This document shows, in pieces, positions 1-64,000 of a stretch of DNA of 64,000 bases (its first letter is position 1; the number at the start of each line of letters is the position of its first letter). The DNA is taken from NCBI RefSeq assembly GCF_001511835.1, contig NZ_LN997848.1, positions 3,066,001-3,130,000 of the forward strand, read 5' to 3'. Source of the stretch: Magnetospirillum sp. XM-1. Lineage in GTDB: Bacteria > Pseudomonadota > Alphaproteobacteria > Rhodospirillales > Magnetospirillaceae. The position numbers and the translations under genes are program-made. Below the pieces are notes generated by a model, which had not been told where the DNA came from, ran no database searches, and was given only the letters and a program-made list of their open reading frames with translations.

Positions 1-582
1 ATGCATCTGGCGCCCTTGCTCACCACCTTCGTCGAGCGCTGGCCCGGGGTGGACCTGTCCATCCGCGGCGGCACCACCCGCGAAACCGTCGAGCAGGTGC
101 TGGAACGCCGGCTGGAGGGCGCCTTCGTCGCCGGTCCGGTCAACCATCCCGATCTGGTGGAGGAAACGGTGTTCCGCGAGGAACTGGTGGTGCTGACCGC
201 GCCGTCCATCGGGCGTCTGGACTGGTCGGCGGGGCTGGCCGGCTTGCGCATCGTGGTTCTGCGCTCGGGCTGTTCCTACCGCCAGCGGCTCGAGGACATC
301 CTGGCCCGGCGCGGCGTGGTGGGCTTGCGGCTGCTGGAATTCGGCACGCTGGAGGCCATTTTCGGCTGCGTCGCCGCCGGCATGGGGATCACCTTGCTGC
401 CCCGGCGCATGGTGGAGCGGGTGTGGCGCGGTCGGAAGGTGGGCGTCCATACCCTACCGCCCGACGAGGCCATGGTGGACACGGTGTTCGTCCGGCGCCG
501 GGATTCCTTCGTATCCAGCGCCCAGTCGGCTTTTCTCGACCATGTCCGCCATGGGCTGGCCCAGGCGCAGGCCGCCGAGTAG
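1..582 (+). CDS. LysR-family regulator, C-terminal part (5' end outside window)
   Basis: The reading frame is open from the first base, so the ATG at position 1 is probably an internal methionine. The 193 residues match the periplasmic-binding-protein-like effector domain of LysR regulators: the WPGVDLSIRGGTT segment near the start, a central FVAGPV strand, and the GCVAAGMGITLLPRRMVE segment near residues 122-140 are typical. The N-terminal winged-helix DNA-binding domain (about 100 residues) must lie upstream. The effector and targets cannot be told from this part. A long leader and homospermidine synthase follow on the same strand, but nothing seen here shows that it regulates them. Confidence 0.85.
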   Translation: MHLAPLLTTFVERWPGVDLSIRGGTTRETVEQVLERRLEGAFVAGPVNHPDLVEETVFREELVVLTAPSIGRLDWSAGLAGLRIVVLRSGCSYRQRLEDILARRGVVGLRLLEFGTLEAIFGCVAAGMGITLLPRRMVERVWRGRKVGVHTLPPDEAMVDTVFVRRRDSFVSSAQSAFLDHVRHGLAQAQAAE

Positions 583-958
583 GGATTATCCGTTACCTCC
601 TTGATCCAACGGGTATTGCATCGCGGTAACAGGGGGGGTATATAGCCCCACAGTGACGCACACGTACGTGCCTATGGCCCTCGTCGGTTATGCAACGACG
701 GACGCGTCCTTTTTGGAAGAGCCGCCGGGTTCTTTGGCGGCGCCCGAAAGGGAGGTGGACATGTTCGTGACCCACAAGATGGGCGTTACCCTGGAAATTC
801 CTCACAGTATGTGACGGCGGCCGTGGCCCGTTGAGGTCGCTTGCCGCCGTTGCTTTCGAACGCGGACTCCTTAGCGGAGCCCGTGGGCAGGAGCGTTGTT
901 GATGTAATCAGGTCCCGGGGGCGAAGCCGGGCCAAGCCGAGGTAAGGGGAGTACCGCT
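583..958 (+). promoter_or_regulatory. Long structured leader upstream of homospermidine synthase
   Basis: This 376-base gap contains no full-length gene. Seen directly: hairpin 682-700 (CGTCGGTT/AACGACG around ATGC, one bulge), hairpin 721-741 (GCCGCC/GGCGGC), a near-perfect Shine-Dalgarno GGAGGTG at 751-757, an 18-codon ORF at 761-814, and a stem 813-820/844-851 (GACGGCGG/CCGCCGTT) that starts exactly at the ORF stop codon. The order hairpins, strong RBS, mini-ORF, stem at its stop, then the enzyme gene resembles a leader-peptide attenuator. Polyamine genes of alphaproteobacteria are known to carry the speF leader motif; I cannot tell from memory whether this is one. Confidence 0.45.
761..814 (+). 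CDS. Putative 17-residue leader peptide
   Basis: An ATG at 761 is followed by 16 sense codons (peptide begins MFVTHKMGVT, ends PHSM) and TGA at 812-814. Its Shine-Dalgarno sequence (AAAGGGAGGTG, 747-757) is stronger than that of most full-length genes in the window, which is the main reason for listing it. The stop codon overlaps the 5' foot of a stem at 813-851, so ribosome position could change folding of the leader of the homospermidine synthase gene 145 bases downstream. No homologue is recognised, and it may be untranslated. Confidence 0.35.
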   Translation: MFVTHKMGVTLEIPHSM

Positions 959-2362
959 ATGCGCACCATTGTCTTCAGGGGCCGTTTGGTCATCATCGGC
1001 TGCGGCAGCATCGGCCAGGGCATTCTGCCCCTCATCCTGCGCCATATCGAGATCGAACCGGCCCAAATCACCATCATCACCGCTTGCGAACGCGGCCGCG
1101 AGGTCGCCGCCGAATACGGCATCCAATTCATCAACAAGCCGCTGACCAAGGATGATTTCCGCGACCGTCTGACTCCCATGCTGCGCAAGGGCGACTTCCT
1201 GCTGAATCTTTCGGTGGATGTGTCGTCGACCGCGCTGGTCGAGCTGTGCCGCGATCTCGGCGTGCTTTATCAGGACACCTGCATCGAACCCTGGGCCGGC
1301 GGCTATACCGATCCCAGCCTGTCGCCCAGCTTGCGCACCAATTACGCGCTGCGCGAGGAGATGCTGCGCCTTCGGGTCAAGGGCCCGGCGCCCACGGCGC
1401 TGGTCACCCACGGCGCCAATCCCGGTCTGGTCTCCCACTTCGTCAAGCAGGCGCTGCTCGACATCGCCGCCGATACCGGCCTGGGGAGCGACGTTCCCAA
1501 GGACCGGCAGGGCTGGGGCGAACTGGCGTCACGCCTGGGCGTCAAGGTCATCCACATCGCCGAGCGCGATACCCAGCAGGGCACCGTCCCCAAGGGACCG
1601 GACGAATTCGTCAACACCTGGTCCATCGACGGTTTCGTCGGCGAGGGATGCCAGCCGGCCGAACTGGGCTGGGGCACCCACGAGAAGGAGATGCCCGCCG
1701 ATGGCCGCCGGCACGAATTCGGCGGCGACGCGGCCATCTACCTGCTGAAGCCGGGCGCCAGCCAGAAGGTGCGGACCTGGACGCCGGTGGAAGGGGCCTT
1801 CCATGGTTTCCTCATCACCCACAACGAATCCATCTCCATCGCCGATTACTTCACGGTGAGGGATGGGGAGCGGATCGCCTATCGCCCCACCGTGCATTAC
1901 GCCTATCACCCTTGCGACGCCGCCGTGCTGTCGCTGCACGAACTGGCGGGCAAGAACTGGGCGATGCCGTCCAAGCAGCGTCTGATGGTCAAGGAACTGG
2001 TCAGCGGCATCGACGAACTGGGCGTGCTGATCGCCGGCCACGCCAAGGGCGCCTATTGGTACGGCTCGCAGCTGTCCATCGCCGAGGCCCGCGAACTGGC
2101 GCCGCACAACAGCGCCACCAGCCTGCAGGTCACCGCCACGGTGCTGGCCGGCATGGTCTGGGCGCTGGAAAACCCCATGCGGGGCATCGTCGAACCCGAC
2201 GAGATCGATTTCCAGCGCATCCTGGAAATCGCCCGGCCTTATCTCGGCCCGGTGGTCGGGGTCTACACCGACTGGACGCCGCTGGACGGCCGCGGCGCAT
2301 TGTTCGCCGAGGATCTGGACACTTCCGATCCCTGGCAGTTCAAGAACGTCCGGGTGATCTGA
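959..2362 (+). CDS. hss: Homospermidine synthase
   Basis: 467 residues, the usual length for bacterial homospermidine synthase. The enzyme makes sym-homospermidine from two putrescines, or from putrescine and spermidine, using bound NAD+ as transient hydride carrier in the cytosol. The N-terminus holds the Rossmann dinucleotide loop GCGSIGQG (residues 14-21), and the body (TDPSLSPSLRTNYALREEML, THGANPGLVSHFVKQALL) is characteristic of the family. The start ATG has GGTAAGGGGAG about 8 bases upstream. Homospermidine is a typical alphaproteobacterial polyamine. The gene is preceded by a 376-base structured leader with a mini-ORF, which suggests post-transcriptional control, perhaps by polyamine level (inference). 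Confidence 0.93.
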   Translation: MRTIVFRGRLVIIGCGSIGQGILPLILRHIEIEPAQITIITACERGREVAAEYGIQFINKPLTKDDFRDRLTPMLRKGDFLLNLSVDVSSTALVELCRDLGVLYQDTCIEPWAGGYTDPSLSPSLRTNYALREEMLRLRVKGPAPTALVTHGANPGLVSHFVKQALLDIAADTGLGSDVPKDRQGWGELASRLGVKVIHIAERDTQQGTVPKGPDEFVNTWSIDGFVGEGCQPAELGWGTHEKEMPADGRRHEFGGDAAIYLLKPGASQKVRTWTPVEGAFHGFLITHNESISIADYFTVRDGERIAYRPTVHYAYHPCDAAVLSLHELAGKNWAMPSKQRLMVKELVSGIDELGVLIAGHAKGAYWYGSQLSIAEARELAPHNSATSLQVTATVLAGMVWALENPMRGIVEPDEIDFQRILEIARPYLGPVVGVYTDWTPLDGRGALFAEDLDTSDPWQFKNVRVI

Positions 2363-2364
2363 CC

Positions 2365-2685
2365 TTAGCGGCAGACGAAGAAGTTGTTGGTCTGGATCTC
2401 TGCCGGGCAGGGCTGTTGCGGCTCGCCGTCGTTGCGGCGTTCCTCGTTGTCCGCTGCGCAGCGTTGCGCGGGGGAAATGTCGCCGGAGGTGCCGATATTC
2501 ATGCGGGCATAGCCTTTGGGGCAGGTCCGCGCGGCGGCGGCGTGGCAGGATTCCAGCTTCAGGGTGCTGCCGCAATTGACGTGATGGTAAGTGGAGCCGT
2601 CGGGGCGGCGGAAGGTTGTGACCTCGGCGCAGGCGCCCAGGAACAGCAGCAACGACACAACCGCGACGAGTCTCATGCTTTTCAT
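2365..2685 (-). CDS. Cysteine-rich small lipoprotein
   Basis: A 106-residue protein with a short basic start, a hydrophobic stretch and lipobox LGAC ending at Cys19, so it should be lipidated and exported. The mature part has six more cysteines spread over about 85 residues, suggesting disulfides in the periplasm. A second ATG at 2676 sits nine bases after AGAGG and may be the true start (103 residues). It is convergent with homospermidine synthase, only two bases from its stop. No known family is recognised. Confidence 0.7.
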   Translation of the reverse strand: MKSMRLVAVVSLLLFLGACAEVTTFRRPDGSTYHHVNCGSTLKLESCHAAAARTCPKGYARMNIGTSGDISPAQRCAADNEERRNDGEPQQPCPAEIQTNNFFVCR

Positions 2686-2757
2686 CCTCTGGTTCCCGGC
2701 TTGCCACCGGGAGCCAGAGGATAGCCGTCCGCAATCTTCGATGCAAACGGCGGCGAA

Positions 2758-2946
2758 TCACATTTTCAGGCGGCTGGCGTGGCGGGCTTCCTCGCTGGCT
2801 TCGATGCCGACCGAGGCGATGGATTCCGCCAGTCCGCCAAAGCCCATCAGGCGTGCTTCCTGGGCGAGATCTTCCAGCAGCCGGGCAATGTGGAGGGCGG
2901 CGGCGGCGGTGGGCTGGTCCGAGGGACCTTTGCCGGTGATGATCAT
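2758..2946 (-). CDS. Small conserved-type hypothetical protein, 62 residues
   Basis: Starts at an ATG (2946) with AAAGGGAGA about nine bases upstream; an upstream in-frame extension would overlap the previous gene and lacks such a site. The peptide begins MIITGKGPSD and is otherwise helical and Ala/Glu-rich (LLEDLAQEARLMGFGGLAESI). It has no membrane segment or signal peptide. It is the last gene of a minus-strand run GNAT (4010) - RHH protein (3398) - this gene, spaced 6 and 23 bases, so probably one operon. Function unknown. Confidence 0.6.
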   Translation of the reverse strand: MIITGKGPSDQPTAAAALHIARLLEDLAQEARLMGFGGLAESIASVGIEASEEARHASRLKM

Positions 2947-2969
2947 GGGACGGGTCTCCCTTTGTCGGA

Positions 2970-3398
2970 TCAGGCCGGAACCGGCTGGTTGGGCTGGCTG
3001 GCCATATTGCTGTTCAGCACGAAGACGCGGATCGCCGAGGTCAGGCTGCTGGCTTCGAACCTGCGCCGCGCGGCCTCGCACAGATCGTCGATGGTGCAGT
3101 GCGCCTCGCCGGCCATCACTTCCAGGGCCTGCCAGAACTCGTTCTCCAGCTTGACGCTGGTGCGCTTGCCCTTGATCCGGACGTTGCGGCAGATCAGCGT
3201 CACCGGCCGCTTGCGCGGGATTTCTTCCCGCGCATAGGCTTCCGGGTCGGCCAGGCGCTCGTCCAGGGTGTTGATGGCGACCTCGAGGATCGCCATCAGC
3301 GGGCCGTCGTCACGGTCGAACGCCTTGTCGGCCAGACGCTTCAACTCGATGCGCAGGTTGAGGTCGGCGATCATGCCCTGACGGTCTTGCCAATTCAT
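2970..3398 (-). CDS. Ribbon-helix-helix domain protein
   Basis: 142 residues. The C-terminal half (about residues 65-115: RNVRIKGKRTSVKLENEFWQ, then a helix with CTIDDLCEAARRRF) matches the RHH_4-type ribbon-helix-helix domain common in alphaproteobacteria: a basic beta strand, then two helices. The N-terminal 60 residues are a helical extension with no known family. Family members are small DNA-binding proteins, usually of unknown target. Start ATG has GGAG nine bases upstream. It lies six bases after the GNAT gene stop, so the two are likely cotranscribed. Confidence 0.75.
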   Translation of the reverse strand: MNWQDRQGMIADLNLRIELKRLADKAFDRDDGPLMAILEVAINTLDERLADPEAYAREEIPRKRPVTLICRNVRIKGKRTSVKLENEFWQALEVMAGEAHCTIDDLCEAARRRFEASSLTSAIRVFVLNSNMASQPNQPVPA

Positions 3399-3404
3399 GG
3401 CGGG

Positions 3405-4010
3405 CTACTCCGCGGCCGAAAGGTGGACGGGAGCCTTGAGCTTGCTGAAATCCCAGTTGCCTTCCTGCTGGACGATCAGGGATTCGAACTCCGGGTCGCC
3501 GAACGGGCCGGCCTGAATGCTGCCCAGGTCGGGGCGGCGCGGAATGTCGTGGACGATGGGAACCAGGGTGCCGCGGTACATGGTGATGGCCTCGCCCGAC
3601 TGACGGCCGCCGAAGCGCTTCCAGAAATTCACCGTCTCCAGCCGGGCGCGCCCGGCGGCGATGCGGTATCCCTTCTGGCGGGCCAGATCCAGGGCGGCCC
3701 GGGCCAGCGAGGCCAGGACCTGATAGGAACGGTAGCGCTTGCGGATGCCGACCCGCTCGAGAAGGGCGAAATCGGCGAACCAGCGCACCCGGATGACCCC
3801 GGCCGGATCTCCATCCACGAAGGCGATCAGGTGGGTGGCCACGTAATCGTTGCCGTTGAACTCGTCGAAATAGGTGATGTTGTCCTCTTCAGCGAGGAAA
3901 ACCGCAGCGCGAATGGCCATGGCCATGGCGAATTCGTCCGGAGTGCGGGCGATCTTCACGGTAACAGACGCGCTGGGGACCTTGCTACCGTTGCGGATCT
4001 CTGTCGTCAT
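3405..4010 (-). CDS. GNAT-family N-acetyltransferase
   Basis: 201 residues from the ATG at 4010, which has GGAGGC eight bases upstream; an in-frame ATG at 4028 is six codons earlier and less well placed. The GNAT pattern is visible: IRAAVFLAEEDN, the strand AGVIRVRWF, the pyrophosphate-binding helix region RVGIRKRYRSYQVLASLARA, and late GYRIAAGRARLETVNFWKRFGG. It should transfer an acyl group from acetyl-CoA (or acyl-ACP) to an amine; the substrate is unknown. First gene of a probable three-gene minus-strand operon with the RHH protein. Confidence 0.75.
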   Translation of the reverse strand: MTTEIRNGSKVPSASVTVKIARTPDEFAMAMAIRAAVFLAEEDNITYFDEFNGNDYVATHLIAFVDGDPAGVIRVRWFADFALLERVGIRKRYRSYQVLASLARAALDLARQKGYRIAAGRARLETVNFWKRFGGRQSGEAITMYRGTLVPIVHDIPRRPDLGSIQAGPFGDPEFESLIVQQEGNWDFSKLKAPVHLSAAE

Positions 4011-4114
4011 CGGTGCGCCTCCATGCAAGAAACTCGTTGGGGGCTATCTTGCAGGGATGCGCGGTGTTACGGTATGCCGTGAAATGTGAATACCGAGGGG
4101 TGTCGCAAGAGGGC

Positions 4115-5047
4115 ATGGGTCAGTTTCGCCTGCACGACTGGAACGACGTCCGGCTGATCATCGCCTGCGCCGAGCATAAGAGCTTCGCCGCGGCCGCCGC
4201 GGCCATGGGCGTGGATCAGACCACGGTCAGCCGCCGGATCGGCAACATGGAGGCCGCCATAGGGCGGCCGCTGTTCACCCGGCGCAAGTCGGGGGCGGCA
4301 CCGACGCCGGCGGGCGAGGCCCTGCTGGAGCGGGCGCGGGCCATGGCGGCGCTGGCCGACGACTTCGAAGGCGCCATGCAGGGCCTGACCAGCTTTCAAA
4401 GCCCCAAGGTGACGGTGGCAGCCAGCGAGGGATTGCTGACCTACACCCTGATTCCCGCCCTGATGGGCCAGGACAAGCATGAGCTGCCGCTCGACCGCAG
4501 CCTGGTGAGAAACGAACTGCCCAAGCTGGCGTTCACCACCGCGCCGGCCAAGGCCGACATCTCCGTCATGGCGACCTCGCCGGGAGATCTGCCCAAGGTC
4601 GGCGGCTCCGTCCATGTGCGGCGGGTCGGAACCATGAATTTCGTCCCCGTGGCCAGTCGGGGTTTCCTGCACGAATTGCGGGGAGTCTCCAGCTTCGATG
4701 ATCTGGCGCAGCTGCCGCTGCTCGACATCGGAATCTACCGCGCCATTCGCGGCCTGGACGCCTGGAACGGCCTGGTGGCCAGCAAGCAGGGGGAGGGGGT
4801 CAGCGTGGCCGCCAATACGCCCAAGGTCCAGCGCCCCTTGCTGGGAGGCGAAGGCATCTCGCTTCTTCCGGACTATTCGACGCTCTACGAGCATCAGTTG
4901 GAAGCCGTCGACGTCAAAACCCCGTCTCTGGCGGTGTCGCTGTGGCTGGTCTCGCACGAAGATACCCTGCGCGAGCCGTCGGTTCGCGATCTGTACGACC
5001 TGCTGGCCGGCATGTTCACCACATCGGCGTGGTACCGGGAAAAGTGA
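4115..5047 (+). CDS. LysR-family transcriptional regulator
   Basis: 310 residues. The N-terminal winged helix-turn-helix is clear (DWNDVRLIIACAEHKSF, then GVDQTTVSRRIGNMEAAIG, FTRR), followed by a linker helix and an effector-binding domain with the common LLDIG and GEGISLLPDY segments. Start choice is uncertain: ATG 4115 follows AAGAGGG with almost no spacing, while GTG 4100 in the same frame has GAGGG just ahead. It is divergent from the GNAT gene with about 100 bases between, the usual arrangement for a LysR regulator and its target, but the target is not proven. Confidence 0.85.
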   Translation: MGQFRLHDWNDVRLIIACAEHKSFAAAAAAMGVDQTTVSRRIGNMEAAIGRPLFTRRKSGAAPTPAGEALLERARAMAALADDFEGAMQGLTSFQSPKVTVAASEGLLTYTLIPALMGQDKHELPLDRSLVRNELPKLAFTTAPAKADISVMATSPGDLPKVGGSVHVRRVGTMNFVPVASRGFLHELRGVSSFDDLAQLPLLDIGIYRAIRGLDAWNGLVASKQGEGVSVAANTPKVQRPLLGGEGISLLPDYSTLYEHQLEAVDVKTPSLAVSLWLVSHEDTLREPSVRDLYDLLAGMFTTSAWYREK

Positions 5048-5109
5048 ATCCGGATTTGCTGCAATGCGGTAAATGCATACCCAGGTATTCAGCTGCATAC
5101 TAAAAACGG

Positions 5110-5137
5110 TTGCGTTTGCCCCCGTGTCGGTTAGAAT
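5110..5137 (+). promoter_or_regulatory. Sigma-70 type promoter for the XRE regulator gene
   Basis: -35 TTGCGT (5110-5115), 16-base spacer, -10 TAGAAT (5132-5137). Transcription would begin near 5144, giving a 29-base leader to the TTG start at 5173. This supports TTG 5173 over the upstream ATG at 5110, which would lie inside the -35 element. An inverted repeat ATACC-CA-GGTAT lies upstream at about 5083-5094. Confidence 0.5.
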
Positions 5138-5172
5138 GCAACCATGTTTCTCACTCAATTAGGGGTATTGTT

Positions 5173-5640
5173 TTGGCGAAGCGAAATGTATCGACCAGGG
5201 GGCGGCTGGAGAGCGGAGCTCCCAATCCGGTGGACGTTCACGTCGGTGGCCGCATGCGTCTGCGCCGCACGCTGTTGGGCATGAGCCAGGAAAAGCTGGG
5301 CGAGGCCATCGGCCTGACCTTCCAGCAGGTTCAGAAGTACGAGCGCGGCGCCAACCGTATCGGCGCTTCGCGCCTTTTCGACCTGTCGCGCGTTCTCGAC
5401 GTGCCGGTGTCCTACTTCTTCGACGACATGGCCGATCAGGTCCAGGCGCAGAGCCCCGTGAACATCATCAAGGGTTCGGTCGGGCTGTCGGAAGAGCCTG
5501 CCACCTTCGAGGCCGACCCCATGACCAAGCGCGAGACGCTGGAACTGGTCCGCGCCTACTACAACATCACCGATCCTCAGGTCCGCAAGCGGGTCTACGA
5601 ATTGGCCAAGGCTCTGGCTGCCGTTGCCGGCACCGAATAG
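5173..5640 (+). CDS. XRE-family helix-turn-helix regulator
   Basis: 155 residues from a TTG start with AGGGG seven bases upstream. The HTH spans about residues 20-80: VGGRMRLRRTLLGMSQEKLG, then GLTFQQVQKYERGANRIG, a sequence very well conserved among short alphaproteobacterial XRE proteins. The C-terminal part (residues 110-150) is helical (MTKRETLELVRAYYNITDPQ) and may be an oligomerisation tail. It is probably a soluble DNA-binding repressor or regulator; the regulon is unknown. It is monocistronic: a promoter lies upstream and the next gene starts 165 bases later. Confidence 0.88.
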   Translation: MAKRNVSTRGRLESGAPNPVDVHVGGRMRLRRTLLGMSQEKLGEAIGLTFQQVQKYERGANRIGASRLFDLSRVLDVPVSYFFDDMADQVQAQSPVNIIKGSVGLSEEPATFEADPMTKRETLELVRAYYNITDPQVRKRVYELAKALAAVAGTE

Positions 5641-5804
5641 AGTCCGTCGGTACGAGTGAGAAATGCGGCCGGGGCATGCCCCGGCCGTATTCGTTTGGGA
5701 GCGTCGGCGAGGAACCGGCCGAGTGGGTTCTTGTCAATTGCCGCCGCCCGAGCCATTCTCGACGGATCGCGCCGTTCCCTTCCCGCAGTGCAAGCCTCCG
5801 CCCC

Positions 5805-6707
5805 ATGGATGAAGTCCAAGATTTTCCCGAGATGATGGACACCCATCAGGTGGCCCGCTACCTGCGCATCAAGGAGCGCAAGGTCTACGAGCTGCTGAAG
5901 GAGCGGCGGATTCCCTGTACCAGGGTGACCGGCAAGTGGCTGTTTCCCAAGGGTGAGATCGACGCCTGGCTGAAGCGCAACAGCGCCTCGCCGTCGGACG
6001 CTCCCCGCCAGGGACCGGCGCCCATGGTGGTGGCCGGCAGCCACGATCCCTTGCTGGAATGGTGCCTGCGGGAAATGGGCGGGGGACTGGCCGTCCTGCC
6101 GGGATCGTCCATGGATGGCTTGCGCCAGCTGGCCGCCGGCGAGGCGGCGGTGGCCGGCATCCATCTCCTTGATCCGGAGAGCGGCGCCTACAATCTGCCC
6201 CAGGTTCAGGACGTGCTGGCCGAGCGCAACGTGGTGCTGATCGAATGGGCCTGGCGCCAGCAAGGACTGGTGGTGGCGTCGGGCAATCCGCTGGGCATCG
6301 CCTCGCTGGCCGATCTGGCGACGGCCAAGGCCCGCGTGGTGCTGCGCCAGGAGGGGGCGGGCAGCAGGCTGTTGCTGGATCGCCTGCTGGCCGAGGCCGG
6401 AATCGCTCCGGACGCCCTGGTTACCGCCAAGGTTCCGGTGCGCAGCGAGACCGATGTCGGCCTGGCCATTCTGGAAGGCGCCGCCGATGCCGGCTTGGCC
6501 GTCGCCTCGGTGGCCAAGAGCCTGAAACTGGACTTCGTGCCGTTGCACCGCGAGCGTTTCGACCTGGCGGTGGATCGCCGCGCCTATTTCGAGCCGCCCA
6601 TCCAGACGTTGCTGGCCTTCACCCGCACCGTGGAATTCGCCCGTCGGGCGGAAACCCTGGGGGGCTACGATATTTCGGGAATCGGCGCCATTCGCTGGAA
6701 CGGCTAG
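5805..6707 (+). CDS. HTH (excisionase-type) regulator with periplasmic-binding-protein-like domain, molybdate-regulator type
   Basis: About 300 residues. An N-terminal MerR/excisionase-like HTH (DTHQVARYLRIKERKVYELL, then TGKWLFPKGEIDAWL) is joined to a PBP-like domain (about residues 75-295; AVAGIHLLDPESG, VLRQEGAGSRLLLDRLL, ADAGLAVASVAKSL). This architecture is the family annotated as molybdate-binding domain regulators (COG1910 type). No clear RBS exists at ATG 5805; ATG 5832 is an alternative. The neighbouring convergent DUF2478 gene belongs to a family often found with molybdenum genes, which supports a metal-oxyanion role (inference). Its TAG stop lies within the terminal repeat of the element at 6704-6826. 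Confidence 0.8.
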   Translation: MDEVQDFPEMMDTHQVARYLRIKERKVYELLKERRIPCTRVTGKWLFPKGEIDAWLKRNSASPSDAPRQGPAPMVVAGSHDPLLEWCLREMGGGLAVLPGSSMDGLRQLAAGEAAVAGIHLLDPESGAYNLPQVQDVLAERNVVLIEWAWRQQGLVVASGNPLGIASLADLATAKARVVLRQEGAGSRLLLDRLLAEAGIAPDALVTAKVPVRSETDVGLAILEGAADAGLAVASVAKSLKLDFVPLHRERFDLAVDRRAYFEPPIQTLLAFTRTVEFARRAETLGGYDISGIGAIRWNG

Positions 6708-6826
6708 TGTGGTGATTCTGAAATTCGCAGCATTCTGCGAGTTTCAGAATCACCACACAATTCAATTGGCTAGTGGCCTGCTTATCCCCGAAAATCATGA
6801 TATGAATTTCGGGGGCAGGACACTAG
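6704..6826. repeat. 123-bp MITE-like palindromic element
   Basis: Bounded by CTAGTGT (6704-6710) and ACACTAG (6820-6826). Inside is a 23-bp nearly perfect inverted repeat, 6708-6730 against 6735-6757 (one mismatch, CATT loop), then a second imperfect hairpin, about 6770-6826 (CCCGAAA/TTTCGGG and CCTGC/GCAGG arms). The two ends match over 13 of 19 bases (TGTGGTGATTCTGAAATTC and TGTCCTGCCCCCGAAATTC). CTAG at both ends could be a 4-bp target duplication, as in IS5-type insertion (inference). It lies between convergent genes, supplies both stop codons, and would act as a bidirectional terminator. Confidence 0.65.
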
Positions 6827-7407
6827 GCGTCGGCCGTCTGGGCGGAGCGCAGCATCCGTGACGAGCGCGGCACGCCGCGTGGCCGGACCGTGTCCCACCA
6901 GCGCATCAGCGCGCCGCAGCCCGGACTCAGTTCCTCGGCCAAGCCGCCGGTCAGTTCCCGCCAGTGCGCCAGCAGCGGCGATTCCACCGAGGTCAGCAGT
7001 GGGATGCCGCAGCTGACGGCGGCCAGCATCTCGTCGATCATGCCCCGGCCCTGGGATTCCAGCTTGCCGAACTTGTTGACGATCAGCAGGTCGGTTTCGC
7101 CCGCCATGGCCCGGCGAAGGACCGAAGTGGCCTCGGCCACCGCCTGGGTGTCGACCCGGCAGCAGGTGGAGCCGGTACCCAAATCCTGGCTGATGCGGAA
7201 TTCCTCGCCGTTCTCCAGGTCCACCAGGGTCATGGTGCAGGCGCACGACGCCGGCGACGGGGAATTGCGCTGGATCAGTCCACGGACGTGATACCCCTGG
7301 CCCTGGAGGATGCGGGCGAATCCTTCCATGGAATCCGGAGATCCGGCCTCCGGCGATCGGACGATCACGCCGACTTTCGGCGGAATTTCGATAGGGTCTT
7401 CGGCCAT
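6823..7407 (-). CDS. DUF2478 family NTP-binding-like protein
   Basis: 194 residues from ATG 7407, which is preceded by GGGAG/GGGAA; a longer in-frame start at 7452 is less likely. The protein shows the DUF2478 pattern: GVIVRSPEAG near the start, HVRGLIQRNSP, the Cys pair in CACTMTLVDLENGEEFRIS, the STCCRVD segment, and LLIVNKFGKLESQGRGM, a Walker-B/NKxG-like stretch. Family genes are often linked to molybdate transport or Mo-enzyme loci (known association), which fits the convergent HTH-PBP regulator. The exact role is unknown. The stop codon lies in the terminal repeat of the adjacent MITE-like element. Confidence 0.75.
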   Translation of the reverse strand: MAEDPIEIPPKVGVIVRSPEAGSPDSMEGFARILQGQGYHVRGLIQRNSPSPASCACTMTLVDLENGEEFRISQDLGTGSTCCRVDTQAVAEATSVLRRAMAGETDLLIVNKFGKLESQGRGMIDEMLAAVSCGIPLLTSVESPLLAHWRELTGGLAEELSPGCGALMRWWDTVRPRGVPRSSRMLRSAQTADA

Positions 7408-7637
7408 GAGGATTCCCGGACTCCCGATCTTTTCCCTTATCAGATGTATCATATTGTAAGGGATCGCGACACCAGCCTTGCTGGATAGGCCGAAAATAAG
7501 AATATTCAGTCGTTATGCAGCCTTCGGCCTTGTGATTGCCTGGGCGTCATTGAACAATGATGCGGGACGGGAAGACGATGAGGGTGAGCATGCTGTCGTT
7601 GCCGAAGGGGCTTGAGGGACGCGGAGGGGGCGGCTGA

Positions 7638-10136
7638 ATGCGTCCAGCGCGCTCCGATGCCAAAAGCTCGGACGATAGCATCGGCGCGCTTCCGGCGACC
7701 GAAGGACGGCGGATTTTCGATCTGGTAATTCGCTATGGCGCCGGCGCGGTGCTGCTTTGGACCGTTCTGCTGGGCCTGTCCTTGTGGTGGACCATCGGCC
7801 ACCAGAAGGACACCACCTTCGAACTCGCCCTGAATACCGCCCGATCCGCCTTCAACAAGGATCTCGCCTACCGGCGCTGGGCCTCGGGGCATGGCGGCGT
7901 GTACGTGGAGCCGTCCGAGAAGACGCCGCCCAGTCCTTGGATGTCCCATCTGCCTGACCGCGACATCATCGCCAATGACGGGCGGCTGCTGACCCTGATG
8001 AACCCGGCCTACATGCTGCGCGAGATGATGGCCGATTACGGCGACGATTACGGCATCAAGGGCCGGATCGTCGGCATCGTCTATCTCAATCCCAACAACG
8101 AGGCCGATTCCTGGGAGGCCGAGGCCATCCGGCAGTTCTCGGCCGGCACCATCACCGAGAAGCTGGAGATCTCGGCGCTGGAGGGCAAGCCTTACCTGCG
8201 CCTGATCAAGCCGTTCATGATGGAGGAGAGCTGCCAGAAGTGCCATGGCCACCTAGGCTTTCCCAACGGCTCGGTCCGGGGCGCCGTCGGCGTTTCCGTC
8301 CCCATGGAACCCTATCTCGAGGTGGAAAGTCAGGCCATCCGCGCCCTGGCGGTGTCCCATGGCGGCTTTTGGCTGGTGGGCGTGCTCGGCATCGGCCTGA
8401 TCGGCCGGCGGAGCGCCCGGCGGCTGAAGGAGAAGGCCCTGGCCGACGAGGAGACCCGTCTGGCGGCCCATGTGTTCCGCAACGCCCTGGAAGCCACCAT
8501 CATTACCGATCCCCGCGGGCGGATTCTGCGGATCAATCCTATGTTCACCGAGTTGACGGGCTATGGCGAGGCGGAGGTGGTCGGCGGCAATCCCCGCATC
8601 ATCCGCTCCGACCATCACGATGCCGATTTCTACAAGGAGATGTGGCAGGCCATCTACCGCGACGGCCGCTGGCAGGGTGAAATCTGGAACCGCCGCAAGG
8701 ACGGCCGGGTCTTCGTCGCCTGGGAAAGCATCGTCGCCGTCTATGACGCGGCCGGCGCCATCCGTTACTTCATCGGCAGCTTCAGCGACATCACCGAGCA
8801 GGTGGAGGCGCAGCGCCATATCCTGCGTCTTGCCCATTACGACGTGCTGACCGATTTGCCCAACCGGGTGCTGTTCCAGGATCGTCTGGAGCGCGCCGTG
8901 GTCCACGCGCTGCGCCATGACCGGCTGGCCGCGCTGCTGTTCCTTGATCTGGACGGCTTCAAGAAGGTCAACGACACCATGGGCCATCGGGCCGGTAACG
9001 AGCTGCTCAAGGAAGTGGCCGTTCGCCTGCGCGGCTGCGTGCGCATGACCGACACCATCGCCCGGCTGGGCGGCGACGAATTCACGGTCATCCTGGACGA
9101 GATTTCCTCGGCCGGGGACGCCGCCGTGGTCGCCGAGAAGATTCTGGCGGCTTTGCGCGCTCCCATCGCCATCGACGGGCGCGAGGTGTTCATCGGCACC
9201 AGCATCGGCATCAGCCTGTTCCCCGCCGACGGGCAGAGCGGCGACGAATTGCTGAAGCAGGCCGATACCGCCATGTATCAGGCCAAGGCGGCGGGCAAGG
9301 GACGCTTCAACTTCTACTCCGCCGAAATGACCAAGCGCGAGGAGCATCGCCTCGAACTGGAGATGGCGCTCCGCCAGGCAGTGGACGAGGAGCAGTTCCA
9401 CGTCCATTACCAGCCGAAGAAGAACCTCGCCGCCGGCCGGGTGTCCGGTTTCGAGGCTCTGGTCCGCTGGCAGCATCCCAGCCTGGGCATGATTGCGCCC
9501 CTCGATTTCATCCCCTTGGCCGAGGAAATGCATCTGGTCGACCGGATCGACCTGCTGGTGATGCGCCAGGCCTGCCGGCAAGGGCGGATCTGGCTGGACC
9601 AGGGGCACGACGTGACCATGGCCGTCAACCTTTCCGGCGTCAACTTCTCGGTTGACGACCTCCCGGATCAGGTTCGCCGGGTCCTGGACGAGACCGGATT
9701 TCCCGCCGACCACCTGGAGCTGGAGATCACCGAAAGCTTCGTCATCGACCTGGAGGTGGACCAGCGCGAGGTGATGCAGCGGCTGCGCGCCTTGGGCGTG
9801 ATGCTGGCCATCGACGATTTCGGCACCGGCTATTCCTCTCTCAGCTACCTGAAGCGCCTGCCGGTCAACACCTTGAAGATCGACCGCTCGTTCGTGCGCG
9901 ACATCGCGCGGGATTCGCGCGACATGATGCTGGTGTCCTCCATCATCGGCATCGCCCATTCCCTGGGCCTGAAGGTGGTGGCCGAGGGCATCGAGGACTC
10001 GGAGCAGATGAGCATCCTCGAAACCCAGGAATGCGACGAGATTCAGGGATATTTCATCGCCAAGCCCATGAGCGCCGAACTGGCGGGCATCTTCATGACC
10101 GGAGCACCCGCCAGCCATGCCGTCATCTCCGGCTGA
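7638..10136 (+). CDS. Haem-binding-type (DUF3365) PAS-GGDEF-EAL c-di-GMP protein
   Basis: 832 residues; ATG follows GGAGGGGG at good spacing. Order: membrane helix (about 33-55), periplasmic DUF3365/Tll0287-type domain with CQKCH near residues 199-203 (c-type haem motif CxxCH), second membrane helix (about 242-258), PAS (about 275-390), GGDEF domain with intact GGDEF at about 478-482, and EAL domain with intact EAL at about 606-608 and DDFGTGYSSL further on. Both the cyclase and phosphodiesterase motifs look active, so the net direction of c-di-GMP turnover is open. The sensor suggests redox or gas sensing (inference). It overlaps the chromate transporter gene by 20 bases. Confidence 0.92.
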   Translation: MRPARSDAKSSDDSIGALPATEGRRIFDLVIRYGAGAVLLWTVLLGLSLWWTIGHQKDTTFELALNTARSAFNKDLAYRRWASGHGGVYVEPSEKTPPSPWMSHLPDRDIIANDGRLLTLMNPAYMLREMMADYGDDYGIKGRIVGIVYLNPNNEADSWEAEAIRQFSAGTITEKLEISALEGKPYLRLIKPFMMEESCQKCHGHLGFPNGSVRGAVGVSVPMEPYLEVESQAIRALAVSHGGFWLVGVLGIGLIGRRSARRLKEKALADEETRLAAHVFRNALEATIITDPRGRILRINPMFTELTGYGEAEVVGGNPRIIRSDHHDADFYKEMWQAIYRDGRWQGEIWNRRKDGRVFVAWESIVAVYDAAGAIRYFIGSFSDITEQVEAQRHILRLAHYDVLTDLPNRVLFQDRLERAVVHALRHDRLAALLFLDLDGFKKVNDTMGHRAGNELLKEVAVRLRGCVRMTDTIARLGGDEFTVILDEISSAGDAAVVAEKILAALRAPIAIDGREVFIGTSIGISLFPADGQSGDELLKQADTAMYQAKAAGKGRFNFYSAEMTKREEHRLELEMALRQAVDEEQFHVHYQPKKNLAAGRVSGFEALVRWQHPSLGMIAPLDFIPLAEEMHLVDRIDLLVMRQACRQGRIWLDQGHDVTMAVNLSGVNFSVDDLPDQVRRVLDETGFPADHLELEITESFVIDLEVDQREVMQRLRALGVMLAIDDFGTGYSSLSYLKRLPVNTLKIDRSFVRDIARDSRDMMLVSSIIGIAHSLGLKVVAEGIEDSEQMSILETQECDEIQGYFIAKPMSAELAGIFMTGAPASHAVISG

Positions 10137-11481
10137 TCCCGCCCATCCCCGGTTCGACGAGGCCCTGCGGGTCTGGCTGCGCGTCGGCCTGCTCAGCTTC
10201 GGCGGCCCGGCCGGGCAGATCGCCACCATGCACCGCATCCTGGTGGAGGAGAAGAAGTGGGTGGGAGAGGCCCGCTTCCTCCACGCGCTGAACTTCTGCA
10301 TGCTGTTGCCGGGGCCCGAGGCGCAGCAACTCGCCACATATATCGGCTGGCTGCTGCACCGGACCTGGGGCGGCGTGGTGGCCGGAACCCTGTTCGTGCT
10401 GCCCGGTTTCCTGGTGATGATGGGGCTGGCGGCTCTGTATGCCGGCTTCCATCAGGTTCCGCTGGTGGAGGGCCTGTTCTACGGCATCAAGCCGGCGGTG
10501 CTGGCCGTGGTGATCGAGGCGGTGCTGCGCATCGGCCGCCGGGCGCTGCGCTCGGTCGAGAAAATCGTCATCGCGGCGGCGGCTTTTGCCGGCATTTTCT
10601 TCGGTGACCTGCCGTTTCCGCTGATCGTGCTGGCGGCCGGGCTCTGGGGCTTTTTTGCGGCGCGGACGGGGCGGGCGGCTTTCCTGCCCGGCGGGGCCGC
10701 GGCCCAGGCAGAGTCCAAGGGGGTCGCCGACCGGATTCTCGACCAGGGGGCTCTGCACACCCGGCCCGACCGCCGCCGCGCCATCCTGACGGCGGCCGTC
10801 TGCCTGGTCCTGTGGCTGGCCCCGGTGGCGGCGGCCATGGCCTGGGGCGGCGGCGCGTTCGGAGCCGTCGGCCTGTTCTTCTCCAAGATGGCGGTGGTGA
10901 CCTTCGGCGGCGCCTATGCCGTGCTGGCCTATGTGGCGCAGCAGGCCGTCGAGGTGCATGGCTGGCTGGCGGCGCCCGAGATGCTGGACGGGCTGGGGCT
11001 GGCCGAGACCACGCCGGGGCCGCTGATCCTGGTCAACCAGTTCGTCGGCTTCCTGGCCGGTTACCGTAATCCCGGCGGTCTCGATCCCTGGCTGGGGGGA
11101 GTTCTGGGGGCGAGCTTGACCGTCTGGGTCACCTTCATGCCCTGTTTCCTGTGGATTCTGGGCGGCGCCCCCTATGTGGAGGTTCTGCGCGGCTATCAGG
11201 CGTTGTCCGGCGCCCTGGCGGCCATCACCGCCGCCGTGGTGGGGGTGATCTTCAATCTCGGCCTGTGGTTCGCCCTGCACGTGCTGTTCGCCACCGTCGA
11301 GGAACGGCATGTGGGGCCGCTGCGCCTGTTCGCCCCTGATCCCAACAGCCTGGACCCGGCGGCGCTGGGCCTGGCCCTGGCCGCCGCCATCGCCATGCTC
11401 CGCCTCGGCATCGGCATGATGCCGACCCTGCTGGCGGCCGGATTGTCCGGCATCGCGTGGAAGCTACTTCTTTTTCCGTAG
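10117..11481 (+). CDS. chrA: Chromate efflux transporter ChrA
   Basis: 454 residues, the length of the two-domain (long-chain) CHR family. The conserved ChrA start is present (LRVGLLSFGGPAGQIATMHR, then CMLLPGPEAQQLATYIG), and the second half repeats it in degenerate form (FFSKMAVVTFGGAYAVLAYV, then GLAETTPGPLILVNQFVGF). About ten to twelve membrane segments are apparent. Known members export chromate (sometimes sulfate-coupled) from the cytoplasm. The gene starts 20 bases inside the GGDEF-EAL gene, so the two are probably cotranscribed, an odd pairing with no obvious functional link. Confidence 0.9.
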   Translation: MPSSPADPAHPRFDEALRVWLRVGLLSFGGPAGQIATMHRILVEEKKWVGEARFLHALNFCMLLPGPEAQQLATYIGWLLHRTWGGVVAGTLFVLPGFLVMMGLAALYAGFHQVPLVEGLFYGIKPAVLAVVIEAVLRIGRRALRSVEKIVIAAAAFAGIFFGDLPFPLIVLAAGLWGFFAARTGRAAFLPGGAAAQAESKGVADRILDQGALHTRPDRRRAILTAAVCLVLWLAPVAAAMAWGGGAFGAVGLFFSKMAVVTFGGAYAVLAYVAQQAVEVHGWLAAPEMLDGLGLAETTPGPLILVNQFVGFLAGYRNPGGLDPWLGGVLGASLTVWVTFMPCFLWILGGAPYVEVLRGYQALSGALAAITAAVVGVIFNLGLWFALHVLFATVEERHVGPLRLFAPDPNSLDPAALGLALAAAIAMLRLGIGMMPTLLAAGLSGIAWKLLLFP

Positions 11482-11784
11482 GGCGACGGCCGGTTCCAGT
11501 TCCTCGGCGGTCAGGCCGCGTCCCAGCTGGTCTTCCAGATGGGGCAGGAGCTGCGGAAAGAACTTGAGCGGCGCCAGCAGCTTGATGGCGTTGGCGGTAC
11601 CGGCCCCGTCGACGCTTTCGTCGCCGGCGTCGCGGCGGCAGCGCTGCAGCACCGACGCGACAAGCCAGTCGTCCCAGTCGTCCTGGTCGTAGCCCGAAGG
11701 CGGCGGCAGGCCGGCGAAACGCTTCAACAGGTCCATGAGTTCCGATCGCGACATCTGCGCGACGGTCTTATCTTTTCCGCTCAT
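11464..11784 (-). CDS. Hypothetical protein, 106 residues
   Basis: Soluble, charged protein beginning MSGKDKTVAQMSRSELMDLL, with a DQDDWDDWLVASVLQRC segment and a Lys-rich end. ATG 11784 is taken as start; TTG 11790 is an alternative. It is convergent with chrA and overlaps its 3' end by 18 bases. No domain recognised. It is listed because it is the only open frame in the gap, reads as protein-like sequence, and is not a shadow of a longer gene. Confidence 0.55.
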   Translation of the reverse strand: MSGKDKTVAQMSRSELMDLLKRFAGLPPPSGYDQDDWDDWLVASVLQRCRRDAGDESVDGAGTANAIKLLAPLKFFPQLLPHLEDQLGRGLTAEELEPAVALRKKK

Positions 11785-11854
11785 CCCCAATGACTCGCCA
11801 CTGATACTTCCCCGTACCGATCCTACCGCAGGGGTTCGCCGCGAGGAAAGCGTT

Positions 11855-13015
11855 TCAGGTGACGATTTGTTCCGCCGGCTTCCAGCGGCGCATCAGGAGC
11901 CAGGCCAGAACGGCGGACAAGGCCGACAGCCCGGCCATGGCCAGGAAGGAGCCGCCGCCCAGGATTTCGTAAAGCCGGCCGCTGAACGGCGTGATCAGGC
12001 CCGGGGCCAATCCCACGGCGATGGCGGCGAAGATGCCCTGGGTGCGGGCCGACAGGCCTTGGGGCACGGCGCGGGAGATGAAGTGGATGGCACCCAGATG
12101 GGCGCAGCCGAAGGTCGCCGCGTGCAGCAATTGGGCCAGGGCCACCAGGGGCAGGGAGACGGTCGAGCCCAGAACCAGCCAGCGCGCCACGCCGCCCACG
12201 GCGGCCAGCACAAGCAAGGCGGCCGGGCCGAAACGGGCCACCACCCGGTTGCTGACGGCGAACAGGACGATCTCGGCCACCACGCCTTCCGACCACAACA
12301 GGCCGATGGTCATGTCCGAGAGACCGGCCGCCTTCCAGTGGATGCTGGCGAAGGCGTAATAGACGGTGTGGGCCATCTGGTTGAGCGCCGCGCTTCCCAC
12401 GAAAAGCAGGAACAGCCGGTTCAGCAGCACCGGGCGCAGCGATGGCGGCCTGCCCTCGTGGCGGGGTACCTTGAGGTCGGGCAGGCCGAGGCACGAGGCG
12501 GTGGTCAGCAGCAGCGCCGCGCTCATCAGCCAGGGCAGCGCCGTTATCGGCCAGGACCCCAGGGCCTTGCCCAACAGGGTGGCGGCGGCGATGAAGGCCA
12601 GTGATCCCCAAAGCCGTGCACGGCCGTAATCCAGGCCGTGGCGTCCCACCACCGCCATGGCCAGGGTGTCGCCCAGCGGCAGCAGGCCGGCGAAGGGAAA
12701 GGTGGCGATCACGCTTAAGGCTAGGACGGGCCAGAAGCCGTCGGCCAGGGGGAACAGCAGCCAGACCAGCCCGGCGCTCATTGCCAGACGGATCATCAGC
12801 CGCCGACGCTCGCCGCCATGGTCGGCCAGGTGGCCGATCACCGGGCTGGCCAGGATGCGGGTGAGATAGCCGGCGGCGGCCACCCAGCCGATATCCGAAG
12901 CCGACAGGCCCCGATCCTGCAGCCACAGCGGCCAGAAGGGGAGATGAATGCCGACCGCCACGAACAGGGCGGCGTAATAGGCGCCCAGCCTGAAGCTGGC
13001 GGAGGAGGGGCTCAT
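11855..13015 (-). CDS. MFS transporter, HcaT/phenylpropionate-permease-like
   Basis: 386 residues with about twelve hydrophobic segments. The start (FRLGAYYAALFVAVGIHLPF, then WLQDRGLSASDIGWVAA) and the R-x-WGSLAF element in transmembrane helix 5 are characteristic of the MFS_1-like branch containing HcaT and nucleoside permeases. It is expected to be an inner-membrane proton symporter; the substrate is unknown. It is preceded by the ChbG/HpnK-like gene on the same strand with a 100-base gap rich in short hairpins (CCCGGCCGGGCGGG near 13027). Confidence 0.82.
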   Translation of the reverse strand: MSPSSASFRLGAYYAALFVAVGIHLPFWPLWLQDRGLSASDIGWVAAAGYLTRILASPVIGHLADHGGERRRLMIRLAMSAGLVWLLFPLADGFWPVLALSVIATFPFAGLLPLGDTLAMAVVGRHGLDYGRARLWGSLAFIAAATLLGKALGSWPITALPWLMSAALLLTTASCLGLPDLKVPRHEGRPPSLRPVLLNRLFLLFVGSAALNQMAHTVYYAFASIHWKAAGLSDMTIGLLWSEGVVAEIVLFAVSNRVVARFGPAALLVLAAVGGVARWLVLGSTVSLPLVALAQLLHAATFGCAHLGAIHFISRAVPQGLSARTQGIFAAIAVGLAPGLITPFSGRLYEILGGGSFLAMAGLSALSAVLAWLLMRRWKPAEQIVT

Positions 13016-13115
13016 GCCGTGGTTCCGCCCGGCCGGGCGGGCAAGATGCCCGCGCTCCGAAGAGGGAGATGTTTCCTGGAGCGCGGCCGTCCCGGCCGCA
13101 TTCCCGCCACCGGCA

Positions 13116-13970
13116 TCATTGACGGTCCGGCCGGGCCGCCAGGGTGATGCCGCGATCGGCGAGCGACAGGGCGCAGGCGTCGGATTCGAGGAACCGCCAC
13201 TCCACCTCGCGCTGGTCGGTCAGCCACTCGCAGGCGCGCAAAGGCTCGTCCACCTGGCCGGGATGGCACATCACCAGGGTTCCCGGTCCGGGGGACTCGG
13301 TGAAGATGCCAAACAGCCGGGCATAGGGAACCTTGCCGGAAAAGTCGTAGACCCCCCGGAAGCTGCGGTTGTGCGGAATGCCCTCGGCCCGCATGCGCAT
13401 CCTCAGGCCGATGCCCAGCAAGGCGATGATGGTGGCGCGGACGGGATCGATTCGGCGCCGGGCGATGGCCAGCGGGTTCTCCCAGCACGACCGCACCCAG
13501 CCGCCGGTGGGCTTCAGGCGGCGGCGCCACAAATCCACCACCACGTCGCGGACGATGGGCAATTGGTGGACATGGTGATGGCCGTCGAGGAAGTCGGGCG
13601 GGCGGCCCATATGGGCCTCGAAGGAATCGACCTGGCGCTCCAGCTCGGCGGCGATCTCGGCCTTGTCCAGGCGGTGCAGGACGGCGCGCTTGACCATGGC
13701 GCCGATGGGAGGCAGCCGGCCTTCGGGCGCCAGGGAGGGCATGGCCCCCAGCGGCCGGTGATCGGTCAGCGTCAGGTGGACGCCGAACTCCGCCCGTCCT
13801 TCCAGGGACTTCAGCAGAACGGCTTCGTCCGGCCAGAAGGCCGAGCCGGTCATGCAGCCGGTGGCCTGCAGGCGGCCTTGGCCGATCAGGGCGCGGATGG
13901 CGAGCCCCAGGCCCGGGGCCAGCCCGTAATCGTCGGCGCAAAGGGTGATGGCGGCTTTGTCGCGTGGCAT
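13116..13970 (-). CDS. ChbG/HpnK-family carbohydrate deacetylase
   Basis: 284 residues from ATG 13970; the in-frame upstream extension is basic and low-complexity. Family motifs are clear: TLCADDYGLAPG near the start (metal-binding Asp-Asp), EFGVHLTLTDHRPL, and DFLDGHHHVHQLP (histidine metal site). Members remove acetyl groups from chito-oligosaccharides (ChbG) or act in hopanoid biosynthesis (HpnK). No other hopanoid or chitobiose gene is nearby, so the substrate is open. It is the middle gene of a same-strand series with the SGNH protein and the MFS transporter. Confidence 0.82.
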   Translation of the reverse strand: MPRDKAAITLCADDYGLAPGLGLAIRALIGQGRLQATGCMTGSAFWPDEAVLLKSLEGRAEFGVHLTLTDHRPLGAMPSLAPEGRLPPIGAMVKRAVLHRLDKAEIAAELERQVDSFEAHMGRPPDFLDGHHHVHQLPIVRDVVVDLWRRRLKPTGGWVRSCWENPLAIARRRIDPVRATIIALLGIGLRMRMRAEGIPHNRSFRGVYDFSGKVPYARLFGIFTESPGPGTLVMCHPGQVDEPLRACEWLTDQREVEWRFLESDACALSLADRGITLAARPDRQ

Positions 13971-14005
13971 GGCGGCAGGATAGAGAGGCCGGCGTCGACG
14001 CGCAA

Positions 14006-15133
14006 TCAGTACAGCTCGCCGGCCAGCCATGTGCCGATCAGCCCCGCGCCCCTCGGGTTGTAATGACCGTCCACCGGGAAGACCAGGCCTTCGCGGTAAT
14101 GGTCATGCAACAGGGAAAAGGCGTTGAGGCATTGGATGGCATGCGCCTGGCAATGGGGGCGGACCAGCGCGTCCTGGTAGTCGGCGGTGGGGAAGTCGCG
14201 GCCATTCACGGAATAGGTGGCGAAGGCCTCGTCCTCGAAGAACATCCGTTCGGGCAGCAGGACCACCACCATGCGGCTCCCGCGTGAGGCCGCGATCTCC
14301 GACATCTGGCGGACCATCAGGAAATTGGCCTCGGGCACTCCGGCGGTGACCAGATTGGCGACCGGGGAGTGGGAGCGCAGGCGGTAATAGATCGCCTTGG
14401 CCCGGGGATACAGCAGCCCGGTCAGGGCCGAGGACTGGCTCAGCGTGTCGAGAAAGGTCTTGATATCCTGGAACTGGGGAACCAGGACGCCGGTAAAATC
14501 GTAAAGCCTGACCCGCGCCTTGGCGCTCGAATCATCGGCTCCTCCCGAATTGCTGACCAGGTATCCCTCGACGATGCGGTTGGAGTCCTGGTCCGAGGGC
14601 GGGGTGATCACGTCATTCCAGCTGAGCGCCACCAACAGGGTGTCGCTCGGCCCCAGCGTGGGGGCGATGACCCGCAGGCGGGCGAGATACTGATCGATGT
14701 TGATGGCCGGAATGGCCAGATTGTTCACCGCCACGTCGATCCCCCGGCGGTTCAGTTCTTCCTGCAGGCGATTGGGCCAGGAATCCTCGTCGGACAGGCC
14801 ATGGCCGAAGGCCTGGCTGTCGCCCATGACCAGAAGGCGCCGTTCCGCCGTCTTCGGGGCGGCGGGCACGATTCGCTTTCCCTCGGAATCGGCGGTGGCG
14901 ACGGCATTGGTGAAATCGACGCGGTTGTCCATGGTCCCACGGAAATCGGGCGTCATCCGCCAATAGCCGTCGGGGCCCACGTCGAACATGCCCTTGGGAA
15001 GGCCCGGCTTCGGCGGTGGGCTGACGATCCAGGCCACGCCTTCGGCCAGGGCCAGGAAGAGCGCGACCGAAACGAGGGTGAGTAGGGTATTGGCAAGAAT
15101 GCCGCCGCTCTTGGTACGTCGCCGTGTGGGCAA
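14006..15133 (-). CDS. SGNH/GDSL-type hydrolase with N-terminal membrane anchor
   Basis: 375 residues from a TTG at 15133, chosen because AGGAG lies seven bases upstream and because the first residues then form a basic start plus membrane helix (ILANTLLTLVSVALFLALAEG). Block I is RLLVMGDSQAFGHGLSDEDSW (a Ser in GDSQ), and the final Asp/His pair is likely in FPVDGHYNPRGAGLIG. This resembles SGNH hydrolases used in extracytoplasmic polysaccharide or lipid acyl editing. It begins 14 bases after the stop of the HupT-like kinase gene, so it is probably in that operon. Confidence 0.8.
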   Translation of the reverse strand: MPTRRRTKSGGILANTLLTLVSVALFLALAEGVAWIVSPPPKPGLPKGMFDVGPDGYWRMTPDFRGTMDNRVDFTNAVATADSEGKRIVPAAPKTAERRLLVMGDSQAFGHGLSDEDSWPNRLQEELNRRGIDVAVNNLAIPAINIDQYLARLRVIAPTLGPSDTLLVALSWNDVITPPSDQDSNRIVEGYLVSNSGGADDSSAKARVRLYDFTGVLVPQFQDIKTFLDTLSQSSALTGLLYPRAKAIYYRLRSHSPVANLVTAGVPEANFLMVRQMSEIAASRGSRMVVVLLPERMFFEDEAFATYSVNGRDFPTADYQDALVRPHCQAHAIQCLNAFSLLHDHYREGLVFPVDGHYNPRGAGLIGTWLAGELY

Positions 15134-15147
15134 GCCCGATCTCCTGT

Positions 15148-16478
15148 TCAAACGGCTGAAGGCAGGCCGATGATGAATTGGGCGCCGCCCAGGGGTGAGG
15201 TGCCCGCATCCAGCGTTCCGCCGTGGTCGCGGATGATGCCGTAGGAAATCCATAAACCCAAGCCCGTTCCCTTGCCCACCGGCTTGGTGGTGAAGAACGG
15301 GTCGAACACCTTGGAGGCGATGTCGGGGGAAATGCCGGGGCCGTTGTCCTCGATGACCAGGGTGACGCCGCCGGCTTCGGCCTTGGCCGTCACCCGGATG
15401 CGTCCGTCGGCGCGGGGAGCGACCGCATCCTGGGCGTTCTCGATCAGGTTGACGATGACCTGATGCAACTGGCCGGGATTGCCGCGCACGTTCAGGCTTT
15501 CCGGCAGGTCGAGATCGATGGCGGCCAATCCCTTCTTGCCCGAGGCCGACCACTGCACCGCCTTGGCGACGATCTCGGCCAGATCGAAGACTTCCGCCTT
15601 GCCCCCGGCCGAGAACGACAGGCGCTTCAGGCTGCGCACGATGTCGGCCACCCGCTGGGCGCCCTCGGCGGTGCCTTCCATCAGGCCCGGCAGGTCGGCC
15701 AGGGTGGCGTCGATGCGCAAGGTCTGGCGCAATGCCTCCCGCTCGGCCTCGCCGCAGCCGCCATGGATGGCGTCCAGGTAGGAGGAGATGCGGGTCGAGT
15801 ATTTGGACAGCGCGTGGACATTGCCGTAGACGAAGCTGATGGGATTGTTCAGCTCGTGCGCCACGCCGGCGATCAGGCGGCCCAGCGAGGCCATCTTCTC
15901 CTGTTGGATCAGCTGGGCCTGGGCGGTCTTCAGCGCCTCGTAGGCGCGGCGCAGCTCGCCCACCGGGCGGCCCGTCAGCACGATGCCGGCCGGCAGGCCG
16001 CGATGGTCGAGGCGGGTGGCGCAGGAAAGGGCCACCGGCTCGGTGAGGCCGCCGTCCGACGAGCGGAAGCGCACTTCGCGGTCGCGGCTTTCCACCGAAT
16101 CGATCCAGCTGAACAGGCGCAGGTTGCCGGTGCCCTCGGCCAGCAATTCGTCCAGGGGGCGCTCGTACAGATCCATCTCGGCGATGCCGGTCAGCTGGAG
16201 GAAGGCCAAGTTGACCTGCTGGATACGTCCCGACTGGTCGCAGACGATCAGGATATCGGATACCGCCGACAGTACGGAATTGATGAAGCGCTGGGCTTCT
16301 TCCAGAGCGGTGTTCTTCTCCTCCAGCTCCACCTCGTAGGAGATGAGGTCGGAATAGACCTCCTCCATCTTGCGGATGACCTCGATCCAGGCGGTTTCCT
16401 GGGCGGCCGCCATGTCGGGGTCGTAGCCGCCGGCGAAATCGTAGGCCGAGGAGGGGCGGGGGTCGCTGTAATTGGCCA

Positions 16479-16479
<1 letters not shown>
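15148..16479 (-). CDS. PAS-domain sensor histidine kinase, HupT/HoxJ-like
   Basis: 443 residues, no membrane segment, so cytosolic. A coiled start (about 30-65) leads into a PAS domain (about 62-170), then the H-box GRLIAGVAHELNNPISF with His208, and an HATPase domain with N (IVNLIENAQDAV), G1 (IEDNGPGIS) and G2 (GKGTGLGL) boxes. It resembles the HupT kinases that control uptake hydrogenase. Its ATG overlaps the stop of the regulator gene upstream (TGATG), so the two are translationally coupled and almost certainly partners. No hydrogenase genes are in the window; the hydrogenase link is inferred from similarity. Confidence 0.82.
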
Positions 16480-17918
<1,439 letters not shown>

Positions 17919-18009
17919 GTCCGGGCTTGCTCCTGTGGCCTTCGACGGGACGGAGCGGTATTCTTGAGCCTGGGACCACCAGTGGTCAACCAATTACCAG
18001 AATGGATGG

Positions 18010-18804
18010 ATGATGACCGGTTTGATGGCGGAAGTCGCGGCGGCCAAGGTGGACAAGGGTACGCTCGCCCTGTGGTTCCTCGGCCAGAATGGCTGGATGG
18101 TCAAGTCGCCGGCCGGCCACGTGCTGGCCGTCGATCCCTATCTCTCCAATTCCTGCCATCCGTCGCGGCGCGGCCTCGACGTCGACCGCCGGGTTCCGAT
18201 CCTGGTGACGCCCGATGATTTGCAGGCCGACCTGCTGCTTTGCACCCATTCGCACCGGGACCATGCCGACCCCGAGACCCTGTGTTCCTGCGCCGCCAGC
18301 GGCCGGGTCAAGGCCTTCGCCGGGCCGGGCGACACCCAGGCGGTGTTCGCCGCCGCCCAGGTGGCGGAAAGCCAGCGGCGCCTGACCTGGCCCAATGACG
18401 AGATCGGCCTGGGCGATCTGCGGGTGACCGGCACCTTCGCCCTGCCCACCGATGCCGGCGACTTGACCCATATGGGCTTTGTCATCCGGGGTGACGGTGG
18501 GCCGAGCCTGTGGATTACCGGCGACACCGCCTGGTGCGACCTGCTGGCCGAGGCCGGTTCCAAGCACAAGCCCGACGCCGTTTGCCTACCCATCAACGGC
18601 GGCTACGCCAACCTGTCCCATTGGGAGGCGGCGGAACTGGTGCGCCGGGTGGGACCGGCCCAGGCCATTCCCTGCCACTGGGACATGTTCGCCGACAATT
18701 CCTGCGATCCCCGCATGTTCGAAGCCTCGCTGAAGGTCAAGGAGGTGCGGGGCGTCTATCGCCGGCCGGACCATGGCCGCAAGATGGTGATCGAGCCTCG
18801 GTAA
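18010..18804 (+). CDS. MBL-fold metallo-hydrolase, UlaG-like
   Basis: 264 residues. The metal motif THSHRDHAD is at residues 79-87 (HxHxDH), with further ligands likely in WITGDTAW and at CHWDMF. The N-terminal FLGQNGWMVKSPAGHVLAVDPYLSNSC resembles UlaG (L-ascorbate-6-phosphate lactonase) and related binuclear-metal hydrolases. No ascorbate-utilisation genes are nearby, so the substrate is unknown. It is divergent from the HupR-like gene, about 90 bases apart. ATG 18010 is used; another ATG follows at once. Confidence 0.8.
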   Translation: MMTGLMAEVAAAKVDKGTLALWFLGQNGWMVKSPAGHVLAVDPYLSNSCHPSRRGLDVDRRVPILVTPDDLQADLLLCTHSHRDHADPETLCSCAASGRVKAFAGPGDTQAVFAAAQVAESQRRLTWPNDEIGLGDLRVTGTFALPTDAGDLTHMGFVIRGDGGPSLWITGDTAWCDLLAEAGSKHKPDAVCLPINGGYANLSHWEAAELVRRVGPAQAIPCHWDMFADNSCDPRMFEASLKVKEVRGVYRRPDHGRKMVIEPR

Positions 18805-18905
18805 CTTCCCCTATTTGCCCGAATCTTAGGCGGTGGTCGGACCAGTTTGGTGCAAATTTCCTGAGCAACTTTGATGAATATCAAGGTTTGGCGGTGCCCT
18901 GCGAC

Positions 18906-18921
18906 TGGCATGGGGGTTGCG
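18906..18921 (+). promoter_or_regulatory. Sigma-54 (RpoN) promoter
   Basis: TGGCAT-GGGGG-TTGCG matches the -24/-12 consensus (TGGCAC-N5-TTGCW), with GG and GC separated by 10 bases as required. Transcription would start near 18932, about 28 bases ahead of the ATG at 18960. Upstream sequence to 18805 is free for an activator site, but no clear NtrC or NifA half-site pair is seen. Confidence 0.65.
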
Positions 18922-18959
18922 ATGATCTGTCCCGGAAGGTGTAAATCCGGGAGACATTG

Positions 18960-19991
18960 ATGATCGAGCAATTGCTTCAGTTGACGGGCGGCGTGGCCTC
19001 GGTGGCCGACGACAAGATCATGCGGATCAACGGCATCACCCGGCGTTCGAAGATGCTGGCGCTCAACGCCACCATCGAGGCCCACCGGGTGGGCTCGGCC
19101 GGGCGGGGCTTCGCGGTGGTGGCCGACGAGGTCAAGGCCATCTCCAACGAGATCGCCCTGCTGACCGATTCGTTGCAGGGCGAATTGCGCGGGCGCCTCA
19201 GCGAACTGTCGCAATTCGGCGAAAGCCTGGCCTCGCAGGTGCGCCAGGTGCGGGGCGAGCGCCTTGCCGACCTCGCCCACAACACCATCGAGGTGATGGA
19301 TCGCAATCTTTACGAGCGCTCGTGCGACGTGCGCTGGTGGGCCACCGACGCGGCGATAGTGGCCTGCGCCGGGCGCGCCGACGAGCCGGCGGTGACCGAG
19401 CACACCTGCCGCCGCCTGGGCGTCATTCTGGATTCCTACACCGTCTATCTCGACCTGTGGGTGGCCGACGCCCAGGGGCGGGTGGTGGCCAACGGGCGGC
19501 GCGGACGCTATGCGGGTGCAGTGGGAACCGACGTCTCGGGCGAGGCCTGGTTCCGGGACGCCATGGCCACCAATGACGGCGGGGCCTTCGCGGTGGCGGA
19601 CGTGGCGCGCAATCCCGGCCTGGGCAACGCCATGACCGCCACCTACGCCACCGCCATCCGCGACGGCGGCGAGGCCGACGGCAAGCCCATCGGGGCGCTG
19701 GGCATCTTCTTCGACTGGGAGGCCCAGGCCCAGGGCATCGTCGACGGGGTGCGCCTCGCCCCCGAGGACAAGGCCCGCTCGCGCTGCCTGCTGCTCGATT
19801 CGCAGCACCGGGTGATCGCGTCTTCGGACCGTACCGGCGTGCTGTGCGAGGTCTTTCCCCTGCGCACCGAACGGGGCGAGCGGGGGCACTATGTCGATCC
19901 CACCGGCGTGATGGTCGGCTACGCCCGCACGCCCGGCTACGAGACCTATGACGGATTGGGCTGGTACGGGGTGATCGTCCAGAAGCTTTAG
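18960..19991 (+). CDS. Soluble chemoreceptor-like protein with C-terminal Cache domain
   Basis: 343 residues, no membrane helix. Residues about 30-62 carry the methyl-accepting receptor tip (MLALNATIEAHRVGSAGRGF, AVVADEVKAIS). The rest, about 120-340, reads as a Cache-type sensor (LDLWVADAQGRVVANGRRG, GTDVSGEAWFRDAMATNDGG, YATAIRDG, GALGIFFDWE, then GYARTPGYETYDGLGWYGVI). The order (signalling tip first, sensor last) and the short coiled coil are unusual. ATG 18960 is preferred to the in-frame TTG 18957; CGGGAG lies about six bases upstream. A sigma-54 promoter precedes it. It overlaps the convergent transporter gene by four bases. Confidence 0.8.
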   Translation: MIEQLLQLTGGVASVADDKIMRINGITRRSKMLALNATIEAHRVGSAGRGFAVVADEVKAISNEIALLTDSLQGELRGRLSELSQFGESLASQVRQVRGERLADLAHNTIEVMDRNLYERSCDVRWWATDAAIVACAGRADEPAVTEHTCRRLGVILDSYTVYLDLWVADAQGRVVANGRRGRYAGAVGTDVSGEAWFRDAMATNDGGAFAVADVARNPGLGNAMTATYATAIRDGGEADGKPIGALGIFFDWEAQAQGIVDGVRLAPEDKARSRCLLLDSQHRVIASSDRTGVLCEVFPLRTERGERGHYVDPTGVMVGYARTPGYETYDGLGWYGVIVQKL

Positions 19992-20911
19992 AACACCCGG
20001 GAAAAGACCACCGGCAGCCAGACCAGGGCGAACAGGGTGCTGGCCGCCACGGCGATGGCGGCGCGGTCGGGATGGATGTTGCGAAGGGTGGCGTGCACCA
20101 CGGTGACGGCGGCCAGCGGCACCAGGGATTCGATCAGCAGCACCTGATGCCCGACCCGGCCGAAAACGTGCAGCCAGGCCCGGTCGGCCCAGATGAAGGC
20201 CAGGGCCAGGGCTGGCCACACGGCGAACTTGACCGCGAAGGTGAAGGCGGTGAAGCCCAGGTCGAGGCGCAGGCTTCTGACCTGGGCCAGCCCCAGCCCG
20301 ACGATCATCATGCCCACCGGCACGAAGCCGCCCGACAGCAGGTCCACCGCCTGCATCGCCGCAACCGGTACCTTGGTGCCGCTGAGATTGAGCGCGGCCC
20401 CCAGCCAGCAGGCGTGCAGGCCGGGATATTTCAGCACCCTGAGGATGGCGCCGCCCACCGAGGCCTCGGCCCTGGCCACGGTGTAGAACCCCACCGAGTT
20501 CTCGTAGGCGGTGGCGCCGAACGACACCATGACCACATAGGGCAGGGAATCAGGCCCTACCAGGGCCAGGCAGGCGGGAATGCCGAAGAAGCCGGTATTG
20601 CCGGTGCCCCCCGTGAAGGCGGCCATGCGCTCGCGCCCGTCGCGCCAGAAACGCCCCGCCACCGGCGCGGTGAAAAGCGCCACGGTCGAGCACAGGCCGA
20701 ACACCGCGAAGGGCAGCACCAGCAGGGCACCCTTCAAATCGGCGGTGACGAAGCCCTTGAACACCACGGCGGGCGACAGCACGAACAAGGCGAGGCGGCC
20801 CAGATCCTGGCCCTTGACCCCGCCGAAGCGGCCCAGCGCGAAGCCGATCCCCACCAGCAGGTATAGCGGTACCAGCTTCATGGCCAGGGAGGTGTCGAAG
20901 GGCAGGGTCAT
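19988..20911 (-). CDS. AEC (auxin efflux carrier) family transporter
   Basis: 307 residues with about ten hydrophobic segments in the AEC/malonate-carrier pattern: PLYLLVGIGFALGRFGGVKG, GGTGNTGFFGIPACLALVG near residue 100, and a second half with GLGLAQVRSL. It is expected to move small organic acids across the inner membrane. Its ATG overlaps the stop of the glycerate kinase gene (ATGA, 20908-20911), so it may carry glycerate, hydroxypyruvate or a related acid (inference from context). Confidence 0.82.
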   Translation of the reverse strand: MTLPFDTSLAMKLVPLYLLVGIGFALGRFGGVKGQDLGRLALFVLSPAVVFKGFVTADLKGALLVLPFAVFGLCSTVALFTAPVAGRFWRDGRERMAAFTGGTGNTGFFGIPACLALVGPDSLPYVVMVSFGATAYENSVGFYTVARAEASVGGAILRVLKYPGLHACWLGAALNLSGTKVPVAAMQAVDLLSGGFVPVGMMIVGLGLAQVRSLRLDLGFTAFTFAVKFAVWPALALAFIWADRAWLHVFGRVGHQVLLIESLVPLAAVTVVHATLRNIHPDRAAIAVAASTLFALVWLPVVFSRVF

Positions 20912-22146
20912 CGCACCAAAATCGCCCGAAAATCGTTGACGTTGGTGAGCGTCGGGCCGATCTCAACAAGATCTCCCAACGCCTTGAAAAATCCGTATGA
21001 ATCGTTGTTGGTCAGATATGCTTCCGGGTTGATTCCCAAGGCTCTGGCGCGCTCTAGCGTATCGGGGGCGATGGTGGCGCCGGCATTGTCCTCGGAGCCG
21101 TCAATGCCGTCGGTGTCGCAGGCGATGGCGTCCACGCCGGGGCAATCCTTGAGCGCCAAAGCCAGGGCCAGGGCGAATTCGGCGTTGGGGCCGCCCTTGC
21201 CTGGGCCGCGCAGGGTGACGGTGGCCTCGCCGCCTGACAGGATCACCGCCGGGCCGGGGGCCGGCTGCTGGTGGGCGCGGATGGATTTGACCATGCCGGC
21301 CATCACCTTGGCCATCTCGCGGGCCTCGCCCTCCAGGCAATCGCCCAGCAGCAGCGGATAAAGGCCGGCGCGCGCCGCCACCAGGGCGGCGGCCTCCAGC
21401 GATCGCTGCGGCGTGGCGACCAGGCGGTATTCACTGCCCGGCAACTCCTTGGGTGTCTCGGCGGCCGGATCGTTCAGCCGCGCCGCGATGGCGGGCGAGG
21501 GGGTGATGCCGTACTTGGCGAGCACGGAGCGCGCCTCGGCCAGGGTGGTGGGATCGGCCACGGTAGGGCCCGACGCGATCACCGAAGGATCGTCGCCGGG
21601 CACGTCGGAAATGGCCAGCGTCACCAGCCGGGCCGGGGCGGCCAGGGCGGCGAGGCGCCCACCCTTGACCGCCGAGAGATGCTTGCGCACGCAGTTGATC
21701 TCGCCGATGGCGGCGCCCGAGCGCAACAGAGCGCCGGTCAGGGCCTGCTTCTCCGCCAGGGGGATTCCCGGGGCCGGGCGGGCCAGCAGGGCCGAACCGC
21801 CGCCCGAGATCAGGCACAGCACCAGATCGTCGGGGCCGAGACCCTTCAGCAGTTTGATCATGCGTCCCGCCGCGTTCTCGCCGGCCGCGTCGGGCACCGG
21901 GTGGGCGGCCTCGGCCACCTCGATGCGCCGGGTGGGCACCAGATGGCCGTAGCGGGTGACCACCAGCCCGGACAGCGGGCCCGGCCAATGGTCCTCGACG
22001 GTACGCGCCATGGCGGCGGCGGCCTTGCCGGCGCCGATCACCAGGGTTCTTCCGGCGGGCGGGGCGGGCAGGAAGGGCGGCAGGCAGACCGAGGGCCGGG
22101 CCGCTTCGACCGCCGCTTCGAACATGCGTCGCAGGATGCTGCTCAC
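20908..22146 (-). CDS. Glycerate 2-kinase (GckA/TtuD, MOFRL family)
   Basis: 412 residues, standard length. Motifs: GRTLVIGAGKAAAAMA, CLISGGGSALLARPAPGIPL, AVKGGRLA, ISDVPGDDPSVIASGPTV in the N-terminal domain, and the MOFRL C-terminal domain with ILSGGEATVTLRG, GPNAEFALALA and CDTDGIDGSEDNAGA. It phosphorylates D-glycerate to 2-phosphoglycerate using ATP in the cytosol, linking glyoxylate/hydroxypyruvate metabolism to lower glycolysis. First gene of an overlapping pair with the AEC transporter, and divergent from the DapA-like gene (59-base gap), which may share its control region. Confidence 0.9.
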   Translation of the reverse strand: MSSILRRMFEAAVEAARPSVCLPPFLPAPPAGRTLVIGAGKAAAAMARTVEDHWPGPLSGLVVTRYGHLVPTRRIEVAEAAHPVPDAAGENAAGRMIKLLKGLGPDDLVLCLISGGGSALLARPAPGIPLAEKQALTGALLRSGAAIGEINCVRKHLSAVKGGRLAALAAPARLVTLAISDVPGDDPSVIASGPTVADPTTLAEARSVLAKYGITPSPAIAARLNDPAAETPKELPGSEYRLVATPQRSLEAAALVAARAGLYPLLLGDCLEGEAREMAKVMAGMVKSIRAHQQPAPGPAVILSGGEATVTLRGPGKGGPNAEFALALALALKDCPGVDAIACDTDGIDGSEDNAGATIAPDTLERARALGINPEAYLTNNDSYGFFKALGDLVEIGPTLTNVNDFRAILVR

Positions 22147-22205
22147 TGGACTCTCTTTCCCTTTCCGGGCTCAATGGTCACACCAGTAGACAGCGGAAGG
22201 CGACC

Positions 22206-23108
<903 letters not shown>

Positions 23109-23117
23109 GCGCTGTCG

Positions 23118-23918
23118 CTATTTGAGTTCGACAATGGCTTCCAGGCCGTTGGCGCGGGCGGCGGCCATCAGGCGGCCGTCGGCCTTGGTGCGGGCCACGA
23201 AGGAATCCACCGTGTCCAGCCATTCGGCGTCGCCCGGCGCCATGGCGTAGGCGTAGGGGCTGGGTGCCAGCGGCTTGGGCGGCGTCAGCAGCTTGGCCCA
23301 GTCGTGGCGGGCCAGCATCTTGCGGCTGAAGGGGTAGTCGGTGACGAACAGGTCGGCGCGGCCGCTCATCACTTCCTGCTCGCGGGCTTCGGGGGTGGCG
23401 ACCTCGAGCAGGCGGGCCTGCTTCAACTCGGACTTCATCACGTCCACCATGAAGGTACCGGTGGCCGCCGCCACGACGATGCCGTCGCGGTCGATGTCGC
23501 TCCATTCCTTGATCACCGGATGGGTCTTGGTGGTGATGGCGACGATGCCGCTGCGCAGATGGGGGCGGGTGAAGGCCAGCTTCTCCTGGCGCGGCGGAGT
23601 GATGGCCACCGCATGCATGGAAATGTCGCACTTGTCCGACAGCAGGTCGTCGATCAGGGTCTTGAACGAGGAATCCACGAAGCGCACCTGTACCCCCAGG
23701 TCCTTCGCCAGTTCCCCGGCCATGTCGATGTCGATGCCCTCCAGCTTGCCGGTGCGGGTGTTGCGGTACGAGATGGAATAGTAGTCGGGCCAGATGCAGA
23801 CCCTGACCTCGCCGCTCTGACGGATCTTTGCAAGCCTGCCGCCGGCCGGAGCCGCGATGACCTGACTTGCCAGGAAGAACGCGGAAAGAATGGCGAAAAG
23901 ACGGATCAGGCTATGCAT
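23118..23918 (-). CDS. Periplasmic amino-acid-type solute-binding protein (SBP_bac_3)
   Basis: 266 residues with a signal peptide (LIRLFAILSAFFLASQVIA, cleavage near residue 22-23). The mature protein follows the family-3 binding-protein pattern: RQSGEVRVCIWPDYYSISYR, GIDIDMAGELAKDLGVQVRF, DDLLSDKCDISMHAVAITPP-R, and a late VMSGRADLFVTDYPFS. No permease or ATPase gene is adjacent, so it is an orphan binding protein or feeds a sensor; the LOV-like kinase gene lies divergently 45 bases away. The ligand is unknown. Confidence 0.82.
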   Translation of the reverse strand: MHSLIRLFAILSAFFLASQVIAAPAGGRLAKIRQSGEVRVCIWPDYYSISYRNTRTGKLEGIDIDMAGELAKDLGVQVRFVDSSFKTLIDDLLSDKCDISMHAVAITPPRQEKLAFTRPHLRSGIVAITTKTHPVIKEWSDIDRDGIVVAAATGTFMVDVMKSELKQARLLEVATPEAREQEVMSGRADLFVTDYPFSRKMLARHDWAKLLTPPKPLAPSPYAYAMAPGDAEWLDTVDSFVARTKADGRLMAAARANGLEAIVELK

Positions 23919-23963
23919 TTTTGTCCTCCAGATACGGACGTATTATGCTATTTCACCTAAGTC

Positions 23964-26105
23964 ATGCAAGCCAGCCCGAAAGAATCCGAGGTTTTGTCCC
24001 CATCCCAGCGTGCTCCGGTGGTGCTGGGCAGCGTGCAGGTACAGCCGGTGTTCTCGCGCCGGCTGATCGCCGCCGTGGTGATTTTCGGCATCGGCATGGC
24101 GCTTCTGGTGGCCGTCGCCACCACGCTCGGCCTCTGGGCCGGGCGGCAGGAGGCCATCAGCGGTGCCGAGGCGGTGACGCGCAATCTGGCGCGCAGCCTG
24201 ACGGAATCGGTGGAGCGTTCCATCAATTCGGTGGACGTCACTTTGGCTTCGGTCGCCGAACTGGCCTCCGAGCAAGGGTTGGCGGGGCCTCGTCCCGATC
24301 TGGGGGCGGCGGTCGTCCAGCGCCTGACCTTCATTCCTTATCTGCGCCAGATTCTGGTGGTGCGGGTGGATGGCGCCGTTCTGTTTGATTCGGCCGGCCA
24401 GGCCGACGGCCGCACGCTCGACGTGGCCGCCCTGCTGGCCGAGCATGCCCGCCTGCCGCGTCCCCTGGTGGTCGGCGTGCCCATCGACGGACGCTTCATC
24501 GGTGGAGGCGGCCGGGCGTCGGGGCTCAAGAGCATACCGGTCAGCCGCGCCATCCGGGCGGCGGACGGCTCGGTGTTGGGGTTGGTGATCGGCGCGCTTA
24601 ATCCCGAGTATTTCATCGCCAGCTTTCAGGGGATCGAGGCCGAATCGGGGGCCCATACCCATCTGTGGCGCTTCGACGGCCTGATGCTGGCCGGAGCAGG
24701 GGGGGGCAACGACGTTCACCAGGAGATCGGCCGGGACAATCCACTGTTCACCCGTCACCTCAAGGACTCGGAGATGGGGACCTTCACGGGGCCGGGCGGT
24801 GACGGCGTCACCTGGATCACCAGCTACCGCACCACCTTGTCCTGGCCGCTGGTGATCAGCGTGGGGATTTCCCTGGATACCGCCCTGCAGAGCTGGAGGC
24901 ACAGCGTCGAGACCATCGCCTGGCCGGTGGCGACCGTCACGCTGATCGTCCTGGGGCTGACGGCGGCCATGGCCATCGTGCTGCGCAACCGTGGCCGCGA
25001 CGAGGCCCGGCTGCGGCTGTCGGACATGGTGCTGTCCAACGTGTCCAACGGGGTGACCATCGCTGATGCCGGCGCCAGGGACTTGCCGCTCATCTACGTC
25101 AATCCCGCCTTCGAGCGGATTACCGGCTATTCCGCCCAGACCGCGCTAGGCCAGAACGCCCGCTTCCTGCATGAATTCGACCCGACCCAGGAGGGACTGG
25201 ACGACATCCGCGCCGCCCTGGCCGAGGGCGAACCGGTGTCGGTGGTCCTGCGCAACCAGCGGGCGGATGGGACTTTCTTCTGGAATCAGCTGTCGCTGTC
25301 GCCGGTGCGGGGCGCCCAAGGCGTGGTGACCCATTGGGTGGGCGTGCAGCGCGACATCACCCAGCAGGAGGAGGCGCGCGCCGCGCTCGCCAAGGCCTAT
25401 GACGACGTGGCCCATTACAGCGAGGACCTGGAGCGGTTCTCCTTCGTCCTGGCCCACCATCTGCAGGAGCCGGCCCGCCAGATGCGGCTGCAGGCCCAGG
25501 TGCTGCTGCAAAGGATCGAGGACATCCCCGAATCCGGCGCCCAGCAGCCGGCCGAACTCATCATCAACGCCGCCAAGCGGCTGGTGGAGATGCTGCGCGA
25601 CGTCCAGGCCTATCTCGCCATCGAGCGCCAGCCGGTGGCCGGCGGCACGGCGTCTTCGGAATCGGCCCTGGCCGCGGCGGTCAACCGCTTCGTCAACGTT
25701 GAGGTGGTCGGTCCGGTGGAGGTGGCGAGGGGCATGCTGCCCCGGGTCGGCGTTCCCCAGAAATACCTCGACGACCTGTTCGAGATCCTGATCGAGAACG
25801 CGGTTCGCTTCCGTCATGGCGAGCGGCCGCTGCGCCTGTCGGTCGGCGCCCAATCTCATGTGGATGGATGGCTGTTCCGGGTCGAGGACAACGGCATCGG
25901 CATCGATTCCAGCTATCACGAGCGGGTGTTCGTGGCGCTGGAGCGCCTGCATTCCGGCACGTCCTACGCCGGTACCGGCATCGGGCTGGCCATCGCCCGC
26001 AAGATCGTCGAGGCGGCGGGCGGGCGCATCTGGGTGGAATCCGACGGCACCAGCGGCTCGACCTTCTGCTTCACCCTGCCCATGCCGCCCAGCGGCGTGG
26101 TCTGA
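23964..26105 (+). CDS. Membrane sensor histidine kinase with LOV-like PAS domain lacking the photoactive cysteine
   Basis: 713 residues. Membrane helix about 33-57, periplasmic Cache-like sensor about 60-310, second helix about 318-338, PAS/LOV domain about 350-470, phytochrome-kinase-type H-box RFSFVLAHHLQEPARQM (His498), and HATPase domain (ILIENAVRFRH, VEDNGIGID, YAGTGIGLAIA). The LOV signature normally read GxNCRFLQ is GQNARFLH at 396-403, so the adduct-forming Cys is Ala, while the rest of the flavin pocket (NQRADGTFFWNQ, GVQRDIT) is retained. No partner regulator is adjacent. It is divergent from the solute-binding protein gene. Confidence 0.88.
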   Translation: MQASPKESEVLSPSQRAPVVLGSVQVQPVFSRRLIAAVVIFGIGMALLVAVATTLGLWAGRQEAISGAEAVTRNLARSLTESVERSINSVDVTLASVAELASEQGLAGPRPDLGAAVVQRLTFIPYLRQILVVRVDGAVLFDSAGQADGRTLDVAALLAEHARLPRPLVVGVPIDGRFIGGGGRASGLKSIPVSRAIRAADGSVLGLVIGALNPEYFIASFQGIEAESGAHTHLWRFDGLMLAGAGGGNDVHQEIGRDNPLFTRHLKDSEMGTFTGPGGDGVTWITSYRTTLSWPLVISVGISLDTALQSWRHSVETIAWPVATVTLIVLGLTAAMAIVLRNRGRDEARLRLSDMVLSNVSNGVTIADAGARDLPLIYVNPAFERITGYSAQTALGQNARFLHEFDPTQEGLDDIRAALAEGEPVSVVLRNQRADGTFFWNQLSLSPVRGAQGVVTHWVGVQRDITQQEEARAALAKAYDDVAHYSEDLERFSFVLAHHLQEPARQMRLQAQVLLQRIEDIPESGAQQPAELIINAAKRLVEMLRDVQAYLAIERQPVAGGTASSESALAAAVNRFVNVEVVGPVEVARGMLPRVGVPQKYLDDLFEILIENAVRFRHGERPLRLSVGAQSHVDGWLFRVEDNGIGIDSSYHERVFVALERLHSGTSYAGTGIGLAIARKIVEAAGGRIWVESDGTSGSTFCFTLPMPPSGVV

Positions 26106-26135
26106 GTCCGCACGGGGGTCTGCCCTTCGGCCAGA

Positions 26136-27446
26136 TCAGCCGAAGGGATCGTCGCACTTGCCGCACATGGGAATCTGGCTGACGTCGCCTTTGCGGAAGG
26201 CGTTCAGGATGGCGCCATAGGCCGGGCCCCGGCGGATGGCGCCCAGGCCCTGCTCCATGATGTTGCCGATCTTCAGCTGGGCGTTGGAATCATAGCAGCC
26301 GCAGGCGGTGACGGTGCCGTCGCAGAACACGCCCACCGCCTTGAGGAACAGGCGACACGGCATCAGCCGGTGGTGCCCGATCTCCTTGAGCGACCAGATG
26401 CCGTGGCGCTCGTTGAAGGTGCCGCACTGGACCGTGCCGCCGAAATTGTTGGCCGGCACCGTCCACACGTCGGTGATGCCGTGCGAGGCGAGGAAGGCCT
26501 TGGTCTTGCGCAGGTTCTCTTCCCACTCGCCCAGCGCCACCGCCTTGACGGCGAAGCGGGTGGGCGTGCCCTTCAGCGCCTTGTGGATGGCCTTGAGATT
26601 GGCGAGCGTGCGTTCGAACTTCGAGCCCACATAGACGCCCTCGTAGCTTTCGGCGTCCCAGCCGGCGAACGAGAATTGCAGATAGGCCAGTCCAACCTTG
26701 GCCAGCCGGGCGATCTTGTCGGGGGTGAAGGGCGTGCCGTTGGTGACGATGCCCACCTGGAACCCCTCGGCCACGGCGCGTTCCAGCATCTCGAACACCC
26801 GGGGATGAAGGAACGGCTCGCCCTGGCCGGCCAGGATGTGCATGGTGGTGATGCCGCACGCCTTGCCTTCGGCGATGACCCGCTCGAAGACCTCGTCCTC
26901 CATGAAGCCGGAATTGTCCTTCCAGATCTCCCAGCCGCACATGGTGCAGCGCAGGTTGCAGCGGCGGCTTAGCTGGACGTACAGCTCGTAGGGCACCAGC
27001 TGGCGCCGCTCGGCCGGGGCGATGACCAGGGCGCGGGCCTTGGCCAGATGGGGGAGGGCGGCCTCGGCCCGTCCGGCCTCGTCCAGTGCGATGCCCATCA
27101 GGTATTGGATGCGGCCCGATTGCGGCTGGATGGCGGCGGCGGGTTCCAGCAGCGGCACGGCCTCGGCGGCGCGGCCCTGTTCGACCAGGGCGCCGGCCAG
27201 CCCCACCATGGTGTCGAGATGGCCGGGCACCGCCGTCAGCACCCGGCGGAACAGCGCCTCGGCCTCGGCGGCGCGCCCACGGGCCAGCAGCAACCCGGCG
27301 CGGCGGTAGTCGCATTCGGGATGGCCGTCGGCCTGTTCCAGGATTGCGGTGGCCTCTTCCAGCAATTGGCCTTGGGCCAGACGCAGGGCCTCGGCCAGGA
27401 GGAGGGCGGGATCGGCGGGCTTGGTCTTCTTCTTCGGCGCTTTCAT
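26136..27446 (-). CDS. TPR-radical SAM/SPASM protein
   Basis: 436 residues from ATG 27446 (an in-frame ATG at 27464 is an alternative; neither has a strong RBS). N-terminal TPR-like helices (about 15-145), then a radical SAM core with CxxxCxxC at C163, C167, C170 (RRCNLRCTMCGW), a GGxGEP-like motif (LAGQGEPFLHP), and a C-terminal SPASM-like cysteine set (MPCRLFLK, FCDGTVTACGCYD, CGKCDD) for auxiliary clusters. Such proteins modify peptides or proteins by radical chemistry or mature enzymes. No precursor peptide gene was seen adjacent, so the substrate is unknown. Confidence 0.82.
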   Translation of the reverse strand: MKAPKKKTKPADPALLLAEALRLAQGQLLEEATAILEQADGHPECDYRRAGLLLARGRAAEAEALFRRVLTAVPGHLDTMVGLAGALVEQGRAAEAVPLLEPAAAIQPQSGRIQYLMGIALDEAGRAEAALPHLAKARALVIAPAERRQLVPYELYVQLSRRCNLRCTMCGWEIWKDNSGFMEDEVFERVIAEGKACGITTMHILAGQGEPFLHPRVFEMLERAVAEGFQVGIVTNGTPFTPDKIARLAKVGLAYLQFSFAGWDAESYEGVYVGSKFERTLANLKAIHKALKGTPTRFAVKAVALGEWEENLRKTKAFLASHGITDVWTVPANNFGGTVQCGTFNERHGIWSLKEIGHHRLMPCRLFLKAVGVFCDGTVTACGCYDSNAQLKIGNIMEQGLGAIRRGPAYGAILNAFRKGDVSQIPMCGKCDDPFG

Positions 27447-27539
27447 GACGCGGCAGACTAGCATTGCCGCCTAGCGGCTTTCCATGCCGGTGTTGTCTGG
27501 GGCATGATGTTCGCCGGGTTTCAAGGGGGAGAGCGGCGC

Positions 27540-30500
27540 GTGCCGGGGGTGTCAGCCGACGACAGGGACACGGCGCAGGACAAGTGGTCCGGCGGCCGCT
27601 GGCGATTCGGCATCCGGGCTAAGCTGGTGGTGGCCGTCGGCACCGTGGCCGGCATGATCATGGTCGCCAGCCTGCTCACCTGGTTCAGCTATTCCGAGAT
27701 CGAGCGCCTGCTGGCGGCGGTGACGCGCACCAACCTGCCGTCGCTGTCCAACGCGCTGAAGCTGTCCGAGGCCACGGCGCGGCTGGCGGCGGCGGCTCCG
27801 GCGTTGGACGGCTCGCAATCCCAGTTCCAGCGCCAGAGCAATTTCGTCGCCCTGCAGCAGCAGACCGAGCGTCTGCTGGCCCTGGTCGATCATCTGGCGG
27901 GCTCCATCGGCGACACCGGCCGGGTCGAGGAACTGCGCTCCATGATCGCCGCCTTCGCCGACAACGTGGTGGACCGCAACATCTTAGTGGATAAGCGGCT
28001 GCAGCTGGCCGAGCGCAGCCGGGCCCAGGCCGAGATCATCAGCCAGCTCGACGTGGAGGTTCACCGCGCCATGGGCGGTCTGGCCGGCGACCCGGCCCTG
28101 GCCACCGTGGTGCTGGCCTCCAACTTCCTGCGCGAGGCGGTGGTGGCCGGCACCCTGGAAAAGGTCGGCGACCTGCGCGGCGCCTATGAGGAGCAGGTGC
28201 GCTCCCTGGCCGAGTTGGTGGACGGCTCGGGCGCCAGGGCCCAGCGGACCCGCGAGTTGACGCGGCGCGTCCTCGCTTTGGGGACGGGGCCGGAAAACGT
28301 CTTCGAGCTGCGCACGCTTCAGATGCTGACCATCGTGCGTCTTGCCGCCGCCAACGACGAGGGCAGGGATCTGGTGGCCCGCACCTCGTCCTCGGTGGGC
28401 CGCCTCGTCTCGGCGGCCGAGGCCGAGGCCGCCGAGAACGAGCGCCGCACCGAAGCCGCGGTGTCCAGCGGCCGGACCACCATGCTGGTGGTGGCCATGC
28501 TGACCTTCTTCGGGCCGCTGCTGTTCATCTGGCTCTATCTGGGGCGCAGCGTGGTGGCGCGTCTGGCCGGTCTGGCGTCCTCCATGCACGCTATCGCAGA
28601 GGGGGATTTCCAGGCCCCCATTCCCGGCGAGGGCAACGACGAGATCACCGACATGGCCGCCGAACTGGCGGTGTTCCGCGACGCCATGGCCAAGCTGCAG
28701 GAATCGTCCGAGGCGCTGATCGAAAGCGAGCGCCGCCTGCGCCGCATCCTCGACACCTCGCCGCTGGCTCTCGCCATCTCGCGGGTGTCGGACAACGCCA
28801 TCTTGCTGGTCAATCCTCGCTGGTCCGAGCTGTACCGGGTGCCCAAGTCCCGCGCCCTGGGCACCACGGTGACGTCGTGCTACGCCGATCCGGAAAACCG
28901 GAACCGGCTGGTGGAACTGGTGAGGAAGCGCGGCTTCGTCGGCGGTTTCGAATGCCGCATGCGGGCCAGCGACGGCCACGAGTTCTGGGCCATGCTGTCG
29001 GCCGCCGAGATCGAGATGGACGGCGAGCCAGCGGTGATCGCCTCGTCCACCGACATCACCCGGCACAAGGAGGAGGAAGCCGCCCTGGCCGAGGCCAAGA
29101 AGGTGGCCGAGGAGGCCAGTCAGGCCAAGTCCCTGTTCCTCGCCACCATGAGCCATGAAATCCGTACCCCCATGAACGGGGTGCTGACCATGGCCCATCT
29201 GCTGGAAGACATGCCGCTGCCCGCCGAACAGCGGGAAATGGCCCGGGTCATCCGCGATTCCGCCACCGCGCTGCTCACCATCATCAACGACATCCTGGAC
29301 TTCTCCAAGATCGAGGCCGGCAAGCTGCAGTTGGAGCTGGTGGAGCTGTCGGTGGCCGATCTGGTGGAAGGGGTGGCCGACCTGCTGACCATCCGCGCCC
29401 AGGAAAAGGGCATCAGCCTGATCACCTTCGTCGATCCCACCCTCACCGACCGGATGGTGGGCGACCCGGTGCGTTTGCGCCAGATCATCACCAATCTGGC
29501 CGGCAACGCCATCAAGTTCACCGACAAGGGGTATGTGCGCATCTCGGTGCGGGCGGTCGATCCGCGCGAACGCCCGCTGCGCCTGGAATTCTCCATCGCC
29601 GACACCGGCATCGGCCTGGATTCCGAGCAGCAGGCCCGTCTGTTCGAACCTTTCATGCAGGCCGACATCACCATTTCCCGGCGCTATGGCGGCACCGGGC
29701 TGGGCCTGTCCATCTGCCGCCGTCTGGTGGCCATGATGGAGGGCGACATCGGGGTGCGCAGCAATATCGGCCAGGGCTCCACCTTCTGGTTCCAGGTGCC
29801 GCTGCAGCCCGCCCTGGCCGAAGCCGCCATGGAGATCGGGCCGGACCTGTCGGGCATCGCCGTCCTGGTCATGGCCGAAGGACCGGTGGCGGCGGAATGC
29901 CTGCGCCAGTATCTCGGCCATCTCGGCGCCCAGGTGGCGGTCGTGGTCGGGGTCGAGAGCGCGGTGGCCGCCGTGCGCGCCGCCGCCCTGGCCGGCTGGA
30001 CCTACGACGTCGCCGTTCTGGACGGCGGCCAGGACTTCCGCCTGCGCATGGGCGTGGCCGGCGCCCTGATGACCGCCGCCGGGTCGGACCTGGATCTGAA
30101 GGTGATCATGCTGGTGGCCCAGGACACCTTTGCCAGCGTCGCCGCCGAGGTCAAGGCCGCCGGCCTGTTCGCCGCCCTGCCCAAGCCGGTGCGTCGCCGC
30201 CAGTTGTGGCGGAGCGTCGCGGCGGCGGTGGGCCGCGCCTCGGCCGAGGACGATTCCGCGGAAAGCGAGGGGATCGAGGAGGGATGGCTGCCGCCGTCCA
30301 TGGAGGAGGCCGCGAGCGCCGGCGCCCTGATCCTGGTCGCCGAGGACAACCCCACCAACAAGGTGGTGATCCGCCACCTGATGGAGCGTCTGGGCTATGC
30401 CATCGAGGTGGTGGGCAATGGCGCCGAGGCGTGGGAGCGCATGCAGATCCGCGATTACGGCCTGCTGCTGACCGATTGCCACATGCCCGAGATGGACGGC

Positions 30501-31115
30501 TACGAGCTGACCCAGCGTATCCGCGAATGGGAGATGGAGACCGGACACCAATTGCCCATCGTGGCGCTGACCGCTGACGCCCTGGCCGGCACGGCGCGGC
30601 GTTGCCTGGATTGCGGCATGAACGCCTTCCTGGCCAAGCCCATCGACCTGGCCCAGCTGGACGCCACCATCCGCCGCCTGCTGCCCGTGGCGGTCGGATT
30701 GCGCCAGCGGCGTTCGGAGGGGCCGCGGCCCGCCTCGCTCTCCGGCGGGATCGCCCCGCTGGTCATCGCCGACGATCCGAACCTGCCGCCGGTCCTCGAC
30801 CTCACACCCATGCGCCAGATCTTCGGCGATATCGGTGACGAGGTGCGCGATCTGCTGGCCCTGTTCGTGGACACCACCCGGCCGCTGGTGGCCGATCTGG
30901 GCGACGCCCTCGAGGCCGGCGATTGCCTGGCGGCGCGCGAGGCGGCCCATTCGGCCAAGGGGGCGGGCAACAGCGCCGGCGCTTTCCGTTTCGCCAAGCT
31001 GTGCGCCGAGGCCGAAGCCGCCGCCGCCGCCGCCGACCTCGGCCGGGCGATGGCCGTGTTTCCCGCCCTGGAAGCCGCCTTCGACGAAGCCGCCGAGGCG
31101 GTGGCCGCGGTATAG
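27540..31115 (+). CDS. Large hybrid histidine kinase (TorS-like) with two receivers and HPt
   Basis: About 1191 residues from GTG 27540, preferred because GGGGGAGAG lies six bases upstream; ATG 27504 in frame lacks an RBS. Order: membrane helix, long helical periplasmic sensor resembling TorS, second helix and HAMP, PAS (about 395-515), HisKA with His539 (TMSHEIRTPMNG), HATPase, a first receiver, a second receiver with phospho-Asp979 (LLTDCHMPEMDG), and C-terminal HPt with His1137 (AAHSAKGAG). The first receiver lacks the N-terminal acidic pair (VLVMAEG) and is probably a pseudo-receiver. No TorT-like partner is adjacent. Confidence 0.9.
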   Translation: MPGVSADDRDTAQDKWSGGRWRFGIRAKLVVAVGTVAGMIMVASLLTWFSYSEIERLLAAVTRTNLPSLSNALKLSEATARLAAAAPALDGSQSQFQRQSNFVALQQQTERLLALVDHLAGSIGDTGRVEELRSMIAAFADNVVDRNILVDKRLQLAERSRAQAEIISQLDVEVHRAMGGLAGDPALATVVLASNFLREAVVAGTLEKVGDLRGAYEEQVRSLAELVDGSGARAQRTRELTRRVLALGTGPENVFELRTLQMLTIVRLAAANDEGRDLVARTSSSVGRLVSAAEAEAAENERRTEAAVSSGRTTMLVVAMLTFFGPLLFIWLYLGRSVVARLAGLASSMHAIAEGDFQAPIPGEGNDEITDMAAELAVFRDAMAKLQESSEALIESERRLRRILDTSPLALAISRVSDNAILLVNPRWSELYRVPKSRALGTTVTSCYADPENRNRLVELVRKRGFVGGFECRMRASDGHEFWAMLSAAEIEMDGEPAVIASSTDITRHKEEEAALAEAKKVAEEASQAKSLFLATMSHEIRTPMNGVLTMAHLLEDMPLPAEQREMARVIRDSATALLTIINDILDFSKIEAGKLQLELVELSVADLVEGVADLLTIRAQEKGISLITFVDPTLTDRMVGDPVRLRQIITNLAGNAIKFTDKGYVRISVRAVDPRERPLRLEFSIADTGIGLDSEQQARLFEPFMQADITISRRYGGTGLGLSICRRLVAMMEGDIGVRSNIGQGSTFWFQVPLQPALAEAAMEIGPDLSGIAVLVMAEGPVAAECLRQYLGHLGAQVAVVVGVESAVAAVRAAALAGWTYDVAVLDGGQDFRLRMGVAGALMTAAGSDLDLKVIMLVAQDTFASVAAEVKAAGLFAALPKPVRRRQLWRSVAAAVGRASAEDDSAESEGIEEGWLPPSMEEAASAGALILVAEDNPTNKVVIRHLMERLGYAIEVVGNGAEAWERMQIRDYGLLLTDCHMPEMDGYELTQRIREWEMETGHQLPIVALTADALAGTARRCLDCGMNAFLAKPIDLAQLDATIRRLLPVAVGLRQRRSEGPRPASLSGGIAPLVIADDPNLPPVLDLTPMRQIFGDIGDEVRDLLALFVDTTRPLVADLGDALEAGDCLAAREAAHSAKGAGNSAGAFRFAKLCAEAEAAAAAADLGRAMAVFPALEAAFDEAAEAVAAV

Positions 31116-31447
31116 CCGTTTTCCTTTGTCGTCATCCCGGAAGTGCGAGGCGCTATTCGGGATGCGGGAGCCGTTCCCCCCTGGGTCCCGGCTCAAGGCC
31201 GGGATGACGAAGGAAGAATAAAAAAGGTCATGTCTGCGCCGGCTGTTGGTGGTCCATATGGCTCGCCAACAGCGGAGGATTACAAGGTTTTGCCGTCTGG
31301 TATGGACGTCATGCGCGGACTTCATCCGCGCATCCACGCGGGGCCGTCCGGCACTATGCCGCCGGAAAGACGTGGATGGCCGGGTCAAGCCCGGCCATGA
31401 CGAAGGCCAGACGGTGCAGGACCGCCAACAGGTTCTGCCGACATGGT
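31116..31447. repeat. Two intergenic palindromic repeats
   Basis: This gap without genes holds two large palindromes. First: TCGTCATCCCGG at 31129-31140 inverted at 31199-31210 (CCGGGATGACGA), with GGGTCCCGGCTCAAGGCC inside. Second: about 31302-31405, with an ATGCGCGGA/TCCGCGCAT hairpin and ATGGCCGGG-TCAAG-CCCGGCCAT (31376-31399 region). Both types (CATCCCGG and CATGGCCGGG) are common dispersed intergenic repeats of alphaproteobacteria (known). They separate the hybrid-kinase gene from the convergent rpmJ. Confidence 0.7.
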
Positions 31448-31486
31448 AAAAAGAAAACCGCGCTCCCGGTGGGGGAGCGCGGTTTG
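31448..31486 (-). terminator. Rho-independent terminator of rpmJ
   Basis: Stem AACCGCGCTCCC / GGGAGCGCGGTT with a short loop; on the minus strand it is followed by TTCTTTTT. It lies about 43 bases past the rpmJ stop codon. Confidence 0.85.
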
Positions 31487-31528
31487 CTTCGATCCGAGCC
31501 TGTAAGGGCGCCGACCGGCTGCCGGACG

Positions 31529-31654
31529 TTAGCCCTGGCGAGCCTTGAAGCGGGGGTTCGTCTTGTTGATGACGTAGACCCGGCCCTTGCGGCGAACGAT
31601 GCGGCAATTCTTGTCGCGCAGCTTGGCCGACTTCAGCGAGTTACGAATCTTCAT
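31529..31654 (-). CDS. rpmJ: 50S ribosomal protein L36
   Basis: A 41-residue basic protein that reads [20 protein letters not shown] and ends [12 protein letters not shown], the form of bL36 found in alphaproteobacteria (single cysteine at C17, without the four-ligand zinc set). AGGAAG lies nine bases before the ATG. It belongs to the large ribosomal subunit. It is a single-gene unit with its own terminator, away from the main ribosomal operons, as often seen in this class. Confidence 0.95.
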
Positions 31655-31800
31655 GGTCCGACTTCCTAAAGCGTAATTGTCGCCGAAACGACGTCACTTG
31701 GGTTCGCAAGCGCGAGGCCGGGAAAATACGGAAACCAGGGCGGGCTGTCAACAGCTCGTGAAACGTTTTTTTTCGAATTTCTGAAGTTATACTCCTGGCC

Positions 31801-32592
31801 ATGCTGAAGTTCATTCCCGACCCCCACGGAACCCCTGTCGCCTTCCATACCGTCGATGGGCGCGCCGACGCTCGGGCGCTGGTGGTCTGCGACCATGCCT
31901 CGGCGGCCATTCCCGCCAGTCTCGGCGATCTGGGCGTGGGCAAGGCCGAACGGATCAGCCATGTGGCCTGGGACATCGGCGCCGCCCGCGTCGCCGCCCT
32001 GGTGGCCGAGGCCCTGGGCTGTCCGGCGGTGCTGGCCGGAATCAGCCGTCTGGTCATCGACTGCAACCGGCAGCCCGGCGACCCGTCCTCCATTCCCGCC
32101 CGGACCTGCGGGGTGAGGGTGCCGGGCAACGAGGCCGTGGACGAAGCCGAGGCCGACAATCGCGCCCGGTCGTGGTTCTGGCCCTATCATACCGAGATCG
32201 GCGACCGCATCGCCCATCTGTGGCGCCATGGCCGCCCGCCGGCGGTGGTGGCGATTCACAGCTTCACGCCTTGCATCAAGGGCCAGATGCCGCGCCGTTG
32301 GCATGTGGGCGTGCTGTGGAACCGCGATCCGCGCATGGCGGCGCCGGTGCTGGCGGCCTTGAGGGCGCGCGGCGATCTGGTGGTGGGCGACAACCAGCCC
32401 TATTCGGGCCGCGAGATCAACTACACGCTCGATACCCATGCCGGCGCGGCGGGACTGCCCAACGTCTCGTTCGAAATCCGCCAGGATCTGGTGGCCGACG
32501 AAGCCGGCTGCATCCGCTGGGCCGCCATCCTGGCCGGGGTGCTGGGCGGCGTCCTGGCCGACGACGGACTGTACCGCGCCGAAATCTATTAG
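31801..32592 (+). CDS. N-formylglutamate amidohydrolase family protein
   Basis: 263 residues. FGase-family features: LVVCDHASAAIPASL near the start, HVAWDIGAARVA, SRLVIDCNR, and HSFTPCIKGQMPRRWHVGVL with a later SFEIRQD. Members hydrolyse N-formylglutamate to glutamate plus formate in histidine breakdown, or act on related amides. No hut genes are in the window, so this may be one of the broader-specificity paralogues. It overlaps the convergent 40-residue lipoprotein gene by four bases. Confidence 0.85.
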   Translation: MLKFIPDPHGTPVAFHTVDGRADARALVVCDHASAAIPASLGDLGVGKAERISHVAWDIGAARVAALVAEALGCPAVLAGISRLVIDCNRQPGDPSSIPARTCGVRVPGNEAVDEAEADNRARSWFWPYHTEIGDRIAHLWRHGRPPAVVAIHSFTPCIKGQMPRRWHVGVLWNRDPRMAAPVLAALRARGDLVVGDNQPYSGREINYTLDTHAGAAGLPNVSFEIRQDLVADEAGCIRWAAILAGVLGGVLADDGLYRAEIY

Positions 32593-32711
32593 AATCCGGT
32601 ATTGAAGACGGAACAGCCGCCCCGGGTGCGGTCGTTGTTGCCCTTGATTTCGCAATTGCCGCAGGCGGCCAGCGACAGGCACAAAAGCATGGCGGTCATC
32701 AGATATCGCAT
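32589..32711 (-). CDS. Very small lipoprotein, 40 residues
   Basis: Starts at ATG 32711 with AAGGTAGGG about three to eleven bases upstream. It reads as a signal sequence (MRYLMTAMLLCLSLAAC, lipobox LAAC with Cys17), leaving a 24-residue mature peptide with three cysteines (the lipidated one included, CGNCEIKGNN...GGCSVF). It resembles entericidin-size lipoproteins in size only. Upstream are a long hairpin (32728-32761) and a copy of the repeated structured element (32763-32832), both on its transcript if transcribed from further upstream. Confidence 0.65.
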   Translation of the reverse strand: MRYLMTAMLLCLSLAACGNCEIKGNNDRTRGGCSVFNTGF

Positions 32712-32762
32712 GGCCCTACCTTTTACCAAGATGCGCTGATCGAAATCGATCCGCGCATCTTC

Positions 32763-32832
32763 GCCCTCAATCGCCGGGCGCCGCCGGTGGCGGCTTGGCT
32801 CCCGCCGCATAAGCGGCGCGACCCCTTGGGCC
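32763..32832 (-). repeat. Structured repeat element, copy on minus strand
   Basis: Read on the minus strand it runs GGCCCAAGGGG ... TTAT-capped stem ... AGCCAAGC ... GCGCCCGGCGATTGAGGGC. Predicted helices: outer GCCC/GGGC, second GGG/CCC, a TTAT hairpin with stem CGCCGC/GCGGCG, and a GCCGCC-ACC-GGCGGC hairpin. It is nearly identical to the copy at 56596-56666 except in the TTAT stem, where paired bases change together. A second, unrelated hairpin (32836-32870) precedes it by three bases. It lies in the leader of the 40-residue lipoprotein gene. Confidence 0.7.
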
Positions 32833-32953
32833 TATTCAAACCGCAATGAGTCTGGCTCATCGCGGTTTGAGATTAGCATGTCGCAACACCCCGCTTGAAC
32901 CGGCATCCGCGCTTGGCTATGGTTCGGGCCGATTTCCAGCAGGGAGCCTGTCC

Positions 32954-33217
32954 ATGAGCGACGACCAGAACACCAGCCAGATCGGCGGCATCGCGGCCGA
33001 GGCGCTGCGGCAGTTCATCGACCGCATCGAGCGGCTGGAAGAGGAAAAGAAGGCGCTGGCCGCCGACATCAAGGATGTCTACGCCCAGTGCAAGAGCCAG
33101 GGCTTCGACACCAAGATCATCCGCAAGATCGTGGCGCTCCGGAAGCGCGACCGCCAGGAGCGGGAAGAGGAGCAGCAGATCCTCGACCTCTACCTCGCCG
33201 CCATCGGCGAGGCCTGA
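32954..33217 (+). CDS. gapR: GapR nucleoid-associated protein (DUF2312)
   Basis: 87 residues from ATG 32954 with AGGGAG about eight bases upstream; an in-frame upstream start would begin inside the 32836-32870 hairpin. The helical core [20 protein letters not shown], then [20 protein letters not shown] and [12 protein letters not shown], is diagnostic of DUF2312. The Caulobacter GapR protein binds overtwisted DNA ahead of polymerases and assists gyrase and topoisomerase IV (known). Single gene. Confidence 0.92.
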
Positions 33218-33254
33218 GCCCCGTACCATCCATCGCCGGCGGGCGTGGAAACAA

Positions 33255-33287
33255 AAACGGCGCGGTGCCCTGGGGCCCGCGCCGTTT
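33255..33287 (-). terminator. Terminator of the mucR-like gene (bidirectional stem)
   Basis: Stem AAACGGCGCGG / CCGCGCCGTTT. The minus-strand reading continues TTTTTGTTT, a good U-tract, and lies just after the mucR stop (33309). The plus-strand reading has only TTTG, so it would end gapR transcripts weakly. Confidence 0.7.
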
Positions 33288-33308
33288 GCATGTCTGCGGC
33301 AATGACGC

Positions 33309-33764
33309 CTAGCGGCGGCCGCGCCGGGTCGGCTTGTCGGTGGTTTCGCCGGCCTTGCGGCCCAGGCCGATCTTCTTGGCGAAGTCCGAACGCTGGGCGG
33401 CGTAGTTGGGGGCGACCATGGGGTAGTCGGGCGGCAGGCCCCACTTCATCCGGTACTCGTCCGGGGTCATGTTGTAGGTGGTGCGCAGATGCCGCTTCAG
33501 CATCTTCAACTTCTTGCCGTCCTCGAGACAGATGATGTAGTCGGGGGTGACCGACTTCTTGACGGCGATGGCGGGCTTCGGCGCCTCGGACTTTGCTTCC
33601 GGCTGGCCGCCTTCAAGGGATGAAAGCGAGCCGTAGACCGTATTGATCAGTTCCGGCAATTGTCCAGCCGGCACCGGATTCTTTCCCACATAGGCGGCGA
33701 CTACATCGACGGCCATGCGCAGCAGGTCGTCACGATTGGCCTTGTCCGAGTTGATGTCGCTCAT
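33309..33764 (-). CDS. MucR/Ros family transcriptional regulator
   Basis: 151 residues. The Ros/MucR domain (about 72-135) reads DYIICLEDGKKLKMLKRHLR, then TTYNMTPDEYRMKWGLPPDY and PMVAPNYAAQRS. Classical members bind structural zinc through Cys-x2-Cys and His-x-His ligands; here the second Cys position is Asp (CLED), as in zinc-independent members known from rhizobia. It probably binds AT-rich promoter DNA. The AT-rich palindromes just upstream (33795-33805, 33829-33843) are candidate autoregulatory sites. Confidence 0.88.
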   Translation of the reverse strand: MSDINSDKANRDDLLRMAVDVVAAYVGKNPVPAGQLPELINTVYGSLSSLEGGQPEAKSEAPKPAIAVKKSVTPDYIICLEDGKKLKMLKRHLRTTYNMTPDEYRMKWGLPPDYPMVAPNYAAQRSDFAKKIGLGRKAGETTDKPTRRGRR

Positions 33765-34103
33765 CTGTCTGTCCGACCGTAGTTTGTTGGCATAATTGAA
33801 TCAATGAACGCATGGCTGCATTTCACTGTCAATTGGAAATTGAATCTCGTGAATAATGAGTTCTTGGAGTTGGTATGAGTTTCAATAATCATCATCCCGA
33901 TGGACGGGGGTTTACGCCCATAGTCTGTATAGAGGGCAGGGTTTCTATTGCCGCTATGCCCAAACATGATCCGATTGGGATAATCCTCGCCACCGCGCTG
34001 TGTCGCTATCGGGCGTGCCCCATAAGCTTGTGGCGCATTGGCAAGACGGTCCGACATATGGTATCTAGCCCTTTCGAACCAGGATCGCCGAGGTAGGGTG
34101 TTG
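33765..34103. promoter_or_regulatory. AT-rich divergent control region of mucR-like gene and rpiB
   Basis: 339 bases with markedly lower GC than the flanks and no convincing gene. Palindromes ATTGA-A-TCAAT (33795-33805) and TCAATT-GGA-AATTGA (33829-33843) lie 30-80 bases upstream of the mucR-like start. A possible promoter for rpiB is TTGGCA (34038-34043), 18-base spacer, TATCTA (34062-34067). Short ORFs on both strands here have no RBS and no recognisable sequence. Confidence 0.45.
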
Positions 34104-34538
34104 ATGAGCGCGAAAACCATTGCCGTTGCCTGTGATCACGGTGCCATCGAGATGAAGGAATTGCTGGTCAAGGACTTGTCCTCGGCTGGGTGGACGGTGC
34201 TTGATCTCGGAACCGACGGGCCCGATTCGGTGGACTATCCCGATTTCGCGGTGAAGATGGCCGAGGCGCTGAAGGATGGCCGGGTTGAGCGCGGCGTGCT
34301 GCTGTGCGGCACCGGCATCGGCATTTCCATCGCCGCCAACCGCTTCGTCCATGTCCGCGCCGCCCTGGTCCACGACGCCTTCGGGGCGCGCATGTGCCGC
34401 CAGCACAATGACGCCAACGTCCTGGTGATGGGCGGGCGCACCACCGGCCCCGAGGTGGCCCGCGACTGCCTGAAGATTTTCCTCGAAACCGAATTCGAGG
34501 GCGGCCGCCACGCCAAGCGCGTCGCCAAGATGTCCTGA
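34104..34538 (+). CDS. rpiB: Ribose-5-phosphate isomerase B
   Basis: 144 residues, family length. Motifs: [34 protein letters not shown], and the phosphate/active-site loop [17 protein letters not shown] followed by [15 protein letters not shown]. It interconverts ribose-5-phosphate and ribulose-5-phosphate in the pentose phosphate pathway. Catalytic Cys is C69-region in LLCGTGIG. glyA follows 29 bases later, a common alphaproteobacterial pairing. Confidence 0.94.
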
Positions 34539-34567
34539 CCAACCCGTTGCCATCTGAAAGAGACCCG

Positions 34568-35851
34568 ATGTCCAGCGCCCCCACCGATGCCTTTTTCCGC
34601 ACCCCGCTTTCCGAGCGTGACCCCGAAGTCTTCGCGGCCATCACCAAGGAACTGAAGCGCCAGCAGGACCAGATCGAGCTGATCGCCTCCGAGAACATCG
34701 TCTCGCGCGCTGTCCTCGAGGCCCAGGGCTCGGTGATGACCAACAAGTATGCCGAGGGCTATCCCGGCAAGCGCTATTACGGCGGCTGCGAGTTCGTGGA
34801 CATCGCCGAAAGCCTGGCCATCTCGCGCGCCTGCCAGATCTTCGGCTGCACCTACGCCAACGTCCAGCCCAGCTCGGGCTCGCAGGCCAATCAGGGCGTG
34901 TTCATGGCGCTGTTGCAGCCCGGCGACACCATCATGGGCATGAGCCTCGCCGCCGGCGGCCATCTGACCCACGGCGCCGCTCCCAACCAGTCGGGCAAGT
35001 GGTTCAAGGCCGTGCAGTACGGCGTGCGCAAGCAGGATGCCCAGATCGACTTCGCCGAGGTGGAGGAACTGGCCCGCACCCACAAGCCGAAGCTGATCAT
35101 CGCCGGCGGCTCGGCCTATCCGCGCACCATCGACTTCGCCCGCTTCCGCAAGATCGCCGACGAGGTCGGGGCCTTTTTCATGGTGGACATGGCGCACTTC
35201 GCCGGCCTGGTGGCGGGCGGCGTGTATCCCAATCCGCTGCCCCATGCCCATGTGGTGACCACCACCACCCACAAGACCCTGCGCGGGCCCCGTGGCGGCA
35301 TGATCCTGTCCAACGATGCCGAGATCGGCAAGAAGATCAACTCGGCCATCTTCCCGGGCATCCAGGGCGGTCCGCTGATGCATGTCATCGCCGGCAAGGC
35401 GGTGGCCTTCGGCGAGGCGCTGAAGCCCGAGTTCAAGCTCTACGCCAAGCAGGTGGTCGACAACGCCCGCGCCCTGGCCGACACCCTGGTGCGTCGCGGC
35501 CTGGACATCGTGTCGGGCGGCACCGATTCGCATCTGATGCTGGTGGACCTGCGGCCCAAGAAGCTGACCGGCAAGGCCGCCGAGGCCAGCCTTGAGCATG
35601 CCGGCATGACCTGCAACAAGAACGGCATTCCCTTCGATCCCGAGAAGCCGACCATCACCTCGGGCGTGCGCCTGGGCACTCCGGCGGCGACGACCCGCGG
35701 CTTCGGCGTCGAGGAGTTCAAGAAGGTGGGCGAGCTGATCGGCGACGTCCTCGACGGTTTGGCCGCCAACCCCGAGGACAACTCGGCGGCCGAGGCCCGG
35801 GCGCGGGCCGAGGTGGCGGAGCTGTGCAAGCGCTTCCCGATCTACCAGTAA
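34568..35851 (+). CDS. glyA: Serine hydroxymethyltransferase
   Basis: 427 residues from ATG 34568 (AAAGAGA seven bases upstream; an upstream ATG at 34547 is less likely). PLP enzyme that exchanges the hydroxymethyl group between serine and tetrahydrofolate. Visible: [35 protein letters not shown], the PLP lysine in [13 protein letters not shown], and [13 protein letters not shown]. It supplies glycine and one-carbon units. It is followed by a strong stem at 35864-35887 and then nrdR. Confidence 0.96.
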
Positions 35852-35863
35852 TCAAGCAAGGGA

Positions 35864-35887
35864 CGGAGGCGGCAAGGACCGCCTCCG
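35864..35887 (+). terminator. Hairpin after glyA
   Basis: Perfect 9-bp stem CGGAGGCGG-CAAGGA-CCGCCTCCG without a real U-tract. It may be an attenuating or stabilising stem rather than a full terminator, since nrdR begins 22 bases later. Confidence 0.5.
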
Positions 35888-35909
35888 CCGTATTCCGGGG
35901 GGAAAGATC

Positions 35910-36371
35910 ATGCGGTGTCCCTTTTGCGGTCACGACGATACCCAGGTGAAGGATTCGCGGCCGACCGAGGATAACTCGGCCATCCGGCGGCGGCGCTCGT
36001 GCCCGGAATGCGGTTCGCGCTTTACCACCTTCGAGCGGGTGCAGATCCGTGACCTGGTGGTCATCAAGAAGGACGGCGGTCGCTCGCCCTTCGATCGCGA
36101 CAAGGTGCTGAAGTCGCTGCGCATCGCGCTCAGGAAGCGCCCGGTGGACGACGAGCAGATCGAGCGCATCGTCAACGGCATCCATCGCCGCCTGGAAAGC
36201 ATGGGTGAGAACGAGGTTCCGTCCAAGTTCATCGGCGAACTGGTGATGGAGGTGCTGATGGACCTCGACAAGGTCGCCTATGTCCGCTACGCCTCGGTGT
36301 ACCGCAACTTCCGCGAAGCCAAGGACTTCGAGGATTTCCTGGGGAAGATGGTTGTCAGCCGCCACGATTGA
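35910..36371 (+). CDS. nrdR: Transcriptional repressor NrdR
   Basis: 153 residues, family length. N-terminal zinc ribbon [20 protein letters not shown] with [17 protein letters not shown] (four Cys), then the ATP-cone domain ([39 protein letters not shown]). It senses ATP/dATP and represses ribonucleotide reductase genes at NrdR boxes. It is followed directly by ribD, an arrangement seen widely in Proteobacteria. The ribD start overlaps its 3' end. Confidence 0.96.
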
Positions 36372-37479
36372 TCGCACTCAAGCAGAGATCGACCTGGGGC
36401 ACATGCGGGCCGCCCTGGCGCTGGCCCGCCGTGGCCTGGGCACCGTATGGCCCAATCCGGCGGTGGGCTGCGTCATCGTGAAGGATGGCCGGGTGGTCGG
36501 CCGGGGCTGGACCCAGCCCGGCGGACGCCCCCATGCCGAGACCGAGGCCCTGGCCATGGCCGGAAAGGCGGCCCAGGGCGCCACGGTCTACGTCACCCTG
36601 GAACCCTGCGCCCATCACGGCAAGACCGCTCCTTGCGCCGACGCCCTGGTCGCCGCCGGGGTGTCGAGGGTGGTGGTGGCGGTCCAGGACCCCGATTCGC
36701 GGGTGGCGGGCAAGGGCGTCGACCGCCTGCGGGTCGCCGGCATACCGGTGACCGAGGGCGTGCTGCACGCCGAGGCCGCCGAGCTGAACGCCGGCTTCTT
36801 TCTGCGCATCAATACCGGGCGGCCGCTGGTCACCCTGAAGCTGGCCACGACCCTTGACGGCCGCATCGCCACCCACAGCGGCGAAAGCCGCTGGATCACC
36901 GGCGAGCAGGCCCGGGCCGCGGCCCATCTGCTGCGCGCCGAGACCGACGCCATCATGGTAGGCAGCGGCACCGCGCTGCATGACGATCCCGACCTGACCT
37001 GCCGCCTGCCCGGACTGGTGGAGCGTTCGCCGGTCCGCGTGGTGGTGGACGGGCGCCTGCGCCTGCCGCTGACCAGCCGGCTGGTCTCCACCGCCAACGA
37101 CGTTCCCACCTGGCTGCTGACGCTCGAGGATTGCGACAGCGACCGCCGCGAGGCCTTTGAGGATGCCGGGGTGGACGTGGTCGAGGTCTCGTCCGGTCCC
37201 GACGGCGCCATCGACCTGGAACTGGCGCTGCAGGCGCTGGGCGAAAGCGGCGTCACCCGCGTTCTGGTGGAGGGCGGCGCCCATCTTTCGGCCGCCCTGC
37301 TGCGCGCCGGGCTGGTGGACCGCCTGGTGTGGTTCCGCGCTCCCCGCCTGATGGGCGGCGACGGTCTGCCGGCCGCCGTGTCGTTCGGCGTCGACCACCT
37401 GGCCCAGACCCCGCATTTCGAACGCGTCGAGGTCCGCACCATGGGCGACGACGTGATGGAAACCTATATTCGACTCTAG
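36352..37479 (+). CDS. ribD: Bifunctional pyrimidine deaminase/reductase RibD
   Basis: 375 residues from TTG 36352, which follows GGGGAAG at suitable spacing and gives the usual short N-terminal extension before [23 protein letters not shown] 36403 is the alternative. Deaminase half has the zinc motif HAE ([11 protein letters not shown]) and [11 protein letters not shown]; the reductase half begins [20 protein letters not shown] and has [13 protein letters not shown]. It performs steps two and three of riboflavin synthesis. It overlaps the end of nrdR by 20 bases and is followed by ribE. Confidence 0.94.
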
Positions 37480-37490
37480 AGAGGTCATCC

Positions 37491-38084
37491 ATGTTCACCG
37501 GCATCGTCACCGATCTCGGCGTGGTGCGCCGTGTCGTTCGCGGCGAGGGGCGGGAGGCCCGCTTCGAGATCGCCAGCGGCTACGACACCAGCACCATCGC
37601 CATCGGCGCCAGCATCGCCCATAACGGCGTGTGTCTCACCATCATCGAGGTGGGGCCGGACTGGCATGCGGTGGAGGCCTCGGCCGAGACCCTGTCCAAG
37701 ACCACGCTCGGCTCGTGGCGCGAAGGCTCCAAGGTCAATCTGGAGCGGGCGTTGAAGGTGGGCGACGAACTGGGCGGCCACATCGTATCGGGCCACGTGG
37801 ACGGCGTCGCCAAGGTGGTGAGCATCACCCCCGAGAACGAATCCAAGCGTTATGTCTTCGAGAGTCCGGCCGATCTGGCCTGTTTCGTCGCTCCCAAGGG
37901 CTCGGTGGCGCTGGACGGCGTGTCGCTCACCGTCAACGAGGTTGACGGCCGCCGGTTCGGCATCAACGTCATTCCCCATACTCAGGCGGTGACCACCTTT
38001 GGCACCTATCGTCCCGGCGACGAGGTGAATATGGAAATCGACATGCTGGCGCGCTATGTTGCGCGCCTTCTGCAAAAGGACTAG
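37491..38084 (+). CDS. ribE: Riboflavin synthase, alpha subunit
   Basis: 197 residues. It begins MFTGIVTDLGVVRRV, the invariant start, and shows the two-fold barrel repeat: IGASIAHNGVCLTIIEVG with LSKTTLGSWREGSKVNLERA in the first half and PKGSVALDGVSLTVNEVDG in the second. It dismutates two 6,7-dimethyl-8-ribityllumazines to riboflavin. RBS AGAGAGG precedes the ATG; spacing to ribD is 11 bases and to the next gene 4. Confidence 0.95.
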   Translation: MFTGIVTDLGVVRRVVRGEGREARFEIASGYDTSTIAIGASIAHNGVCLTIIEVGPDWHAVEASAETLSKTTLGSWREGSKVNLERALKVGDELGGHIVSGHVDGVAKVVSITPENESKRYVFESPADLACFVAPKGSVALDGVSLTVNEVDGRRFGINVIPHTQAVTTFGTYRPGDEVNMEIDMLARYVARLLQKD

Positions 38085-38088
38085 CGCC

Positions 38089-39204
<1,116 letters not shown>

Positions 39205-39256
39205 ACAGTACCCGACGAAGGCTGGCTCCGCGAAGCGGGGACAGAGTGAGGAGGCA

Positions 39257-39319
39257 AGCCCAAGGGGCGCCGCGGCTTATGCCGCGAAAGCCAAGCGAAG
39301 CGCCCGGCGCCTGAGGGCT
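39257..39319 (+). repeat. Structured repeat element, copy upstream of ribH
   Basis: AGCCCAAGGGG ... ends CGCCCGGCGCCTGAGGGCT. Predicted helices: outer AGCCC (39257-39261)/GGGCT (39315-39319), GGGC (39265-39268)/GCCC (39302-39305), TTAT-capped stem CGCGGC (39271-39276)/GCCGCG (39281-39286), and a minimal GC-GAA-GC hairpin where the other copies have six-base-pair stems. A small hairpin (CTCCGC-GAA-GCGGGG, about 39226-39240) lies upstream. The ribH start codon is 20 bases downstream. Confidence 0.7.
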
Positions 39320-39338
39320 ATGTAAGGAGAGTCCCAAA

Positions 39339-39785
39339 ATGGCGAAGGTTCTCATCATCGAGGCCCGCTTCTACGATCATATCGCCGACGGCCTGCTGGC
39401 CGGGGCGCGCGCCGAGTTCGACAAGGCCGGAATCGAGCACGACCTGCTGGTGGTGCCGGGCATCTTCGAGTTGCCTGCCGCGCTGAAGCTGGTGCTGACC
39501 GCCGCCGAGCAGGGCAACGAAGGCGCCCGCTACGACGGTTTCGTCACCCTGGGCTGCGCCATCCGGGGCGAGTCCGACCATTACCACCACGTGGGCACCG
39601 AGTGCATGCGCGGTATCGCCGATCTGTCCATGGCCTACGACCTGGCCCTGGGCAACGGCGTGCTGACCGTCCACAACGAGGCCCAGGCCCTGGCGCGGTC
39701 CGATCCGGCGCGCAAGAACCTGGGCGGCCAGGCGGCCCGGGCCTGCCTGCGCATGATGGCGGTCAAGAAGGAGCTGGGCCTTTGA
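39339..39785 (+). CDS. ribH: 6,7-dimethyl-8-ribityllumazine synthase
   Basis: 148 residues. Motifs: [54 protein letters not shown], and a C-terminal [13 protein letters not shown]. It condenses 5-amino-6-ribitylamino-uracil with dihydroxybutanone phosphate to lumazine. RBS AAGGAGAG is seven to eight bases upstream, right after the structured repeat element. It shares four bases with the nusB start. Confidence 0.95.
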
Positions 39786-40258
39786 ATACCGCGCCGAATA
39801 ACCCCTCGGTTGCCAAGCGCAGCGCCGCCCGGCTGGCCGCCGTCCAGGTCCTCTACCAGATGGAGATGACCGGGACCGATACCGAGCGCGCCCTGCAGGA
39901 CGCCAAGGACCGCCGCGCCAACGAGCCCAAGGGCCGCATGGCCGATCCCGATTCCTCGCTGCTCAATCAGGTGGTGCGCGGCGTGTCCGCCCAGATGGAG
40001 GACATCGACGGCCATGTGGGCCGGGCGCTGTCTTCCGACTGGACCGTCGACCGGCTGGAAGCCGTGCTGCGCGCCATCATCCGCGCCGGCGCCTGGGAAT
40101 TGTCGGCCCGGCCCCAGACCCCGGCCCGTGTCTGCATCTCGGAATGGGTGGACGTGGCCCACGCCTTTTATTCCGGTCCCGAACCGGGACTGGTCAACGC
40201 GGTTCTCGACCGTCTCGCCCAGACGCTTCGGGGCGGCGAGATGAACAAGGGCGCCTAG
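39782..40258 (+). CDS. nusB: Transcription antitermination factor NusB
   Basis: 158 residues from TTG 39782, which overlaps the ribH stop (TTGA) and has AAGGAG eight bases upstream. The all-helical NusB pattern is visible: [19 protein letters not shown], then a final [20 protein letters not shown] and NAVLDRLAQ. It binds boxA RNA with NusE in rRNA antitermination. ribH-nusB linkage is conserved across bacteria. Confidence 0.94.
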
Positions 40259-40301
40259 GATGAAGCCAGCGGGCTTCATCCGTCGCGGGGCGGAACGCCC
40301 C
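40259..40301 (+). other. Two hairpins between nusB and thiL
   Basis: First: GATGAAGCC-AGCG-GGCTTCATC (40259-40280), a perfect 9-bp stem that starts next to the nusB stop. Second: GGGGCG-GAA-CGCCCC (about 40287-40301). There is no U-tract, so these are more likely RNA-processing or stabilising stems than terminators. Confidence 0.5.
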
Positions 40302-40321
40302 CACCGAGACCGAGGTCTACG

Positions 40322-41326
40322 GTGAGCGGCGGGGCGCCCGACGAGTTCGGCCTGATCGCCGAGTTGTTCGCTCCGCTGGCCGCCGGTTATCCCGGAGCCC
40401 TGGGGCTCAAGGACGACGCCGCCTTCATTGCCGCCGAGCCCGGCTACGACACCGTCGCCACCATGGATTCCATGGTGGCGGGCGTGCATTTCCTGCCCGA
40501 CGACCCGCCCGATCTGGTCGCGCGCAAGCTGATCCGGGTGAACCTGTCCGACTTGGCCGCCAAGGGCGCCGAGCCCCGGCTGTTGATGCTGTCCGCCGCC
40601 TTTCCCCGCACCGTGGAGCAGGACTGGCTGCGCCGGTTCGGCGCCGGGCTGGCCGAAGACGTCCGGGCGTTCGGCGTCCACCTGATCGGGGGCGACACCG
40701 TGTCCACGCCGGGGCCGCTGACGCTGACGCTCACCGCCCTGGGGCGGGTGGAGGCGGGGCGGGGGCTGAAACGGTCAGGGGCCGGGGAGGGCGACACCAT
40801 CTGGGTCTCGGGCTCCATCGGCGACGGCGCCCTGGGGCTGAAGGCCATCCGCGGGGAACTGCCCGGCCTTTCGGTGCCCCATCTGGAGTTTCTCGCCGGG
40901 CGCTATCGCCTGCCCCAGCCCCGGGTCGCTCTCGGGCCCAGGCTGGTGGGGCTGGCCCGTGGCGCCATGGACGTGTCCGACGGCCTGGTTCAGGACTTAG
41001 GCCATCTGTGCCGGGCGTCGGGCCTGGCGGCGCGGATTGAGGCGTCGAGGGTGCCGCTGTCGGCCGCCGCCGCCGGGGTCTTGGCGCGCGACGAGTCCCT
41101 GCTTGCCTCGGTGCTGGCGGGAGGCGATGATTACGAGGTGCTGTTCACCGCGCCGTCCGGGGCGGAACAGGCCGTCGCCGGTCTGTCGGCCGAATTGGGC
41201 ATCGCGCTCGCGCCCATCGGCACCATGGTCCAGGGCGAGGCGGGCAAGGTCGCTGTAATCGGTGCGAATGGCGGGGAAATCGCCGTTGGCCGGGGTGGCT
41301 GGCGCCACTTCCATGCGGGGGAATAG
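40322..41326 (+). CDS. thiL: Thiamine-monophosphate kinase
   Basis: 334 residues from GTG 40322. Family motifs: FGLIAELFAPLA, LKDDAAFIAAEPGYDTVATM, DSMVAGVHF, NLSDLAAKGAEPRLLML, GGDTVSTPGPLTLTLTALG, AMDVSDGLVQDLGHLC and ILAGGDDYEVLFTAP-like sequence. It phosphorylates thiamine monophosphate to the diphosphate cofactor. The nusB-thiL pair is a common arrangement. The FliL-like gene begins four bases later. Confidence 0.93.
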   Translation: MSGGAPDEFGLIAELFAPLAAGYPGALGLKDDAAFIAAEPGYDTVATMDSMVAGVHFLPDDPPDLVARKLIRVNLSDLAAKGAEPRLLMLSAAFPRTVEQDWLRRFGAGLAEDVRAFGVHLIGGDTVSTPGPLTLTLTALGRVEAGRGLKRSGAGEGDTIWVSGSIGDGALGLKAIRGELPGLSVPHLEFLAGRYRLPQPRVALGPRLVGLARGAMDVSDGLVQDLGHLCRASGLAARIEASRVPLSAAAAGVLARDESLLASVLAGGDDYEVLFTAPSGAEQAVAGLSAELGIALAPIGTMVQGEAGKVAVIGANGGEIAVGRGGWRHFHAGE

Positions 41327-41329
41327 TCT

Positions 41330-41788
41330 TTGGTCCGGTTGATCTTCATGGTGGTGGGCTTGCTGATGCTGATCGGCGCGGTCATCGGCGGCCTGTACTT
41401 CTGGGGCATCGATCCGTTGGCCAAGCTGGGCATCACCGCACCCATGATGAACAAGGAGCCGGCCGCGCCGCCGCCGCCGCCGCCGGTTTTCGTGGATTTC
41501 GGCCTGCTGATCGTGCCGGTGATCCAGGATCGCGAGGTCAAGAAGCAGGCCGAAATGATCGTCCGCCTCCAGGTCGATCCCAAGGACAAGGAAATCGTCG
41601 CCAAGAATTTGCCGCGCCTGCAGAACGCCTATCTCGCCGAGATGATCACCTATCTGGGGCTGACGGTGAAGGAAGGCCAGCCGCTGGACGTTCCCGCCAT
41701 CCGCCGCCGGCTGACCATGACGGCGGAAAAGACGCTGGGCGGAGTCTACGTCAAGGACGTGGCCATCGAGAATCCCAACCTGAAATAA
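41330..41788 (+). CDS. FliL-like membrane protein
   Basis: 152 residues from TTG 41330, with GGGGGAA eight bases ahead. One N-terminal membrane helix (LIFMVVGLLMLIGAVIGGLY), a Pro-rich linker (seven prolines near residue 47), then a periplasmic domain (VFVDFGLLIVPVIQDREVKK, LRNAYL-like LQNAYLAEMITYLG). This layout resembles FliL/basal-body-associated proteins, but sequence identity is not obvious and no flagellar gene is adjacent. It follows thiL by three bases. Confidence 0.65.
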   Translation: MVRLIFMVVGLLMLIGAVIGGLYFWGIDPLAKLGITAPMMNKEPAAPPPPPPVFVDFGLLIVPVIQDREVKKQAEMIVRLQVDPKDKEIVAKNLPRLQNAYLAEMITYLGLTVKEGQPLDVPAIRRRLTMTAEKTLGGVYVKDVAIENPNLK

Positions 41789-42069
41789 TTTCCACCCCTT
41801 CGGCTAGTCCCAAGGGCGAACGGCCCCTGCCCATTGGTGCGGGAGAACCCGGGTAAAGATGGATGGCCGGTGCCGAAATTGCCCCGGACGATGAAATTTC
41901 ATCGCAATAATTCCAGAATATCACCGTGATGCGAGCATTTTATTGCATCCGCAAGGTTCTTCTGGCAGTTTCTCCACGCTTCCGTCGCCCCCTCTCGACC
42001 TGGCCCCCGTGGCTGGGCTTCAAGCGGTCTCGCGGCGTTAAGAAGATTCATCAGGGGACTCGAACCACA

Positions 42070-44151
42070 ATGACCACTCTCTTCGTGATCGCATGCGGCG
42101 TCCTGGCGCTGCTGTACGGGGTCTACGCCATCAAGTCGGTGATGGCGACCTCGGCCGGCACCGCCCGGATGCAGGAAATTGCCGCTGCCGTGCAGGAAGG
42201 CGCCGCCGCCTACCTGAACCGGCAGTACACCACCATCGCCATGGTCGGCGTCGTCGTCGCCATCATCCTGGCCGCCCGCCTGGGCATCTATCAGGCCGTC
42301 GGCTTCGTCATCGGCTCGGTGCTCTCGGGCGTCGCCGGCTACGTGGGCATGAACGTTTCCGTTCGCGCCAACGTCCGCACCGCCGAGGCCGCCCGTTCGG
42401 GTGGCATGCAGCAGGCCCTGGACGTGGCCTTCAAGTCGGGCGCCATCACCGGTCTGCTGGTGGTCGGTCTCGGCCTGATCGGCGTCGCCGGCTACTACAT
42501 GATCCTGAAGAGCGTCGGCATCGATCCGCGCGGCCTGCTCGAGGCCCTGGTGGCCCTGTCGTTCGGCGCCTCGCTGATCTCCATCTTCGCCCGTCTGGGC
42601 GGCGGCATCTTCACCAAGGGCGCCGACGTGGGCGCCGATCTGGTGGGCAAGGTCGAAGCGGGTATCCCCGAGGATGACCCCCGCAACCCGGCCGTGATCG
42701 CCGACAACGTGGGCGACAACGTCGGCGACTGCGCCGGCATGGCCGCCGACCTGTTCGAGACCTACGCCGTGACCGTCGTCGGCACCATGCTGCTGGGCTC
42801 CATCTTCTTCACGGGCGTCGCCCAGGAGCAGATGATGCTGCTGCCGCTGGTCATCTGCGGCGTGTGCATCTTCGCCTCCATCGTCGGCACCTTCTTCGTG
42901 AAGCTGGACGCCGGCATGAACATCATGAAGGCTCTGTACAAGGGCCTGATCGTCACCGGCATCCTGTCCGCCGTGCTGATCGCCGTGATCATCAACACCA
43001 CCCTGGGCGGCTTCGATGCCAAGTTCCAGGCGGGCAGCCTGACCATCACCGGCATGGGCCTGTTCATCTGCGCCATGATCGGTCTGGTCGTCACCGGCCT
43101 GCTGGTGTGGATCACCGAGTACTACACCGGTACCGATTACCGTCCGGTCAAGTCGGTGGCCCAGGCCTCGACCACCGGCCACGGCACCAACGTCATCCAG
43201 GGTCTGGCGGTTTCCATGGAAGCCTGCGCCCTGCCGGTGATCGTGATCTCCATCGCCATCATCGTGACCTACAAGATCGCCGGCCTGTTCGGCATCTCGA
43301 TCGCCGCCACCACCATGCTGGCCCTGGCCGGCATGATCGTCGCGCTGGACGCCTATGGTCCGGTGACCGACAACGCCGGCGGCATCGCCGAAATGGCCGA
43401 GCTGCCCAAGGAGGTCCGCAAGACCACCGACGCTCTCGACGCCGTCGGCAACACCACCAAGGCCGTCACCAAGGGCTACGCCATCGGCTCGGCCGGTCTG
43501 GCCTCGCTGGTGCTGTTCGCCGCCTACACCGAGGACCTGAAGCACTACTTCCCCAAGCTGAACATCACGTTCAGCCTGGAAGATCCCTTCGTGGTCGTCG
43601 GCCTGTTCCTCGGCGGTCTGCTGCCCTACCTGTTCGGTGCCATGGGCATGCAGGCGGTGGGTCGCGCCGCCGGTTCGGTGGTGGTGGAAGTCCGTCGCCA
43701 GTTCAAGGAAATCCCCGGCATCATGGAAGGCAAGGCCAAGCCCGACTACGGTCGCGCCGTGGACATGCTGACCAAGGCCGCCATCAAGGAGATGATCATC
43801 CCCTCGATGCTGCCCGTACTGTCGCCGGTTGTCCTGTACTTCGTGATCATGGCCGTGGCCGACCAGAAGTCCGCCTTCACCGCCATGGGCGCCATGCTGC
43901 TGGGCACCATCGTGACCGGCCTGTTCGTCGCCATCTCGATGACCTCGGGCGGCGGCGCTTGGGATAACGCCAAGAAGTACATCGAAGACGGCCATCATGG
44001 TGGCAAGGGTTCCGACGCCCACAAGGCGGCGGTGACCGGCGACACCGTCGGCGATCCCTACAAGGACACCGCCGGCCCCGCCGTCAACCCGATGATCAAG
44101 ATCATCAACATCGTCGCCATCCTGCTGCTGGCCATGGTCGCCGGTCACTAA
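42070..44151 (+). CDS. hppA: K+-independent membrane-bound proton-pumping pyrophosphatase
   Basis: 693 residues from ATG 42070 (AGGGGA upstream; a longer in-frame start is not supported). About 16 membrane segments. Pyrophosphate/Mg site: [20 protein letters not shown] and [19 protein letters not shown]; another set near [20 protein letters not shown]. The K+-dependence position reads GNTTKA with Lys464; Lys here marks the K+-independent H+ pump subfamily, as in Rhodospirillum rubrum. It couples PPi hydrolysis to proton export. The 281-base gap upstream contains AT-rich stretches suited to its promoter but no gene. Confidence 0.96.
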
Positions 44152-44186
44152 GACCGACAACCAGCCGGCAACAGGCTGACAAACGG

Positions 44187-44218
44187 AAAACCCCGGTCGG
44201 AAACGACCGGGGTTTTTT
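44187..44218 (+). terminator. Rho-independent terminator of hppA
   Basis: AAAACCCCGGTCG-GAAA-CGACCGGGGTTTTTT: 9 GC-rich pairs plus A/T extension and a run of T. It lies 36 bases past the hppA stop. Confidence 0.93.
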
Positions 44219-44558
44219 GTGATTCAAGGCGGCAGACGTGGAGTCATGAGACACGGATGTCACGGATGCGGTGCTTCGCACCGCTCACGGATAAACACGG
44301 AAATGCTCTCGTTTCCGGCTACCTCCCCAACCCTGCCCCAGAATGACCATATGGAATTTCCATAATCCGTGGCCGCGAAGCGGCATCCGTGTCCATCCGT
44401 GTTCCATGACCAGATGAAACCCGCATTGGCTCCGCCATTCGGCGCTCTCATGGAAATTTAAACCGGACAGCGCTTGGCGCGACCCGGGGTCCGGGGCATT
44501 GGCCCCGGATGGGTTTGGGCGATAGCCCAACAGATCCAATGGATTGGAAAGGTTCAGG
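44219..44558. repeat. Non-coding stretch with a long inverted repeat of CACGGAT units
   Basis: No gene is seen in these 340 bases. Left arm 44243-44292 (GTCATGAGACACGGATG...) and right arm 44364-44410 (...CATCCGTGTTCCATGAC) are imperfect inverted repeats of about 48 bases. Each contains two to three ACACGGAT/CACGGAT units and an internal CTTCGCACC or CGCGAAGCGGC hairpin. The arms enclose about 70 bases. The rest (44412-44558) holds GGGTCCGGGGCATTGGCCCC-type palindromes. Confidence 0.55.
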
Positions 44559-45017
44559 CTACTTCTTGTCGCCGGGCGACTTGGAGAAGCGGCCCACATT
44601 GCCCATCAGCTGCTGCAGGATGGTCAGCTCCTTGCCGGCGGTGGGGGTTTCCCGGGTGGCGGGGACGACGTCCTTGCCGTCCTCCAGGCCGCGATTGTCG
44701 ATGGCCCGCACGGTTCCGGCGCGGTCGAACACCACGGTAACCACCTTGCGTTCCTTGACCTCAGGCTCGAAAAACGCCTCGCGCTCGGTGATGGCGGAGA
44801 TGTAGTGCCAGCTTTCCTCGCCGAACGGGGTGATGTTGGACGGTGTTCCCAGCAGGGCCTGGACATCCTCGCGCGTGCTGGTGCCGACCTTGATCTGGGC
44901 CAGTTGCTCGGGCTGAGGGTTGTTGCCGCGCACCTCGATGATGGGCGAGCAGGCTGTCGCCGTCACGATCAGGCAAGCGGCAAGGAGGGAACGATGGGGA
45001 GACGATGTCTTTTTCAT
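44559..45017 (-). CDS. bamE: Outer membrane protein assembly factor BamE (SmpA/OmlA family) lipoprotein
   Basis: 152 residues with a lipoprotein signal (LLAACLIVTATAC; lipidated Cys near residue 23). The SmpA/OmlA domain is recognisable: LAQIKVGTSTREDVQALLGTP (helix-turn typical of BamE), ITPFGEESWHYIS, VVTVVFDRAGTVRAIDN. It is part of the BAM complex at the outer membrane. It is divergent from the cytochrome bc1 chaperone gene. Confidence 0.9.
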   Translation of the reverse strand: MKKTSSPHRSLLAACLIVTATACSPIIEVRGNNPQPEQLAQIKVGTSTREDVQALLGTPSNITPFGEESWHYISAITEREAFFEPEVKERKVVTVVFDRAGTVRAIDNRGLEDGKDVVPATRETPTAGKELTILQQLMGNVGRFSKSPGDKK

Positions 45018-45142
45018 TCTCTACGACGCCGAGGCATTGACGACAGGCGGCCCGATTGGCCAATGTGGGGGCACATTGCACCCCCCATCGCCGCCTTGTC
45101 AACGCCGTCTCCCCATTCGGGGCGAGGCTTCGGAACCCAGAA

Positions 45143-45706
45143 ATGCCTTTTCGCAAATTCAAAGAGCGCCGGCGCCGCGAACAGATCGCCCACGACCTTT
45201 ACGTGGCTGTGATCAACCAGGCGCGCCTGGCCGATTTCTACCTGCGTTTCGCCGTGCCCGACACCCTGGACGGGCGGTTCGACCTGATCGTGCTGCATGC
45301 CTTTCTGGTCATGCGCCGCCTGCGTCAGGTGGCCGCCGAGGAGGGCGGAGAAGAGGCCCGCGAGGTGGCCCAGACGCTGTTCGACCTGATGTTCGCCGAT
45401 ATGGACCAGAATCTGCGCGAACTGGGGGTCAGCGACATGTCGGTGGGCAAAAGGGTCAAGCAGATGGCCCGCGCCTTCTACGGCCGCGCCGCCGCCTATG
45501 ACGACGCCCTGGATTCCGGCGGCGCCGGGTTGGCCGAGGCCCTGCGCCGCAATCTCTATGGCACCGTGGAGGGCGAGGTGGCCGCCGAGGCGGTCGAAGG
45601 TGTGGCGGGCTATCTGCTCGCCCAGTCCAAATTCCTGGCCGGACAGACGGCGGCCGCGCTGATGGCCGGGCAGGTGGCGTTTCAGGCCCCGGAGGGCGGC
45701 TCATGA
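45143..45706 (+). CDS. Ubiquinol-cytochrome c chaperone (CBP3/UQCC1 family)
   Basis: 187 residues from ATG 45143. Conserved family core: YVAVINQARLADFYLRFAVP, DTLDGRFDLIVLHAFLVMRR, and LFDLMFADMDQNLRELGVSD with VGKRVKQMARAFYGR. Mitochondrial Cbp3 helps assemble cytochrome b of complex III; the alphaproteobacterial homologues are assumed to act likewise. It shares four bases (ATGA) with the YceD gene, a conserved alphaproteobacterial pair. Confidence 0.88.
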   Translation: MPFRKFKERRRREQIAHDLYVAVINQARLADFYLRFAVPDTLDGRFDLIVLHAFLVMRRLRQVAAEEGGEEAREVAQTLFDLMFADMDQNLRELGVSDMSVGKRVKQMARAFYGRAAAYDDALDSGGAGLAEALRRNLYGTVEGEVAAEAVEGVAGYLLAQSKFLAGQTAAALMAGQVAFQAPEGGS

Positions 45707-46248
45707 CCAGCGACGAAAGCATGCCGTTCAGCCACACGGTGGCGGTGGACAAGATTCCCGCCCGGGGCAGCCGCCTGCATGTGGAGCCCGGCCCCGCCGA
45801 GAGAGAGGCGGTCGCCCGCTGGCTCGATCTGCGCGAAGTGTCTGAAATGTCCGCTGAATTTCAGCTCACCCCCTTGGGAAAGACGGGGATGGTGCGTGTC
45901 AACGGCCGGTTGACGGCCAAGGTGACGCAGTCCTGCGGTGTTACTCTGGCTCCGGTGGAGACCCTGGTGGACGAGGAGATCTCCATGACCTTCGGCCCGC
46001 CCGGCGACGAGGACGAGGAGGAGGGCGACGAGATCGAGATCGACTTCCACGAGGCCGATCCGCCCGACCCCATCATCGACGGCGCCATTGACCTGGGGGC
46101 CGTGATGGTCGAGCATCTTTCGCTGGGCGTCGATCCGTTCCCGCGGGCGGCGGGGGCAGAGTTCGAGGCGCCTGAGGACAAGGCTGAGGCCCCGGAACCC
46201 AAGGCGAATCCCTTCGCCGTTCTGGCCTCGCTCAAACAAAAAAGGTGA
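45703..46248 (+). CDS. yceD: YceD family protein (DUF177)
   Basis: 181 residues. The DUF177 core is at about 65-130: VRVNGRLTAKVTQSCGVTLA-P-V-E-T, then an acidic run (EDEEEGDEIEIDFH) and DGAIDLGAVMVEHLSLGVDP. YceD homologues lie upstream of rpmF in most bacteria and are linked to 23S rRNA/large-subunit assembly. It overlaps the chaperone gene and is followed by rpmF. Confidence 0.9.
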   Translation: MTSDESMPFSHTVAVDKIPARGSRLHVEPGPAEREAVARWLDLREVSEMSAEFQLTPLGKTGMVRVNGRLTAKVTQSCGVTLAPVETLVDEEISMTFGPPGDEDEEEGDEIEIDFHEADPPDPIIDGAIDLGAVMVEHLSLGVDPFPRAAGAEFEAPEDKAEAPEPKANPFAVLASLKQKR

Positions 46249-46333
46249 GGGGGTTCAGCATCCCCTTGCTACCCGTCGCCTTTTTGGCTAATAAACCACC
46301 CTTTCCCATTCCGGGTTGAAGCGAGTAGATATT

Positions 46334-46516
46334 ATGGCCGTTCCGAAGAAGAAGACCTCCAAGTCCCGCCGCGACATGCGTCGCGCTCACCACGCCCTGG
46401 TCAACGTGACCGGCGCCGAGTGCCCGAACTGCGGCGAAGTGAAGCTGCCCCACCACGTCTGTGGTTCGTGCGGCCACTATGACGGCCGTGAGGTTGTCGC
46501 CCAGGCGGAAGCCTAA
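46334..46516 (+). CDS. rpmF: 50S ribosomal protein L32
   Basis: 60 residues from ATG 46334. Begins [20 protein letters not shown] and carries two CxxC pairs (CPNCGE, CGSCGH), the zinc-binding bL32 form. The yceD-rpmF-plsX-fabH order is a conserved bacterial cluster joining ribosome and phospholipid synthesis. The RBS is weak (GAAGCGAG). Confidence 0.96.
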
Positions 46517-46554
46517 GCCGACCCTCTATTGGCCAGGCAGGGGAGTGCGGGTCG

Positions 46555-47610
46555 GTGAGCGCTGCTGTCACCATTTCCATTGACGCCATGGGGGGCGATG
46601 CCGCCCCCGACATGGTCGTGGAAGGGGTGCGCATGGCTCACGAGCGCCTCCCCCATGTTCGCTATCTGATGTTCGGGGATTCGGCGCGGCTCGAGCCGTT
46701 GCTGGCGCGTTTCCCCGAGATCAGGGGCGTCTGCACCATCCACCACACCGACGAGGCGGTCTCCATGGAGGCCAAGCCCAGTCAGGTGCTGCGCACCGGG
46801 CGCAAGTCCAGCATGTGGCTGGCCGTGGATGCCGTGCAGAAGGGCGAGGCGGCGGGAATCGTCTCGGCCGGCAATACCGGCGCGTTGATGGCGGTGTCCA
46901 AGTTCGTGCTGCGGACACTGCCGGGTATCGACCGCCCTGCCATCGCCGGCATGTTCCCGACCATCCGCGGCGAGACCCTGATGCTCGACCTGGGCGCCAA
47001 CGTGGACTGCAACTCCAACAATCTGGTGGAGTTCGCCGTGATGGGCGAGGTCTACGCCCGCCATGTGCTGGGGCTGGAGAAGCCCTCCATCGGCCTGCTG
47101 AACGTCGGCGCCGAGGACATGAAGGGCAACGACGCGGTCAAGGCCGCCGCCGCCACCTTGCGGGAATATCACCTTCCCATCGATTTCCGGGGCTTCGTCG
47201 AGGGCAACGACATCTGCGGCGGCGCGGTGGACGTGGTGGTGACCGACGGATTCACCGGCAACATCGCACTCAAGACCGCCGAAGGCACGGTGAAGCTCTA
47301 TTCCACCTTCCTCAAGGAAGCGTTCAAGAGCTCGCTGCTGGCCAAGATCGGCTATCTCCTGGCCGGACACGCCATCAACAAGGTCAAGGTCCGCACCGAT
47401 CCCCGCCGCTACAACGGCGCCATGTTCCTGGGCCTGAACGGCATCGCCGTGAAGAGCCACGGCGGCACCGATGCCTTCGGCTTCGCCAATGCGGTGGGCG
47501 TGGCGGTGGAACTGGTGACCCATGGCTTCAATGACCGTATCCGTAAGGAATTCGACCGCCTGAAGCCGACCGAGGCGTCGTTGTCGCAACTGGCCGCCGG
47601 CTCCCGGTGA
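46555..47610 (+). CDS. plsX: Phosphate acyltransferase PlsX
   Basis: 351 residues from GTG 46555. Family motifs: ISIDAMGGDAAPDMVVEGV, EAVSMEAKPSQVLRTGRKSS, GIVSAGNTGALMAVSKFVL, LDLGANVDCNSNNLVEFAVM, GLLNVGAEDMKGNDAVKAA and VVTDGFTGNIALKTAEGT. It makes acyl-phosphate from acyl-ACP for phosphatidic acid synthesis. It lies 38 bases after rpmF and 17 before fabH. Confidence 0.96.
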   Translation: MSAAVTISIDAMGGDAAPDMVVEGVRMAHERLPHVRYLMFGDSARLEPLLARFPEIRGVCTIHHTDEAVSMEAKPSQVLRTGRKSSMWLAVDAVQKGEAAGIVSAGNTGALMAVSKFVLRTLPGIDRPAIAGMFPTIRGETLMLDLGANVDCNSNNLVEFAVMGEVYARHVLGLEKPSIGLLNVGAEDMKGNDAVKAAAATLREYHLPIDFRGFVEGNDICGGAVDVVVTDGFTGNIALKTAEGTVKLYSTFLKEAFKSSLLAKIGYLLAGHAINKVKVRTDPRRYNGAMFLGLNGIAVKSHGGTDAFGFANAVGVAVELVTHGFNDRIRKEFDRLKPTEASLSQLAAGSR

Positions 47611-47627
47611 CGAGGAACTGATTTATC

Positions 47628-48602
47628 ATGATCGTGCGTTCCCAGATCGTCGGCTGCGGTTCCTACCTGCCGGCCCGTTGCGTCACCAACGCCGAATTGG
47701 CCGCCCAGGTGGACACCTCGGACGAATGGATCGTCGAGCGTTCTGGCATCCGCCAGCGCCACATCGCCGCCGAAGGCGAGACCACCTCGGACCTGGCCAC
47801 CAACGCCGCCATCCGCGCCCTTGAGGCCGCCGGCATTTCCGGCTCGGCCGTGGACCTGATCGTGCTGGCCACCGCCACCCCCGACAACACCTTTCCCGCC
47901 ACCGCCACCAAGGTTCAGCAGCGCATCGGCATGAAGCATGGCGCCGCCTTCGACATCCAGGCGGTGTGCTCGGGCTTCGTCTACGCCTTGTCGGTGGCCG
48001 ACAACTTCATCAAGTCCGGCCAGGTGCAGACCGCCCTGGTGATCGGGGCGGAAACCTTCTCGCGCATTCTCGACTGGAACGACCGCACCACCTGCGTGCT
48101 GTTCGGCGACGGCGCCGGCGCCGTGGTGCTGCGTGCCAATCGCGGCAAGGGCAGCAGTGCCGATCGCGGCATCCTGTCCACCCACCTCCATTCCGACGGC
48201 AGCCATTACGACCTGCTCTACGTCGATGGCGGCCCGTCCAGCACCCAGACCGTGGGCCATGTCCACATGGAGGGCAAGGAGGTCTTCCGCCACGCGGTGA
48301 TCAACCTCGCCTCGGTGGTGGGAGAAGCCCTGTCCGCCAACGACCTCAAGGCCTCGGACATCGACTGGGTGGTGCCGCACCAGGCCAACCGCCGGATCAT
48401 CGAAGGCACCGCCAAGAAGCTGGGCTTCCCGCTCGACAAGATGGTGATGACCGTGGAAAAGCACGCCAACACCTCGGCGGCCTCCATTCCCCTGGCCCTC
48501 ACCGAGGCGGTGGGCGACGGGCGGATCAAGCCCGGCCAGCTGGTCCTGCTGGAAGCCATGGGCGGCGGATTCACCTGGGGTTCCGCCCTGGTGCGCATCT
48601 AG
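47628..48602 (+). CDS. fabH: Beta-ketoacyl-ACP synthase III
   Basis: 324 residues. Catalytic triad regions: Cys114 in [13 protein letters not shown], His in [14 protein letters not shown], Asn in [16 protein letters not shown]. The start [20 protein letters not shown] and [19 protein letters not shown] are family signatures. It condenses acetyl-CoA with malonyl-ACP to start fatty-acid synthesis. It ends just before hairpin GTCCCG-GAAT-CGGGAC (48610-48625). Confidence 0.96.
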
Positions 48603-48696
48603 CCGCCTAGTCCCGGAATCGGGACCAGGCTCTGTCGATAAAGCCCTGCTATACTCTTGCATGGCCGCTGCAACGCCATCGCGCATCCCTCTGATA

Positions 48697-48725
48697 TTGA
48701 CTGATTTCTCGTAAGGGGCTAGGGT
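48697..48725 (+). promoter_or_regulatory. Sigma-70 type promoter for ihfA
   Basis: TTGACT (48697-48702), 17-base spacer, TAGGGT (48720-48725). The expected start near 48732 gives a 33-base leader to the ATG at 48765. A second -10-like TATACT lies further upstream (about 48649). Confidence 0.5.
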
Positions 48726-48764
48726 CGCACCAGCTTTTCGGATTCCTACATCGGCTGGGGCGTC

Positions 48765-49085
48765 ATGACAGACAAGACCATTACGCGGGCGCAACTGAGC
48801 GAGGCCGTCTACCAGGAGGTGGGACTGTCGCGCAATGAATCCGCCGATCTGCTGGAAGCGGTGCTGGACGAGATCGCCGGCGCGCTGGCCAAGGGCGACG
48901 CGGTGAAGATTTCGTCGTTCGGCAGCTTCTCTGTCCGTTCCAAGGGCCAGCGTATCGGCCGCAATCCCAAGACCGGCGAGGAAGTGCCCATCACGCCGCG
49001 CCGCGTGCTGGTGTTCCGGCCTTCGCAGCTTTTGAAGAAGAAGATCAACGACGGCATGTCCGCCAAGCGTAGCGGGACCAAATGA
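48765..49085 (+). CDS. ihfA: Integration host factor subunit alpha
   Basis: 106 residues. HU/IHF fold: [60 protein letters not shown], and [18 protein letters not shown] (the DNA-bending arm around [13 protein letters not shown]). It binds and bends DNA with IhfB, and assists sigma-54 promoters. It overlaps the MerR-like gene by four bases (ATGA); this ihfA-merR pair is conserved in Proteobacteria. Confidence 0.95.
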
Positions 49086-49633
49086 CCGGCGACGACGGGG
49101 AAGAGAATGCGGCCCGGCGCAACGGCAAGTCCGAGGCGGCGTTCCGTACCATCAGCGAGGTCGCCGACGACCTCGACGTTCCCCAGCACGTCCTCCGCTT
49201 CTGGGAAGGCAAGTTTCCCCAGGTCAAGCCGTTGAAGCGCGGCGGCGGGCGGCGCTATTACCGTCCCGACGACGTGGCGCTGCTGCGCCGCATCCGCGAC
49301 CTGCTCTACAGCGAAGGCTACACCATCAAGGGCGTGCAGAAGCTGTTGAAGGAGGGCGGGGCCAAGGAAGCCCACGCCCCGGCGCCGGCCCGCGCCGCCG
49401 AGCCCGAGCTGTCGCTCGGCCTCGACCATCCCGAGGAGCATGACGAGGACGACGAGATCGACGACATGCATGTCGAGGAGGACGAGGTCCGCCATGACGT
49501 CATCCGCGCCATCGTCGGCGGCGACGGGAATCTTCCGGTGGCGCAGGGGGCTCTCGGCTCCAGCCTGCGCCACGAATTGGAGGATATCCTGGCCGAGCTG
49601 GAGCAATTGCGGGCCTTGTTGCGGGCGCGTTAA
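49082..49633 (+). CDS. MerR-family transcriptional regulator
   Basis: 183 residues. MerR HTH at about 22-95: [73 protein letters not shown]. The C-terminal part is acidic ([18 protein letters not shown]) and ends in a coiled helix. No metal-binding cysteines, so it is not a metal sensor of the MerR/CueR kind. Translationally coupled to ihfA. The target is unknown. Confidence 0.9.
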
Positions 49634-49651
49634 AATCCTTGAAGAACTGGG

Positions 49652-49680
49652 TTGCGTTGGCCGGGCGGCCTGACTATAGT
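49652..49680 (+). promoter_or_regulatory. Sigma-70 type promoter for tRNA-Pro
   Basis: TTGCGT (49652-49657), 17-base spacer, TATAGT (49675-49680), followed by a C-rich stretch. The expected start near 49687 leaves about 89 bases of 5' leader to be trimmed from the tRNA. Confidence 0.6.
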
Positions 49681-49775
49681 GCGCCCCTCTCCCGGCACAC
49701 CCCGCCGGTTCTTCCCCCTCCCGGGGCGGTTTTCCGCCTGGGATCACAGGTTTCGGTGGCCTCGGCCGCCGTGGT

Positions 49776-49852
49776 CGGAGCGTAGCGCAGCCCGGTAGCG
49801 CATCAGTCTGGGGGACTGGGGGTCGCAGGTTCGAATCCTGTCGCTCCGACCA
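49776..49852 (+). tRNA. tRNA-Pro (anticodon GGG)
   Basis: 77 bases with encoded CCA. Acceptor stem CGGAGCG (49776-49782)/CGCTCCG (49842-49848), D-arm AGCGCAGCCCGGTAGCGC, anticodon stem-loop CAGTC-TGGGGGA-CTGGG with anticodon GGG, T-arm GCAGG-TTCGAAT-CCTGT. Isolated single tRNA gene with its own promoter and terminator. Confidence 0.97.
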
Positions 49853-49859
49853 AAGTTCG

Positions 49860-49895
49860 ACGGCCCGGCTCACGATGATGAGCCGGGCCGTTTTT
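49860..49895 (+). terminator. Rho-independent terminator after tRNA-Pro
   Basis: ACGGCCCGGCTCA-CGATGA-TGAGCCGGGCCGT followed by TTTT; starts eight bases after the CCA end. Confidence 0.93.
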
Positions 49896-49915
49896 CCGCC
49901 AGGGGAGGAAATACG

Positions 49916-52303
49916 ATGATCGAGGATATTCTGGCCCAAGGCCAGGCGGCTCACCGGGCGGGGAAGCTCGCCGACGCGGAATCCTCCTATCGTCGCGTCC
50001 TGGCGGCCCGGCCCGACCACACCGAAGCCATGTACGCGCTGGGCGTGCTGATGGCCCAGAGCCGGCGCGTCAGCGAATCCATGGATCTGCTGAAGCGGGC
50101 TTCCTGTCTGGTGCCGGAAGATACCCGCATCGCCCGCAACCTGGCCCTGGTGCTGCAGGCCGCCGGGCGTCCCAAGGAGGCCGAGGCCGAATTCGTTCGG
50201 CTGTGCGAGATGGAGCCGGCGGTGGGCGACCATCGTTTCGGTCTCGCATTGCTGTACTCCGCCCAGGGGCGCCACCAGGAGTCCATCGAACAGTTCCGCA
50301 AGGGGCTGGCCCTGGCGCCCGACAATGCCGATGCATGGTGCAATCTCGGCCTGGCCCACCGGGCTGCCGGTGAGGACCAGGACGCCCTGGAGGCCTTTGC
50401 CAGGGCGGTGGCCGTTTCTCCCGCCATGGTCAAGGCCCACGGCAACCGGGGGGCCTTGCTCATGGCTCTCGGCCGCTGGGAGGAGGCACTGGAGGCCTGG
50501 GACCGGCTGATCGCCCTGGAACCCGCCATCGCCGATGTGTATGCCGACAAGGGCGTGGCCCTGGCCCAGCTCGGCCGGACCCAAGACGCGGCGGACTGTT
50601 TCCGCCGGGCCGAGGACCTGGACGCCAATAACGCGCTCTACCCCTATAATCTCGGCCGGGCGCTGCAGGACCTGGGCTGCCTTCCCGAAGCCGCCGAGGC
50701 CTATGACCGGGCCACTGCCCGCGACCCCGAATACGTTTCGGCCTATCTCAACATGGGCGTCGTCCTGCGGCGGATGGGCAACGTGGATCTGGCCCTGGAG
50801 AAGTACGCCCGGGCCATCGAACTGCAGCCCGACAACGGTGCGGCCCATCTCAATCGCGGCAAGCTGCTGACTGCGGCCAGTCGTTTCGATGACGCGCTGC
50901 CTGATTACCGCCGGGCGGTGGCGTTGCTGCCGAACGATGGCGATTCCCGCTGCGAATTGGTGCATCTGCGCCGGCAGATGTGCGATTGGGACGACCTGGC
51001 GGCGGATGAGGCGGAACTGCGTGCTCTGGTCCAGGCCGGAGTCGAAGGCGTCGACCCGTTTGTCTTCATGTCGCTCGATACGCCGCCGGCCGAACAGCTG
51101 GCCTGCGCCCGGCTGTGGGCGGCGGAAATGGAACGCGAGACGCTGTCCAAGGCGGAGCGGCTGGCTCCGGCGGCTCCGGCCGCCGCCGGGCCGATCCGCC
51201 TGGGGTACCTGTCAGCGGATTTCCGTCGCCATCCGGGCGCCCAGATCGTCACCGACCTGCTGGAGCGTCACGATCGCGGCCGCTTTAGCGTGCACGCCTA
51301 TTCCTGCGGTCCCGACGACGACAGCGACGAACGCCGGCGGGCCATGGCCGCCGTCGATCATTTCACCGACATCGCCGAGCTTGACCTGGCCGAGGCGGCC
51401 TCCCGCATCCGGGCCGACGGCATCGACATCCTGATCAACCTGTCGGGCTATACCCAGTACAACCGCACCGGCCTTCTGGCCCTGCGTCCCGCGCCGGTTC
51501 AGGTCAGCTACCTGGGCTATGTCGGCACCCTGGGGGCGGATTTCGCCGATTACCTGGTGGCCGATCCGGTGGTGTTGCCGCCGTCCGAGCAGCCATATTA
51601 CGCCGAGCGGATCGTCTCGATGCCGCATTGCTATCTGCCCTCGGATTCCTCGCGCGCCCTGCCGCCGGCCGCCCCTGGCCGCAGCGAAGCGGGGCTGCCC
51701 GAAGACGGCATGGTGTTCTGCGCCTTCCATGGCCATCAAAAGATCACCCCGTCCACCTTCGCCCTGTGGATGGAGGTGCTGGCCAAGGTTCCGGGGAGCG
51801 TTCTGTGGCTTCTCGATGGCGCCGATTCGACCCGTGACCGGCTGCGCGGCCATGCGGGGAAGGCGGGGATCGATCCCGACCGTCTGGTCTTTGCCCCCCG
51901 GGTCGAGTTCGAGGCCCATCTGGCCCGTCATCGTCTGGCTGACCTGTTCCTCGACGCGCTGCCCTATAACGCCCATGGCTCGGCCGTGGATGCGTTGTGG
52001 ATGGGATTGCCGTTGCTGACCTGCGAGGGAAGCAGCTTTCCCGGCCGGGTGGCGTCGAGCGTGCTGCAGGCCGCCGGGTTGCCGGATCTGGTGACCCGTT
52101 CTCCGGCGTCCTTCGTCGAGATGGCGGTGGCGTTGGCCAATGATCCGGGACGTCTGGCCGATTTGCGCCGGCACCTGGAGGAGGGGCGTGGGCGGCTCCC
52201 CCTGTTCGACAATGAAAGCTTTACCCGCGATCTGGAGCGGGCTTACGAGCGCATGATCGAGCGGGCGCGGGCGGGATTGCCGCCCGAAGCCTTCTCGGTG
52301 TGA
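49916..52303 (+). CDS. TPR protein with GT41 (O-GlcNAc-transferase/SPINDLY-like) domain
   Basis: 795 residues. About ten TPR repeats fill residues 1-365 (for example HTEAMYALGVLMAQSRRVSE, NADAWCNLGLAHRAAGEDQD). The catalytic region, about 430-790, has the OGT/SPINDLY pattern: IRLGYLSADFRRHPGAQIVT, DILINLSGYTQYNRTGLLAL, RPAPVQVSYLGYVGTLGADF-DY, FCAFHGHQKITPSTF, and LFLDALPYNAHGSAVDALWMG. It should transfer a sugar (GlcNAc or other) to proteins in the cytosol, possibly flagellin or surface proteins; the target is unknown. RBS AGGGGAGG. Confidence 0.9.
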   Translation: MIEDILAQGQAAHRAGKLADAESSYRRVLAARPDHTEAMYALGVLMAQSRRVSESMDLLKRASCLVPEDTRIARNLALVLQAAGRPKEAEAEFVRLCEMEPAVGDHRFGLALLYSAQGRHQESIEQFRKGLALAPDNADAWCNLGLAHRAAGEDQDALEAFARAVAVSPAMVKAHGNRGALLMALGRWEEALEAWDRLIALEPAIADVYADKGVALAQLGRTQDAADCFRRAEDLDANNALYPYNLGRALQDLGCLPEAAEAYDRATARDPEYVSAYLNMGVVLRRMGNVDLALEKYARAIELQPDNGAAHLNRGKLLTAASRFDDALPDYRRAVALLPNDGDSRCELVHLRRQMCDWDDLAADEAELRALVQAGVEGVDPFVFMSLDTPPAEQLACARLWAAEMERETLSKAERLAPAAPAAAGPIRLGYLSADFRRHPGAQIVTDLLERHDRGRFSVHAYSCGPDDDSDERRRAMAAVDHFTDIAELDLAEAASRIRADGIDILINLSGYTQYNRTGLLALRPAPVQVSYLGYVGTLGADFADYLVADPVVLPPSEQPYYAERIVSMPHCYLPSDSSRALPPAAPGRSEAGLPEDGMVFCAFHGHQKITPSTFALWMEVLAKVPGSVLWLLDGADSTRDRLRGHAGKAGIDPDRLVFAPRVEFEAHLARHRLADLFLDALPYNAHGSAVDALWMGLPLLTCEGSSFPGRVASSVLQAAGLPDLVTRSPASFVEMAVALANDPGRLADLRRHLEEGRGRLPLFDNESFTRDLERAYERMIERARAGLPPEAFSV

Positions 52304-52307
52304 CCGC

Positions 52308-52451
52308 TCAGTCGCGCAGAATGGTGGTGAGCGCGATGATCGCCCAGCCGAAAACGGTCGAGCCGATTACCGCGCCGGCCACCACGATGGCGGCATAGCC
52401 GACCATGCGGGGAATACGGCATTCGGTCTTGCAGGTCAGATTGGCGGCCAT
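52308..52451 (-). CDS. 47-residue single-pass membrane protein
   Basis: Short frame read MAANLTCKTECRIPR, then a hydrophobic stretch (MVGYAAIVVAGAVIGSTVFG, WAIIALTTIL) and RD. AGAGGA lies five bases before the ATG at 52451. Two cysteines (C7, C11) precede the membrane helix. It has its own promoter with an inverted-repeat operator (52465-52512). It lies convergent to the GT41 gene, ending five bases after its stop. No family recognised. Confidence 0.7.
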   Translation of the reverse strand: MAANLTCKTECRIPRMVGYAAIVVAGAVIGSTVFGWAIIALTTILRD

Positions 52452-52464
52452 GGGGATCCTCTGT

Positions 52465-52512
52465 CATTGGTCATGTGCTCATCGTTATATAATTGACCAA
52501 TGTCACATTCAA
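52465..52512 (-). promoter_or_regulatory. Promoter and inverted-repeat operator of the 47-residue protein gene
   Basis: On the minus strand: -35 TTGAAT (52507-52512), 17-base spacer, -10 TATAAC (52484-52489), start about 52477. A perfect 9-bp inverted repeat CATTGGTCA (52465-52473)/TGACCAATG (52494-52502), extendable to 11 of 12 bases, brackets the -10; centres are 29 bp apart, near three helical turns. The right arm also reads TGAC-CAAT-GTCA, a dyad by itself. This looks like a repressor site. Confidence 0.55.
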
Positions 52513-52550
52513 TATTTTGAATTTATCTGATTCCGAATAGCCGCCATGCA

Positions 52551-52581
52551 AAAGGCCCGGTCGAAACGACCGGGCCTTTTT
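52551..52581 (-). terminator. Bidirectional terminator after the DHOD-like gene
   Basis: AAAGGCCCGGTCG-AAA-CGACCGGGCCTTTTT. It lies 20 bases past the stop at 52601 (minus strand) and has a T-run in both directions. Confidence 0.85.
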
Positions 52582-52600
52582 CGTCGGTAATCCAATAAAA

Positions 52601-53590
52601 TCAAGCGTTGTAGGCGCCGCCCCTGAGGATGCGGATATAGTTGACGCGGTCGAAGGCGGCCAGATCCTTGGTGGCGCCGCGGCTCATGCGGCCGCGGATG
52701 TCGGCGACGGATTCGGCTTCACGCTCCTTAAGCTCGGCGACCAGACCGTCGTGCAGGGTCTTCATGTAATCGACGCCGTGGCGCATCAGGGCCGAGGTGG
52801 TCATCACCACGTCGGCGCCGACGAACAGGTACTTCACCACCTCGGCGGCGGTCTGCACGCCGGAGCTGGCGGCGATGGAGGCCTTGATCTTGCCGGCCAG
52901 GGTGGCGATCCACAGCAGCGGCAGGCGGATCTCGCCCTTGTGGCTGAGCTTGAGGTCGCGAACCAGCTTCAGCTCTTCCAAGTCGATGTCGGGCTGGTAG
53001 AAGCGGTTGAACAGCACCACGCCGTCGACGCCGTGCTGGTCCAGCACCTTCACCATGTTGCCCACCGAGCTGAAATAGGGGCTGAGCTTCATGGAGACGG
53101 GCAGCGACACCGCCGCCTTCACGTCTTCCAGAATTTCCAGGTAGCGGGATTCCACCTCGGTGCCGCTCATGTCCATGTCGGTGGGCAGCATGTAGACGTT
53201 CAGCTCGATGGCGCTGGCGCCCGCCTGCTGAATCTGGGTGGCGTAATCGGTCCAGCCGGTCCGCGTGGTGCCGTTCAGGCTGGCGATCACCGGAATGTCC
53301 ACCGCCTCCTTGGTGCGGCGGATCAGGTCGAGATAGTTCTTAGGGCCCACATTGGCGCTGATATTGGCGGGGAAGTACGAGAACGCCTCGGAATTGCCCT
53401 CGCAGACCAAGCGCTCGATCTCGTCGATCTCGTTCTCCATGTCTTCTTGGAAGATGGAGGGCAGCACGATGGCCGCCGCGCCGCAATCCTCGAGCCGGCG
53501 TGAGTTGCCGATGTCCAGAGCCAACGGCGATGCCGACACCACCAGGGGATTCTTCAGGTCGAGGCCGAGATAGCGGGTGGCGAGATTCAT
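52601..53590 (-). CDS. Dihydroorotate dehydrogenase-like protein
   Basis: 329 residues from ATG 53590 (AAGGACA upstream). A TIM-barrel FMN enzyme of the PyrD family: NLATRYLGLDLKNPLVVSAS, ASLNGTTRTGWTDYATQIQQ, ASAIELNVYMLPTD, LPVSMKLSPYFSS, DGVVLFNRFYQPDIDLEELK, ASSGVQTAAEVVKYLFVGAD and VVMTTSALMRHG. This branch (annotated dihydroorotate dehydrogenase-like) differs from true PyrD and lacks the usual substrate-site pattern; members often occur with pyruvate:ferredoxin oxidoreductase genes. The reaction here is unknown. Own terminator; divergent from the glycosyltransferase gene. Confidence 0.8.
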   Translation of the reverse strand: MNLATRYLGLDLKNPLVVSASPLALDIGNSRRLEDCGAAAIVLPSIFQEDMENEIDEIERLVCEGNSEAFSYFPANISANVGPKNYLDLIRRTKEAVDIPVIASLNGTTRTGWTDYATQIQQAGASAIELNVYMLPTDMDMSGTEVESRYLEILEDVKAAVSLPVSMKLSPYFSSVGNMVKVLDQHGVDGVVLFNRFYQPDIDLEELKLVRDLKLSHKGEIRLPLLWIATLAGKIKASIAASSGVQTAAEVVKYLFVGADVVMTTSALMRHGVDYMKTLHDGLVAELKEREAESVADIRGRMSRGATKDLAAFDRVNYIRILRGGAYNA

Positions 53591-53715
53591 GGCGGCTGTC
53601 CTTACGTCGGAGCGAATGTTGCGCGAGTGAAAGGGTAGACCCGGCCGGGCTCGCGCGGCAAGACGGAAACGGATATGGTGCGTGGCCATAACGCTCTTCC
53701 AGATCATTCCAGGTC

Positions 53716-54822
53716 ATGCCGCATCCATCCGCATCCAAACATCTTTGGCTGGCCCTGTCGCCTCACGGCTACGGCCACGCCGCCATGACCGCGCCGGTGA
53801 TCGCGGCCCTTCGCCGCCGGCGGCCCGATCTGCGCCTGACCATCCAGACCGCCGTCCCGAGGACGTTCCTGGAGGAACGCTACGGCCCCGATTTCGACTA
53901 TGTGGCCGAAATTCCCGATTTCGGGCTGAAGATGCTGTCGGCCACCAGGGTGGACCTCGACGCCTCGGCGGCGGCCTATCGTGACGTACTTGCGGATTTC
54001 GACCGGATGGTCGAGGCCGAGGCGGAGCGGCTGCGCCATGCCCGGCCCGACGCGGTGCTGGCCAACGTGCCCTTCGTCACCCTGGCCGCCGCCGCCCGCG
54101 CCGGCATTCCGGCCGTAGCGCTCAGTTCGCTCAACTGGGCCGACATCTACCGCCGTTACCTGGGCGACCGGCCGGAAGCGGATTCCGTGTGGTCCATGAT
54201 GCGGGAGTCCTACAATTCGGCCCAAGCCTTCCTGCGGGTCACGCCGGCCATGGACATGCCCAGCCTGGACAACGTGGTCGACATCGGCACGGTGGCGCGG
54301 CGGGGCCGCAATCGCCGGGAGGAATTGGCGAAAATGGCGGGGCAGGGCAGGGTCGGGCTGGTGGCCTTCGGCGGCATCGACCACGATTTGGACATGGCGA
54401 AATGGCCGCGGCTGGAGGGCTGGGTCTGGATCAGCGCCCAGGATTGCCCGCCCGGCCGGGACGACATCCGGCCCCTGGCGGTCGCGGGGCTGCCGTTTTC
54501 CGATCTGGCGGCTTCGGTCGACGTCATCGTCACCAAGCCGGGCTACGGCACCTTTTCCGAGGCCGGGCTGTCGGGAACGCCCGTGCTGTACGTGGCCCGT
54601 CCCGACTGGCCGGAATCTCCGGCCATGGACGACTGGCTGATGGCGCACACCAAGGCGCTGGCGGTATCGTTGGAGGACTTGCTCAGCGACCTGGAAACGC
54701 AACTTCAAAGGTTGTTTTCTCTTCCAGAACAGCGGGTTGGTGTGGCCGAGGGCAACGAGCAGGCCGCCGAATTCATCGAAAGCATGCTATCTGCCGGGAC
54801 CGGCATCTGCGAAAGAAGTTGA
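53716..54822 (+). CDS. GT-B fold glycosyltransferase-like protein
   Basis: 368 residues. N-terminal Rossmann half with LWLALSPHGYGHAAMTAPVI, AALRRRRPDLRLTIQTAV; C-terminal half with the donor-site pattern VTKPGYGTFSEAGLSGTPVL-Y and ARPDWPESPAMDDWL. It resembles MGT/UDP-glucuronosyltransferase-type or L-arabinokinase N-terminal GT-B domains. Substrates are unknown, and it sits alone on its strand. Divergent from the DHOD-like gene with 125 bases between. Confidence 0.7.
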   Translation: MPHPSASKHLWLALSPHGYGHAAMTAPVIAALRRRRPDLRLTIQTAVPRTFLEERYGPDFDYVAEIPDFGLKMLSATRVDLDASAAAYRDVLADFDRMVEAEAERLRHARPDAVLANVPFVTLAAAARAGIPAVALSSLNWADIYRRYLGDRPEADSVWSMMRESYNSAQAFLRVTPAMDMPSLDNVVDIGTVARRGRNRREELAKMAGQGRVGLVAFGGIDHDLDMAKWPRLEGWVWISAQDCPPGRDDIRPLAVAGLPFSDLAASVDVIVTKPGYGTFSEAGLSGTPVLYVARPDWPESPAMDDWLMAHTKALAVSLEDLLSDLETQLQRLFSLPEQRVGVAEGNEQAAEFIESMLSAGTGICERS

Positions 54823-55028
54823 ATGGGGGCAGATTTGTCACGTGGGGGTATCGAAATCCGTTTACCCAATTCACATATGCGTGACATCGGTTGGCGGTGC
54901 CGTGGTACCGGACCGGTGAGGGCTCCCGGTTCGATCTCCTCTTCCGGGATGACCTGCACAGACTCGTGGGGCGCGCCCGTCCGGCCAAAGGGCGCGCCCC
55001 GCTTTTCTGGCATTTGGGGGACAAGTCC
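54823..55028 (+). ncRNA. Candidate small RNA with anti-Shine-Dalgarno loop and intrinsic terminator
   Basis: A 206-base gap with no gene before cutA. Hairpin TCCCGG (54924-54929)/CCGGGA (54944-54949) exposes a 14-base loop containing ATCTCCTC (54934-54941), complementary to ribosome binding sites. It is followed by an 11-bp stem GGGGCGCGCCC (54968-54978)/GGGCGCGCCCC (54990-55000) with GCTTTTC, a terminator. Alphaproteobacterial sRNAs such as the alpha-r14 (cuckoo) family expose CUCCUC loops in this way (known). The 5' end is not defined; no clear -35/-10 pair was found. It could instead be a structured leader of cutA. Confidence 0.4.
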
Positions 55029-55346
55029 TTGACCACAAAGATGATTTACATCACCGCCCCCGACCGGGAGGCGGCTGTCGCCCTGGCCCGCGCCCTGGTG
55101 GGCGAGCGGCTGGTCGCCTGCGCCAACGTGCTGGATGGCGCCACCTCGGTCTATTGGTGGGAGGGCAAGGTCTGCGAGGAGGCCGAAGCGGTGCTGGTCT
55201 GCAAGACCCGCGGCGAACTGGTGGACACACTCATCGCCCGGGTGCGGGAATTGCACTCCTACGCCTGTCCCTGCGTGGTGGCCCTGCCCATCGAGGCGGG
55301 CAATCCCGCCTACCTGGACTGGATCCGGACCGAGACGGGCGGCTGA
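55029..55346 (+). CDS. cutA: Divalent cation tolerance protein CutA
   Basis: 105 residues from TTG 55029 (GGGGGAC seven bases upstream). Family signature: MIYITAPDREAAVALARALV, GERLVACANVLDGATSVYWW, EGKVCEEAEAVLVCKTRGEL, and HSYACPCVVALPIEAGNPAYL-DWI. CutA1 forms a PII-like trimer; a copper-tolerance role was proposed in E. coli, but the general function is unclear. Convergent with ispDF, one base apart. Confidence 0.93.
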   Translation: MTTKMIYITAPDREAAVALARALVGERLVACANVLDGATSVYWWEGKVCEEAEAVLVCKTRGELVDTLIARVRELHSYACPCVVALPIEAGNPAYLDWIRTETGG

Positions 55347-55347
55347 G

Positions 55348-56502
55348 CTAGCGTGGCAGCCAGACCGAGGCCATGGCCTGGGCGGCGATTCCCTCCTTGC
55401 GGCCGGTGAAGCCCAGGCCTTCGGTGGTGGTGGCCTTGACGCTGACCCGGTCCTGGGAGATGCCCAGAATTTCCGCCACTTTCGCTACCATGGCGGCCCG
55501 ATGCGGCCCCACCTTGGGGCGCTCGCAGATGATGGTGATGTCCACGTTGACGATGCGCCCGCCCTTGGCGGTGACCAGCGAGCCGGCATGGGCCAGGAAC
55601 TGGTCCGAGGCGGCGCCCTTCCACTTGGGATCGGTGGGCGGGAAGTGGTGGCCGATGTCGCCGGCGGCGATGGCGCCCAGCACCGCGTCGGTGAGCGCGT
55701 GCAGCGCCACGTCGGCGTCGGAATGGCCTTCCAGGCCGGCTTCGTGGGGCACCTCGATGCCGCACAGCCAGACGGACTTCTTGGCCGGGTCGAAACGGTG
55801 GACGTCGTAGCCCGAGGCCGAGCGCACCTCGCCGGCGCCGTCGAACAGGCGCCGCGCCCGCTCCAGGTCGGCGGCCGAGGTGATCTTGACGTTGTCCTCC
55901 GAACCCGCCACCAGTTCCACCGCCAGCCCAGCCATTTCCGCCACGGCGGCGTCGTCGGTGAGCTCATTGCCGATGACCGCGTGATGGGCGGCAAGGATCT
56001 CGGCATAGCGGAAGCCCTGGGGGGTCTGGGCGCGGAACAGGGCCGAGCGGTCGACGGTGTCGGCGACGAAGCCGTCCAGGCCCTTCTTCAGGGTATCGAC
56101 CACCGGCATCACCGGCAGGGCGCCGGGATGGCGGTCCAGCGCCCGGATCACCCGGCCGATGGTACCGTGATCGACGAAGGGGCGCGCGCCGTCATGGATC
56201 AGCACCTTGGCCGGGTTGAGGTCCTTCAGGCTGTCCAGGCCGAGGCGCACGCTGTCCTGGCGGGTCTCGCCGCCATGCACGGGTTCCAGCAGGTTGAGGC
56301 CGGCGGCGGCCATGTCGTAGAGCTGGCGGTCGTCGGGATGGATGACGGCACGCACCGCGCCGATTTCGGGATTGGTGGCGAAGGCCGCCAGGGTGTGGCG
56401 CAGCACCATGCGCCCGGCCAGGTCGTGGTATTGCTTGGGCAGGTCGCCGCCGAACCGCCGCCCGCGCCCCGCCGCCACCACCAGCACAACCGTCTTGGCC
56501 AT
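55348..56502 (-). CDS. ispDF: Bifunctional MEP cytidylyltransferase / MEcPP synthase IspDF
   Basis: 384 residues, the fused form typical of alphaproteobacteria. IspD part (about 1-225): [59 protein letters not shown]. IspF part (about 226-384): [58 protein letters not shown], and [20 protein letters not shown]. It catalyses steps three and five of the non-mevalonate isoprenoid pathway. Confidence 0.95.
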
Positions 56503-56569
56503 CGTCGCTCTCCTGGGAAATAGGGGCGACAGACTATGCGAGAGGATGCCTCCTTGCCAAGGCTTGATA

Positions 56570-56592
56570 CCGGCGCACGCATTGTGCGCCGG
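56570..56592. other. Perfect hairpin preceding the repeat element
   Basis: CCGGCGCAC-GCATT-GTGCGCCGG, nine pairs without mismatch, three bases (CTA) before the start of the element at 56596. The copy at 32763-32832 is also preceded by an unrelated hairpin with a three-base spacer (ATA). Confidence 0.6.
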
Positions 56593-56595
56593 CTA

Positions 56596-56666
56596 GGCCC
56601 AAGGGGCCGCGCGCCTTATGGCGCGGGAGCCAAGCCGCCACCGGCGGCGCCCGGCGATTGAGGGCT
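56596..56666 (+). repeat. Structured repeat element, copy upstream of the cytochrome c assembly-type gene
   Basis: GGCCCAAGGGG ... AGCCAAGC ... GCGCCCGGCGATTGAGGGCT. Helices: GGCCC (56596-56600)/GGGCT (56662-56666), GGGC (56604-56607)/GCCC (56649-56652), TTAT-capped CGCGCC (56610-56615)/GGCGCG (56620-56625), GCCGCC-ACC-GGCGGC (56634-56648). It lies in the gap between divergent ispDF and the gene at 56732. Confidence 0.7.
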
Positions 56667-56697
56667 TTTCATGATCGAGGATGCTCGCTGTCACCCC

Positions 56698-56725
56698 TTT
56701 GCACCGCCGCAAAGGATGATATAGT
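56698..56725 (+). promoter_or_regulatory. Promoter, probably of a leaderless transcript
   Basis: TTTGCA (56698-56703), 16-base spacer, TATAGT (56720-56725); only CCGCCC separates the -10 from ATG 56732, so transcription would start at or next to the A of the start codon. No Shine-Dalgarno is seen. The spacer includes a CCTTTGC/GCAAAGG hairpin. Confidence 0.5.
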
Positions 56726-56731
56726 CCGCCC

Positions 56732-57535
56732 ATGTCGTCCCTGGTCCTCAACATCGTCGCCCTGTTGGCGCTGCTGCCCGCCGCGCTGGTGGCCCTTCGC
56801 GCCGGCGAGGGGCGGAGCGCCCAGTTCCGCCTGTGCCTGGCCCTGGCGGTCGCCGGGCCGGCGCTGTGGGGCTATTCCCAGATGAGCGCCCAGTGGCTGA
56901 CCAGCCTGTCGGCGGCGCTGTGGGTGTCCATCGCCGCCACCGCCGCGCTGTTCGCCGTGCTGGCCCACGCCACCGCCCAAGGCTGGCGGCTGGCGCCGCT
57001 GCTGATGCCGTTCCTGGCGGCGCTGGGCCTGCTGGCCTCGCTGGTGCAGTGGGTGGAGGCCGCTCCGCCACTCAGCGGGCAGGTGCCCGCCGCCTGGCTG
57101 GACCTGCACATCGTCGTTTCGGTTCTGACCTATGCCCTGCTGACCCTGGCGGCGGTGGCCTCGCTCGCCACCTTCCTGCAGGAACGCGCCCTGAAGCACA
57201 AGGCGCCCACCACGCTCACCCGCATGCTGCCCAGCGTCGCCGATGGCGAGACCCTGGCCGGGCGCCTGCTGCTGGCCTCGGAAGCGGTGCTGGGCCTGGG
57301 CCTCGCCACCGGCATGGCCACCCAGTATTTCGAGACCGGGGCGGTGCTGGTCCTGTCGCACAAGACTCTGTTGTCGCTGCTGGCCTTCGCCCTGATCGGC
57401 CTGCTGCTGGTCGGCCACCGGGTATGCGGCGTGCGGGGCAGGGTGGCCGCCCGCGTGGTGCTGCTGGCCTATCTGCTGCTCACCCTGGCCTATCCCGGGG
57501 TCAAGTTCGTGACACAGGTCCTCGTCACGCACTGA
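56732..57535 (+). CDS. Inner-membrane cytochrome c assembly-type protein (CcsA/YpjD family)
   Basis: 267 residues with about eight membrane helices. The CcsA/HemX-like pattern is visible: LASLVQWVEAAPPLSG, DLHIVVSVLTYALLTLAAVA with a His in the helix start, LSHKTLLSLLAFALIGLLLV and a late RVVLLAYLLLTLAYPGVKFV. YpjD-type members are often next to ffh; here the gene follows the repeat element and precedes the dusB-ntr operon. The role in haem delivery or membrane protein quality is unknown. Confidence 0.78.
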   Translation: MSSLVLNIVALLALLPAALVALRAGEGRSAQFRLCLALAVAGPALWGYSQMSAQWLTSLSAALWVSIAATAALFAVLAHATAQGWRLAPLLMPFLAALGLLASLVQWVEAAPPLSGQVPAAWLDLHIVVSVLTYALLTLAAVASLATFLQERALKHKAPTTLTRMLPSVADGETLAGRLLLASEAVLGLGLATGMATQYFETGAVLVLSHKTLLSLLAFALIGLLLVGHRVCGVRGRVAARVVLLAYLLLTLAYPGVKFVTQVLVTH

Positions 57536-57564
57536 ACTGCTTTTTTTCCAGGCAGCTTTTGCCG

Positions 57565-57591
57565 TTGCATTGTGCCGCGTCTGCATAATAA
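57565..57591 (+). promoter_or_regulatory. Possible promoter of the dusB-ntr operon
   Basis: TTGCAT (57565-57570), 15-base spacer, TAATAA (57586-57591), ten bases ahead of ATG 57602. The spacer is short and the -10 imperfect (CATAAT at 57584 is an alternative), so support is moderate. No NtrC or sigma-54 site is seen here. Confidence 0.35.
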
Positions 57592-57601
57592 ATACGCAGC
57601 C

Positions 57602-58609
57602 ATGGCACAGATCACGCGCAAGTCTATCTCCATCGGTTCGGTGACCCTGGACAATCCGGTCATCCTGGCGCCCATGGCCGGCGTCACCGACATGCCCAAC
57701 CGCAGGCTGGTCAAGCGCCTGGGGGCCGGTCTGGTCGTCTCCGAGATGATCGCCAGCCAGGCCATGATCCGCCAGAACCGCCAGACCATGCAGATGGCCC
57801 AACACACGGCGGAAGAATTCCCCATGTCGGTGCAACTGGCCGGCTGCGAGCCCAAGGTGATGGCCGAGGCCGCCAAGCTGAACCAGGATCTGGGCGCCGC
57901 CATCATCGACATCAACATGGGCTGCCCGGTGAAGAAGGTGGCCCTGAAGGGCGAGGCCGGCTCGGCCCTGATGCGCAACGAGAATCTGGCGGCCCGCATC
58001 ATGAGCGCCGTGGTCAAGGCGGTGGACATTCCCGTCACCTTGAAGATGCGCACCGGCTGGGACATGAACAGCCGCAACGCTCCCAGCCTGGCCCGGGTGG
58101 CCGAGGAATGCGGCATCCGCATGGTCACGGTGCACGGCCGCACCCGCAACCAGATGTATACCGGCCAGGCCGACTGGGCCTTCATCGGCGAGGTCAAGCG
58201 CACCGTCTCCATTCCGGTGATCGGCAACGGCGACGTGGAAAGCATCGACGACGCCGTGCGCATGCTGGAAATGTCGGGCGCCGACGGCGTGATGATCGGA
58301 CGCGGCACTTATGGCCGTCCCTGGCTGCCGGGGCAGGTGGCCCATTACTTGGCCACCGGCGAGCGGCGCCCCGACCCGACGCTGCCCGAGCAGATGGAGA
58401 TCATCCTGGGCCATCTGGATGCCATGCTGGTCCATTACGGCACCGAACCGGGCGTGCGCATCGCGCGCAAGCATATGGGCTGGTATTCCAAGGGCTTGCC
58501 GGGCTCGGCCGAGTTCCGCGCCGAAATCAACCGCACCAACGACCCGGAGGTCATGCGCCGGGTCATCGCCGACTTCTACGCTCCCCTGCTGGAAAAGGCC
58601 GCCGCCTGA
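57602..58609 (+). CDS. dusB: tRNA-dihydrouridine synthase DusB (NifR3)
   Basis: 335 residues from ATG 57602. FMN-dependent Dus motifs: [115 protein letters not shown]. It reduces uridine to dihydrouridine in tRNA D-loops. The gene begins the nifR3-ntrB-ntrC-ntrY-ntrX operon typical of alphaproteobacteria. Its TGA overlaps the ATG of ntrB (TGATG). Confidence 0.96.
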
Positions 58610-59726
58610 TGCCGATCCCCATCGTTGCGGCCCTGAAGCGCGGCCTGTCCAGTTCCACCTTCGACCCGGCCACCGTGCTGAGCGCGCTGGGCGCCGCCGT
58701 GCTGGCGCTGGATTCCGAGAACCGCATCCATTACGCCAACGGCTCGGCCGAGCAGCTGTTCGCCTGTGGCGCCGCCTACCTGATCGGTCACCCGGCCACC
58801 GATTTCCTGCCGCCCGATTCGCCCATCCTGTCCCTGGTGACCCAGGCCCGCGACGGCAACATCTCGGTGGCCGAGCATGGCGTGACCCTGGACACGCCGC
58901 GCACCGGGCATCGCACCGTCACCGTGCAGGTCTCGCCCATCATCGAGACCGCCGGCGCCGTGGTGATCAGCCTGCACGAGCAATCCATCGCGCTGAAGAT
59001 CGGGGCGCAGCTGACCAGCCGCAACGCGGCGCGCTCGGTGTCCGCCATGGCGGCCATCCTGGCCCACGAGGTCAAGAACCCGTTGTCGGGCATCCGCGGC
59101 GCCGCCCAGCTGCTGGAGCAGAACGCCGGGGAAGAGGACCGGGTGCTGACCCGGCTGATCTGCGACGAGGCCGACCGCATCGTCGCCCTGGTGGACCGCA
59201 TGGAGGCCTTCTCCGACAATCCCACCGTGGAGCGCGGCGCCGTCAACATCCACCGGGTGCTGGAACACGTGCGGCGCATCGCCGAGGCCGGATTCGCCCG
59301 CAATGTGCGGGTCATCGAGAATTACGACCCGTCGCTGCCGCCGGTGCTGGGCGACCGCGACCAGCTGGTGCAGGTGTTCCTCAATCTGGTGAAGAACGCC
59401 GCCGAGGCGGTGCCGGAGGAAGGGGGCGAGATCATCGTCTCCACCGGCTACCAGCACGGCGTGCGTCTGGCCCTGCCGGGCAGCGAGACCCGGCGCCACC
59501 TGCCGCTGGTGGTCAGCATCCAGGACAACGGTTCCGGCATCGCCGAGGACCTGAAGCCCAACCTGTTCGACGCCTTCGTCACCACCAAGACGTCGGGCAG
59601 CGGCCTGGGCCTCGCCCTGGTGGCCAAGATCATCGGCGACCACGGCGGCGTGATCGAATTCGACAGCGTGCCAAGGCGGACCATCTTCCGGGTGATGCTG
59701 CCCATGGTCCAGGATGGGGACGGCAA

Positions 59727-59730
<4 letters not shown>
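58609..59730 (+). CDS. ntrB: Nitrogen regulation sensor kinase NtrB
   Basis: 373 residues, soluble. N-terminal PAS (about 20-130: [20 protein letters not shown]), HisKA with His153 ([20 protein letters not shown]), HATPase ([35 protein letters not shown]). It phosphorylates or dephosphorylates NtrC in response to PII. The start codon overlaps the dusB stop, and its stop overlaps the GTG of ntrC (GTGA). Confidence 0.95.
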
Positions 59731-61190
<1,460 letters not shown>

Positions 61191-63428
61191 ATGGCCTTCG
61201 GTCGCCGCATACGTCACTGGGCGCGCCGGGTCGATCTGGCCCGCCGCCTGGCCTATGGGCTGACTTTCGCCTCGATTCCCGCCATCGTCGCCACCGTCTG
61301 GGTGATGGGCGGCGGCGGCGCCGGTCCCACCGGTCCCGATCCCCGCATCGTGCTGACGCTGCTGGCTACCGACGGGGTGCTGCTGGCCGCCCTGGGCGGC
61401 GTGGTGGGCTACCGCGTGCTGGACGTGCTGAAGGCCCGCCGGCGGGGCGCTTCCGGCTCGCGCCTGCATCTGCGCTTCATCATGCTGTTCGCCCTGGTGG
61501 CGGTGACGCCCTCGGTGCTGATGAGCGTGGGGTCCACCGCCTTCTTCAAGTACGGGGTGGAAAGCTGGTTCTCGGACCGGGTGCGCACGGCGCTGCATGC
61601 CTCGCTGGAGGTGGCACACGCCTATCTCGAGGAACACAAGCGCATCATCGGCGGCGACGCCCTGGCCATGGCCAACGACATCAACCGCGAAGGCCCGCTG
61701 CTGTCGCGTTCGCCTCAGCATTTCAGCCAGTTCGTCGGCACCCAGGCGGCCATTCGCGGCCTGACCGAGGCCATCGTGTTCGACACCCGCGGCAATATCC
61801 TGGCGCGCTCGGGCCTGATCTTCGCGGTGGAAGCCAGCATCGACCAGATTCCCGCCTGGGCGCTGGACAAGGCGCGCGGCGGCGACGTGGTGGTGCTGTC
61901 GGGGTCGGGTGAGGACCGGGTCAAGGCGCTGGTGCAGTTGCAGGGCCTGTTCGGCGACACCTTCCTCTATGTGGGCCGCTTCGTCGATCCCAAGGTGATC
62001 GGCCACATGGCCAAGACCTCCGAGGCGGTGGCCCAGTACGAACGCCTGGAAGGCCGCCTGTCGGGCCTGGAACAGGCCTTCTCGCTGATTTTCGCCCTGG
62101 TGGCGCTGCTCCTCGTGCTGACCGCCATCTGGGTCGGATTGTCCATGGCGGTGAAGCTCGCCACTCCCATCGGCCGGCTGATCGACGCCGCCGAGAAGGT
62201 GCGCTCGGGCGATCTCGACGCCCGCGTCGCCGAGGATGCCGCCGACGAGATCGGCGTACTCTCCCGCGCCTTCAACCGCATGACCCATCAGCTGTCCAGC
62301 CAGCGCCAGGATCTGGTGGACGCCAACCGCGAGCTGGACGAGCGTCGCCGCTTCACCGAAACGGTGCTGGCCGGCGTGACCTCGGGGGTCATCGGCCTGG
62401 ATTCCGACGGGCGCATCCATCTTCCCAACCGTTCGGCCGGCGAACTGATCGGCATCAATCTCGAGGAACAGGTCGGCCGGGATATCCGGGACGTCATTCC
62501 CGATCTGGCCGAGCCTTTGGACGAGGCGGTCCGCCGTCCCGACAAGCTGATCCAGCGCGAGGTGCGGCTGTCCACGCCGGGAGGCCGCGCCCGCATGCTG
62601 CTGGTGCGCGTCGCCGCCGAGCGGCTCGAAGCCGAAATCATCGGCTATGTGGTGACCTTCGACGACATCACCGAGCTGGTCTCGGCCCAGCGCAAGGCGG
62701 CCTGGTCCGACGTGGCGCGGCGCATCGCCCACGAGATCAAGAACCCACTGACCCCGATCCTGCTCTCGGCCGAGCGGCTGAAACGCAAGTATCTCAAAGA
62801 GATACAGAACGATCCTGAGACCTACGTCAATCTGGTGGAAACCATCGTCCGCCAGGTGGGCGACATCGGCCGCATGGTGGACGAGTTCTCGTCCTTCGCC
62901 CGCATGCCGGCGCCGCAGATCAAGCCGGACGACCTGAACGACATCTGCCGCCAGGCGGTGTTCCTGCAAAAGACCGGCAATCCCGACGTGGAGTTCGTCC
63001 ACCAATTGCCCGAGGGCAAGGTGCCGTTGATGTGCGACGGCCGCCTGATCGGCCAGGCGCTGACCAACCTGTTGAAGAACGCGGTGGAGGCCATCCACGG
63101 CCGCGACGACCCCGAGGCGCCCCGCGGCCGGGTGGCGCTCAGCCTCGTCGCCCAGGACGAACGGCTGGTGGTGACGGTGGAGGACAACGGCAAGGGCCTG
63201 CCCACCGAGAACCGGGAGCGGCTGACCGAACCCTACGTCACCACGCGCAGCAAAGGCACCGGCCTGGGGCTGGCCATCGTCAAGAAGATCATGGAAGACC
63301 ACGGCGGTGATCTGTATCTTGAGGATGCGCCAGGGGGAGGCGCGCGGATCGGGCTGGTCTTCCCGCTCTCCGAACAGCCGCAACAGTTTCAGGCAAACGG
63401 CGACACCACGGTAACCCATGGCGCATGA
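61191..63428 (+). CDS. ntrY: Nitrogen regulation sensor kinase NtrY
   Basis: 745 residues. Several N-terminal membrane helices (about 20-120) and one near residues 300-325, HAMP (about 325-378), PAS (about 385-500), HisKA with His514 (RRIAHEIKNPLTPILLSAER), HATPase (LTNLLKNAVEAIHGRD, VEDNGKGLP, SKGTGLGLAIV). It partners NtrX in nitrogen and redox signalling. ntrX begins 11 bases before its stop. Confidence 0.95.
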   Translation: MAFGRRIRHWARRVDLARRLAYGLTFASIPAIVATVWVMGGGGAGPTGPDPRIVLTLLATDGVLLAALGGVVGYRVLDVLKARRRGASGSRLHLRFIMLFALVAVTPSVLMSVGSTAFFKYGVESWFSDRVRTALHASLEVAHAYLEEHKRIIGGDALAMANDINREGPLLSRSPQHFSQFVGTQAAIRGLTEAIVFDTRGNILARSGLIFAVEASIDQIPAWALDKARGGDVVVLSGSGEDRVKALVQLQGLFGDTFLYVGRFVDPKVIGHMAKTSEAVAQYERLEGRLSGLEQAFSLIFALVALLLVLTAIWVGLSMAVKLATPIGRLIDAAEKVRSGDLDARVAEDAADEIGVLSRAFNRMTHQLSSQRQDLVDANRELDERRRFTETVLAGVTSGVIGLDSDGRIHLPNRSAGELIGINLEEQVGRDIRDVIPDLAEPLDEAVRRPDKLIQREVRLSTPGGRARMLLVRVAAERLEAEIIGYVVTFDDITELVSAQRKAAWSDVARRIAHEIKNPLTPILLSAERLKRKYLKEIQNDPETYVNLVETIVRQVGDIGRMVDEFSSFARMPAPQIKPDDLNDICRQAVFLQKTGNPDVEFVHQLPEGKVPLMCDGRLIGQALTNLLKNAVEAIHGRDDPEAPRGRVALSLVAQDERLVVTVEDNGKGLPTENRERLTEPYVTTRSKGTGLGLAIVKKIMEDHGGDLYLEDAPGGGARIGLVFPLSEQPQQFQANGDTTVTHGA

Positions 63429-64000
63429 CATCCTGATCGTCGACGACGAGGCCGATATCCGCGCCTTGATCGCCGGCATCCTCGAGGACGAGGGGCACAA
63501 CACCCGCGAGGCCGCCAATTCGGACGAGGCCCTGGAGGGGATACGCGCCCGGCGGCCCAATCTGGTGATCCAGGACATCTGGCTGCAGGGCTCGCGCCTG
63601 GACGGCCTGGAGGTGCTGGACGCCGTCAAGCACGACCATCCGGAAGTGCCGGTGGTGATGATCTCGGGGCACGGCAACATCGAGACCGCCGTGCAGGCCA
63701 TCAAGCAGGGCGCCTACGACTTCATCGAGAAGCCGTTCAAGGCCGACCGCCTGCTCCTGGTGGTGGAGCGCGCCATCGAGGCCGCCCGGCTGCGGCGCGA
63801 GAACGAGGAGCTGAAGCTCCGTTCCGGTTCCGCCGGCGAACTGGTCGGTGGCGCGCTCGGCGTCATGCAGGTGCGCCAGGCCATCGAGAAGGTGGCGCCC
63901 ACCAATTCCCGCGTGCTGATCACCGGTCCGGCCGGTTCGGGCAAGGAAATCGTGGCGCGGCAAATTCACGCCCGCTCGCGCCGGGCCGAGGGGCCGTTCG
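63418..64000 (+). CDS. ntrX: Nitrogen regulation response regulator NtrX (3' end outside window)
   Basis: Open to the window end: 194 codons seen. Starts MAHDILIVDDEADIRALIAG; phospho-site Asp53 (NLVIQDIWLQGSRLDG), Lys in FIEKPFKADRLLL, then the start of the AAA+ domain (GGALGVMQVRQAIEKVAPTN and Walker A ITGPAGSGKEIVARQIHARS). The Walker A reads GPAGSGKE, as in other NtrX proteins. It overlaps ntrY by 11 bases. Confidence 0.95.
   Translation, partial: MAHDILIVDDEADIRALIAGILEDEGHNTREAANSDEALEGIRARRPNLVIQDIWLQGSRLDGLEVLDAVKHDHPEVPVVMISGHGNIETAVQAIKQGAYDFIEKPFKADRLLLVVERAIEAARLRRENEELKLRSGSAGELVGGALGVMQVRQAIEKVAPTNSRVLITGPAGSGKEIVARQIHARSRRAEGPF

Follow-up and report, generated by a model that had tools for sequence, protein, structure and literature searches.

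Transposons with TNA as their target are known from the IS5 family, IS1031 group. Like the TNA-duplicating MITEs of this kind, the element described here is short and non-coding and possesses terminal inverted repeats and a 3-bp TNA duplication; unlike in those MITEs, each of its terminal repeats lies within a hairpin, its structured core has long been conserved and no parent was found in the loci searched. REP and BIME sequences of the GTAG and CGTC super-families resemble it as described in the cited passages of their source, being intergenic hairpin repeats present in many copies, in tandem groups and near gene ends, and the termini of GTAG REPs often supply the TAG stop codon of flanking ORFs (PMC3733652). 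By the same passages, the element differs from them in its length of approximately 146 bp, its several hairpins, the lack of a constant tag and a duplication that restores TAA or TGA stops (PMC3733652). Br-REP1 of Bradyrhizobium, which consists of three palindromes in the 3'-UTRs of a convergent gene pair, is likewise a palindromic repeat at gene ends in an alphaproteobacterium, but its quoted consensus is dissimilar by eye and the cited passages mention no target duplication (PMC5082802). A likeness to the twister-sister ribozyme (RF02681) is limited to one copy with a sub-threshold match, whereas the other 31 loci scanned whole gave none and the covariation of the element supports other helices. 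No title or abstract describing the element was found in the literature searched, subscription papers and preprints lying outside its scope.

The window analysed here is a stretch of 64,000 nucleotides from Magnetospirillum sp. XM-1 (contig NZ_LN997848.1, positions 3,066,001 to 3,130,000), for which the initial annotation reported a structured repeat in three copies. Re-reading of the window located the three copies at the places and on the strands given there, sharing the three quoted sequence blocks and carrying the quoted variants of a TTAT-capped stem and of a fourth hairpin. The extent assigned to the repeat proved too short, as a variable hairpin (H1) precedes it and a further one (H5) often follows. 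Copy 1 (56568..56665, plus strand) begins with the left end TACCG and continues with H1 (56570-56592), TAG and a core of hA-H2-AGCCAAG-H3-H4, in which hairpin hA (GGCCC-AAG-GGGCC) occupies 56596..56608, hairpin H2 with its TTAT loop 56610..56625 and the AGCCAAG linker 56628..56634, all on the plus strand. The GCC of this linker would form the 5' side of a pseudoknot, its predicted partner being the GGC of the downstream CCCGGCG. The TGA at the left end (56565..56567, plus strand) is a TNA target triplet; the gene to the left (55348-56502) lies on the minus strand, and this TGA is not its stop codon. A right terminal repeat was looked for in copy 1 and none was seen, and in the sister genome G009 the same site is occupied by a copy with different hairpin sequences.

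Copy 2, with its upstream hairpin, extends on the plus strand from the TGA stop codon of ribBA (39202-39204), which directly precedes it, to TGAGGGC (39205..39318, the left limit being assumed). It has a short H3 (GC-GAA-GC), no right terminal repeat was seen when one was looked for, and its site is likewise occupied in G009. Pfam analysis places this copy in a ribBA-ribH operon, where it fills the gap between the two genes; ribH (lumazine synthase, PF00885) lies downstream at 39339..39785 on the plus strand, as had been annotated. The supposed lipoprotein gene beside another copy is a reading frame of 40 amino acids that gave no match in a Pfam search. Copy 3 is the complete copy of the window (32724..32872, minus strand, 149 bp), with the left end TCTCAAACC.. 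and the right end ..CTTGGTA. It is preceded by TAA (32873..32875, minus strand) and followed by AAA, its duplication not being intact; in the sisters G011 and G005 the site is unoccupied, with a short sequence in its place. On the other side of this copy, and pointing away from it, a small GapR-like DNA-binding protein (PF10073) is encoded at 32954-33217 (plus strand). A position upstream of genes, as first described, applies to these three copies but not to the family, which goes with gene ends, and the two of the three that lie in divergent gaps are atypical of it.

The block GCCCAAGGGG with one mismatch allowed occurs 14 times in the window against 13.4 expected, showing no excess over chance. 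When combined as GCCCAAGGGG-N10-26-AGCCAAGC, it gave 16 exact matches in the genome of XM-1 itself and none for the reversed control; by eye, fifteen of these resemble copies of the element and one (L016) resembles coding sequence. A covariance model built from 13 copies identified 63 places of at least 45 bits in this genome, the next score being 32 and the three copies of an array being counted as three. The initial annotation had called for such a search of relatives, and further copies are indeed present there: 28 of 40 genomes (own included) matched at E <= 0.01, all 17 genomes of the same genus among them, with 1 to 123 matches per matching genome (up to 124 candidates scored in each). 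Across Alphaproteobacteria the distribution is patchy, 20 of 289 class genomes matching (XM-1 counted among them; E <= 1e-4, up to 17 candidates scored per genome). Hosts among the 80 matches listed include Magnetospirillum, Paramagnetospirillum, Azospirillum, Nitrospirillum and Niveispirillum as well as Roseomonas, Roseococcus, Erythrobacter, Qipengyuania and Sphingomonas. The pattern was found in at least 119 stretches of the named genomes and in 42 stretches of viral contigs. One contig filed as viral, IMGVR_UViG_2708742415_000004, holds 21 pattern matches, mostly in head-to-tail arrays (L283, L310, L312); an integron-like cassette array was considered for it and rejected, as the arrays are one unit repeated head-to-tail with no predicted gene between copies. 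Head-to-tail arrays also occur in the XM-1 genome and in G011, G014 and G026.

Placed side by side, the 63 copies of XM-1 show the order H1, TAG or CAAG, hA, H2, AGCCAAG, H3 and GCCCGGCGNNTGAGGGC, with H5 in part of the copies. H1 is a hairpin whose stem sequence varies in many copies; H2 has approximately six pairs and a TTAT loop, and H3 is of variable sequence. The short hairpin hA (GGCCC-AAG-GGGCC) is a local hairpin with compensatory changes of its own, occurring also as GCGC-AAG-GCGC, GGCC-AAA-GGCC and GGCCAC-AAG-GTGGCC. Loops and junctions are constant across families while the stems vary. Folded singly, the three window copies had a slight advantage over shuffles (z -1.0 to -1.9), and the case for structure consequently rests on comparison. 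In an alignment of 30 rows hand-picked for diversity, covariation of the hairpin set scored 0.267, whereas shuffles that ignore kinship gave 0.079 +/- 0.012, and 87.4% of the set's cells were paired against 36-49% with partners slid. Further pair types were less decisive (22 vs 19.1, equalled in 27 of 500 shuffles), and the 13 pairs changed on both sides were equalled by one slid version, which also gives 13. The view that the repeat is structured with compensatory changes is thereby borne out, as is the expectation of covariation once many copies were aligned, but for a different set of helices. The outer stem GCCC..GGGC of the first description was dropped, having a covariation of 0.060 against 0.050 in shuffles among the 30 diverse copies, and 73.3% paired cells against 72.4% in shuffles in the same alignment as the local hairpins.

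The core also contains a CCC..GGG closing stem, and its linker would take part in a longer-range interaction. All three pairs between the GCC of AGCCAAG and the GGC of CCCGGCG are kept in 346 of 377 distinct copies, against a maximum of 309 in 2000 shuffles (kinship ignored). Of 30 copies with GCC on the 3' side, 29 have GGC on the 5' side, and in 14 copies GGC/GGC breaks the pairing. Together, this pairing and the CCC/GGG stem would probably form a pseudoknot. The stems are nearly pure Watson-Crick: of the 7360 pairs counted in 331 distinct copies (copies too close to a contig end left out), 96 are G·T and 60 A·C, an excess of G·T over A·C with p = 0.005. For comparison, 15 tRNAs taken from the window and from named and viral loci have 180 pairs, of which 14 are G·T and none A·C; G·T accordingly amounts to 1.3% of the element's stem pairs, a figure lowered by a hairpin finder that counts G·T as a mismatch and favours Watson-Crick stems, against 7.8% in the tRNAs, and A·C to 0.8% against 0. 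Such stems point to hairpins acting at the level of DNA, or to palindrome correction, more than to a selected transcript, and an early proposal of selection on one strand as RNA, based on tolerance of G·U, was dropped when G·T and A·C were counted. A second small insert of two hairpins (GCCGGCTTCGCCGGCAAA..GCACGCCTTCGCGTGC-like) was observed inside hairpin tips at L041, L045 and L095 and in the G008 loci L149, L157, L159 and L161 (H2 or H3 loop), and seems to be a nested repeat choosing hairpin loops. A similar insert, CTCCCTCC..GGGATATATCCCGAT, is present in the hA loop of L079 and L088, and at the site of L088 G011 carries the insert too.

Complete copies have TACCA at the left terminus and TGGTA at the right, with a median length of 146 bp and a range of 104-218 bp. 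Loci were fetched and duplicates removed by flanking sequence, which left 49 copies with both ends at no more than one mismatch each, from genera that include Magnetospirillum, Nitrospirillum, Azospirillum, Niveispirillum, Roseicella and Telmatospirillum. Equal TNA triplets flank 41 of these 49 on both sides, where 13.2 were expected (p = 1.6e-16), the duplicated triplets being TGA (13), TTA (12), TAA (11) and TCA (5); an alignment of 39 to 41 sites brought out no conspicuous motif extending beyond the triplet. The remaining eight two-ended copies have unequal triplets, which counts against classification as a MITE, and so does the lack of a recognisable right terminal repeat in many of the 63 copies of XM-1. 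For some copies the apparent end is TGAGGG(A)C; these may have decayed or moved by another route. In G005, the terminal repeat also occurs on its own, as a near-perfect palindrome lacking the core (L147/L150, C27:108711-108751).

Flanks of 16 sites of the XM-1 genome were joined and searched for in four sister genomes, and the 40 stretches around the matches were read. A sister interval was obtained for 13 of the 16 sites, L022, L085 and L086 giving none; in each of these 13 cases, which include the complete window copy at 32724-32872, the core is missing from one or more sisters, its presence being scored by script. The core pattern appeared in one of the 40 stretches (L434, for site L094 in G005), while three sister intervals hold other insertions (L433, L448 and L422); readings of single sister intervals were made by eye. 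L368, L422 and L448, sister alleles without a core, possibly contain hairpin repeats of another kind, whose GTCAT-type ends look like those of the CGTC REP super-family by eye. When only the surroundings of copies in G009 and G011 were compared, 14 sites of XM-1, one of them an array, are occupied in one or other of these sisters and three are not. At shared sites H1, H2 or H3 is at times wholly different between sisters and is still paired, and whole hairpins differ even where the flanks are approximately 90% identical (e.g., L036/L339 and L043/L048). Such replacement of whole hairpins at orthologous sites goes beyond simple transposition and counts against the MITE reading. Unoccupied sister sites, terminal repeats, target duplications and the many copies nevertheless identify the element as mobile DNA, and they strongly support the view that the three structures of the window are copies of it, as the initial annotation had suggested with its mobile palindromic repeat.

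TNA comprises TAA and TGA, the ochre and opal stops, together with TTA and TCA, their complements on the opposite strand, so that an element duplicating the 3 bp of a stop codon on insertion returns that stop, and the encoded protein does not change. Of the 41 copies with equal triplets, 26 have as their duplicated triplet exactly a stop codon, as predicted by a gene finder built for this analysis and trained on the window alone, 16 times that of a gene reading into the left end and ten times that of a convergent gene at the right end. With elements left out, stops make up 117 of the 5707 TNA triplets of the same loci, or 117 of the 1424 that are intergenic. At element-free gene ends, from the stop to 57 nt beyond, the stop accounts for 39% of TNA in the same loci and for 45% in all named loci; among copies no more than 57 nt beyond a gene end, 26 of 32 are at the stop (p = 1.2e-6 and 4.2e-5, respectively), and within 30 nt 26 of 31, against 52% and 57% (p = 0.0004 and 0.003). 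Taking all 41 copies as the denominator gave p = 0.0019 to 0.018 with the 57-nt baseline and no significant excess with the 30-nt baseline of 52-57% (p = 0.16 to 0.43). This excess of approximately 1.5- to 2-fold suggests a modest overrepresentation of the element at stop codons relative to the expectation from nearby TNA. Two sites that are unoccupied in sisters, read by eye, concern the codon itself: at L078 the gene ends in XM-1 with TAA followed by the element and in G011 and G010 with TGA, G005 and G009 having no stop there, and at L046 the codon is TAA followed by the element in XM-1, TAG in G011 and TGA in G010.

The distribution of copies among intergenic gaps was compared for 129 copies of the named genomes, with 13 copies at contig edges and one overlapping a gene left out of the arrangement test. 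Tandem gaps hold 34 copies in sense and 33 in antisense, convergent gaps 38 and divergent gaps 10, while, among element-free gaps of at least 100 bp from the named loci, 130 are tandem, 30 convergent and 88 divergent. Copies are thus underrepresented in divergent gaps (10 of 115 against 88 of 248, p = 2.4e-8) and convergent gaps preferred (p = 4.9e-6). In the viral contigs, where one contig is dominant, 19 copies were sense, 28 antisense, five convergent and two divergent, with six at an edge and six overlapping a gene; in the loci of the class the numbers were four, five, six, one, four and zero, respectively.

Possible sources of a transposase were sought among known families. The domain PF01797 is present in 16 of the 40 genomes searched, without tracking the copy number of the element, and gave no match in the XM-1 genome or in G005, G008, G009, G011, G012 and G021, several of which are copy-rich. 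An insertion sequence with PF13340 is present in XM-1 as four identical copies (L451-L454) with the ends GAGGCCGTCCG.. and ..CGGACGGACTC and with TNA at both ends, equal in three of the four. This type was rejected as the mover, its ends (GAGGCCGTCC..) differing from TACCA.. PF13340 was searched for in six genomes and PF01609 and PF13586 in four each; none of the three matched in G083 or G050, two genomes that contain the element. No TACCA/TGGTA pair was present in any of ten loci matching one of these three families, and L458 among them has a lone right-type end. As few genomes and families were searched for an autonomous parent, the element is termed MITE-like here.

The element family very probably represents small, non-autonomous, MITE-like DNA transposons of approximately 146 bp that contain no coding sequence and insert into TNA. 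Terminal inverted repeats, a target-site duplication and unoccupied sites in relatives, three features expected of a MITE, were found; better conservation of the core than expected of a passive MITE interior counts against this classification. A complete copy consists of H1, holding the left terminal repeat, the conserved core, and H5, holding the right one. Comparison shows insertion at unoccupied sites, into a TNA triplet that becomes duplicated; for most complete copies the triplet is, by prediction, exactly an ochre or opal stop, in either orientation. A transposase acting in trans would move the element and is probably of the DDE type making 3-bp TNA duplications, while hairpins and junctions may be conserved as cis requirements for movement, through single-strand folding or protein binding. 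The stems would stay perfect by selection, by template-switch correction or by both. The excess at stop codons would come mainly from tolerance of such insertions, perhaps with a contribution of target choice, and tandem arrays and copies without a right end would be later duplications and decayed forms. A stronger version, which we regard as doubtful, is that these transposons actively target stop codons: the transposase would pick TNA at gene ends by context or by coupling to termination, the duplication would restore the stop, and the folded pseudoknot core would aid movement, providing a harmless niche across Alphaproteobacteria.

Other explanations account for parts of these observations. 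It is unlikely that the element is a cis-regulatory or 3'-UTR RNA (riboswitch-like, a stabiliser or an attenuator) kept at each site for its effect on the neighbouring transcript, an option that had been raised from the window alone. The pseudoknot-like covariation, the excess of G·T over A·C mismatches and the 14 sites also occupied in G009 or G011, ribBA-ribH included, would agree with such an RNA, as would the sense copies that prevail among tandem pairs when XM-1 is taken alone (29 vs 13, p = 0.02, one of the 29 overlapping a gene end by approximately three bases). Across the named genomes, however, sense and antisense copies are balanced, G·U pairs are rare compared with those of tRNAs even if the finder's leaning towards Watson-Crick stems is kept in mind, and divergent gaps are avoided, so that this RNA is left unsupported as an explanation of the family. 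In addition, the genes adjoining the three window copies are unrelated to one another, and the core is absent from a sister at every site with an interval. A regulatory role may still apply to single old copies such as that of ribBA-ribH, the site of which is occupied in a sister too. That the element would be a self-cleaving ribozyme related to twister-sister is highly improbable. The sub-threshold match (L137:1492-1578, beside a tRNA gene) reached 29.4 bits, with E = 0.017 for 42,740 bases, against a gathering score of 34; RF02681 gave no match in the 11 other loci of the same scan, nor, at E <= 10, in a further 20 loci or in copy 1, nor at the gathering score in the window, and the GGC that it requires covaries with AGCCAAG instead. 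More generally, Rfam gave one tRNA and nothing on the element for the window at the gathering threshold, and permissive scans of copy 1 and 32 loci gave no consistent family on it, in agreement with the first reading, in which no named RNA had been recognised.

A REP/BIME repeat mobilised by a RAYT-like transposase acting on single strands (HUH, Y1), which would cut at a TGAGGG-like sequence corresponding to the element's own 3' end, would explain the rows of hairpins, the tandem arrays and the few G·U pairs. It would also fit three unoccupied sites (L045, L030 and L098) that carry TGA(A/G)GGC, resembling the TGAGGGC end of the element. We consider it improbable nonetheless, because PF01797 is absent from XM-1 and other copy-rich genomes and because 41 of the 49 copies with terminal repeats have 3-bp duplications, which HUH elements are not known to make. 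The tags at the hairpin foot also differ: hA is preceded by TAG after a variable base, by CAAG or by others, so that neither GTAG/GGAG nor CGTC, the GTAG and CGTC tags being those of the REP super-families in the cited passages of PMC3733652, is constant. A further proposal, tentative but compatible with a MITE-like transposon, is that the compensatory changes result from template switching that perfects palindromes, or from gene conversion, and not from selection for folding. Nearly pure Watson-Crick stems and the whole hairpins that differ between sisters at shared sites (as in L036/L339 and L043/L048) are in its favour, whereas loops and junctions that are constant across families while stems change are not. 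The pseudoknot, moreover, joins two separate places and yet covaries, which correction within a hairpin would not produce and common descent can.

Taken as MITE-like transposons, these copies delimit a repeat family in relatives of Magnetospirillum, Azospirillum, Roseomonas and Erythrobacter, in which a conserved pseudoknot-like core within a supposed passenger element presents a puzzle. The counts suggest that the element has entered stop codons repeatedly, across genera and without change to the protein. This would offer a simple rule by which small elements fill gene ends, and with it the choice between target preference and selection becomes testable.
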